From NCBI GenBank assembly GCA_026398615.1, contig JAPLSN010000042.1, positions 1 to 64,000 on the forward strand: a stretch of 64,000 bases of DNA, written 5' to 3'. A model generated the notes under the pieces. The model saw nothing but the letters and a program-made list of their open reading frames with translations, searched no databases and was not told the DNA's origin. Each line of letters begins with the position of its first letter. The stretch's first letter is position 1. Both the position numbers and the translations under genes were made by a program. Shown here piece after piece: positions 1-64,000 of the stretch. The DNA comes from Spirochaetota bacterium. GTDB lineage: Bacteria; Spirochaetota; Spirochaetia; Treponematales; UBA12059.

Positions 1-290
1 ATCGCTGGAAATTCTACCGGAGCGTCTTTGACCGCTTCGTCCTCCGTGCCCGCGAAAAGGTCGGCGGCAAGGTCGAAAAATATGGCTACTGGGGCATCTT
101 CGTTTTCGTGGCCTTGCCGCTACCGTTCACCGGGGCGTGGACGGGCACGCTGGGAGGCTGGGTGCTGGGAATGAGACCGGCCAGGGTCATGGCCGCGGTC
201 GCTCTCGGGGTGCTGGCGGCCGGGATCATCGTGAGCCTTGTCATCTACTTCGGCGTCGGCGCGCTGTCGTTCCTGATAAAACGGTTCTGA
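1..290 (+). CDS. C-terminal part of Sm_multidrug_ex (COG2426)-like membrane protein, 5' truncated
   Basis: The reading frame is open from base 3 at the window edge to TGA at 288-290, so only the last 95 residues are present. The pattern EKYGYWGIFVFVALPLP followed by GAWTG and a glycine-rich hydrophobic helix is typical of the COG2426 'small multi-drug export' family of integral membrane proteins. Two hydrophobic segments are visible, the last ending in a short basic tail (LIKRF). The family name is historical and transport activity is poorly established, so no substrate is assigned. It lies 17 bp upstream of the helicase start and could share its transcript. Confidence 0.75.
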   Translation, partial: RWKFYRSVFDRFVLRAREKVGGKVEKYGYWGIFVFVALPLPFTGAWTGTLGGWVLGMRPARVMAAVALGVLAAGIIVSLVIYFGVGALSFLIKRF

Positions 291-307
291 AGGGACGAAC
301 GCGCCCG

Positions 308-2353
308 ATGCACATCGATTTCAGGGCCGAACTCAATCCCGAGCAGTACGCCGCGGTTTCCTCGGTCGAAGGGCCGCTCCTCATCATAGCGGGAGCCGGC
401 TCGGGGAAGACGCGGGTGATCACCTTCAGGATCGCGTTCATGCTGGAGAAGGGAATTCCCCAATCCTCGATCCTCGCGCTCACCTTCACGAACAAGGCCG
501 CCCGGGAGATGGCCGGACGCGTCAGGGAAGTGACGAACAGGAAGCTGCAGAACCTGACCTGTTCCACGTTCCACGCCTTCGGCGTGAAAATCCTCCGGAA
601 GGAGATTGACCGGCTCGGGTGGAGGGAGAATTTTTCCATCTACGACGAAGTCGACCGGCGGGAGCTGATCAAGGAGTGCGCCCGCGAGCTCGGGTTCAAG
701 ATGGAAACCTTCGATCTCAACGCGGCGGGCATCGTCTTCTCGAACGTGAAGACGCTGCGGGCGGATTGGGCCGGGGAGAACGACCTTTACCGGAAGGTTT
801 ACGAGGAGTACGAGGCTTCCCTGAAGGCGTACAACGCGCTGGATTTCGACGACCTCATCCTCAAACCCATCGAGGTGTTCGAGCGCTTCCCCGAGGTGAG
901 GGAACTGTACCGGGAACGTTTCCGGTACATCATGATCGACGAATTCCAGGACACATCCCTGCTCCAGTACCGGATAATGAAGCTGCTCGCCGACGACAAC
1001 GTGTGCGTCGTCGGCGACGACGACCAGTCCATCTACTCGTGGCGCGGCGCCAATTATGAAAACATCATGCAGTTCGAGGCTCATTGGCCGCACCTGAAGC
1101 AGGTCATGCTCGAACGGAATTACCGTTCGACGTCGACGATCCTCGACGCGGCCAACTCGGTTATCGCGAACAACTCGAACAGGAAGCCCAAAGCGCTCTG
1201 GTCGCCCTCGGGGACCGGCACGCCCATCGAAGTGCTCGCCCCCGCCGACGAGACGGAGGAAGCCGACTTCATCGCCAGGACCATCAAGGCCGTGCGCGTC
1301 AGGGAGAGCGTGCCCTTCAAGGAATTCGGCGTCCTCGTCCGCATCAACTCGCTCACCAGGTGGATAGAGGAAGCCTTCCTTGCGCAGGGCGTACCGTACC
1401 GGGTTTCCGGCGGCAACAGTTTCTTCCAGCGCAAGGAGATTAAGGACATTGTCTCGTACCTCCGGGTGGCGGCCAATCCGGACGACGACATGAACCTCAT
1501 CCGGATCGTCAACGTTCCGAGGCGGGGCCTGGGGCGCAGGACGCTCGAACGGCTCACCGAGATCGCCCGTTCAGGCGACCTGTCCCTCCGCAGGGCGATG
1601 GAGGCGGTCCGCGACGATCCCTTCGTCGAGTTCCCGGAAAAGTCCCGAGGCGACGTGGCGGTCTTCCTCGAACTCGTCGACGAGCTGCGCGAGGAGCTCC
1701 TCGGTCGGAGGAACCTGGCTGCCAAGGTGCGCAAGATGGTCGACACCATCGACTACTGGAGCTATCTCGTCACGGAGAACCCGAACAACGAGAAGGTGGC
1801 CACGTGGAAGCTCCGCAACATCGAGAGCCTCGTACGATCAATCGACCTGTGGGAGAAGGATCCGGACACGATCGATCCGTCGCTCTACGACTGGCTCAAC
1901 CGGATATCGCTCATCACGAGGGACGACGTCGACGACGAGGAGGATTCCGGCAAGGTCAACCTCATGACCATCCATGCCGCGAAGGGGCTCGAATACAACG
2001 TCGTGTTCATCGCCGGCTGCGAGGACGGGATCATCCCGCACGCCAGGTCCCTCGAGGAGGGGGAGGGGAACATCGAAGAGGAGCGTCGGCTTTTCTACGT
2101 GGCGATCACGAGGGCCAAGAAGAAGCTCTTCATAACGACCTGCGCCAGGCGGCGCAGGCAGAACCAGGTGATCGAGTGCGTGCCGTCTCCCTTCCTGTCG
2201 GAAATACCGGAGCACCTCTTGGCGTGGACGGGGTGCGACGGGGACGCGACGGAGGAGCAGGTTTTCGACGTCTTTTCGAAGATGAAGAAGCTGTTCACCG
2301 CTTCCGATGCGCCGGTTGGACAGTCGGCGCCGGGAGTTCAGAAGAACTTGTAG
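308..2353 (+). CDS. UvrD/Rep/PcrA-family superfamily I DNA helicase
   Basis: An ATP-dependent 3'-5' DNA helicase of 681 residues, matching the usual length of Rep/PcrA. Motif I is GAGSGKT near the N-terminus, followed by ALTFTNKAAREM (Ia), IMIDEFQDTS (II), GDDDQSIYSWRGA (III), LERNYRST (IV), TIHAAKGLEYNVVF (V) and FYVAITRAKK (VI). All SF1A motifs are intact. The frame is open upstream to 137, but ATG 308 is chosen because the family N-terminus (LNPEQ) begins there and an AAGGGA-type ribosome-binding site precedes it. Expected roles are replication restart and repair; UvrD, Rep and PcrA cannot be told apart from this view, so no symbol is given. The 3' end overlaps the opposing TPR gene by 16 bp. 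Confidence 0.95.
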   Translation: MHIDFRAELNPEQYAAVSSVEGPLLIIAGAGSGKTRVITFRIAFMLEKGIPQSSILALTFTNKAAREMAGRVREVTNRKLQNLTCSTFHAFGVKILRKEIDRLGWRENFSIYDEVDRRELIKECARELGFKMETFDLNAAGIVFSNVKTLRADWAGENDLYRKVYEEYEASLKAYNALDFDDLILKPIEVFERFPEVRELYRERFRYIMIDEFQDTSLLQYRIMKLLADDNVCVVGDDDQSIYSWRGANYENIMQFEAHWPHLKQVMLERNYRSTSTILDAANSVIANNSNRKPKALWSPSGTGTPIEVLAPADETEEADFIARTIKAVRVRESVPFKEFGVLVRINSLTRWIEEAFLAQGVPYRVSGGNSFFQRKEIKDIVSYLRVAANPDDDMNLIRIVNVPRRGLGRRTLERLTEIARSGDLSLRRAMEAVRDDPFVEFPEKSRGDVAVFLELVDELREELLGRRNLAAKVRKMVDTIDYWSYLVTENPNNEKVATWKLRNIESLVRSIDLWEKDPDTIDPSLYDWLNRISLITRDDVDDEEDSGKVNLMTIHAAKGLEYNVVFIAGCEDGIIPHARSLEEGEGNIEEERRLFYVAITRAKKKLFITTCARRRRQNQVIECVPSPFLSEIPEHLLAWTGCDGDATEEQVFDVFSKMKKLFTASDAPVGQSAPGVQKNL

Positions 2354-5277
2354 CGGCGGGCCGCCTCGAGAAGCTTGAGCGACCAGATGTTCTTTTCGTG
2401 GAATGAAGCCTTGAGGGCATGATCGTCGATCCTGCTCGAACGTTCCTGGAAATGCCGGTAGGCCCGGCTCAAAACGGTGACACGATCGATCGGAGGCGCC
2501 GTCAATGTTTCCAGGATGAGGAAGCAGAACAGGTAGTACTGCATGGAGAAAGGGTTGTTCTCGGCAATCCGCTCTTCCCGTGTCATCGCGAAGAGGGCGC
2601 GCGCGCAATCCGGATCGGATTCAGCCATGCCTTTCGCGAACAGGGTGCAGGCTTTCGAATAATCCGCGTCGATGGACTCAGGCTGGGAGAAACCCGGGCC
2701 CCGGTTTTCGATGGTCATGAAACCGGAGTCCCACGAGATACGCTCCGCGCTCACGAACGCCTTGGTTTCCGGACGATTGACGAGCGAGAGCATTTCAGAT
2801 GCTCCAGCGAAATCGCCCCTGATGAGCCGCAGCTCCCCCCTGAAGAACGCGGCTTCGCCGTCTCCGGCCACGCCGCTACCGGCCACGCCGCTACCGGCGA
2901 GGTTCGCCAGCAGGCGGTCGGCCGATTCCGACATGCCGGCGTACGCCTCCGCCCTCGCCGTCCAGACCAGGCAACGGCGCTCCGCCCCAGCCAGCCCGTA
3001 CACGCGGGCGGTGCAGCGCGCCTCCGAAAACCGCGCGATGGCTTCGGCATATTCGCCGGCTTCGAAATGCACCCGTCCCTTGAAGAAATCCAGCCAGCCT
3101 TCCCAGTCTTTCCGGCAGACGGCGCGCGAAGAGGCCAGTGCCGCATCCGCGTGCCTGATCGCCCGGGATAATTCGCCGCGTATGAAATGCGTGCACGCGG
3201 AGTACCAAGATGATACCATGCGTTCGTAATCCTGGTGCGAGGACTCGGCCACGTCGCAGGAACTGGAGAAGTAGTCAGCGGCTTCTATCGCGTGTTCCTG
3301 GGCGAGCGCGCCGAGACCCAGCATCCTGAGGGCGAAGGATTCCGCCCTCGGGGAATCGGCATGCCGGAAATGGAGCAGGGCGCGCTTCGCGTCGTCGGCC
3401 GCTGCCACTGGGTCCTTCCTCGCGTATTCCACGTCCGAACGCATGAGCGCGAGGACGCCGGCGCCGAATTCGCGCTCGGCCTTGCCTGCTTCGGCATGTG
3501 CCAGGGCGGATTCGCATGCGTCGCGGTCGGAACTTTCGAGGGCAGCCGCGATGGCCCGGACAGAGTATGGATCGAAGGACAGCCCGGGGAAATCGACGTT
3601 TTCCCCCGTTGTCGCCGGGGCGCCGGTTGTGCCGTCGTCGGGAGGATCGAGGAACGCGTCGTCGAGCGCGCAGTCGAGGGCGAATCGGTTTTCCCCGGCA
3701 CCACCCGAAGGGGAATCCCCCAGCGTAGCCTCGAGGAGACCGAGCGAAGGGACCAACCGTCGTTTGCGATAGAGCCCGATCATGCAGGCCGACAGCGCGT
3801 CATCTATGGCCCGTCGTCCGGCCGCGGATCTCGGGGGAAAATCCCCGGGCAGGAGCGGGAAGGCCGCCGTGTTCTTTTCCCGGTCCAGGAATCCGTGGTC
3901 GCGCAGGATCCGCGCAAGCAGAGCGGCCCCATCGGGCAGAAGCCCGAGCCCGGTCAGGAAATCTGAAAACTGCGATCCCGAAAGGATGTTCTCGGCCCGT
4001 CCCGCCGCGTACAGGAGGAGGTCGGCTTCGACCGGGAGCAGCTCCAGGACCTGGATGCGGACCGGCGCCCGCGACACCGCTGACTTTTTCCTTCCCCTTT
4101 TCCAGAGCAGGACGCGCTTGAACAGATCGAGCGGCGAACCTGAGCTCAATTTCCAGAGCTGTTCGAGGGGTATGGCATTTTCCACGGATCCAGCGGCGTC
4201 GCGGTAGTCCCCGGAGCCGCTCGGTCCGACTTCGATGATGCGCATGTCGAATTTTCGCCACACTTCCGGGGGCGGTTCTTCAGACGCGCACACCAGGCAG
4301 ATATCTTCGTCACCCTGCACGAGCCGTCCTATGAAGTCGATGCTCTCCGGTGAAAAACGGTGAAGGTTCCTGAAGGCGATGACGGCGGGAATGCCGTTCC
4401 CGGCGAGCTTGCGCGCGTGGACGCGAACGCAGAGCGTCAGGTACATGATGACGCCTTTGCGGATTCGTTCCGAGATGAACGTCTTGTAGGGGTTGTCGGC
4501 CAATGCTTCGAAGGCCGGCCTTGTCCTGTCGAGCAGCGTTTTTTCGTGGCTTCCGAGGTACGCGTCGATGTCCGCGCGCGCCGGCACGATGCTGGAATCG
4601 AAAAACGCCTCGTAAGGGCGGGCATTCATGACGCCGGCGGTAAGTATCGGGAATCCGTCGGGCGAATACCCAAGTTCCGAAAAAGCTTCACGGAGCGGGG
4701 CCGACAACTCCCCCTGCGGCGGGTAGCGGACGAACACGAGCCGGACGCCATCGATCGTGAAAGCGTCTCCGAAGGCATCGGCGAGCGCGGAGATGTCGTC
4801 CTTTCGCAGGGTAAAATCGAGTGCAGGCGGTACCGGTTCCGCGGTCCGATAGGAAGACCCCATGAAACGCAGCTCCGCTCCCTTGCCCTCGACGATCACG
4901 TACGGGGCCAGGATTTCAGCGGCATCTTTCGAAAGCCAGGCGGAGTTGTCCGGGGGAATGGCGCACCACTGCTTCCGGAGCGCCCCAACGATCGATTCCG
5001 TATCGTTCCCGCGGTGGGCGAGGATGGCGTACCCCATGAGGGCGTCGTCCAGGCCAGAGAGGTAGTCCGAGAACGCCGAAATCGCCTCGATGCACTGGAA
5101 GCGGTGAAAAAGGTTGCCCTCGTCGAAGGACGCGGTGAACGGGTCCTCCCGACCGAATACCGTCGCGTCGTAGCGTGCCGCGATGGTGCGGAGATTTCCG
5201 ACGAGGCAGGCGGCGGTTTCACCGTCTATTAGCCTGGCTTGGGGGAAAAAATCTATTTTCACGAACAGTACTATCAT
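2338..5277 (-). CDS. Large TPR protein with degenerate N-terminal cyclase/ATPase-like region
   Basis: Function unknown. The N-terminal ~150 residues (starting MIVLFVKIDFFPQARL) look like a worn nucleotide-cyclase-like fold. The middle, with AVIAFRNLHRFSPESIDFI and a preceding RTRPAFEALADN segment, recalls the AAA/NTPase core of cyclase- or LuxR-linked STAND proteins, but no Walker A (GxxxxGKT) is seen. The C-terminal half is alpha-helical TPR (for example SWYSACTHFIRGELSRAIRHADAAL). ATG 5277 gives 979 residues; an in-frame GTG at 5313 is an alternative. A 15-bp tandem repeat at 2864-2893 encodes SGVAG twice in a loop. No signal peptide is seen. A role as a TPR scaffold or regulator is inference only. 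Confidence 0.8.
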   Translation of the reverse strand: MIVLFVKIDFFPQARLIDGETAACLVGNLRTIAARYDATVFGREDPFTASFDEGNLFHRFQCIEAISAFSDYLSGLDDALMGYAILAHRGNDTESIVGALRKQWCAIPPDNSAWLSKDAAEILAPYVIVEGKGAELRFMGSSYRTAEPVPPALDFTLRKDDISALADAFGDAFTIDGVRLVFVRYPPQGELSAPLREAFSELGYSPDGFPILTAGVMNARPYEAFFDSSIVPARADIDAYLGSHEKTLLDRTRPAFEALADNPYKTFISERIRKGVIMYLTLCVRVHARKLAGNGIPAVIAFRNLHRFSPESIDFIGRLVQGDEDICLVCASEEPPPEVWRKFDMRIIEVGPSGSGDYRDAAGSVENAIPLEQLWKLSSGSPLDLFKRVLLWKRGRKKSAVSRAPVRIQVLELLPVEADLLLYAAGRAENILSGSQFSDFLTGLGLLPDGAALLARILRDHGFLDREKNTAAFPLLPGDFPPRSAAGRRAIDDALSACMIGLYRKRRLVPSLGLLEATLGDSPSGGAGENRFALDCALDDAFLDPPDDGTTGAPATTGENVDFPGLSFDPYSVRAIAAALESSDRDACESALAHAEAGKAEREFGAGVLALMRSDVEYARKDPVAAADDAKRALLHFRHADSPRAESFALRMLGLGALAQEHAIEAADYFSSSCDVAESSHQDYERMVSSWYSACTHFIRGELSRAIRHADAALASSRAVCRKDWEGWLDFFKGRVHFEAGEYAEAIARFSEARCTARVYGLAGAERRCLVWTARAEAYAGMSESADRLLANLAGSGVAGSGVAGDGEAAFFRGELRLIRGDFAGASEMLSLVNRPETKAFVSAERISWDSGFMTIENRGPGFSQPESIDADYSKACTLFAKGMAESDPDCARALFAMTREERIAENNPFSMQYYLFCFLILETLTAPPIDRVTVLSRAYRHFQERSSRIDDHALKASFHEKNIWSLKLLEAARRYKFF
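2864..2893 (-). repeat. 15-bp tandem repeat within TPR gene (SGVAG)
   Basis: Two exact copies of a 15-bp unit (ccggccacgccgcta on the plus strand) lie at 2864-2878 and 2879-2893, followed by a partial copy. They keep the reading frame and encode a Gly/Val/Ala/Ser linker between TPR helices. Such an array could change length by slippage without breaking the gene. Confidence 0.8.
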
Positions 5278-5684
5278 CGTGCCGTCAATCCTGTCGTTCC
5301 CGCGCCGGACCACTCCGATCGACGGCCTCCCGAATCGGGCTGGGAATCTACCCTATTCAATATCACATGTCGCGGAATCGCGGCAATCATGCGCAAGCAG
5401 AACAGGTGCATCCAGCCTTCCCGCCGCCTTGTACTAGATTATCGGCGCATCGGCGATCCGGCTTGCCGTCCCTTTTCACTTCGGCCTCGGGAAACGGGAG
5501 ACGGGGCTCAGGCCGGTTTCCCGCTTGACGGTGGGAAATGCGGGTGTTAAACTGGTTTACCAGGTCCAGGTTTAGGTAGCCCTTCGGATTGCATCGGGTC
5601 CGTTCACTGAAATCCGGGCGACAGGGATTATCCGCGGTACACTGCGTTCCGATAGTATACGCATACCATACACAAGGGTTCGAG
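5278..5684. other. Divergent intergenic region (about 400 bp)
   Basis: This is the only stretch over 300 bp without a gene. It separates the minus-strand TPR gene from the plus-strand phosphatase gene. It contains one reasonable plus-strand promoter (5525-5553) and an AT-richer patch at 5651-5672 just before the phosphatase ribosome-binding site. No convincing short ORF, RNA gene, terminator or long repeat was seen. Promoter elements for the minus-strand gene could not be identified with confidence. Confidence 0.6.
5525..5553 (+). promoter_or_regulatory. Candidate sigma-70-type promoter for the rsbU-like operon
   Basis: TTGACG (5525-5530), a 17-bp spacer and TAAACT (5548-5553) match the consensus at 5/6 and 4/6 positions. 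It lies about 130 bp upstream of the phosphatase ATG, in the divergent intergenic region. Seen directly; activity is inferred. Confidence 0.45.
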
Positions 5685-7631
5685 ATGAACGTTCAGACCA
5701 TCGCGCAGATAATTCAATCCCCGCTTCCCATAAAACTGTTTCTCGAAATCGGTTTCGTCATAATATTCGCCTCCTTGCGCAAGAAGGATACGGAAGGTTA
5801 CGTCAACGGGTTCATCGCGGCGGTGCTCCTTGCCGTCGTCCGCGATGCCCTGTTCGCGCTGTTTCCCCTGCCTGAGATCTGTTTCATTTCGGATATCTTC
5901 CTCGCGTCGCTCGCCCTGTTCCTGTTCATCGCCCCGTACGGCTCCACGCTTACGCTCGTCCTCGCGATGTCGGTCAACCTGGGTTTTGCCATCCTCTACA
6001 CCGTCGATTCCGTCATCGTCTTCATGCCGGACGTGCCGGACGTTTTCTTCAACAGCTTCCTCGTCCTGGACGTGATCGCACTGGCGGCGTTTTCCTTCAT
6101 CAAGCGGAAGGACGCGGAGACGACCACGCAGCTGGTCCTGGCCGGAAGTTACGTGTCCGTTTCCGTCATCTTCGCGGCTTACGCGGTGACGGTCATATGG
6201 GCCGGATACCGGAACGTCTACCTGCAGACCTTCGCCGTACCGGCATTCTACGGCTGGTTTCTCGTGATCGGCCTGCGATACTTCAAGGTTCTCGATACGC
6301 AGATAATCCAGGCTTCCGATTATTACGAGAGTTCCATCAACTCCCTGTACAACCTGATGCTGAGCACGGGCACCGCGCTCAAGGAGTCGTTCGCCATGGA
6401 CGACATCCTGGACAGCATGAATGCCGCCATCATGGGGGAGACTGGCGCCACCGGCGGCATCGTCTTCCTCTACGACGAGTTCGAAGACGTGATACACGTC
6501 AAGTCGCTCAGGGGAGTATTTCCGGCGCCGTTCGCGCTCCCGGAAAACCTGCCGCGCAAGCCCAACCGCATCGAATCCTACATGAAGCACCTCCAGCTCA
6601 AGCCCGGCGAGACGATCTTCGGCGAGGTGGCGCATACGGGGAAGCAGATATTCATTCCAGAGACGAATAAGGATCCGCGAATTGCGGACAACGGCGAAGA
6701 TGAAAGCCTCAGGCTTTCATCCCTCATCGTCGTGCCCCTCATGGTCGAGGATCGCATCATCGGCGTGCTCTCCATCGCAAAATCCGGACTGCACGAGGAA
6801 TTCAGCGAGATGGATTTCGACCGCGCCAAGGTACTCGCCAACTTCGGGACCCTCGCCGTCAGCAATTTCTTCTCCTTCATGGAAGCGAGGGAACGGACAG
6901 TCATCGACAAGAGCGCAGGAATCGCCGCGGAGATACAGAAAACCATCATACCCAAGAAGCTTCCCGACTTCACGAACGTCTCCTTCGGCGCGTACACGAC
7001 GCCCGCCAAGGGCGTTTCCGGGGACTACTACGACGTCATACAGACGAGGAAGGACCGTGTCGTACTCGCCATCGGCGACGTGGCGGGCAAGGGAGTCTCG
7101 GCCGCGCTCATCATGGTCATGGTCCGTTCCATACTTCACCTGGTGACAAACACGGACAGGGACGTCAGGACCATGCTCGGCTGGGTCAACCGAGGCATCA
7201 CGGGCAAGATAGACATAGATTCGTACGCCACCGTCGGGCTGCTTTCCGTCAATGTCGAATCGGGCGAAGTGGAATACGCCAATGCCAACCACCTGCCGAT
7301 CCTCATCTTCCGGAAGGGCATGGATACCATCGAGACGGTGGAAATCAAGAGTCTTCCGATCGGCGTTGAAAAACAGACCGAGTACGTCAAGAAGGTTTTC
7401 AGGCTCGAACCCGGGGATGTCGTCGTCCTTTATACCGACGGAGTCCTGGAATCCATGAATTCACAGGGAAAGCAGTACGGAAGGAAGAATCTCGGGGACA
7501 TCGTAGCTCAGTACCACGCCCTCTCGGCGAAAGACATAACCGGCAAGATCAAGAACGACCTGGACGCGTTCGTAGGCTCGTCGCGCCAGCATGACGACCA
7601 GACCGTGCTCGTCATGAAGATGAAGCAATAG
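5685..7631 (+). CDS. 7TM-GAF-PP2C (RsbU/SpoIIE-type) serine phosphatase
   Basis: A 648-residue membrane-anchored PP2C phosphatase. Residues ~5-205 hold about seven hydrophobic helices, ~235-400 a GAF domain (GETIFGEVAHTGKQIFIP, then LSSLIVVPLMVEDRIIGVLSI), and ~420-648 a SpoIIE/RsbU catalytic domain with metal-binding motifs GVSGDYYDV, IGDVAGKGVSAAL, LYTDGVLES and HDDQTVLVM. ATG 5685 is preceded by AAGGG at 5674-5678; the longer frame from 5589 has no such support. It heads a three-gene unit with a STAS antagonist (7649) and a GHKL kinase (7992), so it most likely dephosphorylates the STAS protein in response to a signal sensed by the 7TM or GAF part. The signal is unknown. Confidence 0.93.
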   Translation: MNVQTIAQIIQSPLPIKLFLEIGFVIIFASLRKKDTEGYVNGFIAAVLLAVVRDALFALFPLPEICFISDIFLASLALFLFIAPYGSTLTLVLAMSVNLGFAILYTVDSVIVFMPDVPDVFFNSFLVLDVIALAAFSFIKRKDAETTTQLVLAGSYVSVSVIFAAYAVTVIWAGYRNVYLQTFAVPAFYGWFLVIGLRYFKVLDTQIIQASDYYESSINSLYNLMLSTGTALKESFAMDDILDSMNAAIMGETGATGGIVFLYDEFEDVIHVKSLRGVFPAPFALPENLPRKPNRIESYMKHLQLKPGETIFGEVAHTGKQIFIPETNKDPRIADNGEDESLRLSSLIVVPLMVEDRIIGVLSIAKSGLHEEFSEMDFDRAKVLANFGTLAVSNFFSFMEARERTVIDKSAGIAAEIQKTIIPKKLPDFTNVSFGAYTTPAKGVSGDYYDVIQTRKDRVVLAIGDVAGKGVSAALIMVMVRSILHLVTNTDRDVRTMLGWVNRGITGKIDIDSYATVGLLSVNVESGEVEYANANHLPILIFRKGMDTIETVEIKSLPIGVEKQTEYVKKVFRLEPGDVVVLYTDGVLESMNSQGKQYGRKNLGDIVAQYHALSAKDITGKIKNDLDAFVGSSRQHDDQTVLVMKMKQ

Positions 7632-7648
7632 GGGAAGGAGCGGCCAGC

Positions 7649-7987
7649 ATGGAACTGAAGATCCGAAAAAACGGCAATAACTACATAATCGACGTCAACG
7701 GGGAGATGGATCTCTACAATTCTTACAAGCTCAAGGAGCTCGTGATGAAGATGCTGGAGAAAAAGGTTGAAAAGTTCATCATCAACCTGGAGAATGTCGA
7801 TTACATCGACTCGAGCGGGATAGGCGCACTGATCTATATCTGCTCGACCATCAAGAAGATGAACTTCAGGCTGATCATCACGAACATCCACGGATCAGTC
7901 AAGAAGGTCATCGAGCTCACCAAACTGATGGGTTATTTTCCGATAACCAACAGTATCGACGAAGCCATACTGCAGATGGAAGAGTGA
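7649..7987 (+). CDS. STAS-domain anti-sigma factor antagonist (RsbV/SpoIIAA-like)
   Basis: A single STAS domain of 112 residues, the normal size for RsbV/SpoIIAA. The phosphorylation site is visible as YIDSSGIGAL, where the serine after Asp is the usual kinase target. An excellent AAGGAG (7635-7640) precedes the ATG. It sits 17 bp after the PP2C phosphatase and 4 bp before a GHKL-type kinase, forming the classic phosphatase/antagonist/kinase set. In such modules the unphosphorylated STAS protein binds the kinase/anti-sigma factor and frees its target. No sigma factor is encoded next to the module, so the output partner is unknown. Confidence 0.95.
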   Translation: MELKIRKNGNNYIIDVNGEMDLYNSYKLKELVMKMLEKKVEKFIINLENVDYIDSSGIGALIYICSTIKKMNFRLIITNIHGSVKKVIELTKLMGYFPITNSIDEAILQMEE

Positions 7988-7991
7988 AGCC

Positions 7992-8540
7992 ATGGAAAAC
8001 TACCTCAACCAGATCAAGCAAATCGTCGTCGAGGATAATAGCGCCCTTTTCGATACGACGAACATGTTCTACAAGGAATTCCCCTCCGATTACCGACAGA
8101 TCCGCTACTTTACCCTGCTGATCGTCCAGTCGGCGCCGCTCGAGATCAAGGAGATCAACCTCCTCGAACAGCAGATCAGCGAGATCATCAAGAACGCGGT
8201 CAAGCACGGGAACAAGTGCAGACCGGAGAAGAAGGTACGGGTCTGGTACTCGTTCAGCCCGACGCACGCCCACCTCATCGTCCAGGACGAAGGCGACGGA
8301 TTCAAGGACCTGGAGAAGTGGAACGACTTCAACCGCAAGCGCCTCGAACTCCTCGCAGAACAGAAATACGACGAGTTGACCGATTTCGTTTCCTTCCGCA
8401 CAGCCAAGAGCGATGACAACGACGGCGGCAACGCGCTCTTCGCCGCCCTCGAATACTGGAACGGCGGGGTCGTCTACAACAACAAGCGCAACGGGGTTGC
8501 CGTGCTCAAGAAATTCCAGCAGAAGCGTCACGGGGGTTGA
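7992..8540 (+). CDS. RsbW-like GHKL ATP-binding serine kinase / anti-sigma factor
   Basis: 182 residues with a Bergerat ATP-binding fold: N-box EQQISEIIKNAVKHGN (Glu and Asn conserved), G1 box QDEGDGF, and a glycine-rich stretch DDNDGGNALFAAL in the ATP-lid/G2 position. An insertion of about 30 charged residues (KDLEKWNDFNRKRLELLAEQ) between G1 and G2 is longer than in compact RsbW proteins. It follows the STAS gene by 4 bp. The expected role is to phosphorylate the STAS serine and sequester a sigma factor or another regulator. Which target it binds cannot be told from sequence. Confidence 0.9.
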   Translation: MENYLNQIKQIVVEDNSALFDTTNMFYKEFPSDYRQIRYFTLLIVQSAPLEIKEINLLEQQISEIIKNAVKHGNKCRPEKKVRVWYSFSPTHAHLIVQDEGDGFKDLEKWNDFNRKRLELLAEQKYDELTDFVSFRTAKSDDNDGGNALFAALEYWNGGVVYNNKRNGVAVLKKFQQKRHGG

Positions 8541-8565
8541 AAACGCATCCGTCCGCCAGCTGACG

Positions 8566-8603
8566 ACGGGAAAGGCCGTCTTCCCGGAGGGCGGTTTTCC
8601 CGT
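8566..8603. terminator. Candidate bidirectional terminator between convergent genes
   Basis: ACGGGAAA (8566-8573) is exactly complementary to TTTCCCGT (8596-8603), enclosing a 22-nt GC-rich loop. It lies in the 69-bp gap between the plus-strand kinase (ends 8540) and the minus-strand PilZ gene (ends 8610). It is followed by only a weak T-rich tract, so efficiency is uncertain. Confidence 0.4.
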
Positions 8604-8609
8604 GCTTTC

Positions 8610-9845
8610 TCAGGCCTTGAGGCCTTCCACGGACATGACGTCGGCATCGGTGAACCCACGCCCGTACAGGTACTCGAACAGGAAGCGGAAATCCTCGGGA
8701 GCCATGCCGAGGAAGCCAGCGGCGAAATACGTGACCCTGCCGTCCCGGTACCGCCTCCTGATGCTGGCGATGGCGTTCACGGTCCGCCTCGGCGTGGACA
8801 GAGCTACCGAGATTTCCGACCCCTCGTTGAGTGCCTTCGACAGCTCGGGATCGAGGAGCGTGAACATCAGTCCGCCCGCCGATACATCGATGATCTCGGC
8901 GACGTAATCGTCGGTCCGCTTCGGAGCGTTCCTGAAATATCCGTTGATCTTGAGCGACCAGGCGAATACACGGGCGAACTCCGTGAAGGTCCCGAGGACA
9001 CCCAGATCAAAGGGCGGGAGGCCGGATTTGCTGTTGGCGATGTGCACGATCCCGATTACGTATTCATGAAACCTGATCGGCGCCATGAGTTCAGACAGTA
9101 TTCCTTCGGATCTTTTCGAGCGTTCGAAGCGCACGACTTCTTCCTCGGCGAAGGCCAGTTCGAGGCCGTGGGACATGCCATGTTCGACGAAGTCCGAATG
9201 GACGAGGATGCGCCGCTCCGGATACGGGTCCGTGGAGGGAAGCCCTGTCAGCACGGTGGGGTTATAGTACGCGCGGCCCGTTTCAGCGACGAGCAATTCG
9301 TCGAGTCCCGAAGGCTTCCTGTCCTTGAACAGCGTGATCCTGCGATCGCTGCATATCGGCGAAGCCCTGGCGTCGAATTCCTGGACTAGCGCGCGGACGT
9401 CGGAAGGATCGAAGTCCGAGGACTCACCGGGATCCTCGATGCTCTCGTAGCTGTCCGCAACGGGGAAGTCGAGCGCGTACCGTTCCCCCTTGAAGGAGAA
9501 GGAAACCGCGAGGTCCACCGGGGGGGCGCGGCGGACGAACTTGCGGGAGAGGTTCTTGATCACGTCCTCCCGAACCTCGGCGACGAGGGTGGAGTCCTTC
9601 GCCTCGATGATCATCGCCCGGAATGCGACCGTCTGGGAGAGGACGACGAAGCGGAAGTCGTGTTCGGTCCCGACCTTGAGCAGCCTGGCCGGGATGGAAT
9701 GCAGGAAGGTCATGCGGTTTTCGTCCGCTCGCAGTATCCTGATGTACCACTTCCCACCGCCGATTTCGCACGCGACGGGGACACGTTCCTCGATGGCCGT
9801 CCTGAAGAGGAAATCGCGTTCAACCGTGTGGATCAAAACGGCCAT
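8610..9845 (-). CDS. PilZ-type protein with GAF-like insertion (possible c-di-GMP receptor)
   Basis: 411 residues, no signal peptide. Residues ~20-100 resemble the YcgR-type N-terminal barrel. The RxxxR loop of PilZ is seen as RKFVR (101-105), followed by one beta-strand. Residues ~150-300 then interrupt with a GAF-like segment (LMAPIRFHEYVIGIVHIANS and FTEFARVFAWSLK). The second PilZ motif, DVSAGG (320-325), appears only afterwards, inside EIIDVSAGGLMFTL. Spirochetal DUF1577-type proteins may be relatives. AAGGAG at 9852-9857 supports the start. Binding of cyclic di-GMP is expected from RxxxR plus DxSxxG but is an inference. Proximity to the partner-switch module and the flagellar genes fits a motility or lifestyle regulator. 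Confidence 0.8.
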   Translation of the reverse strand: MAVLIHTVERDFLFRTAIEERVPVACEIGGGKWYIRILRADENRMTFLHSIPARLLKVGTEHDFRFVVLSQTVAFRAMIIEAKDSTLVAEVREDVIKNLSRKFVRRAPPVDLAVSFSFKGERYALDFPVADSYESIEDPGESSDFDPSDVRALVQEFDARASPICSDRRITLFKDRKPSGLDELLVAETGRAYYNPTVLTGLPSTDPYPERRILVHSDFVEHGMSHGLELAFAEEEVVRFERSKRSEGILSELMAPIRFHEYVIGIVHIANSKSGLPPFDLGVLGTFTEFARVFAWSLKINGYFRNAPKRTDDYVAEIIDVSAGGLMFTLLDPELSKALNEGSEISVALSTPRRTVNAIASIRRRYRDGRVTYFAAGFLGMAPEDFRFLFEYLYGRGFTDADVMSVEGLKA

Positions 9846-9947
9846 GATCTGCTCCTTCGTGTTCGTCGTTCATGGTTTCGTGCATCAAGGAATCGCGGGG
9901 AATGGCGCAATGGCGGCCGGCGTCCGCGCAGCGCCTTCCGTCAAGGG

Positions 9948-10697
9948 CTAGGGATAGAAGGCGCGGTATGTTTCAGGTTCGAATGGTTCGGCATTTGCAG
10001 CCGGCAAGGCCATGTCGGCGAGATCGACAAGGAATGCCGTGACCCAGGTGGCGCCTTTCTCGCGTTCCATGACGAGTTCGCCCTCAGCCCTGCCGTCGGC
10101 GGAGTATATGCGCACGTTGGCCGAATAGGCGCCTTCTCCGAGGGGCACCGCGGCCGCAAGCCTGTACCGCGTCGCTTTAGGGGCAGACGCCAGCGAGGCG
10201 GAAAGGAGATCGACCAGCATCGGCCGGACATCCGACGCGATGACGGACGCCGCCGGTCTTCCCGCAATGACGCCGTCCATGAAAGCCGCAGCGGCTGCTT
10301 GTGCGGCGGCAGAGAGCGGTTCCCGGTCGTCGCCGCGCGCGAGGGGGCCGAGCTTGAGATCTTCCGGTGAGAACCGACGCGTCGGGCGATACAGGAGCAG
10401 GGCGTCGGCCGCGCGAGCGTTCGCGGGGAGTTTCGGCGGTGCCTTTGGTAAGGCTTTCCCGGTTTCTTCCTTTTCCCCGCCGGCTTCGGACGGCGCGGCC
10501 TGGCCCGCGCGTTCGGGCGCTGCGGTCGGAGCCGTTTGCGGCAACGGGGCAGGGCCGCGTCCGGCGGCCGGAGCATTTTCCGTGCCCGGCATCGCTGTCA
10601 CCTCCTTCCCGGGTTCGACCCGCGGGACCGCGGAGCGTTCGCAGGAAAACGCCACCGCGAAGATCAACACCAGTGAAAGCTTGCCGTGCCTGACCAT
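9948..10697 (-). CDS. Predicted lipoprotein of unknown function
   Basis: 249 residues from ATG 10697. The N-terminus MVRHGKLSLVLIFAVAFSC is a short basic n-region, a hydrophobic core and a spirochete-style lipobox ending in Cys19, so it is probably a membrane lipoprotein. An Ala/Pro/Glu-rich linker follows (~25-85), then a compact domain (~100-249) that includes VRIYSADGRAEGELVMERE. No family was recognised. An in-frame upstream ATG at 10724 would spoil the signal peptide. There is no Shine-Dalgarno before ATG 10697, but a -10-like TATACT ends 7 nt upstream, raising the possibility of a leaderless mRNA. Confidence 0.75.
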   Translation of the reverse strand: MVRHGKLSLVLIFAVAFSCERSAVPRVEPGKEVTAMPGTENAPAAGRGPAPLPQTAPTAAPERAGQAAPSEAGGEKEETGKALPKAPPKLPANARAADALLLYRPTRRFSPEDLKLGPLARGDDREPLSAAAQAAAAAFMDGVIAGRPAASVIASDVRPMLVDLLSASLASAPKATRYRLAAAVPLGEGAYSANVRIYSADGRAEGELVMEREKGATWVTAFLVDLADMALPAANAEPFEPETYRAFYP

Positions 10698-10704
10698 ATG
10701 GGGT

Positions 10705-10734
10705 AGTATACACCGAAGCATCAATCGAAGTCAC
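10705..10734 (-). promoter_or_regulatory. Candidate promoter placing the TSS at the lipoprotein ATG
   Basis: On the minus strand, GTGACT (10729-10734) is separated by 18 bp from TATACT (10705-10710; 5/6 match to TATAAT). The predicted transcription start falls on or next to ATG 10697, and no Shine-Dalgarno is present, which suggests leaderless translation. The -35 match is only 4/6. Confidence 0.45.
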
Positions 10735-10794
10735 TCAATGATGGTGCAGGCAGAGGCGCATCCGCCTCGACAGGCGCCTAGTCAGGGCAGGCTG

Positions 10795-12045
10795 ATGGAC
10801 AACACGGCGACACTGTTCGACGCATCACGCGCCGAACCGATCAGGGATCCGATCTGGAAGCATATCCTCTTTCCTTCGGAATTCCTCCCGATCCTTGCCA
10901 CGCCCGCATTTTCCAAACTCGCCCGCATCCGCCAGCTCGGACCCGCCTGGCTGGCCTATCCGGGCGCCACGCACACGAGATACGCCCATTCCCTCGGCGT
11001 GTTCGAGATGGCCAAGCGCACGCTCGCGTCCCTGGCGCGGTCGGGACTCCCGACCTTCGTGACCCGTGAGGGCGAAAGATCCTTTCTTGCGGCCGCGCTC
11101 GTTCACGACGTCGGACATTTCCCCTATGCTCACAGCCTCAAGGAACTCCCCCTTGAGGACCATGAAGCATTGACCGCGAGAAACATCCTCGAGTCCGGGT
11201 TTGCCCGTCGACTCGACGAAGCCGGAGCCGATCCGGAAACGGTGGCTTCGATCGTCGACAAGGCGCGCCCGGTCGGCGGCGACCGGGAGATCGACTTCTT
11301 TCGCCGCTGCCTCTCCGGTGTGCTCGATCCCGACAAGTTGGACTACCTGACGCGGGACGCCTGGTTCTGCGGTGTACCCTATGGCATACAGGACGTGGAT
11401 TTCGTGTTCCAGCACCTGGCGGTGACGCCCGACGGACGGCCGGGCATAGACGAGCGGGGCATCATGAGCGTGGAGGGAATCCTTTTCTCGAAGTACCTCA
11501 TGTACAAGTCCGTCTACTGGCAACGGACTGTTCGCGCGGCGACCGCCATGATCAAGAAAGCCGTTTTTTCCCTTCTCGCCAAGGGTTCTCTCGACCCGGA
11601 ATCGCTCTACGGGCGGGATGATTCCGATTTCCGCACCCTCATCGAGGCTTCAGGCGAGCCCGAGGCCTCGATCGTCGGCCGGGTCTTCACGGGGAATCTG
11701 TACGCCACCGTCCTTGAAGTTCCCTTCGACGGGAACAAGCCCGGCCACCGCGCCGTGCTGGACCTGGAGTCACGTGCAGCGGCGGAACGGGAATGCGCCC
11801 GTGCGCTTTCCCTCGGGGAGTCACGCCTCGACCCGCTCGACGTCATCATCGACCTGCCCGAGTCCATCGGGTTCGAAACCGATTTGCCTGTGGTGGATCT
11901 CGGGATCGAATTTCGCGCATCCCCGACCGTGTTCACGGAGGACGTCGTGCGGGCGTTCGCGAGCTCCCTCCGAACCCTGCGGCTGCTGTTGCCGGCATCA
12001 GCCGGAATGAGCGTGCGGGAAATCCGGGAGAGGACCGGCTTGTGA
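10795..12045 (+). CDS. HD-domain phosphohydrolase (dGTPase-like, COG1078)
   Basis: 416 residues from ATG 10795. HD metal-binding motifs are complete: THTRYAHSLGVFEMA supplies the first His, ALVHDVGHFPYAHSL the HD pair, and LDYLTRDAWFCGVPYG the distal Asp. This is the COG1078 arrangement shared with dNTP triphosphohydrolases such as SAMHD1 and dGTPases. Substrate is not determinable from sequence; dNTP or another nucleotide is likely. The frame stays open back to 10240 opposite the lipoprotein gene, but similarity starts only near 10830. ATG 10741 is an alternative. A perfect 6-bp hairpin (10753-10768) lies in the presumed leader. The stop overlaps the GTG of the TtcA-like gene. Confidence 0.88.
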   Translation: MDNTATLFDASRAEPIRDPIWKHILFPSEFLPILATPAFSKLARIRQLGPAWLAYPGATHTRYAHSLGVFEMAKRTLASLARSGLPTFVTREGERSFLAAALVHDVGHFPYAHSLKELPLEDHEALTARNILESGFARRLDEAGADPETVASIVDKARPVGGDREIDFFRRCLSGVLDPDKLDYLTRDAWFCGVPYGIQDVDFVFQHLAVTPDGRPGIDERGIMSVEGILFSKYLMYKSVYWQRTVRAATAMIKKAVFSLLAKGSLDPESLYGRDDSDFRTLIEASGEPEASIVGRVFTGNLYATVLEVPFDGNKPGHRAVLDLESRAAAERECARALSLGESRLDPLDVIIDLPESIGFETDLPVVDLGIEFRASPTVFTEDVVRAFASSLRTLRLLLPASAGMSVREIRERTGL

Positions 12046-12854
12046 GCGCCCCGGGCTCAGGCGACGCGTTCGCCAGAGCGCTTTCCGGCCATCCCCCGGG
12101 CTTCGTCGATCGCCTCGTCAAGCTGACCGGGAATGCCATCGCGCGGTTCGCGATGATACCGCCGGGAAGCCGCGTTCTCCTCGGCGTGTCCGGGGGAAAG
12201 GACAGTCTGTCCCTCGCCCTGGCGCTGGTCCTGTGCAGGAAACGCCGCTACGCCGAGTTCGAGCTCGCCGCCGTGCGCGTGGATTGGATTGAAGCCCGTA
12301 TGGACGGAGAAGCGGCCGCGGCGATCGGCGCGTACATGGACTCTCTCGGCATTCCCTACGAAACCGTCGAGGCTTCCATGCGGGGCGATCATCTGGAACC
12401 GGAGCCGGGCTGCTACCGCTGCGCCCGCGAACGGAAACGCAGGGTTTTTGAACGGGCGGCGGAATGCGGATTCGATCGCGTGGCCTTCGGGCACACACTG
12501 GACGACGTCGCGGGAACCGCCATCCTCAACATGGTCAGGCACGGCCGCATCGAAGTCCTGGCGCCCGTGCGGAACTTCTTCGGCGCGGTCACGGTCATCC
12601 GTCCCCTGTGCATGGTTCGCGAATCCTCGCTCCGCTACGCCGCCGGGCGGCTGCGGCTTCCGGTCGCGTCCATCGCCTGCCCGAGGAAGGACGACAACGA
12701 ACGGATCGCCACCCGGGCGGCGCTTGTCGAGCTTGAAAAAATGGATACACTGGTACGGGAAAACCTGTTCAAGGCCCTGTACCCGGTCGAACCCGGCCGG
12801 ATAGGGCGGAACGGGTGCCCGGTGACGAGGAGGACGTGGCATGGAGATTCATAA
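12042..12854 (+). CDS. TtcA/TilS-type tRNA-thiolation ATPase-like protein
   Basis: 270 residues from GTG 12042, whose GTGA overlaps the HD gene stop. The PP-loop LGVSGGKDSLSLALAL identifies an adenylating ATPase of the TtcA class. CYRCARERKR gives the CxxC pair expected for a TtcA-type iron-sulfur cluster, and a third Cys lies in the IACPRKDD segment. FGHTLDDVAGTAILNM is the family's conserved His/Asp region. TtcA makes 2-thiocytidine at tRNA position 32; this assignment is by family and the protein could be a spirochetal paralogue. It overlaps the ComFB-like gene by 14 bp, which implies coupled expression. Confidence 0.82.
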   Translation: MSAPGSGDAFARALSGHPPGFVDRLVKLTGNAIARFAMIPPGSRVLLGVSGGKDSLSLALALVLCRKRRYAEFELAAVRVDWIEARMDGEAAAAIGAYMDSLGIPYETVEASMRGDHLEPEPGCYRCARERKRRVFERAAECGFDRVAFGHTLDDVAGTAILNMVRHGRIEVLAPVRNFFGAVTVIRPLCMVRESSLRYAAGRLRLPVASIACPRKDDNERIATRAALVELEKMDTLVRENLFKALYPVEPGRIGRNGCPVTRRTWHGDS

Positions 12855-13536
12855 CCTGACGGAGGATCTCGTCCGGACGACCCTCGACGAACTGTTCGAC
12901 GAGGAAGAAAAAGCGAAGACCCTCGGTTTCTGCACCTGCTACCAATGCAGGCTCGACGTCACGTGCTATGCGCTCAACAAGGTGAAACCCGAATACGTGG
13001 TGTCCGGACGGGGCCTCGCGTACTCCGGCCAGGATTACGCCGACAAGCTCCAGAGGACGGCCGATATCGTCGTCGTCATCAAGGAAGGCTGGGCGAAAAT
13101 AGACCAGACGAAGCGCCCGCACTTCGTCCACCAGTCCTCCCACGCCAAGCCGATGTTTCCGTCAGGCCCCGTCTTCAACTTTCCTTCGATCATCGGACGC
13201 ATCTTCAATGGCTCCAATTTCGAGCCGTTTTCGGGCATCCAGCTCTGCCTGTACCAGGGAGATGACCTCGTCCCCATGATGGACCAGAACTGGCTGAACC
13301 CCTGCACCCTCGTCAAGAACACCTCCGGCACCTACATCTTCTGGCCGTATCCCGAAACCGCGAACGAAACGGGGATGCAGAAGACATTTTCGTTCAGGGT
13401 TTTCGCCCAGGTGCCCGGTTTCGAGGATATCTCCCATTACATCGAACTCGAACTGAGTTCGGAGCCGGTCGTCGTGGACCAGTTTTCCATCCAGCGGGTT
13501 CACAAGCTGCCGGATCTCTACCTCTTTCCCCGCTGA
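12841..13536 (+). CDS. ComFB-like protein with C-terminal extension
   Basis: 231 residues. The N-terminal ~70 match the late-competence ComFB pattern: MEIHNLTEDLVRTTLDELFD, then CTCYQCRLDVTCYALN with its CxCxxC cysteines, then KPEYVVSGRG. In Bacillus, ComFB is a short protein of unclear role, and cyanobacterial homologues have been linked to second-messenger binding. Here ~150 extra residues rich in aromatics follow (for example PSIIGRIFNGSNFEPFSG). That part was not recognised. It has a strong GAGGAGG ribosome-binding site inside the ttcA-like gene. The four close cysteines may bind a metal. No other competence-uptake genes lie in the window except dprA. Confidence 0.75.
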   Translation: MEIHNLTEDLVRTTLDELFDEEEKAKTLGFCTCYQCRLDVTCYALNKVKPEYVVSGRGLAYSGQDYADKLQRTADIVVVIKEGWAKIDQTKRPHFVHQSSHAKPMFPSGPVFNFPSIIGRIFNGSNFEPFSGIQLCLYQGDDLVPMMDQNWLNPCTLVKNTSGTYIFWPYPETANETGMQKTFSFRVFAQVPGFEDISHYIELELSSEPVVVDQFSIQRVHKLPDLYLFPR

Positions 13537-13550
13537 TTTCGGCGCGGGGA
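13527..13550. terminator. Hairpin over the comFB-like stop codon, possible terminator
   Basis: TCCCCGC (13527-13533) pairs perfectly with GCGGGGA (13544-13550) around the comFB-like stop codon, at the junction with a convergent small gene. No T-tract follows, so factor-independent termination is doubtful. Confidence 0.3.
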
Positions 13551-13575
13551 GCCTTGCGATCCGGCAACGGTTCGT

Positions 13576-13824
13576 TCAACCCCGCCGGACGCAGGATCTC
13601 AATTCCGCGGCAGGCACGAGTTCCAGGTAGTGGAGTATGTCCAGCTCGCCACGGTTTTCCCTGTGCCTGATCTTGACAACCCGGTATACGATGACCCGTT
13701 CGCTCCGCAGGGGAAGCTCCAGAGGGATGCCGTTCAGGTCGACGAACTCGTCGATGCGAAGCAGACGCCCGATCTCCTGGGTTTCTCCGTCGGGATAGAT
13801 TATATACCGCGTTTCTATGGTCAT
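13576..13824 (-). CDS. Small conserved-looking hypothetical protein
   Basis: 82 residues from ATG 13824 (MTIETRYIIYPDGETQEIG). It has alternating hydrophobic strands, suggesting a small beta-rich cytoplasmic protein: YIIYPDGET, RVIVYRVVKIR, DILHYLELVPA. No signal peptide or membrane helix. The family was not recognised. AGGA lies 3-6 nt before the ATG, but a good promoter (TTGAGG-N18-TATAGT) places the transcription start at the ATG itself. It is convergent with the comFB-like gene and divergent from mraZ. Confidence 0.65.
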   Translation of the reverse strand: MTIETRYIIYPDGETQEIGRLLRIDEFVDLNGIPLELPLRSERVIVYRVVKIRHRENRGELDILHYLELVPAAELRSCVRRG

Positions 13825-13830
13825 GTTCCT

Positions 13831-13860
13831 ACTATACCCGCCCGTTGCCACGCTCCTCAA
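13831..13860 (-). promoter_or_regulatory. Promoter of the small hypothetical gene, possibly leaderless
   Basis: On the minus strand, TTGAGG (13855-13860), an 18-bp spacer and TATAGT (13831-13836) match the sigma-70 consensus at 4/6 and 5/6. Six bases separate the -10 box from ATG 13824, so initiation would occur at or beside the start codon. Confidence 0.55.
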
Positions 13861-14018
13861 GCGACCCCGGAGCGTACGAATTTCAGGACCCCCCGATTTT
13901 TTCTTGAAAACGACATGGAAACGGCCTTTTTGCCGGGTTCTACCCGAAGCTACTTAACAAGCGTTACCGCGAAGCTGTAAAAATGTATTCTGTCTCCTCT
14001 TTCCGCCGCATCCTTTCA

Positions 14019-14049
14019 TTGACAATCGAAGTTTGAACGGTAGTATAAG
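14019..14049 (+). promoter_or_regulatory. mraZ (division cluster) promoter
   Basis: A perfect -35 TTGACA (14019-14024) is followed by TAGTAT (14041-14046, 16-bp spacer) or the overlapping TATAAG (14044-14049, 19-bp spacer). It stands immediately upstream of the MraZ boxes and is the best promoter in the division cluster. Confidence 0.75.
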
Positions 14050-14055
14050 ATCGTG

Positions 14056-14080
14056 GTGGGAAAAAGTGGGAAAAAATAGG
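14056..14080 (+). promoter_or_regulatory. MraZ operator: GTGGG direct repeats with 10-bp period
   Basis: GTGGG occurs at 14056-14060 and 14066-14070, exactly one helical turn apart and each followed by an A-tract. A degenerate third copy (ATAGG) is in phase at 14076-14080. MraZ proteins of other bacteria bind short G-rich direct repeats of this spacing upstream of their own gene. The array covers the expected transcription start and ends at the mraZ ribosome-binding site, so autoregulation of the cluster is likely. Confidence 0.75.
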
Positions 14081-14090
14081 AAGGGGTGTC

Positions 14091-14534
14091 ATGGAACTGC
14101 TTACCGGTGAGTTCAAGAACACCCAGGACGAAAAGGGCCGCCTCTCCCTGCCATCCAAGCTCAGAAACGAATTGGACTGCGATCGGCTCGTGTTGACCCA
14201 GGGCGTGGATAAATGCCTCTGGCTTTTCCCGCCGGAGCAGTGGAAGTCGCTATCGAGCAAGCTGATCGAACAGACGAGTCTTTTTCACGCCAAAGCACGG
14301 CTCGTCCAGCGGCGCATCATAGCTCCGGCCCAGGAGATCGAGATTGACAAGGCCGGGCGGATCGCCATTCCTCAGTCCTTGCGGGATTTCGCCGGCCTGG
14401 CCAAGGAATGCGTGATCCTCGGGCTCACGAAATACATCGAGATATGGGACGCCGACGAGTACCGACGCTACCTCGAAGACAACGAATCGGTGTTCCTCGA
14501 GGCGGCCGAAGAGCTGGGCGGTCTCATGCTGTGA
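14091..14534 (+). CDS. mraZ: Transcriptional regulator MraZ
   Basis: 147 residues, normal MraZ length. Two AbrB-like half-domains carry the signature DxxGRxxxP twice: DEKGRLSLPSKLR near residue 20 and DKAGRIAIPQSLR near residue 85. The first gene of the division cluster, it probably represses that cluster by binding the GTGGG repeats at 14056-14080. AAGGGG precedes the ATG. It is followed after 58 bp by rsmH, as in most bacteria. Confidence 0.97.
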   Translation: MELLTGEFKNTQDEKGRLSLPSKLRNELDCDRLVLTQGVDKCLWLFPPEQWKSLSSKLIEQTSLFHAKARLVQRRIIAPAQEIEIDKAGRIAIPQSLRDFAGLAKECVILGLTKYIEIWDADEYRRYLEDNESVFLEAAEELGGLML

Positions 14535-14592
14535 CGGATCGCCCGCTGGCGGGCGACTGCCTGGAGGCGATTTCGGTTTTAGGGAGGTGCTC

Positions 14593-15549
14593 GTGGAGAC
14601 CACACATGTTCCGGTTCTCCTGGACGAGTGCCTCGAGTATCTCGTACCTCCCGCCGGCGGCGGTCTCATGGTGGACGCGACGCTGGGTGAAGGAGGCCAC
14701 GCTGAGGCTTTTCTCTCGAGGTATCCGGAGCTCCGCTACATCGGGGTGGATGCCGACAGGGTCATGCAGGGCAGGGCGCGGGAGCGCCTCGCTGGATTCG
14801 GGGACCGCGTCCGCTACGTGAACGCGTTCTTCGACGAGTTCTTTGAAGGATACGGGGAAGGGGAGGGGAAGGCGGGGATCGTCCTGTTCGATCTTGGCAT
14901 GTCCATGTTCCATTTCAGGGAATCGAGGCGGGGCTTCAGCCTGCATGACGAGGAAAGCCTCGACATGAGGCTGAACGCCGAAACTGGGAGGACCGCTTCG
15001 GATCTCGTGAACGCTCTGGACTCAGGGTCGCTCGAGAAGATCCTCAGGGACTACGGCGAGGAACCGTTTTCGGGCCGCATCGCCAGGACGATCGTCGAAA
15101 GCAGGTCGGCGTCGCGCATCACGACGGCCGGAACCCTGGCCGAGATCGTCAGGCGGGCGGTGCCGGCGAAATTCCGCAATGGAAGGACGCACCCGGCCAC
15201 CAGGACGTTCCAGGCGCTCAGGATCGCGGTCAACGACGAGCTCGGACGCATCGAGCGGGGCTTGTTCGCTGCCGTTTCGGCCCTGGCCGTCGGGGGAACC
15301 ATCGGGGTGATCAGTTTCCACTCGCTCGAGGACAGGATCGTCAAACTGGCGTTCAAGTCCCTGTTCCGGGAAGGCGACGAGGAGGAGTCGCGGTTCAGCC
15401 CGCGCTATTCCGAGCCGATATCTAGGAATACGGAACGCGCGCGCCTCGAGCCAGTGGTGAAGAAGCCGATCGTTCCGGGCGCCGATGAATCGCGGCGCAA
15501 TCCGGCTTCGCGGAGCGCCAAGCTCAGGGTCGCACGCAGGGTGCGCTGA
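14593..15549 (+). CDS. rsmH: 16S rRNA (cytosine-1402-N4)-methyltransferase
   Basis: 318 residues. SAM-binding motif MVDATLGEGGHAEAFLSRYP and the family signatures HVPVLLDECLEYL, FDLGMSMFHFRESRRGFS, DMRLN and ISFHSLEDRIVK are complete. RsmH (MraW) methylates C1402 of 16S rRNA near the P site. GTG 14593 is preferred because AGGGAGG (14581-14587) lies 5 nt upstream; an in-frame GTG at 14587 would overlap that ribosome-binding site. The position directly after mraZ is the standard division-cluster order. Confidence 0.96.
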   Translation: METTHVPVLLDECLEYLVPPAGGGLMVDATLGEGGHAEAFLSRYPELRYIGVDADRVMQGRARERLAGFGDRVRYVNAFFDEFFEGYGEGEGKAGIVLFDLGMSMFHFRESRRGFSLHDEESLDMRLNAETGRTASDLVNALDSGSLEKILRDYGEEPFSGRIARTIVESRSASRITTAGTLAEIVRRAVPAKFRNGRTHPATRTFQALRIAVNDELGRIERGLFAAVSALAVGGTIGVISFHSLEDRIVKLAFKSLFREGDEEESRFSPRYSEPISRNTERARLEPVVKKPIVPGADESRRNPASRSAKLRVARRVR

Positions 15550-15582
15550 GACGTTCACGGAGCCAAGGCTCGGAGTCGGATC

Positions 15583-15873
15583 TTGAAACGCATCATCGCT
15601 GTCCTGGTCGTACTGTCCGTTCCGCTCCTCTTGTTCGGCACCGTCCGCCAGGCCGGAGGGTGCCGTGAAATCAGGGCCGAGCTCGCGCGACTCGTCGAGG
15701 CGCAGCGGGAACTGGTCGAGCTCAACCGCAAGCTGTCCGTTGGCATTTCCGTGCTCGGGGCGCGTTCGCGCATCGAGGCGGCGGCCGAAGGGACGCTCGG
15801 CTTGGGTCATGTCGCTCCGGGAAGGACGATACGTGTCGAAATCGGAACGGGACGGGGAAAGAAGGATGGTTGA
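15583..15873 (+). CDS. ftsL: FtsL-like cell-division protein
   Basis: 96 residues from TTG 15583, with GGAG at 15572-15575. One N-terminal membrane helix (MKRIIAVLVVLSVPLLLFGT) is followed by a short leucine-heptad coiled coil (AELARLVEAQRELVELNRKL). This is the bitopic layout of FtsL/DivIC. Sequence similarity within this family is low, so the call rests on size, topology and position between rsmH and murF. It would work in the periplasm with FtsQ and FtsW. It overlaps murF by 8 bp. Confidence 0.7.
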   Translation: MKRIIAVLVVLSVPLLLFGTVRQAGGCREIRAELARLVEAQRELVELNRKLSVGISVLGARSRIEAAAEGTLGLGHVAPGRTIRVEIGTGRGKKDG

Positions 15874-17284
15874 ACGGAACGCGGGCGAGGGATCCCGGAC
15901 TGTCCGGGGATTCGACGGGGCATGGTTGGCCGAGTCCACGGGCGGCACGCTCGCGGGCGATGGCTCGTCGCGCGCCGCCACTTGCGAAGTCGATTCCCGA
16001 AAAGTCACGCCCGGCTGCATGTTCGTCGCCTTGCGCGGCGAAAGGGCAGATGGCCACGACTTCATCGGGTCTGCCGTCGCCCGGGGCGCTTCTATCGTCC
16101 TCGCCGAGCGCAAGGGATGTGCCGCGCGGGGAAAAGCACTCTCCGTTCTCGCCGGGAAAGCCTGTTTCGTCCTCGTCGACGACTCCCTGGAATCCCTCCA
16201 GTCCGCCGCACTCGCCTGGCGCCTCCTTTTCCCGAAGCTCCTGCGGATCGGCGTGACCGGCTCGAGTGGCAAGACGACGACGAAGGAATGCATCGCATCG
16301 ATCCTGTCGCGTTTCATGTCGATCATCGTCAATCCGGGCAATCTCAATTCCGAAATCGGCCTTCCCCAATCCATGTTCCTGGTCGACGGCAGCCACGAAG
16401 TCGGCGTGTTCGAGATGGGGATCAACCGTTCAGGCGAGATGGGCGTCCTTTCCCGGGTTTGGTCGCCGCAGCGCGTGGTCGTGACCAACATCGGGACTGC
16501 CCACATCGGCATTCTCGGCGACAGGCAGGGCATCGCTTTAGAGAAAAGCAAGGCGTTTTCCGGAATGGGGCCTGAAGGTGCCGCCTACCTCTGGGAAGAC
16601 GACGATTTCGGAGACTGGATGGCCTGCCGCGTTCCGGGCAGGGTCGTCCGCTTCGGCGAACGCTCGGCGGACGGGCTGGAATCTGTCCGGGACGAGGGGC
16701 TCGACGGCTGGACGATAAGGTGGCGCGGCCGCGAAGCCAGGTTTCCCCTGCCGGGGCGGCACAATCTCCTGGACGCCCTCGCGGCGATCGCGGTGGCTGC
16801 GGATCTCGGGGCGACAGCCGACCATGTCACGGAGGGGCTGTCTTCGATGAAAGCCCTCTTCGGACGCACCGAGATAGTCCGCGGCGAGACCACGGTCATG
16901 CGGGATTGCTACAACGCCAATCCCGATTCGGTCGAGCGGGCCATCGGCCTGTGCGACGCGGCGGAATGGCGCGGCCGGCGCGTCTACGTGCTCGGTGGCA
17001 TGCTCGAGCTCGGGGCGGAATCGGATTCCGCCCACCGCGCCATCGGGACCGTCGCCGGGAATTCAAAGGCCGACGCCCTCTTCTTCTTCGGGGAGGAAGC
17101 GGCTCCCGCCAGGGAAGCGGCCCTGTCGGCCGGATTCCGCGGGTCCGTCCGTTTCGACACCGATTTCGACGAACTGTATAGCGCGTTGCGCGATTTCATA
17201 CGACCCGGGGACCTCGTACTCCTCAAGGGGTCGAGGGGCAAGGCGCTCGAGCGCCTTGGGCCCCTCTTCGGGATGGAGGGCTAG
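15866..17284 (+). CDS. murF: UDP-MurNAc-tripeptide--D-alanyl-D-alanine ligase
   Basis: 472 residues from ATG 15866. A Mur ligase with the ATP-binding loop GVTGSSGKTTTKECIASIL, central-domain residues NPGNLNSEIGLP and FEMGINRSGEMG, and the C-terminal segment DCYNANPDSVERAI typical of MurF. It adds D-Ala-D-Ala to UDP-MurNAc-tripeptide in the cytoplasm. The open frame extends to 15665, but the Mur ligase N-terminal domain begins after 15866. It overlaps ftsL by 8 bp and precedes mraY by 5 bp. murE, murD, murC and murG are absent from this cluster. Confidence 0.96.
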   Translation: MVERNAGEGSRTVRGFDGAWLAESTGGTLAGDGSSRAATCEVDSRKVTPGCMFVALRGERADGHDFIGSAVARGASIVLAERKGCAARGKALSVLAGKACFVLVDDSLESLQSAALAWRLLFPKLLRIGVTGSSGKTTTKECIASILSRFMSIIVNPGNLNSEIGLPQSMFLVDGSHEVGVFEMGINRSGEMGVLSRVWSPQRVVVTNIGTAHIGILGDRQGIALEKSKAFSGMGPEGAAYLWEDDDFGDWMACRVPGRVVRFGERSADGLESVRDEGLDGWTIRWRGREARFPLPGRHNLLDALAAIAVAADLGATADHVTEGLSSMKALFGRTEIVRGETTVMRDCYNANPDSVERAIGLCDAAEWRGRRVYVLGGMLELGAESDSAHRAIGTVAGNSKADALFFFGEEAAPAREAALSAGFRGSVRFDTDFDELYSALRDFIRPGDLVLLKGSRGKALERLGPLFGMEG

Positions 17285-17289
17285 GCCGC

Positions 17290-18372
17290 ATGTTACTCGA
17301 ATGGGTATACCCGCTGGCGCGTTTCTTCAAGCCGCTCAATGTCTTCAAGTACCTCAGTTTCAGGTCCGCGTACGCGGCCGTCACCGCCCTACTCATCGCC
17401 TTTCTCGTGGGTCCCGCGCTCATCGAATGGCTGCGCAGGCTGAAATTCGGCCAGTCGATCCGCGTCGACGGTCCCGAGACGCACCAGGCGAAGTCCGGCA
17501 CCCCGACCATGGGGGGGGTGCTCATCATCGTTTCGGTGGTCGTCGCCGTGCTGCTCTGGGTCGATTTGAGAAACCTGTACGGTTGGACCTGCCTCGGCGT
17601 GCTTCTCGGCTTCGGCGGTATCGGCTTTCTCGACGACTGGCTCAAGATCAAGTACCGGAATTCCGACGGCCTGCCGGCGCGGCTCAAATTCCTCCTGCAG
17701 GTCGCCGTCGCCACGGCCGCCGTCGTCGCCCTCTACGTCACCCGCACCGATGATACCACGAAGCTCTATGTGCCGTTCCTCAAGCGGGCGGTCCTGGATC
17801 TGGGTCCGTTCTACATCCCGCTCGCGGTGACCGTCATCGTCGGGTGGTCGAACGCGGTCAATCTCGCCGACGGACTTGACGGCCTGGCGACAGGCCTCGT
17901 CATCATGGCCCTCATAGCCTTCTCGATCCTGACCTACCTGACGGGCCGTTCGGACTGGGCGGGCTACCTCAACATACCGTTCATACGCGGCGCCGGGGAA
18001 CTCTCGGTATTCAACCTGGCCCTCATCGGCGCCTGCGTCGGATTCCTCTGGTTCAACAGCCATCCCGCCGAGGTCTTCATGGGCGATGTCGGGTCACTTT
18101 CGCTCGGGGGAGTTCTCGGCCTGATGTCCCTGATCGTAAAGAAGGAGATACTCCTCCTCATCATCGGCGGTGTGTTCGTGCTCCAGGTGGCGTCGGTCAT
18201 CATCCAGGTCGCGTATTTCAAGCTGACGAAGGGGAAGCGGGTCTTCAGGATGGCACCGCTGCACCACCATTTCGAGCTCAAGGGATGGAAGGAGACGAAG
18301 GTGGTCGTACGCTTCTGGATACTGGGAGGCCTTTTCGCCATCATCGCCCTGTCCACCCTCAAGATACAGTAG
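17290..18372 (+). CDS. mraY: Phospho-N-acetylmuramoyl-pentapeptide-transferase
   Basis: 360 residues with about ten membrane helices. Signature sites are HQAKSGTPTMGG, the catalytic loop GFLDDWLKIKY, NLADGLDGLATG, FMGDVGSLSLGG and the C-terminal APLHHHFELKGW. MraY forms lipid I from UDP-MurNAc-pentapeptide and undecaprenyl phosphate at the inner membrane. It lies 5 bp after murF and 9 bp before ftsW. Confidence 0.98.
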   Translation: MLLEWVYPLARFFKPLNVFKYLSFRSAYAAVTALLIAFLVGPALIEWLRRLKFGQSIRVDGPETHQAKSGTPTMGGVLIIVSVVVAVLLWVDLRNLYGWTCLGVLLGFGGIGFLDDWLKIKYRNSDGLPARLKFLLQVAVATAAVVALYVTRTDDTTKLYVPFLKRAVLDLGPFYIPLAVTVIVGWSNAVNLADGLDGLATGLVIMALIAFSILTYLTGRSDWAGYLNIPFIRGAGELSVFNLALIGACVGFLWFNSHPAEVFMGDVGSLSLGGVLGLMSLIVKKEILLLIIGGVFVLQVASVIIQVAYFKLTKGKRVFRMAPLHHHFELKGWKETKVVVRFWILGGLFAIIALSTLKIQ

Positions 18373-18381
18373 GAAAACCAG

Positions 18382-19656
18382 ATGGGACGCGGAATTGCGG
18401 TCGAACGATCGCTGGCCACCGGACGCGGAGACGCCGTATTCCTCGGGATCGTAGCCGTGCTCGCGGGAGCGGGCATGGCCTTCCTGTACTCCGCGTCATT
18501 CGGTTACGCGCAGGCCATCGGGAAAACTGCCGACCATTTTTTCGTCCGCCAGGCCTGGGCGTTCCTGCCGGCAGCTTTCGCGTTCGCCGTCGCCGCGTTC
18601 ATGCCCGTCGATGTCATGCGCCGGCATTCCGCGCTGTTCGCATTCCTCTCCCTCGCTTCGCTCTTCCTGACTTTCGTACCAGGACTCGGCATAACGAGGA
18701 ACGGTGCCGCGCGCTGGATTGGCGTGGGGTCGGTGACCTTCCAGCCTTCCGAGCTTTTCAAGCCCGCGATCGTGCTGTACGCCGCCCACCTCTTTTCGAA
18801 AAAATCGGCCCGCGTGGACGATATCATGAACTCGACCCTGCCCCCGCTCTTCGTCACCGCAGTCGGAGCCATCGTCATCTACGCGCAGAACGATTTCTCC
18901 ACCGCCGTCCTCGTCGGCGCGGGCGCAACCGTGATGTTCTGGATCGCCGAAGTTCCGATCACCTTCTTCCTCGCGCTCTTTTCCATCGGCCTCCCGCTCG
19001 GGGCGCTCTCGGTACTCACGAGTTCCTTCCGCCTGAAGCGCATCATCAATTTCCTGTACCCGAATTACTCTCCCGAATCGATAGGCTACCAGCTCCTGGG
19101 CTCGTTCAAGGCGATCAGGGCGGGAGGCTTCTTCGGGCAGGGGCTCGGCCTGGGGACGGTGAAGCTCGCAAGCGTTCCGGAAGTGCAATCCGATTTCATC
19201 TTCGCCGCATGGGCGGAGGAAATGGGTTTCCTCGGAGTCGTCATCTTAATGGCGGCCTGGGGCGCCTTCGCATGGCGGGCATACCGCATTTCCCTGCTGT
19301 CGGCGGCCGCGGCGCGGCCAGCCGATCCGGGAAACGCCATGAACGGATACCGCGGCCGGGATTCAGCCTTCTCCGGCGGGATCGACGAAGGAACGAGATG
19401 GCGCTTCGTGTCCTACGCGTCGTTCGGACTCGCATCGATCCTCATCATGCAGGTTCTCATGAACGTGGGTGTCGCATCCGGTTCGGTGCCCGCCACCGGC
19501 ATATCGCTGCCGTTCTTCTCGGCGGGCGGGTCGTCACTCCTCGTGACTTCGCTCATGTGCGGACTCATATACAATTTTTCCAGGATGGTGGAGCAGGGCC
19601 CCGGGAACGGTACCGGGGACAGGGTGCGCGGACGCGTGGAGGCGATGAATGTCTGA
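18382..19656 (+). CDS. ftsW: FtsW/RodA/SpoVE-family septal peptidoglycan polymerase
   Basis: 424 residues, multi-pass membrane protein. Family marks include NGAARWIGVGSVTFQPSELF, QNDFSTAVLVGAGA, YQLLGSFKAIRAGGFFGQGL, QSDFIFAAWAEEMGFLG and the late ATGISLPFFSAGGSSLL. SEDS proteins polymerise lipid II; in this division-cluster position it should be FtsW rather than RodA. It overlaps ftsQ by 8 bp. Confidence 0.95.
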   Translation: MGRGIAVERSLATGRGDAVFLGIVAVLAGAGMAFLYSASFGYAQAIGKTADHFFVRQAWAFLPAAFAFAVAAFMPVDVMRRHSALFAFLSLASLFLTFVPGLGITRNGAARWIGVGSVTFQPSELFKPAIVLYAAHLFSKKSARVDDIMNSTLPPLFVTAVGAIVIYAQNDFSTAVLVGAGATVMFWIAEVPITFFLALFSIGLPLGALSVLTSSFRLKRIINFLYPNYSPESIGYQLLGSFKAIRAGGFFGQGLGLGTVKLASVPEVQSDFIFAAWAEEMGFLGVVILMAAWGAFAWRAYRISLLSAAAARPADPGNAMNGYRGRDSAFSGGIDEGTRWRFVSYASFGLASILIMQVLMNVGVASGSVPATGISLPFFSAGGSSLLVTSLMCGLIYNFSRMVEQGPGNGTGDRVRGRVEAMNV

Positions 19657-20458
19657 TTATGCAGTGTACCGGGGTCGGACGGCCGCCGGTTCCCGGGACG
19701 CGGAGATCGCCGTGCAGGTTTTCCTGGGATCGGCGTTGGCGGCCATCGTCGGCGCCTTTGTCCTCTTTTTCTTCGCGGTGCCGGCGACGACGATCACGCG
19801 TTACTCGGCCTCGGGCACCTCGATCCCGGTCGACGATCTCGTCCGCTGGTCCGGCGCGCGGGGCGGGATGTCCTGGTTCAACGCGGATTGCGAAGGCATG
19901 GCCCGGGCGATCGCGTCCAACCCGATGGTCGCCTCTGCCAGGGTGGCGCGCGTGTTCCCGAACGGCCTCCTTTTCGCCGTCGTCGAGCGCAAGGCGGTCG
20001 CGGTGGCCCTCGTCGAGACGGGAGCCGGCGTCGTGCCCGCGGCGATCGACAGGGAAGGGATCGCGTTTGCCGACGCCAGGAGCATCGGCAGGCTGGACTT
20101 GCCCGTCATCTCCGGCGTGCGCTTCGAAAACTTCAGGTTCGGCCTCGCGCTCCCCGACGGGATGATCCCCATGCTGGAGTCCCTTGCGCTCATCGCCGCG
20201 GAACAGCCGGCTCTCCTGTCCTTCCTCTCGGAGATCAAGCCCGTGAAGAGGGCATACGGCGAATTCGATTTCATGGTATACCCTCTCAACTACCGGACGC
20301 CCGTCCGCACCGGTTCGAGCCTCAACGGCCCGCTCCTGCAGTCTATGGCGCTGGTGCTTGACGTGGTGGAGTCGGGAGGATTTTCCGGGTCGATCGGAGA
20401 ACTGGATTTCCGGTCGGGAACCGTCGTGTATCGCTTGAAGGAGGGCGTTTCTGGCTGA
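19649..20458 (+). CDS. ftsQ: FtsQ/DivIB-type division protein
   Basis: 269 residues: short cytoplasmic N-terminus, one membrane helix (~24-48, VFLGSALAAIVGAFVLFFFA), then a POTRA-like domain (VDDLVRWSGARGGMSWFN through RVARVFPNGLLFAVVERKAV) and the beta domain. ERKAVAVAL is the typical POTRA end. GGAGG at 19638-19642 supports ATG 19649. It bridges the periplasmic divisome (FtsL partner). Its 3' end carries the AAGGAGGG that serves ftsA. Confidence 0.9.
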   Translation: MSDYAVYRGRTAAGSRDAEIAVQVFLGSALAAIVGAFVLFFFAVPATTITRYSASGTSIPVDDLVRWSGARGGMSWFNADCEGMARAIASNPMVASARVARVFPNGLLFAVVERKAVAVALVETGAGVVPAAIDREGIAFADARSIGRLDLPVISGVRFENFRFGLALPDGMIPMLESLALIAAEQPALLSFLSEIKPVKRAYGEFDFMVYPLNYRTPVRTGSSLNGPLLQSMALVLDVVESGGFSGSIGELDFRSGTVVYRLKEGVSG

Positions 20459-21698
20459 CAACATCGTAATCGGCCTCGACATCGGCACGTCCAAGACCTG
20501 CGCGGTGATCGGGGAGTACAACGAGAACGCCGTCCTCGAGATCACCGGCGTCGGCGTCGCGACCTCGACCGGGCTCCGCAGGGGCGTCGTGGTCAACATC
20601 GAGGCCACGCTCAGGTCGATCGCCCAGGCCGTGGAAGCGGCGGAACTCATGTCCGGCCGCGAAGTGCGGGACGCGTGGGTCGGGGTGTCCGGCGCCAACA
20701 TCGAAGGCATCAATTCCCGTGGCGTCGTGGCAGTTACCGGCAAGGGCAGGGAGATCGGGCAGGAAGACGTGGACCGCGTCATCGAGGCCGCCCGCGCGGT
20801 CGTCATACCGATGGACCGGGAGGTGCTGCACGTCATCCCGCAGACTTTCATCGTCGACGACCAGAAGGGAATACGCGACCCGAGGGACATGATCGGCGTG
20901 CGGCTCGAAGCCGAGGTCCACATCATCTCGGGCGCGGTCACGACGGCGCAGAACCTCATCAAGTGCGTCAACCGCGCGGGATTCAGGGCCAACGGACTCA
21001 TCCTGCACAGTCTCGCGGCGGCGAGGGCCGTGCTGTCGAACGACGAGAAGGAGCTCGGCTGCCTGCTCGTCGACCTGGGCGGCGGAACGACCGACGCGCT
21101 GGTCTACTCGGAAGGGGCTCCGTACTTCACGAGCGTCGTGCCGGTGGGCGGGATGCAGGTCACCAACGACATCTCGATCATGCTGAACGTCCCCATGGAC
21201 GCGGCGGAGCGCATCAAGCGCGAATCGGGCTGCTGCGACGCTTCCATCGTGGAGCCCGACGAGACGGTCATCGTGCCCGGCCTCGGGGGCAGGGCGCCGC
21301 AGGAAGTCCCGCGAACCCGAATCGCCGCGATCATGCAGCCGCGGATGGAGGAGATATACTCACTCGTGCTCGACCGCATCGAGACGATGGGTTACAGGCG
21401 GCTCATCAAGGGCGGCGTCGTGCTCACCGGGGGCGGCGCGCTCATGCAGGGTGCATGCGACCTGGCCTCCCGTGTGTTCGAGGTTCCCGCGAGGGTGGGA
21501 AACCCGATCACCCTGGGAGGCCTCGTCGAGGAGTACCGCAGCCCCCTGTACGCGACGGCCGTCGGGCTCGTCATGCTCGGCGCTGACCGCTTGCCGCAGG
21601 AGCGCCGCGACGGGGCGAAGGCGGTGAAAGCCGAGGAACGGGCGGGAACATCCGCCTTCAGGAAAATGGTGGATTGGTTCAAGCGCGAATGGACATGA
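20451..21698 (+). CDS. ftsA: Cell-division protein FtsA with probable CTG start
   Basis: Actin-like ATPase that tethers FtsZ to the membrane. The phosphate-1 loop IGLDIGTSKTCAVIGE starts a few residues after 20451, and LLVDLGGGTTDALVY and KGGVVLTGGGALMQGA are the later ATPase motifs. The first standard start in frame is GTG 20505, which would delete the phosphate-1 loop, and an in-frame TGA at 20436 blocks extension. The only sensible start is CTG 20451, placed 5-6 nt after AAGGAGGG (20438-20445), giving 415 residues, the normal length. The C-terminal WFKREW looks like the membrane-binding helix. It overlaps ftsQ by 8 bp and precedes ftsZ by 27 bp. Confidence 0.95.
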   Translation: MADNIVIGLDIGTSKTCAVIGEYNENAVLEITGVGVATSTGLRRGVVVNIEATLRSIAQAVEAAELMSGREVRDAWVGVSGANIEGINSRGVVAVTGKGREIGQEDVDRVIEAARAVVIPMDREVLHVIPQTFIVDDQKGIRDPRDMIGVRLEAEVHIISGAVTTAQNLIKCVNRAGFRANGLILHSLAAARAVLSNDEKELGCLLVDLGGGTTDALVYSEGAPYFTSVVPVGGMQVTNDISIMLNVPMDAAERIKRESGCCDASIVEPDETVIVPGLGGRAPQEVPRTRIAAIMQPRMEEIYSLVLDRIETMGYRRLIKGGVVLTGGGALMQGACDLASRVFEVPARVGNPITLGGLVEEYRSPLYATAVGLVMLGADRLPQERRDGAKAVKAEERAGTSAFRKMVDWFKREWT

Positions 21699-21725
21699 AA
21701 TGACTGCAGGGACGGGGAGGGGAAC

Positions 21726-22904
21726 ATGGAACTGAAGTACGTGGAGGAGACGCAGATATCCGGGAGTCCGACGATCATCAAGATCATCGGATGCGGCGGG
21801 GGCGGATCCAACGCCGTCGACCGCATGATCGAAGCCGGCGTCCGCAACGTCGAGTTCATCGCCGCGAACACCGACATCCAGGTGCTCACGAAATCTAAGG
21901 CGCCCGTGCGCCTGGGACTGGGCTCGTCCGTGACGCATGGTCTCGGCGCCGGCGGGAAGCCGGAGATCGGCGAGAAGGCCGCACTCGAGGACCGAGACAT
22001 GATCGCGGACGCCCTGCGCGGCGCCGACATGGTGTTCATCACCGCGGGAATGGGAGGCGGCACCGGGACGGGCTCCGCGCCCGTCATCGCCCAGATCGCG
22101 CGCGAGCTGGGCGCCCTCACCGTGGCCGTGGTCACCAAGCCATTCGATTTCGAGGGGAGGCTCAAGGCGAGGATTGCCGAGGAGGGCATCGAGCGGCTCA
22201 GGCAGGCCGTGGACACCCTCATCGTGATCCCGAGCCAGAACCTCCTCAAGATCGTCGAGCGCAAGACCCCGATCCGCGAAGCCTTCCGGACCGCGGACGA
22301 CGTACTCAGGCAGGGCATGCAGGGGATCAGCGAGATCATAACGGTCCCCGGCGACATAAACACCGATTTCTCTGACGTCAAGACGATCATGAAGGACAAG
22401 GGCAACGCGATCATGGGCATCGGTTCGGCGAAGGGGGACAACCGAGCGATCGAAGCCGCCGAGCGTGCGATCTCGAACCCGCTGCTCGAGGACGCGCGTA
22501 TCGACGGGGCGCACAACGTGCTGCTTTCCATCACGGGAGGCGAGGATTTCTCGCTCACTGAAGTCGAGGAGATCGCGTCCATCGTGCGGGAAAAGGCCGA
22601 CGAGGACGTCTTCTTCAAGTACGGCATCGTCATCGACCCGGACATGAAAGATGAAATCCGCGTCACGGTGATAGCCACCGAGTTCTCGAGGCCGATGGAC
22701 GGCGACAGGAAGGAACAGGCCGCGCACGCGGAGAAGCCGAAGGCCTTCGACGAGTACATGTCGCCGGACGAATGGCAGAACATCGTGCGGAATTCGGCCT
22801 CTTCCCTGCGCGGCCTCTCCGGGAGGAACGATGCCGAGGACGAGCTCGAAATACCCACGATCATCCGCGACAGGCGTTTCGCTCCGGACCGGAGCCAAGC
22901 CTAG
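21726..22904 (+). CDS. ftsZ: Cell-division GTPase FtsZ
   Basis: 392 residues. GTP-binding sites are intact: [16 protein letters not shown], the tubulin signature [13 protein letters not shown], and the synergy loop [14 protein letters not shown]. The extreme C-terminus [12 protein letters not shown] is the conserved peptide that binds FtsA. A GGGGAGGGG ribosome-binding site precedes the ATG. It ends the division cluster, and xerD starts 2 bp later. Confidence 0.99.
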
Positions 22905-22906
22905 GC

Positions 22907-23785
22907 ATGGAAAAGATCCTGGATCGATACGGAGCCTATCTCCTCTCGATGAAGCGACGTTCGCCGCTCACGCTTGAAGCGTACGTCAGGGAAATCCGTA
23001 CGCTCGACGCGTGGCTTTCGGGGCGCGGAGCGTCGGTGACCAACGTCGGGACGAGGGAATTGCTGGAGTACCTCGTGTCCAGGAAATCGGCCGGGCTTTC
23101 AGGCAGGACCATGGCGCGCATCATATCCAGCCTGCACGCCTTCTTCAAGTTCCTCAAGCTGGAAGGCCTTCGCGCAGACGACCCGAGCGCACTGCTCGAG
23201 ACGCCCCGGCAGGAACGGACCCTGCCCGAGGTCCTGCCGCCGGAATCCGTGGACCGCTTCCTGGGAAGCATCGACGTCTCGACGCCGAGGGGCGTCCGCG
23301 ACCGCGCTCTCTTCGAGCTCATCTACTCCTGCGGGCTCAGGATCAGCGAAGCGTCCGGGCTGACCTTCGACAACCTTTTCCTCCGGGAACGCATCCTCAA
23401 GGTCATCGGCAAGCGGAAGAAGGAACGGATCGTGCCGTTCGGCGACGAGGCCGCTCTCTGGCTTTCCCGCTACATCGGGGAAGCCCGGCCCCTGCTGGCC
23501 AAGAACGTGAAGACACGGCGGGTGTTCCTGAACCATTCGGGGAAGGGCATCTCGCGGAAGGGCATCTGGAAGCGCTTTTCGCAGTTCAGGGACCTGGCGG
23601 GAACCGGTGGCAAGGTCCATTCGCTCAGGCACTCCTTCGCGACGCACCTTCTCGCGGGGGGCGCCGATCTCAGGACTGTCCAGGAGCTCCTCGGCCATTC
23701 GGATATAGCCACCACGCAGATCTACACGCATGTGGAGACGGGGATGCTCGCCGCATCGCACGAGAAGTTCTTCCCGGAAACGTGA
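22907..23785 (+). CDS. xerD: XerD-type tyrosine recombinase
   Basis: 292 residues from ATG 22907. N-terminal SAM-like DNA-binding domain (~1-90), then the catalytic domain with the tyrosine-recombinase set: Arg in [12 protein letters not shown], Lys in [12 protein letters not shown], HxxR in [12 protein letters not shown], His in [10 protein letters not shown] and Tyr in QIYTHVETG. Expected to resolve chromosome dimers at dif together with XerC. A second recombinase of the same size lies at 27916-28878; the XerD/XerC labels are tentative. The gene follows ftsZ directly. Confidence 0.88.
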
Positions 23786-23849
23786 CGAAGGTCGTGGATC
23801 GACGCAATCGGGCGCCTGACGGAGCGCCGTACCTGGATGGAGGCCGAAT

Positions 23850-24680
23850 ATGGGAATGACACGAAACGATGGATCACGTACCCGGAGCTCGATGCGCCCG
23901 TTCGCGACGGCTGCAGCCCTTGTCGCGGCAGCGGCAATCCGCGTCGCGGCAGCGACAATCCCCGTCGCGGCAGCGGCAATCCCCGTCGCGGCGCTGTTCT
24001 CTTCCTGCGGCCAGGACGGGATTCTCAAGCGGATGTTCGACATCGACGAGCGCGCCGCCAACCAGGCCCCGCCCTCGACGATCGAGGAGTTGAAGGCGGG
24101 GATAGCGAAGTACCAGAAGGATGCCGATCGCGTCGTGGACGCCAAAGAGCATATCGGTACCTACTGGCACATGCTGGCCGTGAAGTTCCTGGACAAGAAG
24201 ATGTACGGGGAATCCCTCGAGGCAGCCCGCAAGGCGCTGGAATACTTTCCGGTCAACGCGGGGATTTTCTACGTGACGGGAGTATCCGCCGGTTTCGTCG
24301 CGAAGTCGTCCGTAGCGTCGGGCGCAGCCGGGACGACATCCCGCGACGGGCATTACAGGATCGCCGAAGCCTCGCTCAAGCGGGCCGTGGAGATCGACGA
24401 CCGGCACGCGGGTTCGCTCTACGCCCTCTCCGTGCTCTACGTGTTCGAACTGGACCGGCCGCTCGAAGCCGAGCCGTATCTCCTGAAATACCTCTCGATC
24501 CGGACGGAGGACGTGGACGCCATGTTCGTCCTGGCCCGCGTATACTATGTCTCCGGCAGGTTCAAGGAAGCGGTGGCGCTGTACGACAGGGTCGTGTCGA
24601 TCACGAAGATCGAAGAAAAGAAACGGCAGGCCGAGGAGAACAAGAAAAAGGCCCTGGAAGCGATGTATGGCGGAAGCTGA
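23850..24680 (+). CDS. TPR-containing predicted lipoprotein
   Basis: 276 residues. The N-terminus is a long Ala/Val/Ile signal region ending in a lipobox-like LFSSC, so it is probably a lipoprotein. Its hydrophobic core is built from a 21-bp tandem DNA repeat (23922-23992). The mature part has TPR-like helix pairs, for example EHIGTYWHMLAVKFLDKKMY and RHAGSLYALSVLYVFELDRP, and a charged C-terminal helix. ATG 23850 has GGAGG 6 nt upstream; ATG 23892 is an alternative. Treponemes carry a TPR gene at the same place before dprA. Function unknown. Overlaps dprA by 14 bp. Confidence 0.82.
   Translation: MGMTRNDGSRTRSSMRPFATAAALVAAAAIRVAAATIPVAAAAIPVAALFSSCGQDGILKRMFDIDERAANQAPPSTIEELKAGIAKYQKDADRVVDAKEHIGTYWHMLAVKFLDKKMYGESLEAARKALEYFPVNAGIFYVTGVSAGFVAKSSVASGAAGTTSRDGHYRIAEASLKRAVEIDDRHAGSLYALSVLYVFELDRPLEAEPYLLKYLSIRTEDVDAMFVLARVYYVSGRFKEAVALYDRVVSITKIEEKKRQAEENKKKALEAMYGGS
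23922..23992 (+). repeat. 21-bp tandem repeat inside a lipoprotein signal peptide
   Basis: Three copies of a 21-bp unit starting GTCGCGGCA lie at 23922-23942, 23943-23963 and 23964-23984, with a partial fourth copy. Each encodes V-A-A-A-(A/T)-I-(R/P). Copies differ at one or two bases, so the array arose by duplication and stays in frame. Confidence 0.9.
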
Positions 24681-25575
24681 TGACGCAGGCGTTCTCGCCA
24701 TCGCGATAGATCGGGCTTCCTGCCTCGGCTGCCTGGAAAAGGCGGTCCTGTTCGAGGCTCTCGGCGCGACCGATCGGCTGGCCTCGCTCTCCGAAGGCCA
24801 TGTCTCATCCCTGATCGGAAGGCGCTATTCGCCGACCGTCGCCTGGAATCCGTCGGACCTGCTGGCTGCGGCCGAACGGGATATGACGGCCGCGGGGAAA
24901 CGAGGCTCCGGATTCGTAAGGATCGGAACGCGGGCCTATCCCGCGGCGCTCGCCGAAACGTCCAGACCTCCCTTCCTGCTCTACTACAGGGGCAGGATGC
25001 CTGATCCCGACGCGCCGGCCATCGCCATCGTCGGTACCAGGTATCCGACCGGCGCGGGGCTCGACGAGGCGGCGAGGCTCTCGGGCGCCGCCGCCGAAGC
25101 GGGGATCCAGGTCGTCTCGGGGCTCGCGCGGGGAATCGACGCCGCTGCCCACTCGGGCGCCGTCGAGGCGGGGTATCCGACCTTCGCGGTTCTCGCCTGC
25201 GGCGTGGATTCGGTGTATCCCCAGAGGAACCGCGGATTGGCGTCCAGGATGATCGAAACGGGCGGTGCCATCCTGTCGGAGTATCCACCCGGGACGCAGC
25301 CGCTCCCGTTCCGTTTTCCCGAACGGAACCGCATCATCGCCGGACTCTGTTTCGCGGTGATCGTCGTGGAAGCTCCGGAACGCTCGGGAGCCCTCATCAC
25401 CGCGCAGTTCGCGCTCGACGAAGGCCGGGACGTCTGCGTGGCCGCGAGCCGCCTTTCGGGGCCGCGGTCGGCCGGCTGCGAACGGCTCGCGAACGAGGGT
25501 GCCGTCGCGATCGGGGACATCAGGGACGCGCTTGCGGGGCGATTCGCAAGGGCGACAGCATGCGAGACTACGTGA
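24667..25575 (+). CDS. dprA: DNA-processing protein DprA
   Basis: 302 residues from ATG 24667. The Rossmann-like core is complete: IAIVGTRYPTGAGLDEA, SGLARGIDAAAHSGAV, CGVDSVYPQRN, SEYPPGTQPLPFRFPERNRI and GALITAQFALDEGRDV. An N-terminal SAM-like region precedes it, but the protein stops soon after the core, so the C-terminal winged-helix domain of longer DprA proteins appears absent. DprA loads RecA on incoming single-stranded DNA during transformation; its presence alone does not prove competence. It overlaps the lipoprotein gene by 14 bp. Confidence 0.95.
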   Translation: MAEADDAGVLAIAIDRASCLGCLEKAVLFEALGATDRLASLSEGHVSSLIGRRYSPTVAWNPSDLLAAAERDMTAAGKRGSGFVRIGTRAYPAALAETSRPPFLLYYRGRMPDPDAPAIAIVGTRYPTGAGLDEAARLSGAAAEAGIQVVSGLARGIDAAAHSGAVEAGYPTFAVLACGVDSVYPQRNRGLASRMIETGGAILSEYPPGTQPLPFRFPERNRIIAGLCFAVIVVEAPERSGALITAQFALDEGRDVCVAASRLSGPRSAGCERLANEGAVAIGDIRDALAGRFARATACETT

Positions 25576-25595
25576 GGAAAAGGGAGACGAGCACC

Positions 25596-27932
25596 ATGGC
25601 AAAGACGACGAAGACAGCCGGCAAAACCGCGATCGCCAAGGGGACTCCCGCCGCGGTGATGTCCGAAGCGGGGAAATCGCCTGCCGTGGCCGGAAAAAAC
25701 GCCGCCGGGAAGAAACGCGTTCCGGCGTCCGGGAAAATCGCGACCCTTCGACCCGGTGAGCCCGGAGGCGCCGGAACGCCGAAGGCAGGCGCCGGGAAAA
25801 CCGTCAAGGCAAAAAGCTCCAGGGCGAAAGGTCCCAAGCCGAAAACCCTGGTCATCGTCGAGTCGCCCGCCAAGGCGAAGACCATCGAAAAGTACCTTGG
25901 CGACAAATATGTCGTGCTCGCTTCGATGGGGCATCTCATCGATCTCCCGAAATCGCGGATCGGCGTCGACGTCGACCACGGCTTCGAGCCCGAATACCTC
26001 ACCATACGCGGGAAGGCGACGCTCCTCAAGGAGTTGAGGAAGGCCGCCAGGAAATCGTCCGGGGTCCTGCTCGCGTCGGATAACGACCGGGAGGGCGAGG
26101 CCATCTCCTTCAACATCAGGAAAGCCCTGCTCGATAAAATCGAAGGGCTTCCGATCAAGCGCATCGTGTTCAACGAGATCACGCCCCAGGCGATCAGGGA
26201 GGCCGTGTCGCAGCCCCGCGATATCGACGTGGCCCTCGTCAACGCGCAGAAGGCCAGGCGGGTCCTGGACCGGATAGTCGGGTACTACCTGTCGCCTCTT
26301 CTCTGGAAGAAGGTGAAGAACGGCCTTTCAGCGGGGCGCGTCCAGTCCGCCGCCTTGCGGATCATCTGCGAGCGCGAGGTCGAAGTCGAATCTTTCATCC
26401 CCGAGGAGTACTGGACTCTCGACGCCGATTTCCGGAAAGGCCGGGCCGCGTTTTCAGGGGAGCTCTTCTCATGGCGCGGGCAGAAACCCGTCCTCTCCGG
26501 CGAAACGGCGGTGCGCGAGATCATCGACGCGATCGACGCGTCCAAGTGCGTCGTCTCGGATATCCGCGAAACCGAAAAGTCCCTCCGACCCAAACCTCCG
26601 TTCACGACCTCGCAGCTTCAGCAGACCGCGGCCAACAAGCTCGGCTTCACGAGCAAGAAGACAATGCAGATCGCGCAGCAGCTCTACGAAGGCGTCAACA
26701 TCGGGTCCACGCGGATCGGTCTCATCACCTACATGCGCACCGATTCCTTCAGGGTTTCCAAGGTCGCCATCGGGGAAGTCCGCGAGTTCATCGGAAAGTA
26801 CTACCCCGCCGAACTTCCCGGCGCCGCCATCGAGTACACGACCGACAGGAAAGCCCAGGACGCCCACGAGGCGGTCCGGCCGACCTCCGTGGGATACAAT
26901 CCCGCGGATCTGAAGAACGATCTCACGAAGGATCAGCTCAGGCTCTACACCCTGATCTGGGAGCGTTTCGTGGCCAGCCAGATGACGAACGCGAAGATGC
27001 GCTCCACCGCCCTCGATCTCGCCGCGGGGGACGCGATCTTCAGGGTGAACGCCTCCAAGATCGTGGAAAAGGGATTCTACAAGGTCATCAAGCTTCTTTC
27101 ATCCAAGGAAGAAAAGGAAACCATCCTGCCGGAGATGAAAAGCGGCGATCCGGTCAAGCTGGAACGGATGAGCCCCGAACAGCATTTCACCCAGGGCTCC
27201 GCCCGTTTCACCGACGCTTCGATAATCAGGGCACTGGAAGAACAGGGGATCGGGCGGCCGAGCACCTACGCGCCGATCATCTCGGTGCTGCTCGACCGCT
27301 ACTACGTGACCCGGGAAAACCGCCAGCTGAAACCGACCACGCTCGGACGCATGATCAACGACATACTGGTGGAGAGCTTCCCCGACGTCATCAACGTGGG
27401 TTTCACCGCCGGGATGGAGGAGAAGCTGGACGAGGTCGAGGAGTCGCGAGCCGACTGGGTCAGCCTGCTCTCGGTCTTTTACGCGCCCTTCAAGCTGCGG
27501 ATCGACGAGATCATGGAGAGCCTGCAGTCCTACCGCGGCAGACTCGACGAGGCCACCGACATCGTGTGTGAAAAATGCGGCAAGCCGATGGTCAAGAAAC
27601 TCGGCCGTTTCGGGTTCTTCCTCGCCTGCACCGGCTTTCCCGACTGCAAGAACACGAGGTCGATTCCCCTGGCCGTGTGCCCGCGTTGCGGCGGCGATAT
27701 CGTGTCCCGCAGGAAGTCCAAGGGCCGCGGCCGGGAGTTCTACGGCTGCACCCGCTATCCCGAATGCGATTTCATCTCCTATCACAAGCCGACGAACTCG
27801 AGCTGCCCGAAATGCGGCTGGTTCCTCGTGGAGAAGTTCGACAAGCGGCGGGGCCCGTACAAGGCCTGCATCAATCCACAGTGCGATTACCTGCACACCC
27901 CCGAAGAGGAAGAGCATGTCGACGCCGATTGA
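25596..27932 (+). CDS. topA: DNA topoisomerase I (type IA) with basic N-terminal extension
   Basis: 778 residues from ATG 25596 (AGGGAG 25581-25586); an earlier ATG at 25560 overlaps dprA. The Toprim domain begins only at about residue 85 (KTLVIVESPAKAKTIEKYLG). The active-site Tyr lies in IGLITYMRTDSFRVS. Three C-terminal zinc-ribbon modules follow: CEKCGKPMVKK, CPRCGGDIVSRR and CPKCGWFLVEKF, each completed by a downstream CxxxxxxxxC pair. The first ~80 residues are a low-complexity Lys/Ala/Gly tail resembling histone H1-like tails. The enzyme relaxes negative supercoils. It overlaps xerC by 17 bp. Confidence 0.97.
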   Translation: MAKTTKTAGKTAIAKGTPAAVMSEAGKSPAVAGKNAAGKKRVPASGKIATLRPGEPGGAGTPKAGAGKTVKAKSSRAKGPKPKTLVIVESPAKAKTIEKYLGDKYVVLASMGHLIDLPKSRIGVDVDHGFEPEYLTIRGKATLLKELRKAARKSSGVLLASDNDREGEAISFNIRKALLDKIEGLPIKRIVFNEITPQAIREAVSQPRDIDVALVNAQKARRVLDRIVGYYLSPLLWKKVKNGLSAGRVQSAALRIICEREVEVESFIPEEYWTLDADFRKGRAAFSGELFSWRGQKPVLSGETAVREIIDAIDASKCVVSDIRETEKSLRPKPPFTTSQLQQTAANKLGFTSKKTMQIAQQLYEGVNIGSTRIGLITYMRTDSFRVSKVAIGEVREFIGKYYPAELPGAAIEYTTDRKAQDAHEAVRPTSVGYNPADLKNDLTKDQLRLYTLIWERFVASQMTNAKMRSTALDLAAGDAIFRVNASKIVEKGFYKVIKLLSSKEEKETILPEMKSGDPVKLERMSPEQHFTQGSARFTDASIIRALEEQGIGRPSTYAPIISVLLDRYYVTRENRQLKPTTLGRMINDILVESFPDVINVGFTAGMEEKLDEVEESRADWVSLLSVFYAPFKLRIDEIMESLQSYRGRLDEATDIVCEKCGKPMVKKLGRFGFFLACTGFPDCKNTRSIPLAVCPRCGGDIVSRRKSKGRGREFYGCTRYPECDFISYHKPTNSSCPKCGWFLVEKFDKRRGPYKACINPQCDYLHTPEEEEHVDAD

Positions 27933-28878
27933 ACGCTACCTCGCCTATATCGGGGCAGTCCGATCGCTTTCTCCGCGCACCGTATCCTCGTACGGCGACG
28001 ACCTGTCCGCGTTCGGCTCATGGCTCGACGCGAACGGCTCGACGCTCGCAGGCGCAGCGGAACGGGACATCCACGGCTTCGTCGCGTCCTTGGTCCGTTC
28101 GGGCCACGCCTCGACCTCGGTGAACAGGGCCCTGTCGGCGATTCGCGGCCTGTACCGCTACCTCATGCGCTATGAAGGGATTTCCGCGAACCCCGCGTCG
28201 GAAGTCGAGGGTCTTCCGGGGAAGCGGTCGTTGCCCGAATTCCTGTTCGAGGAGGAAATGTCCGCATTCCTTGCAGCGGCAGCGCAGGATGGATTCGCGG
28301 GAGCGCGGGACCGGGCAATTTTCGAGACGCTCTACTCGACCGGATGCCGCGTGTCCGAGCTGGTGGCACTGACCGTGGATACGGCCGACCTGCGCCGAGG
28401 GCAGGCGGTCGTGAAGGGCAAGGGAGGACGCGAGCGCGTCGTGTTCTTCTCCGCCAGCGCCCGGTCGGCGATCGCCGCGTGGCTGCCGTTCAGGCGCGAA
28501 CGCGTCGTCCGGGCGGCAGGGAAGGACGCGGGCCGCCTCTTCGTGAACGCGCGCGGCAAGGCGCTCACCACGCGCGGCGTCGCGTACCTAATCGAGCGCT
28601 GCGCGGACGGTTTTGCCGTACGCAAGCACATATCGCCGCACATGTTCAGGCACAGCTTCGCGACGCATATGGTCGGCCGGGGAGCCGACATCAGGATAGT
28701 CCAGGAGATGCTGGGGCATTCGAGCATCTCCACGACGCAGATCTATACGCATGTCAACCTGGAACGACTTCGCTCGGTCTACGAGCGGGCGCATCCCCAC
28801 GGCGCCGTGAAGACGGTCGAAAAGGGTGACATTGCCGCAACATCCCGGGAATCCGAAGGGCCGAGGAGCGCACGATGA
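27916..28878 (+). CDS. xerC: XerC-type tyrosine recombinase
   Basis: 320 residues from ATG 27916, which overlaps topA by 17 bp. Catalytic residues are all visible: Arg in [13 protein letters not shown], Lys in [14 protein letters not shown], HxxR in [12 protein letters not shown], His in [10 protein letters not shown] and Tyr in [11 protein letters not shown]. The topA-xerC-hslV-hslU order is also found in Firmicutes (topA-codV-clpQ-clpY), which supports XerC/CodV. The C-terminus runs ~25 residues beyond the usual HPHG end as a polar tail. It overlaps hslV by ATGA. Confidence 0.9.
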
Positions 28879-29408
28879 AGATACGATCTACGACGGTGAT
28901 CGCCGTGAGGCGCGGCGGAATAACAGCCATGGCCGGCGACGGGCAGGTCACGATGGGCAATACCGTCATGAAGAGCAACGCCCGGAAAGTCCGCAAGATC
29001 TATGATGGCCGCGTGATCGTCGGTTTTGCGGGGGCGACCGCCGACGCGTTCACGCTTTTCGAGCATTTCGAAGTGAAGATCAAGGAATACGGCGGCGACC
29101 TGACCCGCGCCGCGGTGGAACTCGCCAAGGACTGGCGGACCGACAAGATGCTCAGGCGGCTCGAAGCCCTGCTCCTCGTCGCCGACAGGGAGAAGACCCT
29201 CCTGCTTTCAGGCACGGGTGACGTCATCGAGCCGGAAGCCGACGTCATCGCCATCGGCTCGGGCGGGCCGTTCGCCCAGGCGGCCGCGATGGCCTACCTG
29301 GATGGCACCGATTTCCCGGCCGCCGAGGTGGCCAGGCGCAGCCTGCTCATCGCGGGATCCATCTGCATCTTCACGAACGAGAAGATACTCGTGGAGGAAC
29401 TGCAGTGA
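28875..29408 (+). CDS. hslV: HslV (ClpQ) protease subunit
   Basis: 177 residues. The N-terminus [15 protein letters not shown] implies removal of five residues to expose catalytic Thr6. [20 protein letters not shown] and [16 protein letters not shown] are family signatures. HslV forms the dodecameric peptidase of the HslUV ATP-dependent protease. ATGA overlap with xerC and GTGA overlap with hslU show tight coupling. hslVU lies directly before flgB, as at the head of the Borrelia flgB operon. Confidence 0.97.
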
Positions 29409-30778
29409 GTTCGGACGATTTCGCCACCCTGACGCCGAGCCGAATCGTCGAGGAACTCGACCGGTACATCGTGGGCCAGCTCCGGGCCAAGCGCGCCGTC
29501 GCCATCGCCCTGCGGAACCGCATGCGCCGCGCCCGCCTGCCCGAAAGCATGCGGGACGAGGTGGCACCGAAGAACATCCTCATGATCGGTCCCACCGGCG
29601 TCGGCAAGACCGAGATCGCGCGGAGGCTGGCCAAGCTCTGCGGTGCTCCTTTCCTGAAAGTCGAGGCGACGAAGTATACCGAAGTCGGCTACGTCGGACG
29701 CGACGTGGAATCCATGGTCCGCGACCTCATGTCAGCCGGTTACCAGATGGTCAAGGCCGAGCTCCGCGATTCCATGCGGCCGGATGCCGAACGCCGCGTC
29801 GAGGAACGGCTCCTCGAACTCCTCCTCCCGGGGCTCAAGGACGCTTCCGAGCCGGCAGGCGAAGGGCAGATCACCCTGGTTTCCCCCCTCCCGGCCTCGT
29901 CCGAGACGCGGGACAAGTTCAGGTCCATGCTGCGCTCGGGCAAGCTCGACGACCGGACCGTCGAGGTGACGGTGAGCGGATCCGCGGGTCCATCCATCGA
30001 AATCTTCTCCGGACAGCAGATGGAGGAGATGGAAGCCGCGTTTTCCGGGATCTCGAACCTGCTCGGTGGGCGCAAGAAGAAGAAGCTCGTGAAGGTGGCC
30101 GAGGCGAAACGCATACTCCTCGAAGAGGAGACGGACAAGCTCCTCGACTCCGACCGGGTGGCCGAGGAAGCAAGGCGGCGCGTCCAGGAGATGGGGATCG
30201 TCTTCATCGACGAGATGGACAAGATCGCGAACCGCGAGGGCCATTCGGGCGGGATCGACGTGTCCAGAGAAGGAGTCCAGCGCGACATCCTGCCGATCGT
30301 GGAAGGTTGTTCGGTGAACACGAAGTACGGGGTGGTGGACACGACCCACATCCTGTTCATCGCGGCGGGAGCTTTCAACGTTTCCAAACCCCAGGATCTC
30401 ATCCCCGAACTCCAGGGGCGCTTTCCCATCCGCGTCGAACTCGACGCCCTCACGGCCGACGATTTCCGCCGCATATTGACCGAGCCGGAAAACGCCCTCA
30501 CCAAGCAGTACAAGGAACTCCTGGGTACCGAGGGCGTATCGCTCGTATTCAGCGAGTCGTCCATCCGCCGCATTTCCGAGATCGCCGCGATGGCGAACGC
30601 CCGGGCCGAGAACATCGGCGCCAGGCGGCTGCATACGGTGATGGAACGGCTCCTCGAGGACATTTCCTTCGACGCTCCGTCGAACGGGGGAACCTCGGTG
30701 GAGATCAGCCCGGAGTTCGTTGACGGGCGTTTCGCCGAGGTATTTGAAAAACAGGATCTGGCAAAGTACATACTTTGA
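29405..30778 (+). CDS. hslU: HslU (ClpY) ATPase subunit
   Basis: 457 residues from GTG 29405. AAA+ unfoldase: Walker [16 protein letters not shown], the pore motif [16 protein letters not shown], Walker [14 protein letters not shown] and the sensor region [15 protein letters not shown]. The C-terminus [10 protein letters not shown] is the canonical HslV-docking tail. The I-domain (~residues 100-235) is present and ends in a basic [10 protein letters not shown] segment. It is the last gene before the flagellar cluster; 137 bp separate it from flgB. Confidence 0.98.
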
Positions 30779-30862
30779 CGGGCGGTCGGAAAGCCCGGAG
30801 GATTTTGACCGCAGTTGCGGCGGCGGGGCGGCGGGAAATGGCTCAGATCGGCCCGGAACCCC

Positions 30863-30870
30863 GCCGATAA
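30863..30870 (+). promoter_or_regulatory. Possible sigma-28 (FliA) -10 element before flgB
   Basis: GCCGATAA is identical to the -10 consensus of flagellar sigma-28 promoters and ends 45 bp before the flgB ATG. No TAAA-type -35 is found at the usual ~15-bp spacing, so the assignment is tentative. Confidence 0.35.
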
Positions 30871-30915
30871 GGAAATAAGGAGTCCGCGGGAAGCGCGACT
30901 TTTCGGAGGAATACG

Positions 30916-31335
30916 ATGTACGAGGGAACGACCTTCGGCAAGACCATTGACCTTCTCAAGCGCTCGATGGACGTGTCCGTCCTCAGGCGGGACGTCATAG
31001 CGAACAACATGGCCATGGCGGACGTACCCAATTTCAAGCGATCGGACGTGAATTTCGAGTCATTCCTCAAGCGCGCCCTGGATTCGGAAAGCTACAAGCC
31101 CGCGATCGAGCTCGCGACGACCGACGAGCGGCACATCCCCCTCTGGCGGCCGGCCGACTGGCGGGCGGTCCAGCCCCGGCGCGTGCTCGATTACCTCACC
31201 ATGTCCAAGAACAACGGGAACAACGTGGATCCCGAGCGCGAGCTCATGGATTCGCTCAACAACCAGCTCATGTACACCTTGATGGCGCAGGCCGCCAACC
31301 ACGAATTCCAGCAAGTAAACCTGGTACTCAAGTGA
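30916..31335 (+). CDS. flgB: Flagellar proximal rod protein FlgB
   Basis: 139 residues. N-terminal MDVSVLRRDVIANNMAMADV is the rod/hook family signature, and the C-terminus NNQLMYTLMAQAANHEFQQV forms the matching helix. No signal peptide, as expected for a flagellar type III export substrate. GGAGG (30905-30909) precedes the ATG. First gene of the flagellar cluster; flgC follows after 20 bp. Confidence 0.96.
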   Translation: MYEGTTFGKTIDLLKRSMDVSVLRRDVIANNMAMADVPNFKRSDVNFESFLKRALDSESYKPAIELATTDERHIPLWRPADWRAVQPRRVLDYLTMSKNNGNNVDPERELMDSLNNQLMYTLMAQAANHEFQQVNLVLK

Positions 31336-31355
31336 CGGAACGGAGGTAGGGTATC

Positions 31356-31811
31356 ATGGGACTTTTCACCGCCATCAACATAGCGTCCTCGGGACTTTCG
31401 GCGGAACGCCTCCGTGTCGATGTCATCGCCGACAACATCGCCAACGTCGAAACCACGCGGACCCAGGAAGGAGGGCCGTTCAAGCGCAGCCGCGTCGTCC
31501 TCCGGCCCCGCGTCGACCAACCGTACTTCCGCCTGCCGTTCCTACCGAAACAATGGGACAACGGCGTCGGCAAGGGTGTTCGCGTGTCGGAAATCCAGAA
31601 AGACGACTCGCCGCCGAGGCTCATCTACGATCCCACCCACGCCGACGCCATGAAGGACGGTCCGTTGAAGGGCTACGTGGAGATGCCGAACGTCAACATC
31701 GTCACCGAGATGGTGGACATGATCACGGCGTCGAGGGCCTACGAAGCCAACTCGACGATAATCAACGGCTCGAAGAGCATGTTCCTGAAAGCTCTGGAAA
31801 TAGGAAGGTAG
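31356..31811 (+). CDS. flgC: Flagellar proximal rod protein FlgC
   Basis: 151 residues. Family N-terminus INIASSGLSAERLRVDVIAD with NIANVETTRT, and C-terminal EMVDMITASRAYEANSTIIN. The PNVNIVTEM segment before the last helix is diagnostic for FlgC. Forms the proximal rod with FlgB and FliE. Preceded by an ACGGAGG ribosome-binding site; fliE follows after 3 bp. Confidence 0.97.
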   Translation: MGLFTAINIASSGLSAERLRVDVIADNIANVETTRTQEGGPFKRSRVVLRPRVDQPYFRLPFLPKQWDNGVGKGVRVSEIQKDDSPPRLIYDPTHADAMKDGPLKGYVEMPNVNIVTEMVDMITASRAYEANSTIINGSKSMFLKALEIGR

Positions 31812-31814
31812 TGA

Positions 31815-32231
31815 ATGTTCGGTCCAATCCAAGGTATCGGCCCCGCGGCTTCGCCGGGCGTCGCGACGTTCGTGGAAGGAATGAAAGCCAGGGTGCCCAA
31901 CGCCCTGCTGCCCCTGGAGATCGCTTCGGGCGACCTCGTCGGCCTTGCCAGGACAAACCCCCTGCACTACACTGCCGCGGGCGGCCTCGACGGCCTCGGC
32001 AAGGAGAAGGCGCCTTCCTTCGAGGATGCCATGCTCAAGGCGATGGAGGGAGTCAACTCGATCCAGAACGAATCGGAGAACCTTTTCGAACAGATGCTCG
32101 TTTCGCCGGATTCGGTGGACGCGCACGAGGTCACGATATCGATGGCCGAGGCCAGCATGTCGCTCAACATCGCCAGGACCGTGCTCGACCGCGTCGTGCG
32201 CGGCTGGCAGAGTCTCATCAATACACGGTAA
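31815..32231 (+). CDS. fliE: Flagellar hook-basal body complex protein FliE
   Basis: 138 residues. The conserved C-terminal half SPDSVDAHEVTISMAEASMS and RTVLDRVVRGWQSLIN identifies FliE, the adaptor between MS ring and rod. The first ~60 residues are a Gly/Pro/Ala-rich extension, making it longer than the ~105-residue enterobacterial protein. Followed by a 138-bp structured gap before fliF. Confidence 0.93.
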   Translation: MFGPIQGIGPAASPGVATFVEGMKARVPNALLPLEIASGDLVGLARTNPLHYTAAGGLDGLGKEKAPSFEDAMLKAMEGVNSIQNESENLFEQMLVSPDSVDAHEVTISMAEASMSLNIARTVLDRVVRGWQSLINTR

Positions 32232-32267
32232 TGCGGGGTCAATGAAGGATAGTGGAAATTCCGTGGA

Positions 32268-32323
32268 TTCCCCCGTCGGGAGCGGGGGAACCCTGCCCGG
32301 AAGCGCGACGGCGGAAACGTCGC
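32268..32323 (+). other. Two hairpins in the fliE-fliF spacer
   Basis: TTCCCCCG (32268-32275) pairs perfectly with CGGGGGAA (32283-32290), loop 7 nt. GCGACG (32305-32310) pairs with CGTCGC (32318-32323), loop 7 nt. Neither is followed by a T-tract, so they may stabilise or process the mRNA rather than terminate it. An in-frame 43-codon ORF (ATG 32242 to TGA 32373) also spans the spacer and ends in an ATGA overlap with fliF. Confidence 0.5.
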
Positions 32324-32369
32324 CGCGCCCGGGGACGGAACATGGCCGTACCGGCCGCGGGAGGGGAAC

Positions 32370-34079
32370 ATGAACGAGTGGTTTCGGAAAATCGGGGAAC
32401 GGCTGAAGGCCGTCTGGGGCAAGTGGACTTTGGTCCAGAAGCTCATCCTGACGGGAATTGTCGTCGCGGCGATCGTCGCCGTCTTCGTGTTCGTGCGGGT
32501 TTCGAGCGCGCCCTCGATGGTGAAGCTCATCTCCACGCCCATCAGGAACGAGGACGAACTCAGGCTCATCACGTCGCGCCTCGACAGCGAGGGCATCCCG
32601 TTCGAGGTCGGGGAGAACAACGTCCTCTACGTGAAGGACGAGAAGACCCGCGCGCGCGCGAACGCGATCCTCATTCGCGAGGACCTCATCCCCAAGGGCA
32701 CCGACCCGTGGGCCGTATTCGCCATAGACCGCTTCACGGTCACGGATTTCGAGCGCGACGTCAACCTGCGTAAATCCATCATCCAGGAAGTCACCAGGCA
32801 CATCGAGTCGCTCGGGGACGTTGACAAGGCGAACGTCATCATCGAGCTGCCGGCCAAGGAGCTGTTCGAAGCCGACCAGAAGCCAGTGACCGCGAGCATC
32901 ATCATCTATCCGAAACCCGGCTCCGACATCACCACGAACCGCAAGAAGCTCGAGGGCATCCAGAAGGTCATCCAGTTCGCGGTCGCCGGGCTCAAGCCGG
33001 AGAGCATCGTGATCGCCGACCAGAACGGGGTGGTGCTCAACGATTTCGCCGGCCTGGAGGATTTCGACCGGCTCGAGCGGACCAAGCGGGAGCAGCAGCT
33101 CATCCAGCGGCTGGAAACCCAGTACCGCGCCGCCGTCCTCAAGGCGCTCCAGCAGATCTACACCGAGGACCGCGTCCGCGACCTCAATCTCAAGATCGCC
33201 ATGGACATGAGCAAGAAATCCATCGCGACCAGGGAATTCTTCCCCTTCATCGAGCAGCCGGACGACCCGAACACGCCCTTCTACGACGCGAAGGTCTCGC
33301 CTTCCGTCACCCGCTCGTCGAGCCAGACGAACTACGAGTACCAGGGCACGGGTTTCAACCCCGAGGGCCCGGCGGGCGTCGAAGGCCAGACTTCCCCGGC
33401 CTACAAGGACATGCAGAACATGGTGGGGACCGCGAAGCAGACGCAGGCCATCACCAACAACGAAATCAACGAGCGCAACATCCAGGAGGACTACTCCCCC
33501 GGGATCGACCGCCTCTCCGTGTCCGTCAACATCGACGGCATCTGGAAATGGAAGTACGACGACAAGGGCAACCCCGTCGTCAAACCCGACGGGAGCATCG
33601 AACGCGAATACCTGGCCATCCCGGCCGAAGAACTCAAGTCCGCCGAGAAGCTGATCCAGGACGCGATCGGATACCAGCGGGCACGCGGCGATTCGGTGAC
33701 GGTGCAGAACATCCGTTTCGACCGGACCGCCCAGTTCAAGGAAGAAGACGGGGCTTTCGCGCGCCAGCAGCAGGTCAACGTCATCATCCTGTCCTCGCTG
33801 ATCGGTGTCGCGATCATCATGATCGCATTCATCATCTTCCGCGTCATTCAGCGCAATCTCGAGCGCAGGCGCAGGATGTCGGAGGAGAAGAGGGCGCTCG
33901 AGCAGCAGATGCTCCGCGAGAACGCGATCCGCCAGGCCGAGGAATCCACCATCGAGGTGTCCAAGTCCGTCGAGGAGCGAAAGCGGCTTGAGCTCCAGGA
34001 GCACGCGATCAACATGGCCAAGGACCATCCCGAGGATGTCGCCCAGCTGATCCGCACCTGGATCAGGGAGGAAGGCTGA
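32370..34079 (+). CDS. fliF: Flagellar MS-ring protein FliF
   Basis: 569 residues. Membrane helix 1 (~20-42, KLILTGIVVAAIVAVFVFVR), the secretin-like periplasmic domains with ITSRLDSEGIPFEVGENNVL and FERDVNLRKSIIQEVTRHIE, and membrane helix 2 (~472-492, VNVIILSSLIGVAIIMIAFI). The cytoplasmic C-terminal tail (DHPEDVAQLIRTWIREEG) binds FliG. The base on which the basal body and export gate assemble. TGATG overlap with fliG. Confidence 0.98.
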   Translation: MNEWFRKIGERLKAVWGKWTLVQKLILTGIVVAAIVAVFVFVRVSSAPSMVKLISTPIRNEDELRLITSRLDSEGIPFEVGENNVLYVKDEKTRARANAILIREDLIPKGTDPWAVFAIDRFTVTDFERDVNLRKSIIQEVTRHIESLGDVDKANVIIELPAKELFEADQKPVTASIIIYPKPGSDITTNRKKLEGIQKVIQFAVAGLKPESIVIADQNGVVLNDFAGLEDFDRLERTKREQQLIQRLETQYRAAVLKALQQIYTEDRVRDLNLKIAMDMSKKSIATREFFPFIEQPDDPNTPFYDAKVSPSVTRSSSQTNYEYQGTGFNPEGPAGVEGQTSPAYKDMQNMVGTAKQTQAITNNEINERNIQEDYSPGIDRLSVSVNIDGIWKWKYDDKGNPVVKPDGSIEREYLAIPAEELKSAEKLIQDAIGYQRARGDSVTVQNIRFDRTAQFKEEDGAFARQQQVNVIILSSLIGVAIIMIAFIIFRVIQRNLERRRRMSEEKRALEQQMLRENAIRQAEESTIEVSKSVEERKRLELQEHAINMAKDHPEDVAQLIRTWIREEG

Positions 34080-35161
34080 TGGCCCTCTCGGCCAAGACGG
34101 TGAAGTCCGGCGGACTCAAGCCGGGCGTCGCCCCCGCCCCGGGCGGAAAGAAGGGCGTGAAGGTAAAGGATCTCTCCGGGCGCCAGAAGGCCGCGATCTT
34201 CCTCGTGACGCTCGGGAGCGAGATCTCCGCCGGGATATTCAAGCACTTGCGCGACGACGAGATCGAAACCCTCACCTTCGAGATCGCGCGGCTCGACACG
34301 GTCGAGCCCGACATGAAGGATCAGGTCCTCATGGAGTTCCAGGAACTCATGATGGCCCAGGACTTCATATCCTCGGGCGGCATCGAGTACGCGCGCGAGC
34401 TTCTCGAGAAGGCGCTCGGTTCCCAGAAGGCCATCGACATCATCAACAGGCTCACTTCAAGCCTGCAGGTCCGGCCGTTCGATTTCATACGCCGCACGGA
34501 TCCGGCACACCTGCTCAACTTCATCCAGCAGGAGCATCCGCAGACGATCGCCCTGATCCTCGCGTACCTCGAGCCGCTCAAGGCCGGGTACATACTCCAG
34601 AAGCTTCCCCAGGATGTCCAGGCCGACGTGGCCAAGCGCATCGCCAAGATGGACCGGACCTCGCCGGAAGTCCTGAGGGAAGTCGAACGCGTGCTCGAGA
34701 AGAAGCTGTCCACCCTCGCGAGCGAGGATTTCACCGCGGCGGGCGGGGTGGATTCCATCGTGGAAATTCTCAACCTCGTGGATCGCGGCACGGAAAAGAA
34801 GATAATCGAGACCCTCGAGGAAGAGGATTCGGAGCTCGCCGAGGAGATAAAGCGCAAGATGCTCGTGTTCGAGGACATCGCGCGGCTCGACCAGAAGTCG
34901 ATCCAGAAGGTCCTCCGCGAAGTGGACAACCAGGACCTGGCGAAAGCGCTCAAGGGCGTCGACGACGATGTAAGGAACAAGATCTTCGAGTGCATGTCCA
35001 AGCGCGCGGCGACGATGCTCCGCGAGGACATCGAGTACCTCGGGCTCGTGAGGCTCAAGGACGTCGAGGAAGCCCAGCAGAAAATCGTGGCGATCATGCG
35101 GCACCTCGAAGAGGAAGGCGAGATCATCATCTCCCGCGAAGAGGAAGAATTCGTACAATGA
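34079..35161 (+). CDS. fliG: Flagellar motor switch protein FliG
   Basis: 360 residues. FliG N, M and C domains are present: KAAIFLVTLGSEISAGIFKH, the EHPQTIALILAYL (EHPQ) motif and the torque helix with LREVDNQDLAKALKGVDDDV and KRAATMLREDIEYL. A ~33-residue Gly/Lys/Pro extension precedes domain N. Spirochetes often carry two FliG paralogues; the one inside this cluster is the main rotor protein (FliG2 of Borrelia). It couples FliF to FliM/FliY and to MotA. Confidence 0.98.
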   Translation: MALSAKTVKSGGLKPGVAPAPGGKKGVKVKDLSGRQKAAIFLVTLGSEISAGIFKHLRDDEIETLTFEIARLDTVEPDMKDQVLMEFQELMMAQDFISSGGIEYARELLEKALGSQKAIDIINRLTSSLQVRPFDFIRRTDPAHLLNFIQQEHPQTIALILAYLEPLKAGYILQKLPQDVQADVAKRIAKMDRTSPEVLREVERVLEKKLSTLASEDFTAAGGVDSIVEILNLVDRGTEKKIIETLEEEDSELAEEIKRKMLVFEDIARLDQKSIQKVLREVDNQDLAKALKGVDDDVRNKIFECMSKRAATMLREDIEYLGLVRLKDVEEAQQKIVAIMRHLEEEGEIIISREEEEFVQ

Positions 35162-35196
35162 GCGCCCGCGAGCGCCGCTGTCGACAGGAGTGAGGA

Positions 35197-36120
35197 ATGG
35201 CCAAGGCCGTATTCCGACCCAGCGAGATCGTTTCGCTCACTTCGCCGTTCTCGATCGGCGGGGAAGGCAAGGAGCAGGAAGGCGAGGAACGCCCCGAAGT
35301 ATTGGCGCCTCTCGAAGAGTACACTGGACCGAGCGTCGATGACCTGAAGCGCGAGGCGGAGGAATTCAAGGCCCAGTTCGACCGTGAACGCGAGACGATG
35401 ATAGCCTCGGCCAACGCCGAAGTCCAGGAGATACTCCGCCGCGCCGAAGCCACCGCCTTCGAGGAAGTGAAGCGCAAGAGCGATCAGGCGCAGAAAGCCC
35501 GGCGTGAAGCCGAAGAAGAGGCCGGCCGCATCATCCAGAGGGCTGAAACCCGGGTGCGCGAACTCGAAGCCGAAGCGCATTCGAAGCTGGACGCCGTGGA
35601 GAAGGAAGCTTTCAAGAAGGGCTTCGAGCAGGGCCGCGAGGATGGATTCAAGGAAGGGAAGGCCGAGGTCGAACGTCTCGTAGGGCGCATCCACGTCATC
35701 CTCGAAAAGGCGATGGACAAGCGCGGGGAAATCCTGGAGCAGACCGAGGCGCAGGTGGTCGAACTCGTCCTCCTCCTGGCCAAGAAGGTGGTCAAGGTAA
35801 TCTCGGAGAACCAGAAGAACGTCGTCATCTCCAACATCGCCCAGGCCCTCAAGAAACTGAAGACCAAGAGCGACGTGATCATCCGGGTGAACCTGGCCGA
35901 TCTCCAGCTCGCGAGCGAGCACGCCAAGGATTTCATCGCTCAAGCCGAGAACGCCAAACGAGTAACCATCGTCGAAGATACCACGATCGACCGCGGAGGC
36001 TGCATCGTCGAGACCGACTTCGGGGAGATCGATGCAAGGATCGCGAGCCAGCTCCACGAACTCGAAGAGAAGATCCTCGACATATCGCCCATCAAGGCGA
36101 AGGGGAAGGCCCAAGGCTAG
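35197..36120 (+). CDS. fliH: Flagellar export protein FliH
   Basis: 307 residues. A long charged coiled coil (~50-160; for example GRIIQRAETRVRELEAEAHS) is followed by a vacuolar-ATPase-E-like C-terminal domain (LLLAKKVVKVISENQKNVVI, VIIRVNLADL, RGGCIVETDFGEIDARI). FliH is the peripheral stator and regulator of the FliI ATPase. Placement between fliG and fliI is standard. Confidence 0.95.
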   Translation: MAKAVFRPSEIVSLTSPFSIGGEGKEQEGEERPEVLAPLEEYTGPSVDDLKREAEEFKAQFDRERETMIASANAEVQEILRRAEATAFEEVKRKSDQAQKARREAEEEAGRIIQRAETRVRELEAEAHSKLDAVEKEAFKKGFEQGREDGFKEGKAEVERLVGRIHVILEKAMDKRGEILEQTEAQVVELVLLLAKKVVKVISENQKNVVISNIAQALKKLKTKSDVIIRVNLADLQLASEHAKDFIAQAENAKRVTIVEDTTIDRGGCIVETDFGEIDARIASQLHELEEKILDISPIKAKGKAQG

Positions 36121-36141
36121 CGCCGGGGCCGGAGAAACACG

Positions 36142-37614
36142 ATGGACCTGCTCGGGAAATACCTTTCGACCATCGAGAACACGGAACCCATCAAGTACAC
36201 CGGACGCATCACCCGGGTACAGGGTCTCCTCGTCGAAAGCCGCGGGCCGCAGGCGGTCATCGGCGAGGTGTGCAGGATCGTCCTGCCCGCCTCGGGCAAG
36301 CAGGCTTGGGCCGAAGTCGTCGGGCTCAAGAACGATTCTGTCCAGCTCATGTCATATTCGGGGCTCGAAGGCATCGAAGTCGGATGTCCCGTCGTAGCCA
36401 CGGGGGAACAACTTTCGGTCCCGGTTTCGAAGAAGCTCCTCGGTCGTGTCCTCGACTCGATGGGAAGGCCCGCGGACGGCCTCGGCGACATCTCGTCGCC
36501 CGATCGCTACCCTGCGGTTTCCCGACCGCCCGATGCGCTCAGGCGCAAGCGGATCACGAAGCGCATCGTGACGGGCGTCCGGTCGATCGACGGCCTCGTC
36601 CCGCTCGGCCGCGGCCAGCGCATCGGCATCTTTTCGGGTTCCGGTATCGGAAAATCCACCCTGCTCGGGATGATCGCCCGGAACACCGACGCCGACATCA
36701 ACGTCATCGCCCTCATCGGCGAACGGGGACGTGAAGTCCGGGAATTCATCGAGAATGATCTCGGTGAGGAAGGACTCAGGCGCTCCGTCGTCATCGTCTC
36801 CACGGGCGATACACCGCCGCTCTCGAGGCTCCGCGGCGCCTACGTGGCCACGTCCGTGGCCGAATACTTCCGCGACCAGGGCCTCGACGTCATGCTCCTT
36901 TTCGATTCCGTGACGCGCTTCGCGCGGGCGCAGCGCGAGATAGGGCTCGCGGTCGGAGAACCGCCGGCTACCCGCGGCTATACGCCAAGCGTTTTCGACA
37001 GCCTGCCCAAACTCCTCGAGCGTTCCGGCACCTCGGACAGGGGATCGATCACGGGCATCTACACGATACTCGTGGAGGGCGATGACATGGACGAGCCCAT
37101 CGCGGACACGGTGCGGGGCATCCTGGACGGCCACCTCGTCCTCTCGAGGAAGATGGCCGAACGCTCCCAGTATCCGCCCGTCGACGTTCTCAAGTCCATT
37201 TCGCGTCTTTCCAACGCCGTGACCGGGCCGGCGACCCAGAAAGTTATGGGAGCTGTCAGGAAACTCATGGCCGTCTACGAGGAATCCGAGGACATGATCA
37301 ACATCGGGGCGTACGTCAAGGGATCGAATCCGGTCATCGACGAATCCATCAAGAAACGGGAAGCCATCGTTGCGTTTCTTGCGCAGAGCATACCCGAGAA
37401 GGGGCCGATCGCCGATACGCTCCGCAAGCTCGGCGAGATCGCCGGGATTTCGATTCCCGTTCACGAGATCGGGGAATTCGAGGATACAAGGCGTGGAGAA
37501 AAGCTGGCCGCGCCCGCGGAGGACCCAGTCGGGGCGCACGATGATCCCTTTGACCTCGGCCTGCCTGCCGGCAGGACCGGGGAGCCGGAGACAGGCGGAG
37601 ACGGACCGCGGTGA
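36142..37614 (+). CDS. fliI: Flagellar export ATPase FliI
   Basis: 490 residues, about 40 longer than usual. F1-beta-like: Walker A FSGSGIGKSTLLGMIARN, GERGREVREFIE, Walker B VMLLFDSVTRFA and EPPATRGYTPSVFDSLP. The hexameric ATPase delivers rod, hook and filament substrates to the export gate. The extra C-terminal tail (from ~450) is Pro/Gly/Asp-rich and not recognised. GTGA overlap with fliJ. Confidence 0.97.
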   Translation: MDLLGKYLSTIENTEPIKYTGRITRVQGLLVESRGPQAVIGEVCRIVLPASGKQAWAEVVGLKNDSVQLMSYSGLEGIEVGCPVVATGEQLSVPVSKKLLGRVLDSMGRPADGLGDISSPDRYPAVSRPPDALRRKRITKRIVTGVRSIDGLVPLGRGQRIGIFSGSGIGKSTLLGMIARNTDADINVIALIGERGREVREFIENDLGEEGLRRSVVIVSTGDTPPLSRLRGAYVATSVAEYFRDQGLDVMLLFDSVTRFARAQREIGLAVGEPPATRGYTPSVFDSLPKLLERSGTSDRGSITGIYTILVEGDDMDEPIADTVRGILDGHLVLSRKMAERSQYPPVDVLKSISRLSNAVTGPATQKVMGAVRKLMAVYEESEDMINIGAYVKGSNPVIDESIKKREAIVAFLAQSIPEKGPIADTLRKLGEIAGISIPVHEIGEFEDTRRGEKLAAPAEDPVGAHDDPFDLGLPAGRTGEPETGGDGPR

Positions 37615-38078
37615 GGCGTTTTACCTTCAAGCTTGAAAAAGTGCTCGAAGTGCGGGCATACTACGAACGTATGGCCGAGCTCGTCCTGGCGGAGAAATCG
37701 GGGCGTTGTACGCTTCTCGAAATGGATCTCCGGGCCAACGCCGAGTGTACAAGGGCCGCCGCACGCGACCGATACGGACGCGGGAGGACGCTGACGGACT
37801 TCATGGCCACCGAATTGTACGTCCGGCGCCTCCTCCAGGAACGCGAACGTACCATGAAGTCGCTCGTCGCGGCCGAACTCGAGCGTGAAAATGCCCGCGT
37901 CGCCTATCTGGAAAAAAGCAAGGACAAGGAAATTCTGGAGAAGCTCAAGGATCGCAAACGGGAAGAATACTACAAGGCGGCCGGGCGCGCCGAAGTGAGG
38001 ATCCTCGACGACATCGCGCAGAACCTGCGTTTCGCCGACAATCCCTTCGCTGCAGCGAGCCTGGCAGCCGAACAGTAA
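37611..38078 (+). CDS. fliJ: Flagellar export chaperone FliJ
   Basis: 155 residues from GTG 37611, which overlaps the fliI stop. Almost entirely alpha-helical and charged (RRFTFKLEKVLEVRAYYERM; KDKEILEKLKDRKREEYYKA), the antiparallel coiled coil of FliJ. FKLEKVLEVR is the usual N-terminal motif. It works as the central stalk of the FliHI ATPase. Called FlbA in Borrelia. flbB follows after 12 bp. Confidence 0.9.
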   Translation: MRRFTFKLEKVLEVRAYYERMAELVLAEKSGRCTLLEMDLRANAECTRAAARDRYGRGRTLTDFMATELYVRRLLQERERTMKSLVAAELERENARVAYLEKSKDKEILEKLKDRKREEYYKAAGRAEVRILDDIAQNLRFADNPFAAASLAAEQ

Positions 38079-38090
38079 GGGAACGGGATT

Positions 38091-38726
38091 ATGACTGGAT
38101 TCGGCAGGCCCAGGATACTCGGCAGGATCGTTGTGATGTTCATCGTGAACATCATCATCATAATCGGCGGCCTCGTCTGGTTCGACTACCTTGGCCTGCT
38201 CGACCTCAAGAACGTCTTCGGTCCAGTCTACCGTCTCGTGGGGATCCAGGCCCGGCGCCCCTCCGGGTATCCGTCCGATTCGCCGACTCTCCTCGACGAC
38301 GAACGCTACGCGAAGCAGCTCGCGGCCATCGAATCGGGGCGGCAGGAAGTGGCGGAGCGCGAACGGGCCGTGTCGGCCGCGGAAACCGAAGTCGCCAGGA
38401 AGCTCCAGGAACTCACCGACCGGGAAAAGACGCTCTCCGACCGGGAAATATCGTTCAATGAAACGCTCCGGGCATACGAGAATAAGAAGGCGAACCTCGA
38501 ACAGAACGCGCGCTACCTTACCGGTATGCGTCCCGAACAGGCCGTGGCGATACTGAACGCCATGGACGACCAGTCGGTGATAGATACCCTCAGGACAGTG
38601 GAAGAGATCGCCACGCGCGATGGAACCGGATCGATGGTCGCCGACTGGCTGTCCCGCATGAAGCCCGACCGGGCCGCAGCGATCCAGCGCAAGATGGCGA
38701 CCAAGCCGACCGGATCCGAAGGCTAG
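38091..38726 (+). CDS. flbB: FlbB, periplasmic-flagellar collar protein
   Basis: 211 residues. One N-terminal membrane helix (~13-32, VVMFIVNIIIIIGGLVWFDY), a coiled coil with repeated REKTLSDREISFNETLRAYE heptads, and a MotE/MgtE_N-like C-terminal domain (MRPEQAVAILNAMDDQSVID). This matches spirochetal FlbB (BB0286), the collar component needed for correct orientation and assembly of periplasmic flagella in Borrelia. The position between fliJ and fliK is identical. Good spirochete marker. Confidence 0.88.
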   Translation: MTGFGRPRILGRIVVMFIVNIIIIIGGLVWFDYLGLLDLKNVFGPVYRLVGIQARRPSGYPSDSPTLLDDERYAKQLAAIESGRQEVAERERAVSAAETEVARKLQELTDREKTLSDREISFNETLRAYENKKANLEQNARYLTGMRPEQAVAILNAMDDQSVIDTLRTVEEIATRDGTGSMVADWLSRMKPDRAAAIQRKMATKPTGSEG

Positions 38727-38782
38727 GACCGAAGCGGCGCGTTCTCCCGCCGAGCGATTCGCAAAAGGAGATCGTCGCGTCC

Positions 38783-39946
38783 ATGCAAACGACATCCCTC
38801 ACTCTCCTTGACGGCCGGGATCCTTCCCGGCGGGCGGCGGGATCGGCAGGCGAAGGCCTGGCTGGATCCGCGCTGTTCCGCTCGGGGCGCCGGACGGGCC
38901 CGTTCAGGACGATCCTCGATCGACTCATGAATTCCGCGATGAAAAAGGACGCTCCGCGCAAGGCGGATGTCCCGCGGATGCGCGGAGAGACCGGGGAAGC
39001 CAGGTCCGGGGAAACCGGACCGGCGACGGACGGCGCCCTGAAAGGCGCCATGAAAGCCGGCGAAGGATTCGCCGCGAGCTTCCGGAAAGCGGACAGGGAT
39101 GTTTCCGTGAACGACAATGACGATCGGCGAAAGGCTCCGGCAAAGGATACCAAGCGCCTTCCCCGGGATCATGCACCCGATGCCGTCCAGGCCCTGCCCA
39201 TTGCGGCCCAGCCCGCACCGAACCAGGGACTGAAACGGGGCGCCGAGGCGGGGAAACCCGAATCGGAAAACACCGAGACGAAGAATACCGATTCGCGGAA
39301 ACCCTCCCGTGTCGATGTCATCGACCTCAGGGTGACTGCGGAAGCCGTGAAGGGCGCCGCAAAGGTGTCCAAACCGGGCGAGGGCGGCGAAACCGCAGGC
39401 AACGACCGGGGTGATCCCGGCGGCCAGCTCGCGCAGGCCGCACGGCAGGCCCAATCCGGCCAAGGGGAAGCCCGCTCGGGCGAGCGACTCCAGAATGCGG
39501 GAAGCTCGTCGTTCTCCGAACTGCTGTCCCGGCGCCTCGGGGAGCAGTACAACGTCGATATCGTCAAGGCGGCACAGATCGTCCTGAAGGACGGGGACTC
39601 GGGGCTTATCCGCCTCAGGCTGGAACCAGAATCCCTCGGCACCGTCAAGATCGAGCTGAAACTGGCCGAAAAGGAAATAACCGGTCGTATCGTCGTGGAG
39701 ACGGAGGAAGCCCGTTCCGCCTTCGAGCGGAACATGGGGCAGCTTCGGGACGCTTTCACCGGATCCGGTTTCGAGTCCGCAAAACTCGAAGTTTCGGTGA
39801 GCGGCGGAAATACCGGCGACGGCCGGGACGCTGACCAGGGCACCGCACCGTTCTTCTCGGAGCGGCTCCGGAGCCTGGACACGGCAGTGCCGACTGCGGC
39901 CCCCGTCGTGCCCGGTTCCAGCGGCATCGTAAATCTCTTCGCCTGA
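38783..39946 (+). CDS. fliK: Flagellar hook-length control protein FliK
   Basis: 387 residues. The first ~245 are low-complexity, Lys/Gly/Ala-rich and polar. The C-terminal ~110 form the Flg_hook domain with AAQIVLKDGDSGLIRLRLEP and SLGTVKIELKLAEKEITGRI. The disordered N-terminal ruler plus conserved C-terminal switch is the FliK design. It measures hook length and flips FlhB specificity. AAAAGGAG (38763-38770) precedes ATG 38783. It is followed after 15 bp by flgD, the hook scaffold. Confidence 0.9.
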   Translation: MQTTSLTLLDGRDPSRRAAGSAGEGLAGSALFRSGRRTGPFRTILDRLMNSAMKKDAPRKADVPRMRGETGEARSGETGPATDGALKGAMKAGEGFAASFRKADRDVSVNDNDDRRKAPAKDTKRLPRDHAPDAVQALPIAAQPAPNQGLKRGAEAGKPESENTETKNTDSRKPSRVDVIDLRVTAEAVKGAAKVSKPGEGGETAGNDRGDPGGQLAQAARQAQSGQGEARSGERLQNAGSSSFSELLSRRLGEQYNVDIVKAAQIVLKDGDSGLIRLRLEPESLGTVKIELKLAEKEITGRIVVETEEARSAFERNMGQLRDAFTGSGFESAKLEVSVSGGNTGDGRDADQGTAPFFSERLRSLDTAVPTAAPVVPGSSGIVNLFA

Positions 39947-39961
39947 CGTGGAGGATCCAGC

Positions 39962-40396
39962 ATGGAAATAAATACAAGGATGGCCGGCGCAGATCTCGCC
40001 GTACTCAATTTCGAAGTCGACGCCGCCAACAAGGCCCTGAACGAGGGCAAGGGCATCAAGGCGTCGCTCGGCAAGGACGACTTTCTCAAGATCCTAGTCA
40101 CCCAGCTGCAGAACCAGGACCCGACGGCCCCGATGGAAGATCGCGAATTCATCGGCCAGATGGCGCAGTTTTCCTCGCTCGAGCAGATCACCAACATGTC
40201 CCAGAACTTTTCGAAGCTCTCAGGCCTGCTCAACTCGAGCGAAGCACAGGGTCTGCTCGGGCGCACGGTGGAAATCGTCGATGGCCAGTCCGTCACGAAC
40301 GGCGTCGTTACGCAGATCGTGCGGGGCGATTCCCCCCTCGTCCTTGTCGAAGGCCGGTTCTACGACCTTGACCAGGTTTCCAAGGTCATCCAGTAG
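39962..40396 (+). CDS. flgD: Flagellar hook capping protein FlgD
   Basis: 144 residues, as short as other spirochetal FlgD. The conserved N-terminal block [20 protein letters not shown] and [18 protein letters not shown] identifies it, and the C-terminus ([20 protein letters not shown]) is only the first part of the beta domain seen in longer homologues. The cap guides hook polymerisation. flgE starts 14 bp later. Confidence 0.96.
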
Positions 40397-40410
40397 GAGG
40401 ATACCCGCAT

Positions 40411-41802
40411 ATGATGCGTTCATTGTATTCAGGCGTCGCCGGCCTCCAGAACCACCAGGTCCGCATGGACGTGCTCGGCAACAACATCGCCAACGTCAAC
40501 ACGACCGGGTTCAAGAAAGGCCGGGTCAATTTCCAGGACCTTCTCTACCAGCAGCTTTCCGGCGCCGCGCGTCCCAACGAGGAAGTGGGCGGCGTGAACC
40601 CCAAGGAAATCGGCCTCGGCATGCTCGTCGCCTCGATCGATACGATCCACACGCAGGGTGCGCTCCAGACCACCGGCGTCCAGACGGACGTGGCCATCCA
40701 GGGCAACGGGTTTTTCGTGCTCCAGAAGGGCAACCAGACAATGTTCACCCGCGCCGGCGCCTTCGGGCTCGACCGTGATGGCACCCTCGTCAACCCCGCG
40801 AACGGCTACCGCGTCCGCGGCTGGAACGCCGAGGTCGTGAACGGCACGGAGATTCTCAATACTTCCGGGCCGCTCGATGACCTCGTGATCCCCGTCGGTT
40901 CCAAGGATCCCGCCAGGGCGACGTCGGTCGTCAGGCTCGCGTGCAACCTCGACAAGCGGATACCCGAAATCCCCGTGGGCGCCGCGCCCGAGACGATCCG
41001 GCAGGGTACCTGGCTCGTGGAGGAAAAGATCTACGATTCCTTCGGCAATCCCCACGTGTTCCGCACCGAGTATACCCGCGTCCCGGGCCAGCCCAACCAG
41101 TGGCAGGGCACGGTGACGATCGACCCCGAAGCGGTTGTCCCGAACAACCTCGCGGTCGGCCTCGACCCCGCGGCGCTCCAGGGCAATACCTTCGTCGTGG
41201 AATTCACCAACGCAGGTACCTTGCGGCGCGTGACCGACGGGCAGGGCGCCGTTTCCCCCGAAACCGGCACGCTGACGATGAACCTCGGATTCGACGTCCC
41301 CGACACCACTCCCGGCGCCGGCGGAGCGCCGACCAGGCAGAACATCGCCATCAATCTCGGGACGGCCGGTTCGGTCGAGAACTCGATGACCCAGTTCGCG
41401 TCCGCCTCCAGCACGAAGGTGTTCGACCAGGACGGATATCCCATGGGTTACCTCGACACCTTCAAGATCGACCAGTCGGGTATCATCACCGCGGTTTACT
41501 CGAACGGTTCGGCCCGCACCATCGGGCAGATGGCCATGGCGACCTTCACAAACCAGGGCGGGCTCGAGAAGATGGGCGAGACGAACTTCCTCCAGTCCAA
41601 CAACTCGGGCATGGCGAACATCGGCCCGTCGGGCATCGCCGGGAAGGGCAAGATCCTCGCGGGAACCCTCGAGATGTCCAACGTCGACCTGGCCGAGCAG
41701 TTTACCGACATGATCGTGACCCAGCGCGGTTTCCAGGCCAATTCCAAGACCATCCAGACGAGCGACCAGATGCTCCAGGAGCTCCTGACGCTCAAGCGCT
41801 GA
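40411..41802 (+). CDS. flgE: Flagellar hook protein FlgE (lysinoalanine-type)
   Basis: 463 residues, the length of treponemal FlgE. N-terminal [20 protein letters not shown] and [12 protein letters not shown], and C-terminal [20 protein letters not shown] with [13 protein letters not shown], are the D0 helices. The only cysteine is Cys178 (codon 40942-40944), with Lys165 and Asn179 also present. In Treponema denticola the hook is stabilised by a self-catalysed lysinoalanine link between Lys165 and Cys178, so the same link is expected here. A strong hairpin follows the stop codon. Confidence 0.98.
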
Positions 41803-41810
41803 TCGTAATA

Positions 41811-41842
41811 GCTGACCTGAGGCGAACGCGCCTCGGGTCAGC
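41811..41842 (+). terminator. Strong hairpin after flgE, terminator or 3'-end stabiliser
   Basis: A 14-bp stem (GCTGACCTGAGGCG with CGCCTCGGGTCAGC, one T-G wobble) closed by the tetraloop AACG begins 8 bp after the flgE stop. The downstream tract ACCTTTCT is only weakly T-rich. Partial termination or protection of the abundant hook mRNA is plausible. Confidence 0.65.
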
Positions 41843-41864
41843 ACCTTTCTGACGTGGCGATTCC

Positions 41865-41907
41865 GGGGCCGTGAACGGAAAAGCAATCGGCCCCGCATCC
41901 CGCGGGG
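41865..41907 (+). promoter_or_regulatory. Alternative hairpins covering the flbD ribosome-binding site
   Basis: CCCCGC (41891-41896) can pair with GCGGGG (41902-41907), burying the flbD Shine-Dalgarno GGGGAG (41904-41909). Alternatively CGGCCCC (41888-41894) can pair with upstream GGGGCCG (41865-41871). The two share 41891-41894 and exclude each other, so the upstream pairing would free the ribosome-binding site. A translational switch is inferred, not shown. Confidence 0.4.
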
Positions 41908-41916
41908 AGTATCGGC

Positions 41917-42114
41917 ATGATCGAGGTTACGCATCTTTCGGGCAAGGTGTTCTGGATCAATCCCCATCAGATAGATTATATTGAAAAAACGCCCGATACC
42001 ACGCTTTGCATGGCCAACGGGAACAGGATCGTCGTCAAGGAAGACGTGGAGTCGGTCATCCAGCGCATCGTCGAATACCGGAAACGGATCGGCGCATTCA
42101 GGAACGAGGAGTAA
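41917..42114 (+). CDS. flbD: Flagellar FlbD family protein
   Basis: 65 residues, the normal size. MIEVTHLSGKVFWINPHQID followed by TTLCMANGNRIVVKEDVESV is the FlbD (PF06289) signature. It is a small soluble protein always found beside flgE/motA in spirochetes and Clostridia; its role is not established. Note that this is not the Caulobacter sigma-54 regulator of the same name. The ATG is 7 nt after GGGGAG, in a region able to form competing hairpins. 3 bp before motA. Confidence 0.95.
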   Translation: MIEVTHLSGKVFWINPHQIDYIEKTPDTTLCMANGNRIVVKEDVESVIQRIVEYRKRIGAFRNEE

Positions 42115-42117
42115 GAC

Positions 42118-42903
42118 GTGAATCTGGGAGCGATACTGGGGCTCGTCGGCGGGACGGCATGCATCATCATCTCCATCTATTCCTCCGGCGGTACGGTCAT
42201 GACCTACGTCGACATCGCGTCGGTCTTCTGCACCATTGGTGGCTCTTTCTTCGCCCTCATGCTCCAGTACGGCGTCAAGGACGTCCTGTGGCTGCTGACC
42301 ACCGTTTTTCCCCGCTGCTTTTCGACGTATGATTACAGCGGCATGAAGCTCGTCGAAAAGATGTACGAGCTTGCTGAGAAAGCCCGGCGCGAGGGCATCC
42401 TCTCCCTCGAGGACGCGATCAGCGACATGCCCGACGAGTTCATGCAGAAGGGCTTGCGTCTCGCGGTGGACGGCATGGACGCGGAGATCATCCGCAACCT
42501 CCTCGATACCGAGCTTTCGCAGATGAACGGCAGGCACGCGAAGGGCATGAAGATGCTCGACGCCTGGGCCAAGCTGGCGCCGGGTTTCGGCATGCTCGGC
42601 ACCGTTCTCGGCCTCATCGCGATGATGAAGAACATCGAGGACAAGAGCCGGATCGGGCCGAACATGGCGGTCGCCCTCATCACCACCTTCTACGGCGCCA
42701 TCATGGCGAACTTCCTTTTCCAGCCCATGATGGGCAAGATCCAGATCGACGACGGCAACGAGACTACCCTCAAGGAGATGGTCATCGAAGGCGTACTGTC
42801 AATACAGGCCGGCGACAACCCCCGCATCCTCGTCATCAAGCTGGCAAGCTACCTTGATCCGAAGGAAAAGAAGGAAGTCATCGACAAGTACGCGAAGGAC
42901 TAG
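42118..42903 (+). CDS. motA: Flagellar motor stator protein MotA
   Basis: 261 residues from GTG 42118. Four membrane helices, the first at the N-terminus (LGAILGLVGGTACIIISIYS), and the C-terminal pair around KLAPGFGMLGTVLGLIAMMK and VALITTFYGAIMANFLFQPM. The cytoplasmic loop has the charged segments that contact FliG. Forms the ion-driven stator with MotB, which starts 5 bp downstream. Confidence 0.97.
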   Translation: MNLGAILGLVGGTACIIISIYSSGGTVMTYVDIASVFCTIGGSFFALMLQYGVKDVLWLLTTVFPRCFSTYDYSGMKLVEKMYELAEKARREGILSLEDAISDMPDEFMQKGLRLAVDGMDAEIIRNLLDTELSQMNGRHAKGMKMLDAWAKLAPGFGMLGTVLGLIAMMKNIEDKSRIGPNMAVALITTFYGAIMANFLFQPMMGKIQIDDGNETTLKEMVIEGVLSIQAGDNPRILVIKLASYLDPKEKKEVIDKYAKD

Positions 42904-42908
42904 GAACC

Positions 42909-43640
42909 ATGGCACGCAAGCCACGCAAGGAAATCGGCGGCGGCATCGGAGAGTGGGTCGTCACCTACGGCGACATGGTGACCCTGCTGCTCTGTTTTTT
43001 CGTGGCCATGTTCACCACGACCGATGCCGAGGTTACGCAGATCAACGTCATGATATCATCGCTCAACAACATCGGCATGGGCGGATCGACGGGCGGCAAC
43101 ACGCTCTCGACGGGCAAACTGGCCGAACTCGGGAACACGATAGCGTCATTGCCGTCCCTCGAGAAGGGCAAGATGCTCGCGACCGCCAAGAAGAAGGCGA
43201 TAGCGCTTTTCCAGCCGGAGATTCAGTCCAACAAGGTCCGGATCTCGAGCGACGAGCGCGGCGTGGTCATCAGCCTCATGTCGGACGCCTTCTTCAGGCC
43301 CGGCAGCGCCGAGCTCGACATCGAGGAGACGAGGGACACCCTTCTGCGCCTCGCCGACCTCCTCAATTCGAAGGAACTCGCGGACCGGCGATTCAGGATA
43401 GAAGGCCATACGGACAGTTCGCCGGTGGATCCCGCCGGCAAGTGGGGATCCAACTGGGAGCTGTCGGCCGCTCGGTCGATCAACACGCTCAAGTACATCG
43501 CCGACTTCGGCGTCGAAGAGAGGCGCTTCTCCGTGGCCGGATTCGCCGACACCGTGCCGATCGCGCTCAATGATACCGAGGAAGGCCGGGCGTACAACAG
43601 GCGCGTGGACATCGTCATCATCGACGACGCGCACCTGTAG
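42909..43640 (+). CDS. motB: Flagellar motor stator protein MotB
   Basis: 243 residues. N-terminal plug and membrane helix with the ion-binding Asp in EWVVTYGDMVTLLLCFFVAM. C-terminal OmpA-like peptidoglycan-binding domain: RFRIEGHTDSSPV and SAARSINTLKYIADFGV with RVDIVI at the end. Anchors the stator to the cell wall. A 90-bp gap with a hairpin separates it from fliL. Confidence 0.97.
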   Translation: MARKPRKEIGGGIGEWVVTYGDMVTLLLCFFVAMFTTTDAEVTQINVMISSLNNIGMGGSTGGNTLSTGKLAELGNTIASLPSLEKGKMLATAKKKAIALFQPEIQSNKVRISSDERGVVISLMSDAFFRPGSAELDIEETRDTLLRLADLLNSKELADRRFRIEGHTDSSPVDPAGKWGSNWELSAARSINTLKYIADFGVEERRFSVAGFADTVPIALNDTEEGRAYNRRVDIVIIDDAHL

Positions 43641-43693
43641 CCGTTCGGGGAAGACGTTTCGGGGCGGCGGATCCCGATCCAGTGATGAATGCA

Positions 43694-43717
43694 GGGACGC
43701 GGCGAGGTGCCGCGCCC
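43694..43717 (+). other. Hairpin just upstream of fliL
   Basis: CGCGGC (43698-43703) pairs with GCCGCG (43709-43714), loop GAGGT. The stem extends by GGG/CCC across one bulged A. It ends 13 bp before the fliL ATG, directly before the GGAGG ribosome-binding site. Confidence 0.5.
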
Positions 43718-43730
43718 ATGGAGGTAGCCT

Positions 43731-44276
43731 ATGTCCGATAACCTGGAAGATTCGGTACTCGGGGACGGCGGGGACGTCACCGCACCGACCAAGCCGCATG
43801 GGGGCGGTTCTTTCATACTCAAGCTCCTCATGTGGGTGGGCATCGGGCTCGCGCTCGTGATCCTCATCGTGGCTGTCGTACTCGTGACCATGTCCGTCCG
43901 CGATACCCAGGGGAAACCCCTGACCGAGGTGCCCGATACCGAGGAATACCAGAAAGCCCTGCCGGCCTACGAGTATTCGACGCTTCTCGGCGAACTGCGG
44001 ATGTCCACCGCGGACAAGGAACCGGCTTCCATCGTCGTCAAGATCCTGCTCGGCTTCGTCAAGGGGGAGAAAAAGGTCCCTGACGAGCTCAACAGCCGGA
44101 AATACCAGCTCATCGACTCCGTCCGCATGTACTTCACCGAGAAGAAGGCGGACGAACTCAAACCCCAGTACGAACGCCAGATCAAGGAAGAACTCCGGGA
44201 ACGGATCAACCGCATGCTGGAGACTCCCGGGGTCAAGGACGTCCTCTTCGAAAAGTTCGACATCATGCAACTCTGA
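43731..44276 (+). CDS. fliL: Flagellar basal body-associated protein FliL
   Basis: 181 residues. One membrane helix (~28-54, LKLLMWVGIGLALVILIVAV) and a stomatin-like periplasmic domain. The C-terminus RINRMLETPGVKDVLFEKFD with the final IMQL is the FliL signature. It surrounds the stator and influences torque or orientation in spirochetes. GGAGG precedes the ATG. A long structured gap follows before fliM. Confidence 0.94.
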   Translation: MSDNLEDSVLGDGGDVTAPTKPHGGGSFILKLLMWVGIGLALVILIVAVVLVTMSVRDTQGKPLTEVPDTEEYQKALPAYEYSTLLGELRMSTADKEPASIVVKILLGFVKGEKKVPDELNSRKYQLIDSVRMYFTEKKADELKPQYERQIKEELRERINRMLETPGVKDVLFEKFDIMQL

Positions 44277-44293
44277 AGACTCAGGATTGCGTC

Positions 44294-44310
44294 CGGCGAA
44301 TACTTCGCCG
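44294..44310 (+). other. First hairpin in the fliL-fliM gap
   Basis: CGGCGAA (44294-44300) and TTCGCCG (44304-44310) are perfectly complementary with a 3-nt loop, 17 bp after the fliL stop. No T-tract follows. Probably an mRNA end-protecting or pausing structure. Confidence 0.55.
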
Positions 44311-44347
44311 ACGGAAACCCCCGACGGGACGCGACCGACAGACGATG

Positions 44348-44368
44348 CGCCTCCCGCGGGGGCGTTTT
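44348..44368 (+). terminator. Terminator-like hairpin in the fliL-fliM gap
   Basis: A 7-bp stem (CGCCTCC with GGGGGCG, one T-G wobble), loop CGC, is followed at once by TTTTCGTT. This is the layout of a modest rho-independent terminator. A further perfect 6-bp hairpin (GCAAGC/GCTTGC) lies at 44433-44447. Confidence 0.55.
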
Positions 44369-44477
44369 CGTTCAATCGGCTCAGGTCATGGCGGGATGCG
44401 CCGACAATCAGAAGGGGCGCCCGGCGTTCCGTGCAAGCGCAGCTTGCGGGCGTTTGCCTTCGGCCTGAATTTCACCG

Positions 44478-44506
44478 TTGAACAGGCGGGGTTTTCATGG
44501 CATGAT
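44478..44506 (+). promoter_or_regulatory. Candidate internal promoter for fliM-fliY
   Basis: TTGAAC (44478-44483), 17-bp spacer and CATGAT (44501-44506); each box matches the sigma-70 consensus at 4/6. It is downstream of a terminator-like hairpin and 18 bp before the fliM ATG, where a new start of transcription would make sense. Confidence 0.4.
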
Positions 44507-44523
44507 ACCTGTAGGGAGGGTTC

Positions 44524-45555
44524 ATGACCGAGGTCCTTTCACAGGATGAGATAGACCAGCTCCTCACCGCCATCAACGCCGGCGAACCCGACATCGAAAA
44601 GGTCCGCACGACCGCCGATACCCGCAAGATCAAGATTTACGATTTCCGTCGTCCGGACAAGTTCTCCAAGGAACAGCTCAGGACCATCCAGATCATGCAT
44701 GAAACCTTCGCGCGCCTTACCACGACGAGCCTTTCGGGTTCGATGCGCGCACTGGTGCACGTCCACGTGGCTTCGGTCGACCAGCTCACCTACGAGGAAT
44801 TCATCAGGTCGATCCCGACTCCAACGACTCTTTCCGTCATCAGCATGGATCCCCTCAAGGGGCAGGCGATCCTCGAAATAGACCCATCCATAACCTTTAC
44901 CGTGATCGACCGCCTGTTCGGCGGTTCCGGGGAGGGTTCGAAGCTCAACCGCGAACTCACCGACATCGAGCATTCCGTCATGGAAGGCATCATCGTCCGC
45001 ATCCTCGGCAACATGCGCGAGGCATGGACGCAGGTCATCGACCTCCGGCCCCGGCTCTCCCAGATCGAGACGAACCCGCAGTTCGCGCAGATCGTACCGC
45101 CGACGGAGATGGTGGTGCTCGTGACCCTGGAAACCAAGGTCGGCGAAGTGGAAGGGATGATGAATCTCTGCATCCCCTACCTCACGATCGAGCCGATCGT
45201 GTCCAAGCTCTCGGCGCAGTACTGGTACAGCTCGGTCCGCCGCGGCGCCACGACCGAGAACCTCAACATACTGAAGGACAAACTTTCCACAGTCGAGGTG
45301 ACCATCACCGCCGAGATCGGGAGGATACAGGTGCCCGTCAGGGACGTGCTCAACCTCCGGGAGGGCGACGTCATCAGGCTCTACAATGTCCGTGTGGACG
45401 ATCCCATGCCGCTGAACATCGGGAACAAGAAGAAGTTCCTCTGCCGCCCCGGCCAGATCGGCCGGAAAATGGCTGTGCAGATATCGAAGAAGCTCGAAGA
45501 CATCGGGCAGGATGAATTCGAGGAGCTCGCATCCGAAGGAGACGATACCCTATGA
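44524..45555 (+). CDS. fliM: Flagellar motor switch protein FliM
   Basis: 343 residues. N-terminal CheY-P docking peptide VLSQDEIDQLLTAI, middle domain with FARLTTTSLSGSMRALVHVH and MEGIIVRILGNMREAW, and C-terminal SpoA domain (VRDVLNLREGDVIRLYNVRV). Part of the C-ring that reverses rotation on CheY-P binding. AGGGAGGG precedes the ATG. Four-base overlap with fliY. Confidence 0.98.
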   Translation: MTEVLSQDEIDQLLTAINAGEPDIEKVRTTADTRKIKIYDFRRPDKFSKEQLRTIQIMHETFARLTTTSLSGSMRALVHVHVASVDQLTYEEFIRSIPTPTTLSVISMDPLKGQAILEIDPSITFTVIDRLFGGSGEGSKLNRELTDIEHSVMEGIIVRILGNMREAWTQVIDLRPRLSQIETNPQFAQIVPPTEMVVLVTLETKVGEVEGMMNLCIPYLTIEPIVSKLSAQYWYSSVRRGATTENLNILKDKLSTVEVTITAEIGRIQVPVRDVLNLREGDVIRLYNVRVDDPMPLNIGNKKKFLCRPGQIGRKMAVQISKKLEDIGQDEFEELASEGDDTL

Positions 45556-46766
45556 GCGACGGCGCACTTTCCCAGGACGAGATCGATTCTCTGCTCGCGG
45601 GACTAGATACCGGCGGTGGAGCACCGGCCGCCCCGAAATCCTCGGGACTCTCCCCGGGCGAGATGAAGCACTTCAAGGGCATTCTCGAAGAGACCGTCGC
45701 TTCCCAATCGCAGAATATTTCCGTTTTCACCGGCGCCGAGGTGACGTTGCAGCCGCCTGAGCTCGACCAGGTTACTCGTGACGGCTTTCTCCAGTCCATG
45801 CCGGAGGAAGTGCTGGCGATCAAGATCGACATCACGGGCGGCATTCCCGGCGACCACCTCTACGTGATGTCGAAGGCTGCGGCCCTCCACCTCGCGTCGC
45901 TCGGCATCAACAACCCGGCGCTTACAGAACTCGACGACATGTCCATCTCGGCGGTTTCCGAGTGCTTTTCCACACTGACCGGCACGGAAATTTCCACGAT
46001 CACCGACAAGACCGGCAATCGCACCATCCAATCGTCCACCGCTGACGGTTCATTCGTTCCCAAGGCCATGGTGCGGGTCCCTTCGGGTGACTTTGTCCGC
46101 GCCACGTACAAGCTGACCGTCGACAATGCGACGGAGAACGTCCATGAACTGTTCTCCATGCAGTTTGTCAGGGATATCGTCGCGGCGTCCGGCGGGAAAA
46201 CGGATTCGCAGCCCGGAACTTCGATGCAAGCCATGGGGCAAGCCGGTCAAGCCATACCGGGCATGCAAATGCCGGGCATGCAAATGCCGGGCATGCAGAA
46301 CCAGGGATCCGGTCAAGCCATGCCGGGCATGCAAATGCCGGGCATGCAATCGGGGTATCCCCAGCAAATGCAGTATTCCCAAAACATGGGCGGCATGTAC
46401 CAACAGCCGGGCATGCAGGGTATCCCGGGTATGACCGGTATGGCTCCGCCGAACGTCCAGCCGGTCCAGTTCGCCAGTCTGTCGCAGCGGGCGATGGGGC
46501 AGGAGAGCGGGAACATCGGTCTCATCATGGACGTGTTCATGGAGCTCACGGTCGAGCTCGGCCGGACGAAGAAGCTCATCCGCGAGATACTCGGCATGGG
46601 CGAAGGCACCATCATCGAGCTCGACAAGCTTGCGGGCGAACCTGTTGACATTCTCGTGAACCACAAGCTCATCGCGAAGGGTGAAGTCGTCGTAATCGAC
46701 GAGAATTTCGGCGTGCGTGTCACCGAGATCGTCCCTCCGATGGAGCGCATGAGCGACCTCGCCTGA
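45552..46766 (+). CDS. fliY: Flagellar motor switch protein FliY (FliN homologue)
   Basis: 404 residues. N-terminal CheY-binding-like peptide ALSQDEIDSLLAGL, a CheC-like middle domain (~30-210), a Met/Pro/Gln-rich linker (~225-305) built from MPGMQ repeats, and a C-terminal FliN/SpoA domain (ELTVELGRTKKLIREILGMG and EPVDILVNHKLIAKGEVVVI). In the CheC region the helix SISAVSECFSTLTG keeps the Glu but has Ser where phosphatases carry Asn, so CheY-P phosphatase activity is doubtful. Completes the C-ring with FliG and FliM. Followed by a strong terminator. Confidence 0.96.
   Translation: MSDGALSQDEIDSLLAGLDTGGGAPAAPKSSGLSPGEMKHFKGILEETVASQSQNISVFTGAEVTLQPPELDQVTRDGFLQSMPEEVLAIKIDITGGIPGDHLYVMSKAAALHLASLGINNPALTELDDMSISAVSECFSTLTGTEISTITDKTGNRTIQSSTADGSFVPKAMVRVPSGDFVRATYKLTVDNATENVHELFSMQFVRDIVAASGGKTDSQPGTSMQAMGQAGQAIPGMQMPGMQMPGMQNQGSGQAMPGMQMPGMQSGYPQQMQYSQNMGGMYQQPGMQGIPGMTGMAPPNVQPVQFASLSQRAMGQESGNIGLIMDVFMELTVELGRTKKLIREILGMGEGTIIELDKLAGEPVDILVNHKLIAKGEVVVIDENFGVRVTEIVPPMERMSDLA
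46254..46349 (+). repeat. 15-bp repeats encoding (I/M)PGMQ in the FliY linker
   Basis: The unit atgccgggcatgcaa occurs three times in tandem at 46254-46298 and twice more at 46320-46349, in frame with fliY. Nearly identical copies suggest recent expansion. The encoded linker is unusually rich in methionine. Isolated PGMQ or IPGM units continue to about 46435. Confidence 0.9.
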
Positions 46767-46799
46767 GCCCTGGCCAGCCCGAACGGATCCATCCACGTA

Positions 46800-46845
46800 C
46801 CGCTCCCGCGTCGCATCCTGATGCACGCGGGGGCGGTTTTTCTTT
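46800..46845 (+). terminator. Rho-independent terminator after fliY
   Basis: A 12-bp stem, CCGCTCCCGCGT with ACGCGGGGGCGG (one T-G wobble), encloses a loop that itself pairs GCAT with ATGC. It is followed immediately by TTTTTCTTT. This is the best terminator in the window and lies 34 bp after the fliY stop. Confidence 0.88.
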
Positions 46846-46864
46846 GCCAGATAAGGAAAAGGGC

Positions 46865-46893
46865 TTGCAATTCGGAATTCACTGGAGTAGAAT
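46865..46893 (+). promoter_or_regulatory. Promoter for the fliO-fliP export-gate unit
   Basis: TTGCAA (46865-46870), a 17-bp spacer and TAGAAT (46888-46893) match the consensus at 4/6 and 5/6. It follows the fliY terminator by 20 bp and would start RNA near 46900, so the export-gate genes probably form their own transcription unit. Confidence 0.6.
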
Positions 46894-46902
46894 GAGCGTG
46901 TA

Positions 46903-47544
46903 GTGGGGGAGGGGAATCTGAACGCCGCGATTCGCTTTATCTGCGTCGCGGCGGTCGCGTCGTGTATCGCGGTGTCCGGCTTCGCGCAGGACGCCGACTC
47001 GACGGGCGGAACGGGCGCACCGGGGCATCAGGCAGCCGGGAGCGTTCCGGTCGCGGCGACCGCCGACGAGAACGGGCTTATCATCGGGGAAGGGAACGGC
47101 ACAGCCGCGCCCGGAACCGCTGCCCAGGCCGCGAGCTGGCCGTATTTCCTCAGGATGATCATCGTCCTCGCGCTGGTAGTAGCTTCGATCTACGGCGTTT
47201 TCAGGCTCATGCGATCGCTTGCGAAGCCGAGGACTCCGGACGATCCGTACCTGAAGGTGCTTGCATCGACGCAGCTCGGTCCGGGACGTTGGCTCTACAT
47301 CGTATCGGTCGGCGCCAAAGCCTTCCTCGTCGGTTCGACGGAGGGAAGCATTTCGCCGATCGGAGAACTGGACGACAAGGAGTTGGTCGACACCCTGCAA
47401 TTACGCGCGGTCGATGCACCGACGAATCCGTCCGGAGATTTTTCCTCCCTGATCCGGTCTATCATGAAGCCCGGGGTAATCCATTCGGAAAAGACGCAAG
47501 CCAGTGAGCTTGCGCGGCAGAGGGAGCGGCTGAGGAAATTCTGA
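46903..47544 (+). CDS. fliO: Flagellar protein FliO/FliZ
   Basis: 213 residues from GTG 46903. An N-terminal signal-like segment (AAIRFICVAAVASCIAVSGF) ends near AFAQD-type residues, then a polar region, a second membrane helix (~81-105, FLRMIIVLALVVASIYGVFR) and the FliO cytoplasmic domain (LKVLASTQLGPGRWLYIVSV, FLVGSTEGSISPIGELDD). It helps assemble FliP of the export gate. GTG 46903 has no ribosome-binding site; CTG 46918, 5 nt after GGAGG (46908-46912), is a strong alternative that also gives a better signal peptide. Confidence 0.88.
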   Translation: MGEGNLNAAIRFICVAAVASCIAVSGFAQDADSTGGTGAPGHQAAGSVPVAATADENGLIIGEGNGTAAPGTAAQAASWPYFLRMIIVLALVVASIYGVFRLMRSLAKPRTPDDPYLKVLASTQLGPGRWLYIVSVGAKAFLVGSTEGSISPIGELDDKELVDTLQLRAVDAPTNPSGDFSSLIRSIMKPGVIHSEKTQASELARQRERLRKF

Positions 47545-47556
47545 AGTGGCCGGAAA

Positions 47557-47572
47557 ATATCCGCAAGGATAT
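47557..47572 (+). other. Hairpin between fliO and fliP
   Basis: ATATCC (47557-47562) and GGATAT (47567-47572) are perfectly complementary around GCAA, a GNRA-type tetraloop. It begins 12 bp after the fliO stop in a 176-bp gap. No promoter or T-tract was seen there. Confidence 0.45.
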
Positions 47573-47720
47573 CCACGGTGCGGAGGATTTCACGATCGCA
47601 GGGCGCCGCCTTGAAGAGGCATCCGGCCGGCGTATGGCGCGATCGTACGGCGGATTCCCGGACGCGATGCGTTCTGGGATCCGGGTCAGACCGTCTCTCC
47701 GGTCCGTTCGGGGAGTGTCC

Positions 47721-48602
47721 ATGTTGGTTCATTATCGACGCCATATCCTGTCTGTCGTCATGGTACTGGTCTCGGCGGCTGCGTTCGCGCAAAACGGGTC
47801 GGGGACGACCGGGACCGGCCAGGCGCCCTATCCTTCGGCGCCGCGTGATTCCGCCGTGAACGTCCCGGTGCCGAGCGCCCAAGGCGGTTCGACCGCGACG
47901 GGTACTCCTGTCTTGCCGCCGGGCGTGCCTTTCGTCGACCTCATGGTGCGGAATCCCAAGAACGGGCAGGAAGTCGCCTTTTCCGTCCAGCTTCTCCTGC
48001 TCCTGACTGTGCTCTCGCTGGCCCCGAGCATCCTCATCCTCATGACCAGTTTCCTGCGTGTCTCCATAGTCCTGGATTTCATCAAGCGGGCATTGTCACT
48101 CCAGCAGGTCCCGCCAACGCAGGTGCTCATGGGAGTCGCATTCTTCCTCACCCTGTTCATCATGTGGCCGACCTTCCAGACGATGTACGACGAGTCGCTG
48201 CGGCCCCTCGCCGCGGGCACGATCAACGTTGAACAGGCCTACCGGTCGGCGGAGAAACCCCTGAGGATTTTCATGTACAACCAGATGAAGTCCAACCCGG
48301 AGAATATCCGCCTGTTCATGACCATGCGGGGGCTGCCGAAGCCCCAGACCCTCGCCGACGTGCCGACCTATGTCCTGATACCGGCGTTCATCCTCAATGA
48401 GCTCACCGTGTCCTTCAAGATCGGGATAGTCCTGTTCATCCCGTTCATCGTCATTGACATGGTGGTCGCCTCTGCCCTCATGTCCATGGGCATGATCATG
48501 TTGCCACCGGTCATGATCTCTACGCCTTTCAAGCTCATCCTGTTCATACTCGTGGACGGATGGAACCTGATGACCCGACAGATCGTCGCCTCGTTCTTCT
48601 GA
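47721..48602 (+). CDS. fliP: Flagellar export-gate protein FliP
   Basis: 293 residues from ATG 47721 (GGGGAG at 47710-47715). A cleavable signal peptide ends at AAAFAQ, followed by a ~45-residue polar region. The conserved core includes LAPSILILMTSFLRVSIVLD, QVPPTQVLMGVAFFLTLFIM and, near the end, MVVASALMSMGMIMLPPVMI. FliP forms the export channel with FliQ and FliR. The open frame runs upstream to 47634 without support. Confidence 0.97.
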   Translation: MLVHYRRHILSVVMVLVSAAAFAQNGSGTTGTGQAPYPSAPRDSAVNVPVPSAQGGSTATGTPVLPPGVPFVDLMVRNPKNGQEVAFSVQLLLLLTVLSLAPSILILMTSFLRVSIVLDFIKRALSLQQVPPTQVLMGVAFFLTLFIMWPTFQTMYDESLRPLAAGTINVEQAYRSAEKPLRIFMYNQMKSNPENIRLFMTMRGLPKPQTLADVPTYVLIPAFILNELTVSFKIGIVLFIPFIVIDMVVASALMSMGMIMLPPVMISTPFKLILFILVDGWNLMTRQIVASFF

Positions 48603-48668
48603 AGACCGGGGGATTGAAGGTGGATCCGGCGGAGAATGTTCCGGGAACCGGGAAGGAGACGCGCAGAC

Positions 48669-48938
48669 ATGAACTTGAGCGACGCCGTGATGATCGTACG
48701 GGGGGGAGTCCTCGAGATCGTGGTTTTATCGGCTCCCATCCTCCTCGCGGCCATGGTCGTGGGTCTCGTGGTCGCCGTCTTCCAGGCCACAACGTCCATC
48801 CAGGAGCAGACCCTCACCTTCGTCCCGAAGATCGCCGCGATCCTCGGGGTGCTGGCGCTGCTCGGGGGATGGATGCTCACGAGCCTCGCACAATACACGA
48901 CCAGGTTGTTCGAGATGATACCCAACATGGCAAGGTAG
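48669..48938 (+). CDS. fliQ: Flagellar export-gate protein FliQ
   Basis: 89 residues, the canonical length, from ATG 48669. Two membrane helices around VVLSAPILLAAMVVGLVVAV and FVPKIAAILGVLALLGGWML, with the FQATTSIQEQTLTFVPK linker diagnostic of FliQ. Lines the export channel. fliR starts 9 bp later. Confidence 0.97.
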   Translation: MNLSDAVMIVRGGVLEIVVLSAPILLAAMVVGLVVAVFQATTSIQEQTLTFVPKIAAILGVLALLGGWMLTSLAQYTTRLFEMIPNMAR

Positions 48939-48947
48939 GAGCGGGCA

Positions 48948-49724
48948 TTGTTCGATTCGCTGATCGCCGACGCTGACCTTTTCTTCCTCATCGCCGTCAG
49001 GGTGCTTGCAGTGGTGGAGACGGCGCCGCTGCTTTCCAGTGAAGGCATACCGCAGCCGGCGAAGGTGGCGCTGGCGGGCTTTGCCGCGGTCGCGGTCTAT
49101 CCGGGCGTCAAGGCGGCTGGATATCCCCTCCCCACCGAGGCGGGCGCCTACCTGGCGCTTCTCGTCGGTGAGGCGCTCATCGGGGTGGCCATCGGTTTCT
49201 TCCTCGGCGCCGTCCAGGCCGCATTCACGACGGCAGGACAGTTCTTCTCCCTGCAGATGGGTTTCGGCGCTTCGGAAGTCTACGATCCCCTCTCGCAGAT
49301 CGAGATCCCGGTGATGGGCCAGTTCCTCAACCTGGTCGCGATGCTGGTGTTCCTCACGACGAGCGGTTTCCAGAAAGTGTTCCTCTTTGCCGCCGAGCGC
49401 TCCTTCATGACGATGAAGGCGATCGACATCGTCCTGGCGAAGGATCGCATGTTCCACTATCTCCTCGCGGCCCTGCCGCTCATGTTCCAGAACGCGATGC
49501 TCCTTGCCTTGCCCATCCTGGGAACCCTCTTCATCGTCTCCGTGGCCATGGGCCTCCTCTCCAAGGCGGCGCCCCAGATCAACATCATGAGCGAGAGCTT
49601 TCCAATTTCGATCGGGGCCGCCTTCCTCATCCTGTTCGGTTCCCTGCCTTTCCTCATGGAAGCGTTTTCCCGTCTCCTGGAAGCCGGATTCGAGGACCTG
49701 TCGCGCCTGGCGGGAGGCGCCTGA
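48948..49724 (+). CDS. fliR: Flagellar export-gate protein FliR
   Basis: 258 residues from TTG 48948, with TAGGAG 6 nt upstream. Multi-pass membrane protein. Family marks include FFLIAVRVLAVVETAPLLSS, GEALIGVAIGFFLGAVQAAF, AGQFFSLQMGFGASEVYDPL and MGLLSKAAPQINIMSESFPI. Completes the FliPQR channel. TGATG overlap with flhB. Confidence 0.96.
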   Translation: MFDSLIADADLFFLIAVRVLAVVETAPLLSSEGIPQPAKVALAGFAAVAVYPGVKAAGYPLPTEAGAYLALLVGEALIGVAIGFFLGAVQAAFTTAGQFFSLQMGFGASEVYDPLSQIEIPVMGQFLNLVAMLVFLTTSGFQKVFLFAAERSFMTMKAIDIVLAKDRMFHYLLAALPLMFQNAMLLALPILGTLFIVSVAMGLLSKAAPQINIMSESFPISIGAAFLILFGSLPFLMEAFSRLLEAGFEDLSRLAGGA

Positions 49725-50896
49725 TGGGCGGCGATGCACGGCGCGTCCTTGCCCATGTCCACCTGCAGTGGTTTGCCGCGGAGGACGAGGGACGCACCGA
49801 GGAACCGAGCGAGTACAAGCTCAGGAAGGCCAGGGAAGAAGGCCGGGTGGCGAAAAGCCCGGATCTCGTCTCGGCCATCGGACTCCTCCTCACGTCAGTC
49901 ACCTTCGCGATCATCGCTCCCTGGTGGTTCGGGAATCTCCGCGACATGCTGGCCTGGTTCCTGTCCGTTTCGACCGAACTCGACCCGGTCACCGACTCCG
50001 GGCTCATGGCATCCGCGTTCTTCGGATACTTCATCAAGCTCAGCCTGCCGCTCGGAATCGTCGGAGTCGCGGCGGCGATATTCGGAAACGTCCTGCAGAT
50101 CGGCCTGCTCTTCACCGTCAAGCCGATTACCCCTGATTTCAAACGGATAGTCCCCCGCTTCGGCCAGTTCCTGCAGAAGACCGTCTTTTCGATCGAGGGC
50201 CTGTTCAACCTGGCCAAGTCGATCGTCAAGATAGCGATCATCGGAGGTATCGCGTGGACCATCGTCCAGGCCGAGATGGATCGGCTCCTGGTCCTCTTCG
50301 CGCAGCCTTTCTGGATTTCCCTGAAGCTGGTGGGCGGCATGGCGCTCAAGCTCGTCATCGCGACGGCGGTGGCCTTGCTCGCGTTTTCGGTGCCGGACTT
50401 CCTTTTCCAGCGCCGGCAGTTCACGGAGCAGATGAAGATGTCGCTCCAGGAAGTCAAGGAAGAGCGCAAGATGTACGAGGGGGATCCCACAATCAAGGGC
50501 AGGCTCCGCGAACGTATGCGCGAGCTCCTCACGAAGAACATGGCCGCGAACGTCCCCAAGGCCGACGTCGTCGTGACAAACCCGACACACTACGCGGTCG
50601 CCCTCGAGTGGAACCGCGAGACGATGGTGGCGCCTACGGTCACCGCGAAGGGCGCTGACGAGGTGGCGCTCCGGATCAGGAAGCTGGCGTCCGACAACGA
50701 CGTTCCCATCGTGGAGAACCGTCCCCTGGCGCGAGCGCTGTACGCGGACGTGGAAATCGGCCAGGTGATTCCCGACAAGTACTATCAGGCCATTGCCACG
50801 GTCCTGAGCCACGTGTACGCGATGCGGCCGGAAAAGGCACGCTGGACCGAGGCTGAAGCCGAAGCCGCGGCCGCTGGGGCGGAGGGAAGCGCATGA
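49724..50896 (+). CDS. flhB: Flagellar export switch protein FlhB
   Basis: 390 residues. N-terminal GRTEEPSEYKLRKAREEGRV, four membrane helices (~45-250), and a cytoplasmic domain with the autocleavage motif NPTH in VVTNPTHYAVALEW. VENRPLARALYADVEIGQVI is the conserved C-terminal segment. It switches export from hook to filament substrates with FliK. The tail (~370-390) is Ala/Glu-rich. A 6-bp hairpin (50922-50939) lies before flhA. Confidence 0.97.
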   Translation: MGGDARRVLAHVHLQWFAAEDEGRTEEPSEYKLRKAREEGRVAKSPDLVSAIGLLLTSVTFAIIAPWWFGNLRDMLAWFLSVSTELDPVTDSGLMASAFFGYFIKLSLPLGIVGVAAAIFGNVLQIGLLFTVKPITPDFKRIVPRFGQFLQKTVFSIEGLFNLAKSIVKIAIIGGIAWTIVQAEMDRLLVLFAQPFWISLKLVGGMALKLVIATAVALLAFSVPDFLFQRRQFTEQMKMSLQEVKEERKMYEGDPTIKGRLRERMRELLTKNMAANVPKADVVVTNPTHYAVALEWNRETMVAPTVTAKGADEVALRIRKLASDNDVPIVENRPLARALYADVEIGQVIPDKYYQAIATVLSHVYAMRPEKARWTEAEAEAAAAGAEGSA

Positions 50897-50962
50897 CGGA
50901 CGGCGTGACCGGAATGGACGGCCTTTCCCGACTGAAAGGGATGCATGCAGCGGAGGTGGACA

Positions 50963-53056
50963 ATGGCTGACGTCCAGAGGATTCTGAAAGATACCTTCCT
51001 GACCAACCGGAGCGACCTCGCGGTCGCTGCCGGCGCCATCGCCGTCACCCTCATGATCATCATCCCCGTACCCTCGATCCTGCTGGACGCGCTCATGTCC
51101 CTCAACCTCATCCTCGCCGTACTCATCATGCTGATTTCGCTCTATACCCGGAAGGCCACGGATTTCTCGATATTCCCGACCATGCTCCTCGTGACGACCA
51201 TATTCGGCCTCTCGCTCAACATCTCGTCGACGCGTCTCATCCTTTCCATGGGTTCGAAGTTCGACGGCAGGATCATCCGCGCGTTCAGCACGTTCGTCGT
51301 GGGCGCGGGCGGCACGGACGGCATCGTCATCGGGTTCATCATCTTCATCGTGATCATCGCGGTGCAGGCCATCGTCATCACAAAAGGTTCCACGCGCATC
51401 GCCGAAGTCGCCGCCCGCTTCACCCTCGACGGCCTGCCGGTCAAGCAGATGGCCATCGAGAGCGAATTCAATGCCGGGTCGATCTCCGAGGAGGAATCCA
51501 GGCGGCGGAAGCACGAACTCGAACGGGAAGTCGATTTCTACGGCCAGATGGACGGCGCCTCCAAGTTCGTCTCGGGCAACGTCAAGGTGGGCATCTTCAT
51601 CAGCGTGATCAACCTGATAGGCGGATTCATCGTCGGCATGGTCCTCCACGCCGAGTCGCTCTCCACGGCCCTCACCACCTACACGACGCTCACCATCGGC
51701 GACGGGCTCGTGTCCCAGCTTCCCGCGCTGCTCGTCTCCACGGCCACCGGCTTGATCGTCACCCGCGCCAATTCGCAGGGGACATTCGGCGCGGAAGTCG
51801 TGACGCAGTTCTCCCAGAACGCGCGGATCTACTGGGTCGGAGCCATCGTGCTGTGCCTCATGGCCTTCCTGCCCGGGTTTCCCTGGTATGTCCTGCTCCC
51901 GATGGCCGCGCTCCTCGGGGTGATCGGCTACCGCCTGACGAAGAAACAGCTCACCGCAGGGGACAAGGCCCAGTCGCAAGCCCAGACCGCCGCGAAGCCC
52001 AAGTCCGAGGGAGCGCAGGAATTCTCCCCGGTCGTCCCCCTAGACCCGATCAGCCTGGAACTCGGATACGGCCTGATCCCGCTCGTCGACAAGGACAAGG
52101 GCGCGGAGCTCCTCGAGCGCGTGACGAGGATCAGGAAAGAGAGCGCACTCGATATGGGGCTCGCGGTTCCGCGCATCCGGATCCAGGACAACATGCGCCT
52201 CGAACCGAGCGAATACTGCTTCAAGATCAAGGGCGTGGAGATCGGGCGGGGCATCATACGTCTCGGTTACTATCTCGCGATCAACCCGGGAACGGTGTCC
52301 GAGGAGGTCACGGGAGAGCGCACGAAGGATCCGGCTTTCGGCCTGCCCGCGATCTGGATCGAAGAGGGCCAGCGGGACCGCGCCGAACGTGCGGGCTATA
52401 CCGTCGTGGACGCGCCGAGCATCGTGGCGACCCACCTGACCGAGATCATCAAGCGGCACGCCGCGGAGATCCTCGGCCGGCAGGAGGTCCAGGGCATTCT
52501 CGAAGCCCTCAGGAAGGACTATCCCGCCGTCGTGGACGACGTCCAGAAGCACCTCTCGCTCGGCGAGATGCAGAAGGTCCTGCAGGGCCTTCTCCGGGAA
52601 CAGGTATCGGTCCGTAACATGGTCGCCATCCTCGAAACCCTCGCGGATTATGCGGGCATCACGAAGGATCCGGGTTTCCTCGTTGAAAAGGCGAGGCAGG
52701 CTCTCGGGAGGCAGATCTGCCTCCAGTTCAGCGACCAGGAGAAGGTCCTGCACGTACTGACCATAGATCCGGTCCTCGAACAGAAGATCATCGAAAGCCG
52801 CGTGGACGCGCCGGGCGGAGCTATCGCGGCCCTCGAACCGGCGATCCAGCGCCAGTGGATCAAGAGCCTCTCCCAGGCTGTCGCGGCCATCCAGAAACAA
52901 GGTTACTTCCCGATGATCCTCTGTTCCGAGGCAGCCCGGGCGCTCGTCAAGTCCAGCACGGAGCGGGAGATTCCCGACCTCGTCGTGCTTTCGGTCCCCG
53001 AAGTGGTCGCCGACATGCACGTCGAGGCCATCGGCGAGATCAAGCTGGAACAGTAA
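50963..53056 (+). CDS. flhA: Flagellar export-gate protein FlhA
   Basis: 697 residues from ATG 50963 (GGAGG at 50952-50956). Eight membrane helices in the first ~330 residues, with the FHIPEP-type region DFSIFPTMLLVTTIFGLSLN and GFIVGMVLHAESLSTALTTY, and a large cytoplasmic domain (LELGYGLIPLVDKDKGAELL, VVDAPSIVATHLTEIIKRHA) that forms a nonameric docking ring for chaperone-substrate complexes. All regions are intact. Confidence 0.98.
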   Translation: MADVQRILKDTFLTNRSDLAVAAGAIAVTLMIIIPVPSILLDALMSLNLILAVLIMLISLYTRKATDFSIFPTMLLVTTIFGLSLNISSTRLILSMGSKFDGRIIRAFSTFVVGAGGTDGIVIGFIIFIVIIAVQAIVITKGSTRIAEVAARFTLDGLPVKQMAIESEFNAGSISEEESRRRKHELEREVDFYGQMDGASKFVSGNVKVGIFISVINLIGGFIVGMVLHAESLSTALTTYTTLTIGDGLVSQLPALLVSTATGLIVTRANSQGTFGAEVVTQFSQNARIYWVGAIVLCLMAFLPGFPWYVLLPMAALLGVIGYRLTKKQLTAGDKAQSQAQTAAKPKSEGAQEFSPVVPLDPISLELGYGLIPLVDKDKGAELLERVTRIRKESALDMGLAVPRIRIQDNMRLEPSEYCFKIKGVEIGRGIIRLGYYLAINPGTVSEEVTGERTKDPAFGLPAIWIEEGQRDRAERAGYTVVDAPSIVATHLTEIIKRHAAEILGRQEVQGILEALRKDYPAVVDDVQKHLSLGEMQKVLQGLLREQVSVRNMVAILETLADYAGITKDPGFLVEKARQALGRQICLQFSDQEKVLHVLTIDPVLEQKIIESRVDAPGGAIAALEPAIQRQWIKSLSQAVAAIQKQGYFPMILCSEAARALVKSSTEREIPDLVVLSVPEVVADMHVEAIGEIKLEQ

Positions 53057-53080
53057 GAAAGAAAAAAAGGACGAGAAGGA

Positions 53081-54256
53081 ATGCAATATTTCACCGAAGA
53101 AGGCGATACCCACCGCGAAGTACTCGAGAAGGTCAGGATCAAGTACGGGGAATCCGCCCAGGTCGTGACGCAGCGAACGGTCAGGAAGGGCGGCTTCATG
53201 GGCTTTTTCGCCCGCGAGAAAGTCGAAATGACCGGATACGTACGGCAGGACACCGCGAGGGAATCCTCCAACCGGATCATCTCGCTCGAAGAGGACAAGA
53301 AGAAACTCCTCGATTCCATACAGGAACGAACCCTCCAGGAAGTGCTCACGGAGATCCGTTCCCTCAAGGAATCCATCGGGACACAGCGGCCGGGGGAAGA
53401 TGAGCATCCCACGATCGTCGCCGTCAGGGAATTGCTCGACCTGAACGAGTTCGGCGAGGATTACCGCGAATCGATCATCGGCAGGATCAAGGACGGGTTC
53501 AGCCTCTCCGAACTCGACGATTTTGACGATGTATGCCAGTCCGTCATCGAATGGATCGGCGACGGCATCGCCATCGCGACCGACAGGAAGGGCGCCCGTC
53601 CGAGGATCCTGGCCCTCATCGGCCCGACGGGCGTGGGCAAGACGACCACGATCGCGAAGCTCGCCAGCGTCTACCGAATGGGACTCAAGAACATGGAGCC
53701 GCGGAACGTGCGGATGATATCCATCGACTGCTACCGGATCGGTGCCCAGGCGCAGATAACCAAGTATGCCGAGATCATGGAGGTACCGATCTCGTGCGTG
53801 GAGACGGAGGATGACCTCAGGAAGACCATCGCGATGTACCGCGACGTCGATCTCATCCTTGTCGACACGATCGGCAACAGCCCCCGCGAGGCGGTCAAGC
53901 TGGCGGAGATGAAGCAGGTGCTGTCGGCCTGCGGGAACCAGGCGGAAGTCCATCTCGCGGTTGCAGCGACTACCAAGACGGCGGACATGATCGAGATCAT
54001 GCGGCAGTTCGAACCGTTCAGGTACGAGTCGGTGGTCGTGACGAAACTCGACGAGACGAGCCACATCGGCAACGTCCTGACGGCCCTTTCCAGGGCCAGG
54101 AAACCCGTTTCGTTCGTCTCGGACGGCCAAAGCGTCCCGGACAGCATCCACCGGGCCGATCCGGTCCGTTTCCTGATAAATCTCGAAGGTTTCGAGCCGA
54201 ATCGTCCGAAACTCGAAGAGAGGTATGCCGCAAGGCCTGCCGGGGGGAAACGATAA
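53081..54256 (+). CDS. flhF: Flagellar SRP-type GTPase FlhF
   Basis: 391 residues. An N-terminal B domain (YFTEEGDTHREVLEKVRIKY), then the NG domain: G1 [21 protein letters not shown]3 DLILVDTIGNSPRE and G4-like VVTKLDETSHIGNVL. In G3 the usual DTAGR is DTIGN. FlhF sets flagellar position or number; spirochetes need it for subpolar placement. A purine-rich leader (53057-53080) carries the ribosome-binding site. The stop overlaps flhG. Confidence 0.95.
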   Translation: MQYFTEEGDTHREVLEKVRIKYGESAQVVTQRTVRKGGFMGFFAREKVEMTGYVRQDTARESSNRIISLEEDKKKLLDSIQERTLQEVLTEIRSLKESIGTQRPGEDEHPTIVAVRELLDLNEFGEDYRESIIGRIKDGFSLSELDDFDDVCQSVIEWIGDGIAIATDRKGARPRILALIGPTGVGKTTTIAKLASVYRMGLKNMEPRNVRMISIDCYRIGAQAQITKYAEIMEVPISCVETEDDLRKTIAMYRDVDLILVDTIGNSPREAVKLAEMKQVLSACGNQAEVHLAVAATTKTADMIEIMRQFEPFRYESVVVTKLDETSHIGNVLTALSRARKPVSFVSDGQSVPDSIHRADPVRFLINLEGFEPNRPKLEERYAARPAGGKR

Positions 54257-55125
54257 TGGAAGACCAGGCGCAGAAACTCAGGGAACTCATGAAGGCTTCC
54301 AAGCCGCGGGACGGTTCGCCCCAGAAAAAGACGAGGATCATCACCGTCGCGAGCGGGAAAGGCGGCGTCGGCAAGACGAACGTGTCCGTCAACATGGCGT
54401 TGGCGTACGCACAGCAGGGCAAGCGCGTCATCGTGATGGACGCCGATCTGGGGCTTGCGAACGTGAACATCATGCTCAACATGATCCCCAAGTTCAATCT
54501 TTATCACGTCATCCGCAAGCAGAAATCGATGCGGGAGATCATCCTGGACACCGAGTACGGCATCCAGATCGTCGCAGGAGCGTCCGGTTTCTCGAAGATC
54601 GCGAACCTGACCGATGACGAACGGCAGAGCTTCATCAGCGAATTGTACACGTTGTCGAGCGCGGACATCATCATCATCGACACCAGCGCCGGGGTCTCCA
54701 ACAACGTACTTTCCTTCGTGGCCGCCGCGGACGACGCCATCATCGTGACGACCCCCGAACCGACCGCGATCACAGACGCGTATGGGATCATCAAGATCAT
54801 CGCGACCGAGATAGAAAACCTCAACATCGGCCTGAAACTCGTGGTAAACCGCGTCAAGAACGTGACGGACGGCAAGAAAGTGGCCGAGCGGATCATCAAC
54901 ATATCCGCCCAGTTCCTCAACCTCAAGGTGGAATATCTCGGCTGCATCTACGACGATCCCATCGTCTCGCAGGCAGTACTCAGGCAGAAGCCGTTCATGG
55001 TGCTCGAGCCGAAATCCAAGGCGGCAATTTCCATCCAGCATCTGGTGAGCCGCATCGAAAAGACGGATTTCTCCGATGAAAACGGGGTCGGCAGGTTCAT
55101 CCGCAAATTTTTCGGCAAGGAGTGA
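54256..55125 (+). CDS. flhG: MinD-like flagellar-number ATPase FlhG
   Basis: 289 residues. Deviant Walker A in VASGKGGVGKTNVSVNMALA, ADLGLANVNIMLN, and Walker B region DIIIIDTSAGVSNNVLSF. The N-terminal DQAQKLRELMKA helix is the FlhG motif that activates FlhF GTPase; the C-terminus (RFIRKFFGKE) is the amphipathic membrane helix. Also called FleN/YlxH. ATG overlaps the flhF stop. Confidence 0.96.
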   Translation: MEDQAQKLRELMKASKPRDGSPQKKTRIITVASGKGGVGKTNVSVNMALAYAQQGKRVIVMDADLGLANVNIMLNMIPKFNLYHVIRKQKSMREIILDTEYGIQIVAGASGFSKIANLTDDERQSFISELYTLSSADIIIIDTSAGVSNNVLSFVAAADDAIIVTTPEPTAITDAYGIIKIIATEIENLNIGLKLVVNRVKNVTDGKKVAERIINISAQFLNLKVEYLGCIYDDPIVSQAVLRQKPFMVLEPKSKAAISIQHLVSRIEKTDFSDENGVGRFIRKFFGKE

Positions 55126-55192
55126 ACGCCGTGCCGACTCGGGCTTCTTCTGTCGACGGGTTTCCATCGGCGAGGAAGTGCGCATTCCGTTC

Positions 55193-55220
55193 TTGACTCG
55201 CCCTTGACCGATGATCTAAT
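55193..55220 (+). promoter_or_regulatory. Promoter upstream of the 55247 gene and fliA
   Basis: TTGACT (55193-55198), a 16-bp spacer and TCTAAT (55215-55220) match sigma-70 boxes at 5/6 each. A second TTGACC lies at 55204-55209. It sits in the 121-bp gap after flhG and could drive the membrane protein gene, fliA and the genes beyond. Confidence 0.6.
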
Positions 55221-55246
55221 CTTTCGCATATGGGAGGGAAGGTGCG

Positions 55247-55897
55247 GTGGGTTCCGGTTTGAGGTGGTCGATCATCGTCGGCGCCTCTGCGTTCGCGCTT
55301 TCGGTCCTCATCGGCCTCGTCAGCCGCGTGGGTTTTGCAGTGCTGCTGGTGCGCGCGCTCGTTTTTGGCGTATCCTTCACTGCGGTACCGTACCTTTTCT
55401 CGATTCTCGTCGCGAGGTTCCTGCCGGAGCTGCTCTCCGATTCCCCGGAATCGGCGCTCGCGACGGAACCGGGCAGGGAAGGCGGACATGTTGATATCGT
55501 ACTCCCGGGCGACGACGAGATTCCTGATCCGGTCGGGACCTCAGACCGGCATCGCCTGGATGGGCTTCCCCCTGATGATGGGGAACTCGAGCGGGAGACC
55601 GAGTCCCTCGGGGCGGAGTCCCTCATTCCGGGGGAAACGGGGGAGCAACCGGCAGCGTCCGGACCGGCCAGGCCGCCTGCGTCTTTCGACGATCTCGACG
55701 TGTTGCCGGACCTCGACGCCTTCGCGAGTTCGTTCGAAGGTCCCAATGGCATCGTCGGCGAATCTTCCGGCTCCAGCGATGGTGAAGGCGGGTTGCCGGC
55801 AAAGCGTTCGTCGGAGCATGGCGCTGTAAGCGGGGGCGATCCCGTGGAACTTGCAAGCGCAATTCGAACAATCCTGAAGAGAGACCAGAAAGGGTAG
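55247..55897 (+). CDS. Hypothetical two-helix membrane protein upstream of fliA
   Basis: 216 residues from GTG 55247, with GGGAGG 9 nt upstream. Two membrane helices (~6-27 and ~30-57: WSIIVGASAFALSVLIGLVS; VLLVRALVFGVSFTAVPYLF) are followed by ~140 acidic, Pro/Gly/Ser-rich and probably disordered residues. A short helical end (VELASAIRTILKRDQKG) may be a binding motif. Treponemes carry a similarly placed unnamed gene between flhG and the flagellar sigma gene. Function unknown. Six bp before fliA. Confidence 0.75.
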   Translation: MGSGLRWSIIVGASAFALSVLIGLVSRVGFAVLLVRALVFGVSFTAVPYLFSILVARFLPELLSDSPESALATEPGREGGHVDIVLPGDDEIPDPVGTSDRHRLDGLPPDDGELERETESLGAESLIPGETGEQPAASGPARPPASFDDLDVLPDLDAFASSFEGPNGIVGESSGSSDGEGGLPAKRSSEHGAVSGGDPVELASAIRTILKRDQKG

Positions 55898-55903
55898 GCC
55901 GAG

Positions 55904-56692
55904 ATGCAAATTTCCCTGCTGGAGCGATACACGGAAGAGGAACTCTGGGTCCAGTACAAGAAAAACCGGGACCCCGCCATCCGTGAGGCGTTCATTCGTC
56001 AGTACGCGCCGCTCGTGAAGTACGTCGCCGGAAAAGTCGCGGCAGGGATGCCCCATTCCGTGGAATTCGAGGATCTGGTCGGGTTCGGCGTATTCGGACT
56101 CATCGACGCCATCGACAAGTTCGATCCCGAGAAGAACGTGAAATTCAAGACCTATGCGGTTACTCGCATCCGAGGCGCCATTTTTGACGAACTCAGGTCC
56201 ATCGACTGGGTGCCGAGATCCGTCCGGCAAAAAACCAGGGAAATAGAGGAAACCATCGTGGAGCTCGAGGCGAAGCTCGGCCGACCGGCATCCGATGCGG
56301 AAATAGCCGAAGCGCTCGGTGTTTCCGAGGACGAATTTTCCCGCACGATGCTGAAGATTTCCGGTACCTCCGTGCTTTCCCTCAACGACGTGTGGTACTC
56401 CGGGGAGGACGCGGACAAGATATCCATCGGCGACAGCATCGAGAGTCCCTCCAGTCTCAACCCCGATTCCCAGATCGAACGCGACGAGATCAAGCGCGTG
56501 ATCGTCCAGGCCATCAACGAGCTGCCCGACAAGGAAAAGAAAGTCCTCGTCCTTTACTACTACGAAGATCTCACGCTCAAGGAAATCGGCGAAGTCCTCG
56601 AAGTCACCGAATCCCGGGTCAGCCAGCTGCATACCAAGGCGATCCTCAGGCTTCGGGCCAAACTGACGAACATACGGAAAGGAATCGTCTGA
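55904..56692 (+). CDS. fliA: Flagellar sigma factor FliA (sigma-28; WhiG type)
   Basis: 262 residues. Region 2 (FIRQYAPLVKYVAGKVAAGM, then FEDLVGFGVFGLIDAIDKFD and FKTYAVTRIRGAIFDELRSI), region 3 (RPASDAEIAEALGVSEDEFS) and region 4 (LPDKEKKVLVLYYYEDLTLK, EIGEVLEVTESRVSQLHTKA) are complete. It directs late flagellar transcription. The GCCGATAA element before flgB is a possible target in this window. No flgM gene is visible here. Confidence 0.96.
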   Translation: MQISLLERYTEEELWVQYKKNRDPAIREAFIRQYAPLVKYVAGKVAAGMPHSVEFEDLVGFGVFGLIDAIDKFDPEKNVKFKTYAVTRIRGAIFDELRSIDWVPRSVRQKTREIEETIVELEAKLGRPASDAEIAEALGVSEDEFSRTMLKISGTSVLSLNDVWYSGEDADKISIGDSIESPSSLNPDSQIERDEIKRVIVQAINELPDKEKKVLVLYYYEDLTLKEIGEVLEVTESRVSQLHTKAILRLRAKLTNIRKGIV

Positions 56693-56694
56693 CC

Positions 56695-58680
56695 ATGGCC
56701 GTGGGGCTTCCTGAGATCGAGGAGCTCATGCGTCGCTACCAGGCGGATGATCAGGAAAAGAAGTCGGTAGAAGCCGAGGGCGAAAGCCTGGACGATGCCC
56801 TCAAGAACGCCTCCATACAACTCGATTGCCCCATCATCCGCATCGAATATGTCGTGTTCGAGCCAGGGAGCCCCGGCGTGTTCGGCTTCGGCAAGCGTCC
56901 GTGCAAGCTCCGGGCGACCACGATCGCCGAAAAACAGAAGGTTGCCGCCGTCGAGGAAACCGTGGATGATTCGGAATTCTCCGGCGACTCGATTACCGTC
57001 CCGGAGATCAGGGACAGGGACGGCGAAGCATTCGTCCGGCTCTCGGGGGAATCAGCCCTGCTCAAGGTCATCCCGCCGGTCGGCAAGGGACGAAGGGCCA
57101 CCGACAAGCACGCCACCGACCGTCTCCACGCGAGGGCAGTCCACGATTGCGACGAGAATATGGTGCGCGAGATCGTGCGCAACGCGGAAGGCGAGTACGT
57201 GAAAGTCGGGTCCTACATCTCGAACCCGGCGAACGACGGATTCCTGACCTGCGACGTGACGGATTCCGACATGAAAGCCTTTGTCGTCCTTACCCAGCCG
57301 GGGCCCGGAGGCGCGGATCTGTCAAGGGAAGCGATCTCCTTCTTCCTGAAGAACAACAAGATCATGTTCGGCATCAAGGACGAGGTCCTCCAGGACCTGG
57401 AAGATCGTCCGCACTACAAGGAACCCGTACTCGTGGCCGAAGGGGACAAGCCCCAGAACGGACGCGACGCCCGCATGCAGTTCCTGTTCGAGGTCGACAA
57501 GACCAAGCTCCACCTGAAGGAAAGCGCCGACGGGCGAGTGAATTTCAAGGAACTCGGCCTCATCCAGAACGTGGTCGCGGGGCAGCCTCTTGCCAGGAAG
57601 GTTCCCCCGGAACGGGGCGTCAGCGGCAAGACAGTCCTCGGCAGGCCCCTGCCCGCCAGGAACGGCAAGGACATCCAGATTCCCGCGGGCAAGAACGTGC
57701 ACATCGCCGAGGACGGACTCACCGTGATCGCCGACATCAACGGCGAGGTGACCTTCATGGCGGCGCGGATCAATGTCGAGACCGTCAAGACCATCGAAGG
57801 CGACCTTGATATCAAGGTCGGCAACCAGATGTTCCTCGGGGGAACCCTTATCATCAAGGGGAACATAGAAGACGGGTTCGAGGTGAAGGCCGCCGGCGAC
57901 ATCGAGGTGTACGGGAACGTCGGACGATCCACCCTTGTCGCCGAGGGCGATGTCATCGTTCACCAGGGCATCAACGGCAAGTCGAACGCAATAATCAAGG
58001 CGGGGCGGAGCGTTTGGGCCCGATTCATAGAGATGGCCAACATCGAAGCCGGGGAGTACGTCATTGCCTCCGACGGCATCGTCAATTCCAATGTCACCGC
58101 CAACAAGAAGATCATCTGCCAGGGGCGGCGCGCGTACATCGTCGGAGGGCATTACCGCGCATGCGAGGAGATCAACGCCAAGTCGCTCGGCTCCGCCGTG
58201 AGCGGTGCGGAGACCATCTGCGAAGTGGGATTCGATCCCAAGAGCAAGGAAAAGCTCGAGGGACTCAATACGCAGCTTGTCCATCTCAAGCACCAGCTCG
58301 ATGAGCTCGACAAGAACCTCTCGACCATGGTAGCCCTCAAGAAGCTGCGCAAGGAACCGTCCGAAGAGAAGGACCGTGCCTTGCAGGTGACGCTTGCCAA
58401 GCGGGGTGAACTCATCGAGGAAATGCGCAACCTTGCCAAGGAGGCGGAATCCATCCAGGCCTACCTGAACGGGCTCAAGACGAGGGGCCGCGTATCGGTG
58501 TCGTACAAGGTCTACCCGGGAGTGAAGATCCAGATCAAGGACGTCAGGGAAGACATCAAGATCGAACAGAAAGCCGTTACCTTCTACCTCGAGAACCTCA
58601 TGATCAAGAAGACGAAATACGAGGAAGTCGATGACGAATCGATACGGCGGGGACCGCACAATGTCGATAAAACCGATTGA
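56695..58680 (+). CDS. Jag_N-FapA-like (DUF342) polymerising-fold protein
   Basis: 661 residues from ATG 56695, 2 bp after fliA. The N-terminus has a Jag_N/KhpB-like domain (SLDDALKNASIQLDCPIIRI; GSPGVFGFGKRPCKLRA). From ~240 the FapA/DUF342 core appears: GQPLARKVPPERGVSGKTVL, then right-handed beta-helix-like repeats such as LGGTLIIKGNIEDGFEVKAA and GDIEVYGNVGRSTLVAEGDV. A coiled coil (~530-600) and short C-terminal domain follow. Related proteins sit near fliA or in flagellar operons of spirochetes and Clostridia. Role unknown; a scaffold or RNA-linked function is speculation. Confidence 0.85.
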   Translation: MAVGLPEIEELMRRYQADDQEKKSVEAEGESLDDALKNASIQLDCPIIRIEYVVFEPGSPGVFGFGKRPCKLRATTIAEKQKVAAVEETVDDSEFSGDSITVPEIRDRDGEAFVRLSGESALLKVIPPVGKGRRATDKHATDRLHARAVHDCDENMVREIVRNAEGEYVKVGSYISNPANDGFLTCDVTDSDMKAFVVLTQPGPGGADLSREAISFFLKNNKIMFGIKDEVLQDLEDRPHYKEPVLVAEGDKPQNGRDARMQFLFEVDKTKLHLKESADGRVNFKELGLIQNVVAGQPLARKVPPERGVSGKTVLGRPLPARNGKDIQIPAGKNVHIAEDGLTVIADINGEVTFMAARINVETVKTIEGDLDIKVGNQMFLGGTLIIKGNIEDGFEVKAAGDIEVYGNVGRSTLVAEGDVIVHQGINGKSNAIIKAGRSVWARFIEMANIEAGEYVIASDGIVNSNVTANKKIICQGRRAYIVGGHYRACEEINAKSLGSAVSGAETICEVGFDPKSKEKLEGLNTQLVHLKHQLDELDKNLSTMVALKKLRKEPSEEKDRALQVTLAKRGELIEEMRNLAKEAESIQAYLNGLKTRGRVSVSYKVYPGVKIQIKDVREDIKIEQKAVTFYLENLMIKKTKYEEVDDESIRRGPHNVDKTD

Positions 58681-59008
58681 CCTCCAGACCCTCTTCATGA
58701 ACCTGAACCAGCTCGGGAAGGAACAGGCAGCGGGCCGCGAAGGCGCCGCCATCCAGCAGGCCGTCCATGGAGCCGTGGAAATGAAGAAGCAAGCGGAGGC
58801 ATCCAAGGCCATCAGGAAACCGGATCCCCCGAAAGACGGAGCGGAGCGCATCCACGACCGCGATGCCCGGAAGGGCGAGACGCCCGCCGAAGGGGAGAAG
58901 GGGAAAAAGCGGGGGAATGCAGCGGATGCTCCGGACGACGCCGCGGGCGAAGGGCCGGAGATCGTCACGGATCCGGAACTCGGCGGTCACATCGACGTGA
59001 GTGGTTGA
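58661..59008 (+). CDS. Small charged hypothetical protein
   Basis: 115 residues from ATG 58661, overlapping the previous gene by 20 bp (an earlier ATG at 58631 is possible). The N-terminal IKPIDLQTLFMNLNQLGKEQ helix looks conserved. The rest is Lys/Glu/Ala-rich and probably disordered, ending in PEIVTDPELGGHIDVSG. No membrane segment. Family not recognised; presence in a tightly overlapping string after fliA suggests a motility-linked role. Confidence 0.65.
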   Translation: MSIKPIDLQTLFMNLNQLGKEQAAGREGAAIQQAVHGAVEMKKQAEASKAIRKPDPPKDGAERIHDRDARKGETPAEGEKGKKRGNAADAPDDAAGEGPEIVTDPELGGHIDVSG

Positions 59009-59721
59009 GCGGGATGGACCTCTTCGTACTCGTGATGCTCAACATCGCCGCTTTCGCGGCCGCGTACCTCGTCCTCGTGTCGCGGATGCGGCGCGAACTC
59101 GATGTGCGGGGAACGCTGGACCGCGTGCGCCGCGAAGTCTCCGCCTTGGTCGTCGAGATCAACGCGACCACCGATCGCAACGTCTCGCTCATCGAAGACC
59201 GCCTTCAACTCCTCAAAACCGCACTCGATGACGCCGATCGCCGCCTGGGTGTCATCGACAGGGAACTTGCCCGAAAGAAAGACGAGCGGGACGTGTACTC
59301 GAGGCTCAGGCGAAGCGTGCCCTCGGTTCACGCGCAGCCGGAGGACAGGGTCGGGGACTCGACCCGTCTCGAGCGGGCCGATACCGGGGATCGGCTCCTG
59401 GCCGATACCGGGGCTCGTGACTCGCAGGCTGCAACGGGCCAGGCCGGAGAGACTGCGGCGCGGAGTGCTGCGGGAGATGCAACCGTCGGGGGACCGATAT
59501 CGATCGCGGTTCCACGCGGTCCGGAGCCCGGCGTTCCTTTCGTGACTTTTTCCACCAAGCCTGTCGAGATCGCGCCGTCCCTGCGGGAACGGGTGCTGGA
59601 TCTCAGGAAACGGGGTTTTTCCAACGATCTGATCGCGGCCAGGGTCGGAACGACGATCGCCGAGATCGACGTCATCATCGGTATCGAGGACAGGCGCGGA
59701 TCATCCGATCACGATAGCTGA
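59005..59721 (+). CDS. Membrane-anchored coiled-coil protein with C-terminal HTH-like motif
   Basis: 238 residues from TTG 59005 (TTGA overlap with the previous stop; ATG 59014 is an alternative). One N-terminal membrane helix (~4-25, FVLVMLNIAAFAAAYLVLVS), a coiled coil (~30-95), a Gly/Ala/Asp-rich linker (~105-180), and a C-terminal helix-turn-helix-like segment (LRKRGFSNDLIAARVGTTIA then EIDVIIGI). That last motif resembles the end of DUF6115/DUF2802-type proteins found beside flagellar genes elsewhere. Function unknown. Confidence 0.7.
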   Translation: MSGMDLFVLVMLNIAAFAAAYLVLVSRMRRELDVRGTLDRVRREVSALVVEINATTDRNVSLIEDRLQLLKTALDDADRRLGVIDRELARKKDERDVYSRLRRSVPSVHAQPEDRVGDSTRLERADTGDRLLADTGARDSQAATGQAGETAARSAAGDATVGGPISIAVPRGPEPGVPFVTFSTKPVEIAPSLRERVLDLRKRGFSNDLIAARVGTTIAEIDVIIGIEDRRGSSDHDS

Positions 59722-59724
59722 CGT

Positions 59725-61374
59725 ATGCGCCCGATCATCGGCATCGATTTCGGTACGACCAACAGCCTCGTCGCCTGGATTGACGACGGCAGGCCTGTCG
59801 TCATTCCCAACGACAGGGGCGCGAGGATCACGCCGAGCGTCGTCGCATTCCCGCGATCCGGCGATGTGCTGGTTGGGGAATCCGCCAGGAACCAGGCCGT
59901 CGTGGAGCCGGAACGGACAGTGGTGGCGATCAAGCGCATGCTCGGGGGGGCCGATCGCATCACGATGGACGGTAAGGCCATGGGGCCTGAGGAGATCGCG
60001 TCCCATATCTTCCGCAAGCTCAAGCATGACGCCGAATCCTACCTGGGAACCGAAATCCGGGAAGCCGTGATTACCGTACCGGCGCGCTACCCGGACGTCA
60101 AACGCAGGTCGATCCGCGAGGCCTCCTGCATCGCTGGGCTCGCCGTTCGCCGCCTCGTCAATGAGCCGACCGCCGCAGCCGTGGCCAGGGCTTACCTCGA
60201 ACGCGAACCGACGGGGCGGAAGACCCTGCTCGTATACGATTTTGGAGGAGGCACCTTCGACGTGACAGTCCTCGCCGCCGAGGGCCGGAAATGCAGGGTG
60301 CTCTCCACTGCGGGCGATGAATGGCTCGGTGGAATCGATATCGACGCGGTCTTGCTGAGCGATGTCGAGGCGACATTCCGATCCGGGCACGGAATCGACA
60401 TCGGGGCCGACAGGAGGCTGTCGCAGAGCCTGGCCGATCTCGTGGAACGCGCCAAGATCGAATTGTCCTCGCGGAACCGGGCGGCCATATCCATACCATT
60501 CGCCTCCTCCGGGCACGGTGGCATCGCCCACCTCGAGTACGTCGTGGACCGGGATCGTTTCGAGGAAATGGCCTCTCCCTTCGTAGACAGGACCATCGCT
60601 CTCGTCAGGCAGGCGATCCGCGACGCGGGCCTGTCGCCTGCCGACATCGACAGCCTCGTGTTGTCCGGCGGTTCGAGCCGCATTCCCCTCGTCGCCGAAC
60701 GGCTGGCCGGCGTGGTCGACCTGAAGCCGGAAGCGCGCGTGAATTTCGAGGAGATCGTGGCGATAGGCGCCGCCGTCGAAGCCGCCGTGAGTTCCGGTTC
60801 CCTGAAGGGATTTTTCGTCAGCGATGTCGCCACCAGGTCCTACGGCGTGGAAATCGACGGGGGCGGTTTCGTTCCGGTCGTTCCCAGGCACGAGACGCTC
60901 CCGACGAGGCATCGCAAGCTCTTTTCGACGGTGGCCGACGGGCAGGAGTCGGTCGAGATAAGCATCCTGCAGGGCGAGTCGTCGCGTGCCTCCGGGAACG
61001 AGCCGCTGGGGCGCTTCATGCTGACCGGGATCCGCAAGGCGAAGCGGGGCGAGCCGCGCATCATGGTCGAGTTCAACATCGACGAAAGCGATATCCTCAG
61101 CGTCCGGGCCGTCGACCTGGACACCGGGGTACGGCAGGGCGTCGTCGTGGCGGGCGAAGGAAGCGGCACCGGTGATTCGCTTGAAGCCCTCGCCGAGCGG
61201 ATACGCGGTCTTGCCGCGAGAGGCCCCGTGGACGGTCCGTTCCGGGAAGAAATCGAGGAGACCCTCGCCGAGGCTGATCGCCTGCTCGAATCGAGCGTCG
61301 ACGAACTGGCGACGCATGACATCCGCTCCGCCCTCGAAGCGATCGTCGGCGAGCTTCTCGCGATGGAGCGCTGA
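59725..61374 (+). CDS. Hsp70-family chaperone (short DnaK paralogue)
   Basis: 549 residues, about 90 shorter than DnaK. ATPase motifs are intact: GIDFGTTNSLVAWIDDGRPV, AVITVPARYPDVKRRSIREA, NEPTAAAVA, VYDFGGGTFDVTVLAAEG and LVLSGGSSRIPLVAERL. The substrate domain is recognisable (RFMLTGIRKAKRGEPRIMVE, FNIDESDILSVRAVD), but the helical lid is cut to ~70 residues. 3 bp after the HTH-like gene and 5 bp before a J-domain gene, so the pair is probably a dedicated chaperone system rather than the housekeeping DnaK/DnaJ/GrpE. Confidence 0.92.
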   Translation: MRPIIGIDFGTTNSLVAWIDDGRPVVIPNDRGARITPSVVAFPRSGDVLVGESARNQAVVEPERTVVAIKRMLGGADRITMDGKAMGPEEIASHIFRKLKHDAESYLGTEIREAVITVPARYPDVKRRSIREASCIAGLAVRRLVNEPTAAAVARAYLEREPTGRKTLLVYDFGGGTFDVTVLAAEGRKCRVLSTAGDEWLGGIDIDAVLLSDVEATFRSGHGIDIGADRRLSQSLADLVERAKIELSSRNRAAISIPFASSGHGGIAHLEYVVDRDRFEEMASPFVDRTIALVRQAIRDAGLSPADIDSLVLSGGSSRIPLVAERLAGVVDLKPEARVNFEEIVAIGAAVEAAVSSGSLKGFFVSDVATRSYGVEIDGGGFVPVVPRHETLPTRHRKLFSTVADGQESVEISILQGESSRASGNEPLGRFMLTGIRKAKRGEPRIMVEFNIDESDILSVRAVDLDTGVRQGVVVAGEGSGTGDSLEALAERIRGLAARGPVDGPFREEIEETLAEADRLLESSVDELATHDIRSALEAIVGELLAMER

Positions 61375-61379
61375 AAACC

Positions 61380-62012
61380 ATGTACTCGACCGTGGAATTG
61401 TTTTCCGTGCTGGGGCTCGACGAAAGCGCCGGGCTCGGCGACCTGCGCGCGGCGTATCGGTCCCTCGTCAAGCGCTACCATCCGGATTCATCCCGCGATC
61501 CCTCCACCGCGTTCAGATTCAACCGGGTCGTGAAAGCATACAAGACCCTCGAAGTCCGCGTGCGGGACTTGCCCCTCCGGGAGGCTTCCCCGGCGATCAA
61601 GCCGAAACCCGAACATCTGGATCTGTTTGCCCTTGGCGCGGAAGCGATAGGGGACGATGATCCCCGCCGGAGGGTCGAATCAACGAAGAAACTGGGATTA
61701 TCGGGCAGGCGGGCAGCCTATGTTTTCCTGAGAAAAGTCTTGTACGACGCGGACGATGCCGTGGTGGCACAGGCCGTCAGGTCGATCGCGCTGCTCGGGA
61801 TACGGCAGGCGGAAGGGGAACTCGCCTCGCTCTACGCCCGTGCTTCCGGGACGGTGAGAGAGGCAATACTCCAGGCGGCCAGGGGGACGCGGGAGGAAGC
61901 GTTCAGGTCGGCGCTCGTGTACGCGGAACGCGATCCCTCCTCCGGCGAAAATGACAGGGAGGATGCCGCAGAGTGCCTGCGGCGCATGGATTTGCCGATT
62001 CGGGTCCGTTGA
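61380..62012 (+). CDS. J-domain/HEAT-repeat co-chaperone
   Basis: 210 residues. Residues 1-60 are a J-domain with the essential HPD at 34-36 (LVKRYHPDSSRD). Unlike DnaJ there is no Gly/Phe region, zinc finger or client domain; instead ~85-195 look like HEAT/PBS-lyase-type helical repeats (VAQAVRSIALLGIRQAEGEL; GTVREAILQAARGTREEAFR). It starts 5 bp after the Hsp70 gene and should stimulate that ATPase. The client is unknown. A short convergent gap follows. Confidence 0.87.
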   Translation: MYSTVELFSVLGLDESAGLGDLRAAYRSLVKRYHPDSSRDPSTAFRFNRVVKAYKTLEVRVRDLPLREASPAIKPKPEHLDLFALGAEAIGDDDPRRRVESTKKLGLSGRRAAYVFLRKVLYDADDAVVAQAVRSIALLGIRQAEGELASLYARASGTVREAILQAARGTREEAFRSALVYAERDPSSGENDREDAAECLRRMDLPIRVR

Positions 62013-62078
62013 ACGTTCCGATGCGCCGGCGAGGACCGGCATGTCCGGGAATGCGGAAACGTCTCCGACGGGAGCTTT

Positions 62079-62960
62079 CTAGCGAACCCTGTCGGCGCAG
62101 GTCTTGCCCGTCGGTGTCATCGCCAATCCACCCTCGGCGCTTTCCCGCAGCGACGACGGCATGCTTTCGCCTATGGAACGCATGGCTTCCACGACCTCGT
62201 CGAACGGGATGTAGCTCCGTATCCCCGCCGCATCGAGCGAGGCGGCGGTGATCGCCGCGACGGCCATGAACGCGTTGCGTTTCACGCAGGGCACTTCAAC
62301 GAGGCCGGCGACGGGATCGCAGGCCAGGCCGAGGGAATTCTTGAGGGCAAGCGCGGCCGCGTTGAAGACCGATCCGGCGTCGCGCCGCATGAGCCACGAG
62401 AGCGCTCCGGCTGCCATCGCGGACGCTGCTCCGCATTCCGCCTGGCAGCCGCCGGCAGCTCCCGAGAGCGTTGCCTTGGTCGCGATGACGATCCCCACGG
62501 CGGACGCGCACAGGAACGCTTCGGCCATCCTGTCCGACCGGAAGGGTTCACCCGTTTCGCGTTCGTCGTGCCAGGCCCACAGGACGCCGGGAACGATGCC
62601 GCAGGAACCCCCGGTGGGGAAGGCGACAACCTTCCCTCCGCACGCGCTGACCTCGTTGACCGCGAGTGAATAGGCGACGGCCTTGTTGAAGAAGCCGTCG
62701 CGGACCGGCGGATCGGCGGATGCGGACGCTAGGATCGCATTCCCGCCCGTCATCCCGGAAAACGACGACTGCCGCTCCGAAAGACCCCTCTGGAGAGATT
62801 GCCTCGTGATCGCCATGCGGCGAAAAAGTTCTTCATGCGTTTCGGCCACCGATTTCCCGGTGAGGAAGGAATCGCGTTCGAGCATGAAAGCGGGAAGGTG
62901 CAAGCCGCTCTCCGCGACAAGGGCGAGCAATTCGGCCGCCGACGAAAACCGCGTGTTCAT
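62079..62960 (-). CDS. sdaAA: L-serine dehydratase, alpha subunit (iron-sulfur)
   Basis: 293 residues. Family core with conserved cysteines: VVAFPTGGSCGIVPGVLWAW, LSGAAGGCQAECGAASAMAA and LGLACDPVAGLVEVPCVKRN, which supply ligands for the [4Fe-4S] cluster. Converts L-serine to pyruvate and ammonia. It is separate from the beta subunit, as in the two-gene (Bacillus/Clostridium) type. ATG 62960 lies 2 nt after the beta-subunit stop, with GAGGAG at 62972-62977 inside that gene. Confidence 0.95.
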   Translation of the reverse strand: MNTRFSSAAELLALVAESGLHLPAFMLERDSFLTGKSVAETHEELFRRMAITRQSLQRGLSERQSSFSGMTGGNAILASASADPPVRDGFFNKAVAYSLAVNEVSACGGKVVAFPTGGSCGIVPGVLWAWHDERETGEPFRSDRMAEAFLCASAVGIVIATKATLSGAAGGCQAECGAASAMAAGALSWLMRRDAGSVFNAAALALKNSLGLACDPVAGLVEVPCVKRNAFMAVAAITAASLDAAGIRSYIPFDEVVEAMRSIGESMPSSLRESAEGGLAMTPTGKTCADRVR

Positions 62961-62962
62961 GG

Positions 62963-63646
62963 TCAGCAGCTCCTCGCGGGGACGTGGACCGCCGAAATCA
63001 CTCCCCGTATTCGCTCGACGGCCGCGATGGCGGCGGACGGAACGTGGTCGTCGACTTCCACGACGAGCAGGGCTTCATCGCCTTTTTCCCTGCGGTGGGA
63101 CGCAGCACACGCGATGTTGACCCCGTGCCCGGCGAGCGCTGCCGTGACCCCCGCCAGTACACCGATCTCGTCGTGGTGGAGTACGAGCACCGCGTCGAGT
63201 TCCCCGGTGAGATCGGCGTCGAACCCGTTGATGGATTGCAGGAGTACGGAACCGCCGCCCACCGACGCTCCGCGAACACGCAGGGTCCTGCCCCCGCCCG
63301 AGAGTTCGATGACGACTGTGTTGGGATGGTAGCGACCGGGCATGCGGTATTCGCTGATGATCTCCACGTTCAAATTCATCCGCCTGGCGATCTCGAGCGA
63401 AAAACCCAGTCGCTCGTCGTCGGGATAAATTCCGAGGAGCCCCGCGACGAGCGCCTTGTCGGAGCCATGCCCCTTCCATGTGCGGGCCAGCGATCCGTAG
63501 AAAGTGGCTTTCGCGGCGGAGATTTCGCCGTCGAAGATGGACCTGGCGAGAAACGCGATCCTGGCGATGCCCGCGGTGTGGGAACTCGACGGCCCGATCA
63601 TGACGGGTCCGAACATGTCGAAGATCGTCAGCGGGCGGTCAGCCAT
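62963..63646 (-). CDS. sdaAB: L-serine dehydratase, beta subunit (iron-sulfur)
   Basis: 227 residues from ATG 63646, with GCGGAGG just upstream. LTIFDMFGPVMIGPSSSHTA is the family N-terminus, and a C-terminal ACT domain (LHHDEIGVLAGVTAALAGHG, VNIACAASHR) may sense serine. The open frame runs further upstream without support. First gene of the sdaAB-sdaAA pair, transcribed away from the NtrC-type gene's 3' end on the same strand. Confidence 0.95.
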   Translation of the reverse strand: MADRPLTIFDMFGPVMIGPSSSHTAGIARIAFLARSIFDGEISAAKATFYGSLARTWKGHGSDKALVAGLLGIYPDDERLGFSLEIARRMNLNVEIISEYRMPGRYHPNTVVIELSGGGRTLRVRGASVGGGSVLLQSINGFDADLTGELDAVLVLHHDEIGVLAGVTAALAGHGVNIACAASHRREKGDEALLVVEVDDHVPSAAIAAVERIRGVISAVHVPARSC

Positions 63647-63686
63647 GGCATCCTCCGCTTTTCGGTTCCGGCGTGCATGCCGGACG

Positions 63687-64000
63687 TCATCGGATTTCCT
63701 TCCTCGTTTCGGACGCATCGACTCCGTATTCCTCGAGTTTCTGGTACAGGGTCTTTCGCCCGATTCCGAGCAGCTCGGCGGCGCGGCTCTTGTTGCCACC
63801 CGTCATGGCGAGGGTCTGGAGGATGACGACCTTTTCCGCTTCGGCGAGGGATGAGCCCGAAGGCACCACGATCCCGGTTTCCGATCCCCTCGATGCGATG
63901 CTCGGGGGGAGGTCCTCGAGCCTGATGAAACCCGAGGTTGCCATGACGACCGCGCTTTCGATGCAATTGCGGAGTTCCCGTACGTTGCCTGGCCAGGAAT
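63687..64000 (-). CDS. C-terminal part of NtrC-type sigma-54-dependent activator
   Basis: The frame is open to the window edge, so only the last ~104 residues are seen. WPGNVRELRNCIESAVVM is the end of the sigma-54 AAA+ domain, followed by a linker and a Fis-type helix-turn-helix (AEAEKVVILQTLAMTGGNKS, RAAELLGIGRKTLYQKLEEY). It implies RpoN-dependent promoters in this organism. The input domain lies outside the window. 40 bp upstream of sdaAB on the same strand, it may regulate or be co-transcribed with the serine dehydratase genes. Confidence 0.93.
   Translation of the reverse strand, partial: SWPGNVRELRNCIESAVVMATSGFIRLEDLPPSIASRGSETGIVVPSGSSLAEAEKVVILQTLAMTGGNKSRAAELLGIGRKTLYQKLEEYGVDASETRKEIR

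Follow-up and report, generated by a model that had tools for sequence, protein, structure and literature searches.

In Streptomyces, translation of the sigma factor gene sigR begins at a GTC codon that is conserved in 32 of 34 species and preceded by a conserved AGGAGGTG Shine–Dalgarno (SD) sequence. According to the part of the report available, this GTC start keeps SigR below its partner RsrA, and replacement with ATG, GTG, or TTG leaves SigR unbalanced relative to RsrA (PMC5472188). The same text describes Escherichia coli infC, an essential gene whose noncanonical start (ATT) limits its own expression. In termination–reinitiation overlaps, the downstream start lies inside the end of the upstream gene, so that terminating ribosomes are already on the spot (available part of PMC10666635). 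Suboptimal starts in prokaryotes are accompanied by strong, conserved SD sequences, and a survey of start-codon switches recorded 2 changes to CUG among 61,358 ancestral AUG starts (PMC5622118, in the part available).

The start of the division gene ftsA in the window (the whole 64,000-nucleotide stretch of spirochaete DNA analyzed here) shares features with each of these systems. As in sigR, a noncanonical start codon and its SD sequence are conserved, the gene is located in an operon, and the start lies in an overlap, with partial coupling described for the sigR operon; the product of sigR is kept proportionate to its partner, and the same may apply to FtsA. The two differ in that sigR starts with GTC, keeps it within one genus, encodes a sigma factor, and has a measured codon effect (PMC5472188, available part). 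Like infC, ftsA is an essential gene with a noncanonical start, but infC is autoregulated by its own product, IF3, whereas ftsA has no known link to IF3. The overlaps treated in the available text of PMC10666635 are of −4 and −1 nt, whereas ftsQ and ftsA overlap by 8 nt, and ftsA has its own strong SD sequence and a CUG start. The pairing of a suboptimal start with a strong, conserved SD sequence resembles the compensation reported in PMC5622118, the available part of which holds no description of a CUG kept across families, as it is in ftsA here. In the open-licence PMC literature, no paper was found on a CTG/CUG start of ftsA or on an essential division gene that retains CUG across four families. 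A conserved noncanonical start that limits output is a known kind of arrangement; the ftsA case is unusual in its codon, its gene, and its evolutionary depth.

Organization of the ftsQ–ftsA junction

An FtsW-like ORF, an ftsQ-like gene, ftsA, and ftsZ are arranged consecutively in the window. The features of this region are as follows.

19649 to 19656, + strand: control junction between the FtsW-like ORF and ftsQ, an 8-nt overlap with ATG (ATGTCTGA)
19649 to 20458, + strand: ftsQ-like gene (POTRA_1) with an ATG start; PF08478, E 6.9e-8
20436 to 20438, + strand: in-frame TGA, the upstream end of the ftsA frame
20438 to 20445, + strand: SD sequence AAGGAGGG, 5 nt before CTG
20451 to 20453, + strand: ftsA start codon CTG, the sole NTG between the in-frame TGA at 20436 and GTG 20505
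20451 to 20458, + strand: start/stop overlap of ftsQ and ftsA, 8 nt, CTGGCTGA (CTGgcTGA)
20451 to 21698, + strand: ftsA, 415 amino acids counted from CTG; TIGR01174, PF14450, PF02491
20505 to 20507, + strand: GTG, the first canonical in-frame start, within the conserved fold and rejected for ftsA
21726 to 22904, + strand: ftsZ with an ATG start after GGAGGGG; TIGR00065, 423.1 bits

The ORF upstream of ftsQ (18382–19656) is taken here to be SEDS/FtsW-like, and the ORF directly 3′ of ftsZ (22908–23785) is one that we take to resemble a tyrosine recombinase of the Xer type. The identity of FtsA was established by a profile search, in which TIGR01174 matched with 457.9 bits against a cutoff of 175.85 over profile positions 2 to 369 of 371. 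PF14450 (158 bits) and PF02491 (110.9 bits) indicate an FtsA with the SHS2 domain in the actin-like fold.

Start site of ftsA

The ftsA frame is open from 20439 to 21698. The reading-frame check found the in-frame TGA that the sequence-only reading had named as the block to upstream extension, and the codons that follow it are AGG AGG GCG TTT CTG (20451) GCT GAC AAC ATC GTA ATC GGC CTC GAC ATC GGC. The ftsQ stop codon TGA occupies 20456–20458, and CTG 20451 is thus inside ftsQ; this 8-nt overlap had been missed in that reading. The spacing of 5 to 6 nt given there holds, at 5 nt from AAGGAGGG and 6 nt from AAGGAGG (20438–20444). Its statement that CTG is the only start-like codon in the interval stands for NTG codons, but the ATC codons at 20463, 20469, and 20481 are near-cognate in principle, although they are at least 17 nt from the SD sequence.

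Counted from CTG, the alignment of solved FtsA chains begins at residue 3 or 4, which confirms that GTG 20505, the first ATG, GTG, or TTG in frame, is downstream of the beginning of the conserved N terminus. Because the chains and TIGR01174 align from near this N terminus, a start at GTG 20505 would lose the first conserved strand and loop, and no ATG, GTG, or TTG start is compatible with the conserved FtsA protein.

The junction was compared over 52 genomes of the window's family (f1) and two related families (f2 and f4). Positions −13 to −7 relative to the CTG, which lie in the SD sequence, are nearly invariant, and there is little or no variation in the CTG and the ftsQ TGA, whereas the spacer varies. 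The ftsQ stop at +5 to +7 is TGA in all 52, and the start/stop overlap reads CTGNNTGA in 51 and TTGNNTGA in 1. In the ftsQ frame, the second base of CTG is a wobble position with four-fold degeneracy; it is nevertheless T in 52 of 52 of these genomes and in 42 of 42 CTG genomes of a further family, f5, whereas the neighboring ftsQ wobble sites (−2 and +4) are variable. The invariant T is the mark of a start codon. For residues 4–18, the mean entropy was 0.63, 0.47, and 1.53 at codon positions 1, 2, and 3, respectively, a pattern showing that the sequence before GTG 20505 is under protein-level selection. On these sequence comparisons, it is nearly certain that CTG 20451 is the start site of ftsA.

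A start at GTG 20505 had been considered as an outcome that would overturn this assignment. It has in its favor that GTG is the first canonical in-frame start codon, with the upstream homology left untranslated; however, only 12 of the 52 genomes have GTG at the aligned position, the upstream substitutions are protein-like, and the protein would lack the first strand and the IGLDIGTSK loop of the actin fold. We regard translation from this codon as scarcely credible.

Conservation of the CTG start among related families

The order-level sample consisted of 213 genomes: 23 from f1, 1 from f2, 80 from f3 (Treponemataceae-type), 30 from f4, and 79 from f5. The start region was read in 22, 1, 78, 29, and 77 of them, respectively; those left unread were G001 and G101, where the matches begin at residues 115 and 104, and four genomes with no match. 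The automatic start-picking rule assigned no start in 2 of the 78 f3 genomes and none for G089 and G202, and later tallies are based on corrected starts. G209, in which CTG directly precedes ATG, was counted as ATG, and the aligned codon of G160 is CTG.

The aligned codon was CTG in 22/22 genomes of f1, 1/1 of f2, 28/29 of f4, and 44/77 of f5, but in 0/78 of f3. The single exception in f4 (G098) has TTG, and the other f5 genomes start with ATG (22), TTG (7), or GTG (4). The first 66 f5 genomes were mostly better scoring, and the last 11 added 2 with CTG and 9 with ATG. The comparison with related spirochaetes proposed earlier thus gave CTG in 95 of 129 genomes of f1, f2, f4, and f5, and the recurrence of the same codon, SD spacing, and overlap in four families strongly supports the reading that CTG 20451 has to be the ftsA start. 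Re-reading of named loci from separate projects found the same junction with CTG in 9 of 15, several of which are genomes also in the sample.

Outside the order, 27 genomes were read, and in two of them (G218 and G259) the rule picked a CTG that is directly followed by ATG. In two f6 genomes of the same class (L082 and L083), the ftsA start reads CTG then directly ATG after GAGGAG, and either codon may be the one used. Four f5 genomes (L308, L310, L311, and L312) have CTA or TTA at the CTG site followed by ATG (AGGAGG-N6-CTA/TTA-ATG), a remodeled start with a long SD spacing. In the draft genome G047 (C158, 7546–8563), the ftsA match is in two pieces with a TGA within the frame, probably because of an assembly fault.

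Specificity of the CTG start for ftsA

Neighboring junctions were examined in 36 genomes with enough flank. The NTGNNTRA overlap recurs at the FtsW-like/ftsQ junction in 33 of 36, and the start in this overlap-based tally was ATG in 29, GTG in 4, and CTG in 0, with 3 not resolved by the rule. By eye, ftsZ has ATG after a G-rich SD sequence in all 33 readable rows (3 of the 36 genomes were unread).

A gene-pair screen compared one contig (C2, 292 kb) with 400 kb of G014, giving 118 homologous pairs after exclusion of 8 pairs with less than 35% identity. Homology ahead of the first canonical start was flagged in 36 of the 118, and an SD-backed CTG with no canonical alternative, aligned in both genomes, was found for ftsA only. 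Inspected by eye, the other 35 flagged pairs were shadow frames, contig or alignment edges, and short run-ons into the upstream gene, and they were set aside. The pattern AGGAGG-N4–7-CTGNNTGA occurs 3 times in the whole genome and 2 times in the reversed control; the two matches other than ftsA are in long reading frames, have no credible start, and look like chance. The corresponding pattern with ATG occurs 5 times in the genome and 1 time in the control. The CTG start is specific to ftsA among the operon neighbors and the genes compared.

SD strength, RNA structure, and initiator tRNA

The pairing of the ftsA SD sequence with the anti-SD has a median energy of −11.6 kcal/mol. In f5, a strong SD sequence (−10 kcal/mol or lower) accompanies 55 of 55 non-ATG starts but 6 of 22 ATG starts (p 1e-4, uncorrected for kinship). 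The trade-off was absolute in the first 66 f5 genomes (13 with ATG versus 53 others), whereas strong SD sequences were present in 6 of the 9 further ATG genomes, and it amounts to 2–4 phylogenetically independent pairs. The relation between SD sequence and start codon in f5 is thus a tendency, and it is consistent with the general compensation described in the available part of PMC5622118.

Folding of the region around the ftsA start in five genomes gave no significant RNA structure (z −1.34 to 1.11), which leaves coupling by an SD-masking hairpin without support. One tRNA of this genome has a GGG/CCC anticodon stem and a C1 mismatch, which we take to mark the initiator type, and its anticodon is CAU. 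The 42 tRNA hits of this genome include none with anticodon CAG. ARAGORN assigned the Leu anticodons TAG, CAA, TAA, and GAG to these hits; the absence of CAG from this G+C-rich genome may reflect a gap in the assembly or a tRNA overlooked by the search.

Evolutionary history of the CTG start

An FtsA tree was constructed from 95 sequences with the start region excluded. On this tree, CTG is at the base of f1, f2, and f4 and on the early branches of f5. Ten changes between CTG and non-CTG were counted in total: one start-codon change within f1, f2, and f4, over 41 rows and a tree length of 11.2 changes per site, and eight CTG/non-CTG changes within f5 (46 rows). This was a quick tree without bootstrap, and alone it does not fix the direction of change. 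The sequences are most simply read as showing that CTG originated once, before these families diverged, and was then lost repeatedly in f5.

Proposed mechanism and alternatives

Here, we propose a mechanism for the initiation of ftsA based on the junction and its conservation. CUG 20451 is presumably read as fMet by the ordinary initiator tRNA. The near-perfect SD sequence within the end of ftsQ and the ribosomes finishing ftsQ 5 nt downstream would together deliver a ribosome to the CUG. CUG initiation complexes are reportedly less stable than those on AUG, GUG, and UUG (PMC11497404, in the part available), and the codon is expected to initiate poorly in these bacteria as well; the strong SD sequence and the ftsQ overlap would offset this weakness. 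FtsA synthesis would be held low relative to the operon neighbors, FtsZ above all, and tied to the translation of ftsQ. We rate it as rather probable that FtsA output is kept low by a weak CUG that lies behind a maximal SD sequence and is supplied with ribosomes coming off ftsQ. Under this proposal, selection maintains the combination of CUG, SD sequence, and overlap for the low FtsA output that it gives. We infer that CUG initiates poorly in these bacteria, that ftsA is coupled to ftsQ, and that selection acts on the FtsA:FtsZ ratio. By analogy with sigR, the CUG may keep FtsA scarce relative to FtsZ. The earlier suggestion that the codon tunes FtsA below FtsZ is plausible, with sigR as its precedent. 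Counter to a dosage role, f3 and ~40% of f5 do without CTG, and the link between CTG and dosage could be partly historical.

The low rate may instead be conditional, with IF3 repressing the CUG start so that FtsA synthesis tracks the state of the translation machinery or the growth rate, as for infC and sigR. IF3 represses starts other than ATG, GTG, and TTG, and both infC and sigR are so regulated (PMC5472188, available part). A constant low rate accounts for the same sequence facts, and we consider the switch unlikely. An equally tentative proposal is that nearly all FtsA comes from ribosomes that have just left ftsQ, with the CUG being an IF3-sensitive start that serves reinitiation only. 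If true, the supply of the Z-ring membrane anchor would be set by FtsQ synthesis together with the state of the translation machinery, forming part of a translational clock for division conserved over several families.

A serious alternative is that CUG arose once and has stayed because its bases also encode the C terminus of FtsQ, with no role in dosage. In the ftsQ frame, the C of CTG occupies the second position of a codon (TCT, CCT, GCT, or ACT), and thus a change to ATG, GTG, or TTG alters an FtsQ residue. However, genomes of f1, f2, and f4 already carry Ser, Pro, Ala, Thr, or Val at this residue, and the f5 genomes with other starts have Phe, Ser, Leu, Asn, Tyr, Val, Arg, or Asp. In some genomes, a single base change has replaced CTG in place (TTG in G098, G034, and G196; GTG in G102), yet such escapes are rare in f1, f2, and f4, and AGGAGG is kept equally firmly. 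The tolerance of the FtsQ residue and the in-place escapes weaken the case for constraint by FtsQ coding, which we regard as quite improbable.

The SD-like AAGGAGGG before the TGA C of ftsQ recalls the stimulator of prfB, and ribosomes might shift frame at this point to yield an FtsQ–FtsA fusion. The spacing suits initiation at CTG, the invariant T at the wobble site indicates NTG, and CTG has been replaced in place by TTG, GTG, or ATG in some lineages. The ftsQ stop varies among TGA, TAA, and TAG, the latter two being found in 33 of 42 f5 CTG genomes, so that the conserved slippery stop and the lack of an independent start that characterize programmed frameshifting of the prfB type are not seen here, and this candidate was rejected. 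The C terminus of FtsQ lies outside the membrane and FtsA in the cytoplasm, which also counts against a fusion; we consider it highly improbable.

An unusual initiator tRNA that reads CUG as a normal start would account for its tolerance, but the initiator-type tRNA has the anticodon CAU, no CAG was found among the 42 hits, and CTG starts are not seen in other genes, making this exceedingly improbable. A sequencing or assembly error of ATG, GTG, or TTG, for which the window's assembly of 43 contigs might speak, is excluded by the CTG at the aligned codon across four families in many separate projects; the refutation that the sequence-only reading had named fails, as the relatives do not have a canonical start that would point to an error.

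The start codon CUG is almost unused by bacteria and is regarded as rare and short-lived. The ftsA CUG appears to be as old as the common ancestor of four families of treponeme-like spirochaetes, while the operon neighbors use ATG, and the same noncanonical codon and SD sequence are present in relatives from all four. Gene finders restricted to ATG, GTG, and TTG will truncate or mis-start FtsA in CTG genomes. The weak start preferred here would be a naturally occurring, testable example of selection for weak initiation and may provide a handle on how the FtsA:FtsZ dosage is set outside the model bacteria.
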